From: Deltaproteobacteria bacterium
GTDB lineage: Bacteria > Desulfobacterota_B > Binatia > UBA9968
Direction of reading: 5' to 3'
Length of the DNA stretch: 11,223 nucleotides
Assembly (NCBI GenBank): GCA_016193385.1
Contig: JACPSF010000425.1
Span: 1-11,223, forward strand
Shown one piece after another: positions 1-11,223 of this stretch. The number at the start of each line of letters is the position of its first letter. Position 1 is the stretch's first letter. Made by a program: the position numbers and the translations under genes. The notes under the pieces are model-generated. The model was not told the DNA's origin, did no database searches, and saw only the letters and a program-made list of their open reading frames with translations.

Positions 1-107
1 CAAGGAGCGATAAGCGTCTGTTAGCTCCTTCAGCGCAGAAGAATTTACGGAAGCTTTTACGGATGAATACCGGCTTCGTGCCGAACTGGCATGTTCCGGT
101 GCGCGGA
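1..107. other. Downstream edge of the Grd-like operon; no gene start seen
   Basis: This stretch follows the stop codon of the second solute-binding protein gene on the minus strand. Two minus-strand frames stay open to the window edge, but neither contains an ATG, GTG or TTG at a sensible distance from a Shine-Dalgarno-like sequence, so I call no gene. One of these frames could be the beginning of a next operon gene whose start lies outside the window. A 7-bp inverted repeat, AAGGAGC (2-8) with GCTCCTT (24-30), has an inner 3-bp TAA/TTA pairing (11-13 with 21-23). No U-tract is visible beside it, so it cannot be called a terminator. Confidence 0.3.
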
Positions 108-1115
108 TCAGCGGCCTCGATACAGGGCGTCCACAAAGCCGCTCTCGGCGATCTCTCTGATATATCGGGAGTCGAGAAAGCGCTGGGGCGTTATCCCCGA
201 CGGGAGCGGACGGCTTGCCGCTATCTCCTCAAGAATGGTCTGCATCCCTTCCAGAGGAATTTCCGGGGCCCGCTTGACGTACCTGTTTGCATAGATTTCG
301 TAAACCTGTTCGGTGTCCGGTGTAGTTTTGACCTTGGTGTACTTCTCAATGGTGGCCAGGGCCAGACGCTTGTCAGTCTTGAAACGGTGAATGCCCTCCG
401 TAAACGCTTTCAAGAAGCGGTTTGCTACGTCGGGCCGGCTCTGGAGAAAGGATTGCCGGGCGGCAACCGATCCATAGACATAGGGCAGGCCCATGGCGGA
501 AACATCGGCCAAGCGCGTAAACCCTTCCTTCTGAGCTCTGACGGTAAAGGGCCCCGTATTGAGGACACCGGTCTGAATAGAGCCCCCCTTGAGAGCCGCA
601 AACAATTCCGGCTGTCCTCCCGTTTGAAAAATGACCACATCCCCTTCCGGCCTTAACCCCCACTTCTTGAGAACGTAACGTGCCACGAAATGCGTCGTGG
701 ACCCGATGCGGGTTACCCCCATTTTAGTGCCCTTCAGTTGAGAGGCCTCTTTAAGGGTTGGGACAGCCCAGATTTCGAACGGGAGAAGATCAATAGTGGC
801 GCCGAGGAGAACCACGTCCGACCCTGACAAGTTAGCCGCGACCACGTTTCCCGCACCGGTAAAGGCTATCTGCACATCCCCGGCGATGAGAGCCGAGGTG
901 GAGAGAGTTCCTCCTGAAAGGTAGAGAAGTTCCACATCAAGGTTATACTTCCTAAAAATTCCCGCCTCCTGGGTCACCCAGAGCGGGCCATACATCAAGC
1001 TGATAGCCGTGTAAACGATGCGCAGAGGCTCGGCATAGACCGGTGCTAAGCCGCCCAGAAGCGTTGTCACGAAAATAAGGAAAGACAGGAAAGCAGATCG
1101 GATTGTCAAGGCCAC
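108..1115 (-). CDS. NMT1/THI5-like ABC-type solute-binding protein (second of the operon)
   Basis: This is a periplasmic solute-binding protein of the NMT1/SsuA/TauA class, which captures a small organic solute outside the inner membrane and delivers it to an ABC permease. I chose the GTG at 1115, which lies 2 nt after the stop of the upstream GrdE-like gene and gives 335 residues with a clean signal peptide: a basic start (ALTIRS), a hydrophobic core and an A-x-A-type site ending PVYA before EPLRIVYTA. An in-frame TTG at 1133 gives 341 residues but overlaps the upstream gene by 16 nt. The mature part shows family hallmarks: the early PLWVTQEAGIFRKYNLDVEL segment, LKGTKMGVTRIGSTTHF in the middle, and RYIREIAESGFVDALY at the C-terminus. 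It is an end-to-end paralogue of the binding protein at 3800-4807. Substrate is not deducible; no permease or ATPase gene is visible. Confidence 0.85.
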   Translation of the reverse strand: MALTIRSAFLSFLIFVTTLLGGLAPVYAEPLRIVYTAISLMYGPLWVTQEAGIFRKYNLDVELLYLSGGTLSTSALIAGDVQIAFTGAGNVVAANLSGSDVVLLGATIDLLPFEIWAVPTLKEASQLKGTKMGVTRIGSTTHFVARYVLKKWGLRPEGDVVIFQTGGQPELFAALKGGSIQTGVLNTGPFTVRAQKEGFTRLADVSAMGLPYVYGSVAARQSFLQSRPDVANRFLKAFTEGIHRFKTDKRLALATIEKYTKVKTTPDTEQVYEIYANRYVKRAPEIPLEGMQTILEEIAASRPLPSGITPQRFLDSRYIREIAESGFVDALYRGR

Positions 1116-1117
1116 TG

Positions 1118-2431
1118 TCAGTACACCTTGCAAGCGTAGTTCATCCGGCCAAACCAGTCCAGGCCCTCGGTAATACCCAATCGGCCGTCCAGTAGAAGCT
1201 CACTCCAAGGAGACACAGACTCTCCCCCATTTATTGTAATGAACTGATGATCTGTAAGTCCGATAACCTTGGCCGGCGCTGGTATCTTGACCTTGCGGTC
1301 CAGACTGCATGTGCTCACAATAGCGTCCGCCTCCGGCAGGTGGAAAGCGAGCGGTGGCTCAGTCCCCTCGCGACCGCCCCACTCCGGTCCCACCATGACC
1401 GTTTTCACGCCCTTCCTTTCGCAGGCCTTCAGCGTTAGCATCACTTCAACCATATTGTTCCCCGATGGGCTAGTTCTTGAAGTGATGGCACCATCGGCCC
1501 CCAATAGCCTTGCCATTTGGGAAGTGACTTCGGCGGTGACATGCTTGCCAAACTCCGATAGAAACCGGGTCCTCTGCAGAATGACACCCAGAAAGTTTAG
1601 TCGTTTCCCGTGCTCTCTATAGAGAGTAAGAAGTATCGAGTTATTCATTAAGCCCCACGTGCTTTCCCTGCTCGAAGTCCCTCTACGCGCATCTCTGGTC
1701 AAAGCCCCGTCAAGGAGCTCGTTGGGATGAATGAAGGTCGGCAGGGAATCCTCAACCGGCAATCCATAGAGCTCTACGCTTGAATGGGGCTGATGCATGC
1801 CAACACGAAATGTTATAAAGCTGAAAATATACACCACGCGGGGGAGGGAAGGATCCACTTTGAACAGCTCGAAAACCTCCGTACTCTCAGGAGTCTTATC
1901 CTTGACAGTCTCAGCCAATCGTTGTGCGACCCTCAACTCAGCCGTCTGAAACGCGCTGTGGGCATCTCGCTCGCTCACGCCATCGATAAGTTTCAGTATC
2001 AAAACAATATTGAGGGTGGATCCCAGTGGGGTCAGCCGCGATGCCGGCCCCCACATATCCACGATTCCCGTATTCCCTGCGGCTGTCCCGCTTGGAATAG
2101 TCGGGCGATAATCTCCTGACGTCATCACCGTGACACCGGATAGTCTATGGGTTCCACCGTCGCCCACAGTTTCGACCGGCCCGAGAATCCCCGGGAAAAC
2201 ACACCCCCGCCCCGACACCTTTACTCGCGGCTCCACGACATCGCGAACATTCACGATCCTTGTCTGCTCGTCGGGGAACACCACGTCCAAGTCGGCCGAT
2301 GCGATTCGCTTGTCATTCAACACGAGTTCTAGCAGCTCTTCCTTATCGAAACTCAGCACTCCATTTGCATAGCCGGTCCGCGTGCCCAGTCGAACATTTC
2401 TCACCGGGAAGTTTGCCAGTTCTAACTTCAT
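1118..2431 (-). CDS. GrdE-like component B alpha/beta proprotein of a glycine/betaine/sarcosine reductase-type system
   Basis: This resembles GrdE (also GrdG/GrdI and, more distantly, PrdA), the non-selenium subunit of the substrate-binding component B in Stickland-type reductases. In those enzymes the proprotein is cleaved to create a pyruvoyl group that holds the amine substrate. Family features are the N-terminal MKLELANFPVRNVRLGTRT, VEPRVKVSGRGCVFPGILGP near residues 67-86, IDGVSERDAH near 150-158, and LYREHGKRLNFLGV near 270-283. The ATG at 2431 is chosen because it has GAGGT upstream and forms a TGATG stop/start overlap with the GrdB-like gene; a TTG one codon earlier is possible. The 437 residues fit the family (about 430). 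The stretch where classical GrdE carries its pyruvoyl-forming cysteine reads RDARRGTSSREST (about 246-258) and has no cysteine. The remaining cysteines are at 77, 337, 375 and 434. The assignment to this superfamily is firm; activity and substrate are open. Confidence 0.83.
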   Translation of the reverse strand: MKLELANFPVRNVRLGTRTGYANGVLSFDKEELLELVLNDKRIASADLDVVFPDEQTRIVNVRDVVEPRVKVSGRGCVFPGILGPVETVGDGGTHRLSGVTVMTSGDYRPTIPSGTAAGNTGIVDMWGPASRLTPLGSTLNIVLILKLIDGVSERDAHSAFQTAELRVAQRLAETVKDKTPESTEVFELFKVDPSLPRVVYIFSFITFRVGMHQPHSSVELYGLPVEDSLPTFIHPNELLDGALTRDARRGTSSRESTWGLMNNSILLTLYREHGKRLNFLGVILQRTRFLSEFGKHVTAEVTSQMARLLGADGAITSRTSPSGNNMVEVMLTLKACERKGVKTVMVGPEWGGREGTEPPLAFHLPEADAIVSTCSLDRKVKIPAPAKVIGLTDHQFITINGGESVSPWSELLLDGRLGITEGLDWFGRMNYACKVY

Positions 2432-3765
2432 CAAAATACCTCAAGGTCCGGCACAAATTCAGTGGGGCCGCTGACATCCGTTTCAAGAGCTCTGAGGGCG
2501 GTCTTGACAATTTCCCGCCGTACCAGTCGGTCACGTTCCTCAGGCAGGTTGGGATCGCCGCAGGGATGCGGGATCTTGACTCCACGGATTATCCGGCTGG
2601 CCTTTGCTTGCTGCGCCACCATAACCATTGCGGTGATGACTCCCGCTGGTATACCTTCTTTCTCGATCTCCTTAGCGATCACAGCGCCGCTGCGAGTGCA
2701 GGTACCTCAGGTGGGGACGACTAACGCGGCGTTTACGCCGGCAGCCTTCAGGTCGCGGGCAATCCGCCTACCTATCCCCATCATATCAGCAACTTTTCCG
2801 CCAACGCCCGGCGATGAATAGAAATAAGGATATAGCCCGGCGAATGCGCCTTCCCTTTCTAATTCCCGGCACGCATCGACCGGAACGCCATAATTAGGAT
2901 TGTCGGCCATGTAGCCGGTAACATATCCAGCGTGAAGGACATCCCACCTTTTATCCTTCATAGAGTTCAAGCTGTCGATCGAGTATTTGCCAAACTGCGT
3001 ATTGTTTATAGATTTCAATCTGTCCGGATTCCCCTCCGACACCACACCACTGGTGGTCACCAGGGCCAGATGGACCTCCTCCGGATTGGTGATTTTGGGA
3101 GCGATAGGGGTCGGCTCAAGAGTTTCATAGACTATCTCGGAAACAAAAGGTTGGCCGGCCAGCTTATCCAGCAACATCTGAACAGCCCTTTCCGCGCCAC
3201 TCTTATCTACGGCCTCCTCGGCTCGAATACCTCGGGGAATGTAACCCTCCTCGGCTGCCGAGCCCAGAGTCAAACCGGCGGCCAGCTTCGAAACGGAGCG
3301 TGCCATTTTTGATAACGCACCCTCCATGCCCACCACGCTCTCTGTCGACGAGAAAAAGAAGACCTTTCCGTCCTTGTACTGCCTATATCCCTCTACGCCC
3401 GGATTTTCGACACTCATCGCACCAACGCAATAGAGCCCGGCCGAAGCGCTCAAAAAGTGACACACCTCCGAACACATAAAACCATATCGGCCCGCTTCAA
3501 AGGCAGGACCGGCCACCACTAGCTCAACCTCGTAGTTCCTGGCAATCTGGAGAACCGATGCTAGTGCCTCTTCGCGATGCTCGCTGAAATAGTTATCGCC
3601 ACAGCACGCGGTAACGACAATATCTGCGGCGTCCCCAAGCAAAACTTTCAGCCGTCGGCCCGGACCGACCGGACCTTCAACGGGAGATACGGGCAAGTTC
3701 GCCTTCTCCTCACCCCCTTTCCCGGCAAAATACTGATTCATAAAATGCATGACGCGAACCTGCAT
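2431..3765 (-). CDS. GrdB-like selenoprotein with in-frame UGA (selenocysteine 353)
   Basis: This is a GrdB/GrdF/GrdH-type component B selenoprotein, which in characterised members attacks the carbon bound to nitrogen of glycine, sarcosine or betaine through a selenol. The frame runs from ATG 3765 to the TGA at 2433-2431 and contains one internal TGA (2709-2707) at codon 353. Read as selenocysteine it gives T-U-G-T-C-T-R-S-G-A, the family UxxC redox motif with C356, in a 444-residue protein of normal family length. Both sides match GrdB: MHFMNQYFAGKGGEEKANLP and EGPVGPGRRLKVLLGD before the TGA, MGIGRRIARDLKAAGVNA just before it, and IPHPCGDPNLPEE with ALRALETDV after it. Further cysteines lie at 54/55, 98, 102 and 113. 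Standard gene calling would truncate it at 352 residues. It follows the first binding-protein gene by 34 nt and shares one base with the GrdE-like gene. Expression would need SelA-D, not in the window. The substrate is unknown. Confidence 0.88.
2679..2709 (-). promoter_or_regulatory. Selenocysteine UGA with SECIS-like hairpin
   Basis: The recoded TGA is at 2709-2707 on the minus strand. Eleven nucleotides after it a 7-bp stem begins: UCGCAGC (2695-2689) pairs with GCUGUGA (2685-2679), including one G-U pair, around a GGC loop (2688-2686). The loop starts 18 nt after the UGA and begins with G. This fits the bacterial SECIS rules as I recall them: a short hairpin just downstream, the apical loop about 16-37 nt from the UGA, and a G among the first loop bases. 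It would be the SelB binding site. The hairpin is read by eye; folding energy was not computed. Confidence 0.6.
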
Positions 3766-3787
3766 TTCAGTTATCTACCTTTCCGGC

Positions 3788-3801
3788 AGCCGGTTCCGGC
3801 T
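3788..3801 (-). repeat. Intercistronic hairpin between the first binding-protein gene and the GrdB-like gene
   Basis: AGCCGG and CCGGCT flank a 2-nt centre and overlap the stop codon of the upstream solute-binding protein gene. In RNA a 5-bp GC-rich stem with a GAAC loop can form. No U-tract follows, so it is not a terminator. Such hairpins after binding-protein genes can stabilise the upstream message so that more binding protein than enzyme is made; that role is inference here. Confidence 0.4.
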
Positions 3802-4807
3802 ACCTGGCGTATAGGGAATCGATAAATCCCGAAGCCTCGATCTTCTGGACAAAGGAATTGTCGAAGAATTCCTCCGGTCTCGTCTGTTTTGCCCTGGGAT
3901 TCCTGGCCACATCCAGCACGGCCTTCACTTCCGCCGCTGTCATCAAAGGAACCTTGGGGAAAACATCCGCGTACTCCTCGTAGACCGCTTCAAGAATCTG
4001 CCGGTTGTCCGTCTTCAGGAACTTCCCCATTGCCCTCATTGTGGTCTCTTTGTCTTTGCGGATAACGGATATCGCCTCGATATGGGCGCGGACGAATCGA
4101 AGGACCGCCTCGCCGTTTTCCCGGGCCACCTTGCGATGGGCGAGCAGACCCACAAAGAGAAATGGTATCCGCAAGCTGGTAATATCGACAATTTGCTTGA
4201 GACCTGCGGCCCTGGCCTGGATCGTCGTCGGAGCCGACATGATGCCGGCGGCGGCATTGCCTGATTTTACGGCGCTCAGCAACGCGGGCATGGTTCCGGC
4301 ATACATTATTTTTACATCCTTATCAGGGACCAGCCCGGAACGGGTCAAAAGGATACGGGTGGCGTAGTCTGTGGAGGCAGCCGCCTGGGTGGCGGCCACT
4401 ACCTTTCCTTTCAAGTCACCCACCGATTGGATACGGGGGTCGCCGTAAAGGTGGAAAACGAAAGTCGGGGTTCCGGTGGCCACATAGACCAAGTTCGCCC
4501 CCTCCAGATTGGCATCGATGCCCTGGTTTCCGACCAGCCCGATGTCCTCAGTCTCCCCAACCATGGCCTGAACTGAGGTCGTGGCTGCAAGGTAGTTGAG
4601 CTGAACCTCCAGGCCATGCTTGGTAAACAAACCCGCCTCTTGCGCTACCCATATGGGAGCCATCGATCCGCCGATCGCGTTGTAAACCGCACGCAACCGC
4701 AGGGTCTGAGTAGAATCGGCACCCAAACAGATCTTCGAGGCACTCACGAGGGCCGTGGCCAGGACGAAACCAAGGGCCAAGCATGTGGTCTTTTGCGCAC
4801 TGCTCAT
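3800..4807 (-). CDS. NMT1/THI5-like ABC-type solute-binding protein (first gene of the operon)
   Basis: A second periplasmic solute-binding protein of the NMT1/SsuA/TauA class, 335 residues, and the promoter-proximal gene of the Grd-like operon. The ATG at 4807 has a strong purine-rich Shine-Dalgarno sequence (GAGGAGGAGAG) about 7 nt upstream. Residues 1-30 form a Sec signal peptide with a hydrophobic core (LALGFVLATALVSA) and likely cleavage after CLGA. The mature domain shows the family pattern: APIWVAQEAGLFTKHGLEVQ, then VGDLKGKVVAATQAAASTDY, and a C-terminal SFVQKIEASGFIDSLY. It is a clear paralogue of the protein at 108-1115, so the operon carries two copies flanking the reductase subunits. 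The two may differ in specificity. The ligand cannot be inferred from sequence; membrane and ATPase partners are not visible. Confidence 0.87.
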   Translation of the reverse strand: MSSAQKTTCLALGFVLATALVSASKICLGADSTQTLRLRAVYNAIGGSMAPIWVAQEAGLFTKHGLEVQLNYLAATTSVQAMVGETEDIGLVGNQGIDANLEGANLVYVATGTPTFVFHLYGDPRIQSVGDLKGKVVAATQAAASTDYATRILLTRSGLVPDKDVKIMYAGTMPALLSAVKSGNAAAGIMSAPTTIQARAAGLKQIVDITSLRIPFLFVGLLAHRKVARENGEAVLRFVRAHIEAISVIRKDKETTMRAMGKFLKTDNRQILEAVYEEYADVFPKVPLMTAAEVKAVLDVARNPRAKQTRPEEFFDNSFVQKIEASGFIDSLYAR

Positions 4808-4827
4808 GATCGCTCTCCTCCTCTCTG

Positions 4828-4843
4828 CACCGTTCGAAAGGTG
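4828..4843. promoter_or_regulatory. Near-perfect 16-bp dyad at the predicted transcription start of the Grd-like operon
   Basis: CACCGTTCGAAAGGTG has seven of eight complementary half-site positions, the exception being a G/A mismatch. It lies just downstream of the -10 hexamer and upstream of the Shine-Dalgarno sequence of the first binding-protein gene. The position is what one expects of a repressor operator, though an RNA hairpin is the alternative. No regulator gene is visible in the window. Confidence 0.35.
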
Positions 4844-4848
4844 AAATC

Positions 4849-4877
4849 ATTTTATTTCTGCCTCTCGTTTATTACAA
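4849..4877 (-). promoter_or_regulatory. Sigma70-like promoter of the Grd-like operon
   Basis: On the minus strand TTGTAA (4877-4872) is separated by 17 nt from TAAAAT (4854-4849). The -35 matches four of six and the -10 five of six consensus bases. Transcription would start near 4842, giving a leader of about 35 nt before the ATG at 4807. No comparable promoter is seen between the four downstream genes, which are 34 nt apart or less. Confidence 0.5.
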
Positions 4878-4954
4878 GCATTTTTAGGTATTGCTGTCGG
4901 GCGCGCAAACCGACCGTTGCGGACCTGCACGTAGTCGACACAACGCTCAGAGAC

Positions 4955-4987
4955 GAGCTCGTTCAAGAAGGATTCTTTGACCAGCTC
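4955..4987. repeat. REP-like imperfect inverted repeat
   Basis: Two 15-nt arms (4955-4969 and 4973-4987) are complementary at 12 of 15 positions around a GGA centre and could form a cruciform or hairpin. The right arm continues into AGCTCAGAATGACA, which resembles palindromic intergenic repeats (the GTCATTCTGAGC...GAATC type) that I recall being scattered through many bacterial genomes. It lies in the spacer upstream of the Grd-like operon promoter. Confidence 0.45.
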
Positions 4988-5032
4988 AGAATGACAAGCC
5001 GCTGAGCCGGCCCTTTGGAAAAACTGAGCAGT

Positions 5033-5094
5033 AGAGCAATGGACCGCAATGTCGCTCCGGTCCGTTGTTCCATTGTCCCATGCTCCATTGCTCT
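5033..5094. repeat. Spacer element bounded by perfect 11-bp inverted repeats
   Basis: AGAGCAATGGA (5033-5043) and TCCATTGCTCT (5084-5094) are exact reverse complements enclosing 40 nt. Inside, GGACCG (5041-5046) and CGGTCC (5058-5063) form an alternative competing hairpin, and short CAATGGA-like words recur. No coding frame is convincing. It may be a small repeat element or part of the 3' end of the tRNA transcript. Confidence 0.4.
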
Positions 5095-5117
5095 AAATTT
5101 TTGCTGCGCAAAAATTT
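5095..5117 (-). repeat. Perfect AT-rich palindrome immediately after the tRNA
   Basis: AAATTTTTGC (5095-5104) and GCAAAAATTT (5108-5117) form a perfect 10-bp stem with a 3-nt loop, sharing one base with the CCA end of the tRNA. On the minus strand the first T-run follows the tRNA acceptor directly. It may act in transcription termination or tRNA 3'-end processing, but it lacks the GC-rich stem plus U-tract of a standard intrinsic terminator. Confidence 0.4.
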
Positions 5118-5193
5118 GGTGGGCCCACCTGGATTCGAACCAGGGACCTACCGGTTATGAGCCGGTGGCTCTAACCAGCTGAGCTATGGGCCC
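5117..5193 (-). tRNA. tRNA with CAU anticodon: tRNA-Ile2 (lysidine type) or elongator tRNA-Met
   Basis: A 77-nt cloverleaf with encoded CCA. The acceptor stem GGGCCCA pairs fully with TGGGCCC, the D-arm contains AGCTCAGCTGGTTAGAGC, and the T-arm contains GGTTCGAATCC. The anticodon stem ACCGG/CCGGT carries the loop CTCATAA, with anticodon CAT at 5159-5157. It is not the initiator, since base 1 pairs with base 72 and the anticodon stem lacks the three G-C pairs. The C4-G69 and C5-G68 pairs and the CTCATAA loop resemble tRNA-Ile2, whose C34 is modified to lysidine by TilS, so I lean to Ile over Met. It lies 87 nt after rpoD on the same strand and may be cotranscribed. Confidence 0.95.
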
Positions 5194-5208
5194 GTCGAAA
5201 GAAACAAG

Positions 5209-5243
5209 TTCTGAGTTGTGAGTTTTTAGTTTTGAGTTCTGAA
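5209..5243. repeat. Degenerate heptanucleotide tandem repeat (five units)
   Basis: Five consecutive 7-nt units, TTCTGAG, TTGTGAG, TTTTTAG, TTTTGAG and TTCTGAA, occupy the spacer between the tRNA and rpoD. On the minus strand they read as CTCARAA-type units. No gene or standard regulatory motif is evident. The unit count could vary between strains. Confidence 0.6.
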
Positions 5244-5280
5244 GATAGCAAGTTTAGAGATAAACCGCCAACACCGCAGA

Positions 5281-7140
5281 TCAGCTCTCCATGAAGCTCT
5301 TGAGCCTCTTGCTGCGGCTCGGATGCCTGAGTTTGCGTAGCGCTTTAGCTTCGATCTGGCGGATTCTCTCGCGCGTCACGGTAAACTTCTGGCCTACCTC
5401 TTCGAGGGTGTGATCCGACTTCTCGCCGATGCCAAAACGCATCCTGAGAACCTGCTCCTCGCGCGGCGTGAGAGTCGCCAAAACCTTCTTGGTTTGTTCC
5501 TGAAGGTTAATGTTAATCACCGCATCCGATGGCGTAATGATCCGCTTGTCCTCGATGAAATCTCCCAGGTGGCTATCCTCCTCTTCTCCCACCGGCGTCT
5601 CCAGCGAGATCGGCTCTTTGGCGATTTTTAACACCTTGCGCACCTTCTCCAACGGAATCTCCATTTTCGCCGCGATCTCCTCTGGAGTCGGCTCCCGTCC
5701 GATCTCCTGCACCAGATAGCGGGAGGTGCGAATCAGCTTATTGATGGTCTCGATCATATGGACCGGGATCCGGATGGTCCGGGCCTGATCGGCGATAGCA
5801 CGGGTAATCGCCTGGCGGATCCACCACGTCGCATACGTGGAAAACTTGTAACCCCGCTGATACTCAAATTTGTCTACCGCCTTCATCAGCCCGATATTCC
5901 CCTCCTGAATCAGGTCCAGGAACTGAAGGCCACGATTGGTGTATTTTTTGGCGATACTGACAACCAAACGGAGGTTGGCTTCGATGAGCTCCTTCTTGGC
6001 CAGGTTGGCCTTCGTCTCCCCCTCCACGATCGACTGCACCCGCCGCCTCAACTCTTCCGCCGGTATCTCCAGTTCCCGCTCCATCCGCCGCATCTCGCGC
6101 CGGGAGCCGCGAATGTCCTCGGCCATATGCCGGATCGCCTCCTGCCCGATACGGAAAACGCCGACGGCCCTCTGCCACTGCTTCTTTCGCCCGTCGGCGC
6201 TCGGAACCAGCTTGAGAATATCCGGGAACGACTTGCCGGTCTGGCGCTCAAACTCGCGCACCCGATTCTCCAGGGCGCGGATTTCATCCATAGCCTTTTT
6301 CAGTCCGCTAGCGATCGCCTCGGTTTGCTTTCGATTCAACTGGAGGGCGTTCAAAGCGGCATAAATCTTTTCGTGCTGTTTGAAGAGGGCTTCCTGGAAA
6401 CCTTTCCGCCCTTGAGCCGATAGCCGTTTACCTTCCAGCTTGTTTTTGATTTTTAGCTTCTCGTTCGCCAGGCGGCGCAACTTGGAGATTTGGTCCAGCA
6501 GCTTCTTCTCGTGAACCTCCTCATCCTCCAGGTAATCCAGGTCTTCATCCGCGTCTTTAATAATTTCCCTCACTCGAACCTCGTGCCGCGAGAGGCTTTC
6601 GCCCAATTCAAGGACATACACGAGAGCGAAGGGGCTCGATAGAACCTCGTGATGCACCCGCTTTTCCCCCTCTTCGATCTTCTTGGCGATTTCTACCTCC
6701 CCCTCGCGACTCAAGAGGGATACGGTCCCCATCTCGCGCAGGTACATCCGCACGGGGTCGCCGGTCTTGCCCGCGAGGTCCCCATCCGCTTCCGCATCGA
6801 ATTCCTTCTCCTCCTCGTCCTCTTCGGGCAGCTCCTCCGCCTGGTTTGCCAGAGTCACCCGCTGGCGGGAATCGACGACTTCGATATCCATCTCGCCAAA
6901 GATGGACATCACATCATCGATCTGATCGGGGGACACGATCTCGGCCGGGAGCATGTCATTCACTTCGTCGTAGGTTAGGTAGCCCTTTTCCTTACCGAGG
7001 TCGATGAGCTTCTTGACCTCTTTTTTGTGAGCGGTCAGCCCTGTCTCGAGAGACTCCTTCGCCGACGCTGCAGGACCTACATCTTGCCGGCGAGTCTCTG
7101 GCGTTCTAGTTGTCGTTCTCTTCGTACGACTTCCTGCCAT
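5281..7140 (-). CDS. rpoD: Primary (housekeeping) RNA polymerase sigma factor RpoD
   Basis: The 619-residue group 1 sigma-70 factor directs core RNA polymerase to housekeeping promoters. Region 1.1 is at about 40-90 ([20 protein letters not shown]), followed by an acidic linker at 102-120 and region 1.2 at 127-160 ([12 protein letters not shown]). The large non-conserved insert spans roughly 165-375. Region 2 lies at about 384-455 with [38 protein letters not shown] and the region 2.3/2.4 core [19 protein letters not shown]. Region 3 is at 460-540. Region 4 is at 555-615, with [17 protein letters not shown] and the -35-binding helix around [20 protein letters not shown]. The ATG at 7140 lies 64 nt inside the end of dnaG, has AAAGGA about 7 nt upstream, and there is no later ATG/GTG/TTG before region 1.1, so the overlap looks real. 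Last protein gene of the macromolecular-synthesis operon. Confidence 0.98.
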
Positions 7141-8870
7141 TCGAGCATCCTTTCTCTTTTGGCCTTTTCGTCCTTTTTCTCTTCGGCGGTGCGGATCGCT
7201 CGGCGCAATTCCCTCTCCAAACTCCGCAAATGCCTTCGGCGAAGGTGCGCCACGCAGTCAGCCATCACCTTTTCACGCTCCTGCTCCGGTAGGTTTTCAC
7301 CGTCCAGCATCAGGGCGGCGATCTGCGATCCCTGATCGGCGGAAAAGCTCTGCGTCAGGCGCCCCGGATCCACTTCCCCGCGCTCGCGCCACTCCGCGAG
7401 GATCCTTTGAATGATTTCCCTCCACGGCGGACCGACGAGAAGTTCGATATCCTCCTGCGCGGCCAAAACCTGAACCATCGAAGGGAAGCGAAGGATCAGG
7501 CTTAACAGAGACCGTTCCGCCAGATCCTCCCGCGCCTCTGGAGGAAGCGTCGCCGGCGACTTGCCCGTGCGTGGCGCGGCGCCCGGCAACTCGGAGGGGC
7601 GCGCAGAACGGCGCAAGAGCGCTTCACTGATTCCCAGGAAGTCAACCGCGCGACGGGCCAGAAGATCGGCTTCAAAAGGATTTCGGACCTTTGACAGGAG
7701 TCGTTGGATCTCCTTCGCCGTCTGACTCTTGCCTTCAAGGCTCGTTCCCTGTTGGCGTTCCAACCAGCTGAAGGCGTAATCGGCCAATGGCACCGCCTGG
7801 TCAAGCACCGCCTCCAGCGCCTCTTTTCCCCGCGCTCGAACAAAGGTGTCCGGGTCATCTCCCTTGGGTAAGAAAGCGGCCCGACCCAGCTGACCGGCAT
7901 CAATAAAGATTTCAAAGCTCCGCGCCGCCGCTTTCTCTCCGGCTTCATCCCCGTCAAACAGGGCAATGATATTCTTGGTAAAGCGCCCCAAGATGCGCAC
8001 GTGATCAGGAGTCAAGGCCGTCCCCAGCGTGGCCACGGTGTACGAGATCCCGAATTGCGCCAGGGCGATCACGTCCAGATACCCTTCAACGACGGCCACG
8101 CGATCGACGGCCCGGACTGCTTCCTTGGCCTGAAACAGGCCATACAGATGGGAACCCTTGCGAAAAAGAGGAGTCTCTGGAGAATTGAGATACTTGGGCG
8201 ATCCCTGGGTAATCACCCGACCACCGAACCCCACGACTCGACCCGCAGAATTCACAATGGGGAAGATCAGGCGTTCCAGGAACCTTTCCCCATAGTCCGT
8301 GGCTCCTCTCTGACCGATCAAACCCAAACGCACGGCGTCCTTCAGCGATAGCCCTTCTCGCTTTAAAAATTCGACTAAGCCTGCTCCCCGAGGCGGAGCG
8401 TAGCCAAGATAGAAGCGGCGGGCCATGCTCTCGTCGATCCCCCTAGCCTTAAGGTAACCCAGCGCCTTTTTGCCTTCCGCCTGAGCCAAGAGCGCCTGGT
8501 GAAAATAGGCGGCGGCTCTCTCATTGAGACGGTAAAGCGACTCTCTCTCCTCCGCCTCTCGCCTGGCGCCGGGCGTTTCTTGGCGCTCCACCGCGATTCC
8601 GTAGCGTCTCCCCACCCGCTCGACAGCTTCGGGGAAGGTCAGCTGCTCATAGCGCATAAGGAAGTGGAAAACGTTGCCGCCGACGCCGCAGCCAAAGCAA
8701 TGGAAGATGCCCTTTTCTTCGTTCACCGTAAACGACGGGGTTTTCTCCGCATGAAACGGACAGATTCCAAGCTGATTTCGGCCAGCCTTCCTGAGCGTCA
8801 GATGGTCGGAGATGACCTCGACGATGGAGGCGCGCTCGCGAATTTCCAGGATCTTGTGCTCGGGAATCAT
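7077..8870 (-). CDS. dnaG: DNA primase DnaG
   Basis: The 597-residue primase makes RNA primers for lagging-strand and restart synthesis and works with the replicative helicase DnaB. The N-terminal CHC2 zinc-binding domain has C37, H40, C58 and C61 ([13 protein letters not shown] and [15 protein letters not shown]). The RNA polymerase core spans about 120-350 and includes [11 protein letters not shown], the TOPRIM motif [11 protein letters not shown] with catalytic E262, FDGDEAG (D306, D308) and the metal-binding GDDPD at 337-341. The C-terminal helicase-interaction domain follows an A/P-rich linker at about 422-445. The ATG at 8870 gives the usual family N-terminus ([20 protein letters not shown]), but no clear Shine-Dalgarno sequence precedes it; weak initiation would suit a low-copy protein. 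It starts 15 nt after cvpA and its 3' end overlaps rpoD. Confidence 0.98.
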
Positions 8871-8885
8871 CCGGCGGCTTAAAAA

Positions 8886-9410
8886 TTAGGGATTGTTCCC
8901 CTCCCGCGCTTGCACTTCCTCGTGCGGGAGCAAATTGGCCTTTCCGACCCGCACGAGCTCGCGCGCGAGCCGGTAAAGAGGAGGAACAAGAAACGATTCA
9001 TCCATTTTTCTTTTGGCCCCCTGCGGGATTAACGGGAAAGAAAGGAGCAGGAAAATCCCCAAGGCCAGAAAGCCCGTCCCCTTGCCCGCGCCGACCACGA
9101 CGCCTCCGACCCGATTGACGTTTTGGAGAAAGAGGACCTTGGCAGAGCGATGGAGAAGCCATCCTGCCAGATTCATGACGACGTAGACAGAGAGGAAAAG
9201 GCCGACAAAACAAACGCCTTTAAGAAAGATGAGGGGCAACTTCCAGTGCCCGCTCAAGAAAACTGCCAGGGGCTCGTCATATCGAACCGCCGCCATGAAG
9301 CCGATGATCAAACCCAACAGGGAAAAGCTCTCCCGGAACAGCCCTTTGAAATATCCCCTCACGGCGAATAGGGACATGAGGAGCAGAAGGATCGGATCGA
9401 TGATACTCAC
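8886..9410 (-). CDS. CvpA family inner-membrane protein
   Basis: A 174-residue protein of the CvpA (colicin V production) family, integral to the inner membrane. Hydrophobic segments lie near residues 5-17, 27-43, 59-83 and 102-125. The family signature VRGYFKGLFRESFSLLGLIIG is at 17-37 and a glycine-rich VNRVGGVVVGAGKGTGF at 98-113. The C-terminal 45 residues are charged and probably cytoplasmic. Characterised CvpA proteins affect colicin V export, purine-related growth and envelope stress tolerance; the molecular activity is not settled. The GTG start at 9410 gives the expected N-terminus but has no clear Shine-Dalgarno sequence, and a 6-bp hairpin sits directly before it. Its place between yqeY and dnaG suggests cotranscription with the synthesis operon. 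Confidence 0.88.
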   Translation of the reverse strand: MSIIDPILLLLMSLFAVRGYFKGLFRESFSLLGLIIGFMAAVRYDEPLAVFLSGHWKLPLIFLKGVCFVGLFLSVYVVMNLAGWLLHRSAKVLFLQNVNRVGGVVVGAGKGTGFLALGIFLLLSFPLIPQGAKRKMDESFLVPPLYRLARELVRVGKANLLPHEEVQAREGNNP

Positions 9411-9429
9411 AAACGGGCAAAAACCGTTT
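9411..9429 (-). promoter_or_regulatory. Hairpin abutting the cvpA start codon
   Basis: AAACGG (9411-9416) and CCGTTT (9424-9429) form a 6-bp stem with a 7-nt loop that ends at the base before the cvpA GTG. It covers the place where a ribosome binding site should be. It could limit initiation or act as a weak attenuator; no function is shown. Confidence 0.3.
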
Positions 9430-9476
9430 TCGAAAAGGGCGAATAACCACTCGCTGAGGCACCAGCTCCGACCGTC

Positions 9477-9923
9477 TCAACTACTCAGTATTTCCTTAGC
9501 GATCTCACTCACCCGTTTACCATCCACTCGGCCCGTGACCTGGGGCATAACCTGCTTCATCACTTTTCCAAGGTCTTTCACCCCTGCGGCCCCCACCTCC
9601 TCGACAGCGCTCCGAATCAGGGCGCGAACTTCATCCTCGCTCAAGGCCTCGGGAAGAAACCGCTGCAAGATCTCAAGCTCCGCCTCTTCCTTCTCCACCA
9701 AATCGCTCCTTCCGCCTTTGCGAAAGTACTCGATGGATTCCTGCCCTTGTTTATATAAGGAGGCAATGGTTTTCAGTGTCTCCTCTTGGGTCAGCTCTCG
9801 GCGACCCTTGATCTCTTCGTTGTGGAGGGCCGACAAAAGAAGCCGCAGGGTGGAGAGGGTGACGCGGTCCCCACGCCGCATAGCCGCTTTCATGGCATCC
9901 TGAATTTCGGCCTTGAGTTCCAT
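9477..9923 (-). CDS. yqeY: GatB/YqeY domain-containing protein
   Basis: A 148-residue stand-alone YqeY-type protein, related to the C-terminal tRNA-contacting domain of GatB in the amidotransferase that forms Gln-tRNA(Gln) or Asn-tRNA(Asn). The family pattern is complete: the N-terminal helices MELKAEIQDAMKAAMRRGD and LSTLRLLLSALHNEEI, YFRKGGRSDLVEKEEAELE in the middle, LQRFLPEALSEDE, and the C-terminal lobe DLGKVMKQVMPQVTGRVDG followed by VSEIAKEIL. The ATG at 9923 lies 36 nt after rpsU and has only a weak AGG-type ribosome site. The rpsU-yqeY pairing is seen in many bacteria and suggests a translation-linked role, though the biochemical function of free YqeY is not established. Confidence 0.95.
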   Translation of the reverse strand: MELKAEIQDAMKAAMRRGDRVTLSTLRLLLSALHNEEIKGRRELTQEETLKTIASLYKQGQESIEYFRKGGRSDLVEKEEAELEILQRFLPEALSEDEVRALIRSAVEEVGAAGVKDLGKVMKQVMPQVTGRVDGKRVSEIAKEILSS

Positions 9924-9959
9924 CGTTCGCCTACCGCTGCGCTGACTGAGCCCGCCAAG

Positions 9960-10154
9960 TTAGAAATAGTGCCGGGTTCGTCTCAAGGCGCGCTTCTTGG
10001 CCGCTATCGCCTTCTTCTTCCGCTTCACGCTGGGTTTTTCGTAATGTTCCCGCTTACGCAGTTCAGCTAGGATGCCGGCCTTTTCGCAGAGCTTCTTAAA
10101 GCGACGAATCGCGCTCTCTATCGATTCGTTGTCTCTGACTCTTACTCCTGTCAT
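9960..10154 (-). CDS. rpsU: 30S ribosomal protein S21
   Basis: A 64-residue, highly basic small-subunit protein with the S21 signature: [20 protein letters not shown] at the N-terminus, [20 protein letters not shown] in the middle, and a lysine/arginine-rich tail ending in RRTRHYF. S21 sits on the 30S platform near the anti-Shine-Dalgarno end of 16S rRNA and helps initiation on structured messages. Length is normal for the family. It is the first gene of the operon. The ATG at 10154 has GGTGAT about 8 nt upstream, next to an eight-G run in the leader. Confidence 0.97.
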
Positions 10155-10166
10155 AATTCCGTATCA

Positions 10167-10174
10167 CCCCCCCC
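10167..10174. repeat. Homopolymeric C8/G8 tract in the rpsU leader
   Basis: Eight consecutive C on the plus strand (G in the rpsU message) lie 12-20 nt upstream of the rpsU start, immediately before the GGTGAT ribosome-site region. Such tracts are prone to slippage and to sequencing indels. Confidence 0.6.
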
Positions 10175-10218
10175 TCTTCCCTGGGCGGATGCAGGATCTT
10201 CCCGCTTGAAACCCATTT

Positions 10219-10246
10219 ATTTTATCCGATCTATCCCTCAAGTCAA
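10219..10246 (-). promoter_or_regulatory. Sigma70-like promoter of the rpsU-yqeY-cvpA-dnaG-rpoD operon
   Basis: On the minus strand TTGACT (10246-10241) is separated by 16 nt from TAAAAT (10224-10219). Both hexamers match five of six consensus positions. Transcription would start near 10212, leaving a leader of about 57 nt before rpsU. The promoter lies in the 137-nt spacer shared with the divergent M16 peptidase gene. Confidence 0.65.
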
Positions 10247-10255
10247 GCAACGCCC

Positions 10256-10271
10256 CCGTCTTTCTTGACGG
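10256..10271. repeat. Small inverted repeat in the divergent spacer
   Basis: CCGTC (10256-10260) and GACGG (10267-10271) flank a 6-nt loop, about 20 bp upstream of the M16 peptidase start and just upstream of the rpsU promoter -35. It could be a regulator half-site pair, but the arms are short and chance is possible. Confidence 0.25.
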
Positions 10272-10291
10272 TAAGCGCCAAGCTCGGTAAG

Positions 10292-11223
10292 ATGGTTAAA
10301 CGTTATATGCGCAGCCGTGTCCCAATAGAAAGATTCTCCATCCTAGGGTGGTGGCCGGTTTTCCTGCTTCTCTATATCCTTGCCCCGAGCCCAACCCTCG
10401 CCTCAACGCATGAACTGGAGTCTTTCGCCCTCCCCAACGGGCTTAAAGTCATCCTTAAAAGAGACACCTCGTCCCCCCTGGTAGCCCTGCAACTGTGGGT
10501 GGAGGCCGGCGCGGCCGATGAAGCGCCCGACGAGGTCGGCCTGGCACACCTCTTGGAACATATCCTTTTCCGGGGCTCATCCGAGGAAGGAAAAGGCAAG
10601 CTTGCAGGGGAAGCCGAGAAATTGGGCGGGAGGATAAACGGTTTTACTTCTCACGACCGCACTGTCTATCACTTAGTCGTGCCTGCCTCCCGGGTCCAAG
10701 GCGGGCTCGGGATCCTCGCGCGGCTGATGCATTTGCCCAGCCTGGGTGAGCAGGAACTCCGGAAGGAGATCCAAGTGGTGCTCGAGGAATGGAGGCAAGG
10801 ACAGGACAATCCCAGGACCAGAGTTGGCCGAGAGCTGTTCAAAATGGCCTACCGCAACCACCCGTATGGTCGGCCGATTATCGGGACTCCGGATACGCTG
10901 GGAGGCATGACTTGGGAGAGGGTGAGCCACTTTCATGCCCGCTGGTATTCGGCGGCGAATATGACGCTCGTGGTGGTTGGAAACGTCGAGAGCGAGCGGA
11001 CGAAAACAAACCTGGTCCAGCTTCTTGCGGATCTCCCGGCGCGCAGCCCCCCCACCCGGAATCGTGCCCTGGAGCCGCCGCAAGCGGAGCCGCGCATCGC
11101 GGTCGTGCGAGCGCCGGTCCGACAGTCGCATCTGGTGATCGGGTTTCCGATGCCCAGGGCGGCGAACCCGGAGACCCCGGCCGTCGATTTCCTTGCCTTC
11201 ATCCTGGGGCGAGGGGAGAGTTC
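10292..11223 (+). CDS. M16 family zinc metallopeptidase, exported (3' end beyond the window)
   Basis: The first 310 residues of an M16 (pitrilysin/insulinase/processing-peptidase) protein, open to the window edge. Residues 1-38 form a signal peptide or anchor with a basic start and the hydrophobic core WWPVFLLLYIL, likely cleaved near TLAS. The N-terminal domain begins ESFALPNGLKVILKRDTSSP. The inverted zinc motif HxxEH is H86-L-L-E-H90 (GLAHLLEHILF), and the third ligand glutamate is expected at 165/166 in EIQVVLEEW, about 76 residues later, so this half has the catalytic residues. NHPYGRPIIGTPDTLGGMT (189-207) and WYSAANMTLVVVGNV are typical. The start could also be the ATG at 10307; neither has a strong ribosome site. 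It is divergent from rpsU. Bacterial M16 genes often occur as an active/inactive pair; the next gene is out of view. The substrate is unknown. Confidence 0.93.
   Translation, partial: MVKRYMRSRVPIERFSILGWWPVFLLLYILAPSPTLASTHELESFALPNGLKVILKRDTSSPLVALQLWVEAGAADEAPDEVGLAHLLEHILFRGSSEEGKGKLAGEAEKLGGRINGFTSHDRTVYHLVVPASRVQGGLGILARLMHLPSLGEQELRKEIQVVLEEWRQGQDNPRTRVGRELFKMAYRNHPYGRPIIGTPDTLGGMTWERVSHFHARWYSAANMTLVVVGNVESERTKTNLVQLLADLPARSPPTRNRALEPPQAEPRIAVVRAPVRQSHLVIGFPMPRAANPETPAVDFLAFILGRGES

Follow-up and report, generated by a model that had tools for sequence, protein, structure and literature searches.

A GrdB-like gene with a probable in-frame selenocysteine codon and a pyruvoyl-free partner subunit in a Binatia contig

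Results

One gene across an in-frame UGA

We found that positions 3765–2431 on the minus strand of the window (the whole analyzed stretch of 11,223 nt, contig JACPSF010000425.1, from a bacterium of the Binatia lineage, an uncultured and poorly characterized group) almost certainly constitute a single gene of the GrdB family, in which the TGA at 2709–2707 is a selenocysteine codon. The product would be the selenocysteine-containing subunit of a B component, a protein of 444 aa with selenocysteine at residue 353 (Sec353). The gene itself adds one member to an established family.

The ORF analysis placed the ATG start at 3765 and the gene's own terminator, again TGA, at 2433–2431. The TGA at 2709–2707 is the sole interruption of this minus-strand frame; it leaves a 352-aa ORF (3765–2707, minus strand) and an in-frame remainder that reaches 2431. 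A GTG-initiated ORF within the remainder (2682–2431) corresponds to an 83-aa ‘hypothetical’ protein. The ORFs thus confirmed the observation, made in the initial annotation, that two minus-strand frames share one register and are split by this TGA alone. Upon read-through, the context of Sec353 is PTUGTCTRSGA, with the TGA coding for the U of UGTC.

A search of the 444-residue read-through protein against the GrdB family, which the initial annotation had proposed as a check, gave 355.8 bits to PF07355 (cut-off 22) and, over the full length, 393.3 bits to TIGR01918 (cut-off 65.45). Family sequence had been said to lie on both sides of the TGA, and this was borne out: residues 1–352 alone scored 298.8 bits to TIGR01918, while residues 354–444 alone scored 74.2 bits and aligned at model positions 347–429, in the same register. 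Among solved structures, neither the GrdB-like protein nor its GrdE-like partner had a sequence match at E 0.001. A predicted model of the GrdB-like protein (mean pLDDT 81.3) produced middling fold matches, mostly over residues 1–179 and to many unrelated Rossmann-like proteins, which have no bearing on the substrate.

Conservation of the UGA codon

The alignment of homologs included 129 sequences of at least 400 residues. An own set of 57 sequences came from the window, the Binatia-type loci and locus L072; the remaining 72 came from other genome_contigs loci. Since the genome_contigs sequences were drawn from the best 80 of at least 540 confirmed relatives, distant relatives fall outside the GrdB sample.

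At residue 353, all 129 aligned homologs (72 of them from the best 80 of at least 540 loci) had TGA, and a second internal TGA outside the last 20 residues occurred in none of the 129. Thus, where a sense codon other than one for Cys or Sec might have spoken against the initial annotation, the aligned homologs uniformly carried TGA. In a search of 77 genomes, near GrdB matches mostly had one TGA. Some matches had two TGA codons, an extra TAA or TAG or, in fragments, no TGA; these lay mostly outside the 129-sequence alignment.

A protein database search yielded 2119 relatives above threshold. The 120 listed among them were all 347–381 aa long and covered 78–79% of the query, a length expected of a protein cut at the UGA. 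For example, protein P0002, which is 95% identical to the GrdB-like protein, ends with the residue that precedes the TGA; therefore, the UGA site is present in a second, non-identical sequence. The 120 listed of 2119 relatives, P0002 included, fit the earlier prediction that default annotation truncates the gene. Their length is also what favors an alternative explanation, namely that the UGA is a true stop, the product is a short protein of 352 aa, and the tail is either a degenerating relic or a small gene of its own. Against this stand the TGA found at the same column in 129 of 129 homologs with no other internal TGA and the 74.2 bits scored by the tail alone in the right register, as well as the pattern of synonymous constraint described next.

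SECIS hairpin

3' of the UGA, the minus strand has a SECIS hairpin at 2679–2695, in which a 7-bp stem (2695–2689 with 2685–2679) carries the apical loop GGC (2688–2686). The bacterial SECIS model, as given in the accessible text of PMC13188914, has a loop of 3–9 nt with a G within the first two loop positions, a stem of 4–16 bp, a location 16–37 nt from the UGA and an MFE at or below −7.5. The window hairpin agrees with these ranges, with its 3-nt loop, 7 bp, 18 nt from codon to loop and −10.9 kcal/mol as computed by RNA folding for a 27-nt segment.

We compared the hairpin with a null in which the same proteins were encoded by random synonymous codons. For the window sequence alone, the full six-pair core appeared in the null at a frequency of 0.011 and the energy at 0.018. 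Across 56 unique sequences, the core had on average 5.89 pairs versus 3.29 in 2000 null sets (s.d. 0.14, highest value 3.73). All six core pairs were kept in 50 of the 56 sequences, and the loop-adjacent pair was absent in the other six. In the 3' arm, the Ala codon was GCT in 47 of 50 Ala cases, compared to 529 of 3833 Ala codons gene-wide. The other three Ala cases were GCA, paired with TGC that replaced AGC in the 5' arm, so that the pair was kept as U-A; three ACG cases kept their pair with CGT. Across the 56 relatives, then, the hairpin has been maintained through the choice among synonymous codons and through compensatory changes.

Given this constraint with its compensatory swaps, and the invariant TGA column, we rejected the true stop at 2709–2707; its probability is very low. 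Even less credible is a general recoding of UGA as a sense codon other than selenocysteine in this genome. The open frame agrees with such recoding and nothing more does, while TGA terminates five of the nine window genes checked, the GrdB-like gene included, and is internal in none of the other eight. The interrupting codon is, besides, located at the family's known Sec site and has a SECIS hairpin, so this candidate was rejected as well.

Selenocysteine machinery in related genomes

The status of the window organism with respect to the Sec machinery, GrdA, GrdC and GrdD was judged from genomes of its relatives. Of the window's sampled 31-letter words, 20% are also present in the nearest genome, G001. 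Most of the nearest relatives (Candidatus Binatia) have selA, selB, selD and tRNA-Sec, which agrees with the selenocysteine reading.

A GrdB match below 1e-20 was found in 28 of 35 genomes (G001–G035), and among these 28 members of the order, SelB scored over cut-off in 24. The four genomes with no SelB over cut-off (G009, G013, G022 and G024) are incomplete or fragmented MAGs of about 210 to 790 contigs. Among these, G022 had a partial SelB, G009 had SelA over cut-off, and G013 had a strong tRNA-Sec and no SelA match. In a set of 35 genomes composed of G001–G021 and G026–G039, SelA was over cut-off in 33 and SelD in 31, with a TGA inside most of the SelD genes.

A tRNA-Sec over cut-off was detected in 59 of 77 genomes. 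As 5 of 14 control genomes had such matches too, and many scores were barely above the cut-off, we relied on scores near 70 bits or more. Two genomes of the nearest genus, G002 and G003, had tRNA-Sec scores of 76.7 and 78.8 bits. No tRNA-Sec over cut-off was found in G001, a MAG with 71% completeness. This result, along with the 4 of 28 GrdB-bearing genomes that had no SelB over cut-off, counts against the selenocysteine reading, although all these genomes are incomplete or fragmented MAGs. On the other hand, G008, rated 100% complete, had no match to GrdB, GrdA or GrdC and neither SelA, SelB, SelD nor tRNA-Sec over cut-off; this joint absence makes a fitting negative. Within the window, a search for a tRNA-Sec gene found tRNA-Met only.

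Partner subunit and gene neighborhood

Downstream of the GrdB-like gene lies a gene for a partner subunit similar to GrdE, GrdG and GrdI (1118–2431, minus strand), with 325.9 bits to PF09338 (cut-off 22.2). Its ATG (2431–2429) overlaps the stop codon of the GrdB-like gene by one base. An adjoining PF09338 partner is a mark of the GrdB family. Both pyruvoyl-site cysteines (SGNC..SAC), a mark of glycine reductase, are absent from the window partner. They were also absent in 41 of 41 Binatia GrdE-like rows, a count in which the overlap of L188 and L189 makes at least one gene appear twice. Of the 86 GrdE-like rows taken from genome_contigs loci (Binatia among them), 47 had both cysteines, 34 had neither, one had a single one, and four did not extend over the site. 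With the pyruvoyl cysteine absent, glycine and sarcosine are improbable substrates.

The pair is located between two genes for NMT1/SsuA-type solute-binding proteins on the same minus strand. The first (3800–4807) is 34 nt upstream of the GrdB-like gene; the longest frame of the second (108–1133) overlaps the end of the grdE-like gene. No permease gene was recognized in the window, which continues for 107 bases after the second binding protein. Upstream of the module are ordinary chromosomal genes: a tRNA-Met gene, rpoD and dnaG.

In related genomes, 27 of 35 GrdB genes had solute-binding genes no more than 4 kb away, in some cases on the opposite strand. The density of solute-binding genes was 0.270 per kb (49 genes over 181.7 kb) up to 3 kb from grdB/E genes versus 0.060 per kb (16 genes over 265.8 kb) at greater distances.

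Departure from characterized B components

The name ‘GrdB-like’ given in the initial annotation proved right for the family; it should not be equated with glycine reductase, because the curated cut-offs for glycine, sarcosine and betaine enzymes were all missed. The scores were 361.0 versus 602.2 bits for glycine (TIGR01917 equivalog), 400.1 versus 800 (NF040794) and 249.6 versus 780 (NF040793) for the sarcosine GrdF/GrdG, and 359.6 versus 775 for the betaine GrdH (NF040795).

Similarly, the UxxC site assigned earlier was correct as to the Sec column, while the full motif is UxxCxxS and not UxxCxxC, which the portions available of PMC6778437 and PMC13188914 give as canonical for GrdB, GrdF and GrdH. 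We observed UxxCxxS in the window and in 45 of 57 own-set rows, compared to UxxCxxC in 66 of 72 genome_contigs rows (from the best 80 of at least 540 loci). The strict glycine and sarcosine motifs, taken from the accessible part of PMC9751293, matched 0 of 57 own-set rows, and one or the other of them matched 38 of the 72 other rows (again from the best 80 of at least 540). Such failure is weak evidence, because the motifs are strict and the window differs already at the first residue. Where many other rows have HGGYD, the window has HAGYV. Thus, the protein resembles GrdB, GrdF and GrdH (PF07355, TIGR01918) in its full-length match, Sec column, SECIS and paired PF09338 subunit, and differs from them in its UxxCxxS motif and in the missed cut-offs.

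One could still think of a standard B component of a glycine, sarcosine or betaine reductase that has just diverged in sequence and feeds acetyl-phosphate formation. The identical domain pair and Sec site favor it, and the betaine GrdI likewise has no pyruvoyl cysteines, as stated in the accessible text of PMC10838667, so part of the evidence would suit a betaine enzyme. We regard this alternative as possible yet rather unlikely in view of the shortfall of all three scores from their curated cut-offs (361 of 602, 400 of 800 and 360 of 775 bits), the own-set rows with no strict motif, and the absence of GrdD over cut-off in 35 relatives (see below).

The same source describes fluoroacetate FarE as free of pyruvoyl cysteines, and Cloacibacillus FarB/FarE as free of both the CxxC and the pyruvoyl cysteines. 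A partner with no pyruvoyl cysteines is, therefore, common to the window and to GrdH/GrdI and FarB/FarE. This likeness would agree with a reductive dehalogenase-like B component acting on a haloacid, as FarB/FarE act on fluoroacetate. However, the FarE score was 110.6 bits versus a cut-off of 675 (NF053623), and the window is low-scoring to all the GrdH and Far models tested. The context is different too: an OpuD or antiporter gene in the GrdH/GrdI and FarB/FarE loci, as far as described in PMC10838667, compared to NMT1-type binding proteins in the window. These binding proteins, and not far-type antiporter or radical-SAM genes, flank the module, although the window ends soon after. We consider the dehalogenase improbable.

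GrdA and GrdC without GrdD

A complete glycine reductase complex (GrdA, GrdC and GrdD) was not found in the relatives. GrdA with a TGA was present in 24 of 77 genomes (a 25th match, of 22 bits, had no TGA), and the GrdA loci inspected had the CFVU motif. GrdC was over cut-off in 21 of 35 relatives. GrdD was over cut-off in 0 of 35, with the best score at 28 bits; sub-cut-off GrdD matches were seen in 7 of 14 control genomes as well. Thus, the relatives resemble the Stickland-type GrdABCDE system in that most of the GrdB-bearing ones have CFVU-type GrdA and component C beta (GrdC). They differ from it in having no component C alpha (GrdD) over cut-off (n = 35) and several B modules per hub.

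For comparison we used 26 chosen genomes of other lineages (20 non-clostridial or mixed, 6 canonical controls). GrdC was over cut-off in 21 of them and GrdD in 8; GrdC occurred without GrdD in 13 of the 21. Desulforhabdus (L104) had a pyruvoyl-type GrdE and GrdC with no GrdD, so the losses of GrdD and of the pyruvoyl site do not always go together.

While GrdA and GrdC were mostly present in one copy per genome, GrdB matches reached 20 and GrdE-like matches 27 in G010 (a MAG of 8.3 Mb and 9% contamination). In L190, L191, L197 and L219, the hub genes were arranged as grdB-grdE-grdC-grdA; in L192 and L196, GrdA and GrdC were apart from GrdB. In the tree, the window fell into a clade of 13 sequences with support of 1.0, the others coming from G009, G010 and L072, and no GrdC was flagged near GrdB in the neighborhoods of this clade that were examined. 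The window pair looks like a satellite module that sits between solute-binding proteins and would share a GrdA/GrdC hub.

A conserved GrdC cysteine was present in 94 of 95 rows (some genes counted twice), the remaining row having a gap. In a profile search, this cysteine aligned with that of beta-ketoacyl synthase III, with weak E-values; because the alignment stops short of the H/Q motif, we do not claim a mechanistic role for the cysteine.

Discussion

Taken as a whole, the following proposal seems to us moderately probable: a selenocysteine-containing B pair acts on a betaine-like substrate, or on some other one that is not an amine, to form a Se-carboxymethyl intermediate, and GrdA and GrdC transfer the acyl group with no acetyl-phosphate formed. 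What we infer of the substrate and product of the GrdB/E-like pair comes from sequence. For known systems, PMC10838667 describes, in its accessible text, a carboxymethyl-selenoether that is formed by the B component and passed to proteins A and C.

The binding proteins would take up or sense a small acid, which the B component would bind, with Sec353 attacking the alpha carbon and the leaving group being expelled. Since the partner has no pyruvoyl cysteine, a primary or secondary amine is an improbable leaving group; it may instead be trimethylamine (as in betaine-type substrates) or some other group whose release requires no Schiff base. Next, the Se-carboxymethyl group would move to the selenocysteine in a GrdA whose gene lies elsewhere, and then to the active-site cysteine in GrdC. 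With no GrdD over cut-off in the relatives, the acyl product would more likely go to CoA or be released than enter acetyl-phosphate. This is the weakest step of the proposal, as a diverged GrdD below cut-off or some other acyl-transfer protein is possible. The window would be one satellite module on a common GrdA/GrdC hub.

A broader generalization is more tentative, and we would not bet on it: that Binatota and a range of non-clostridial bacteria have GrdD-free machinery, in which several Sec-containing, pyruvoyl-free B modules, many beside binding proteins, converge on one GrdA/GrdC hub. Different alpha-substituted small acids would serve as input, and a thiolase-like GrdC would pass the acyl group to CoA. 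If so, a fermentative ATP-making complex would have become a broad carbon-scavenging route yielding acyl-CoA in organisms that possess an aerobic respiratory chain, such as the chain described for the phylum Binatota in the accessible text of PMC8262859. GrdC without GrdD, combined with pyruvoyl-free B components, would then form a second selenium-dependent reductase branch, apart from the biochemically known Stickland enzymes, and a selenium chemistry familiar mainly from anaerobes may have a role in the carbon uptake of Binatota.

In the main text of PMC8262859, on Binatota genomes, the terms ‘selen’, ‘glycine reductase’, ‘betaine’ and ‘sarcosine’ do not occur. A literature search, largely without subscription papers and preprints, found no description of this GrdD-free, pyruvoyl-free variant with multiple modules. 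A survey of selenoproteins in groundwater MAGs, cited in the accessible text of PMC13188914, may already list such genes. The sharing of proteins A and C by several B modules is itself already known, with eight grdB genes in Cloacibacillus porcorum MFA1 according to the accessible text of PMC10838667. In public gene calls, GrdB-like proteins of the kind described here lose their last fifth.

GrdB variants and distant matches

Two GrdB copies on L072, a contig of a metagenome-assembled genome labelled Chloroflexi, both fell inside the clade that holds the GrdB of the window, and the better of them was 59% identical to it. These copies may reflect either horizontal transfer or misbinning of the contig. 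A second GrdB group, observed in the genomes of loci L025, L027, L028, L029, L195 and L214, had the motif UxxSxxS, with serine in place of the usual resolving cysteine. Genomes of the class, G049 and G061 among them (loci L030 and L031), also gave distant matches with TGA, all confined to the C-terminal half. As a guess, these matches could represent a PrdB-like selenoprotein family of the class.

GrdA and GrdC

At L191 and L218, the GrdA/GrdC hub, i.e., the GrdA and GrdC proposed to be shared by several GrdB/GrdE-like modules, was adjoined by genes resembling subunits of hydantoinase/caprolactamase, with a score of 551.7 bits against a curated cut-off of 1000. Such neighbours may hint at the substrate.

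Among the GrdC proteins of L190, L197 and L250-L269, those of Binatia and of most GrdD-free genomes carried E[LM]HNP, while most GrdD-bearing genomes had E[LM]Q at the corresponding site. Still, this correlation was broken in both directions: L257 had H together with GrdD, while L259, L264 and L265 had Q without GrdD.

A second type of GrdA/GrdC pair was seen at L222-L226, with a macrodomain gene alongside and GrdB not adjacent. This type had ECFVU, matching the Clostridia rows.
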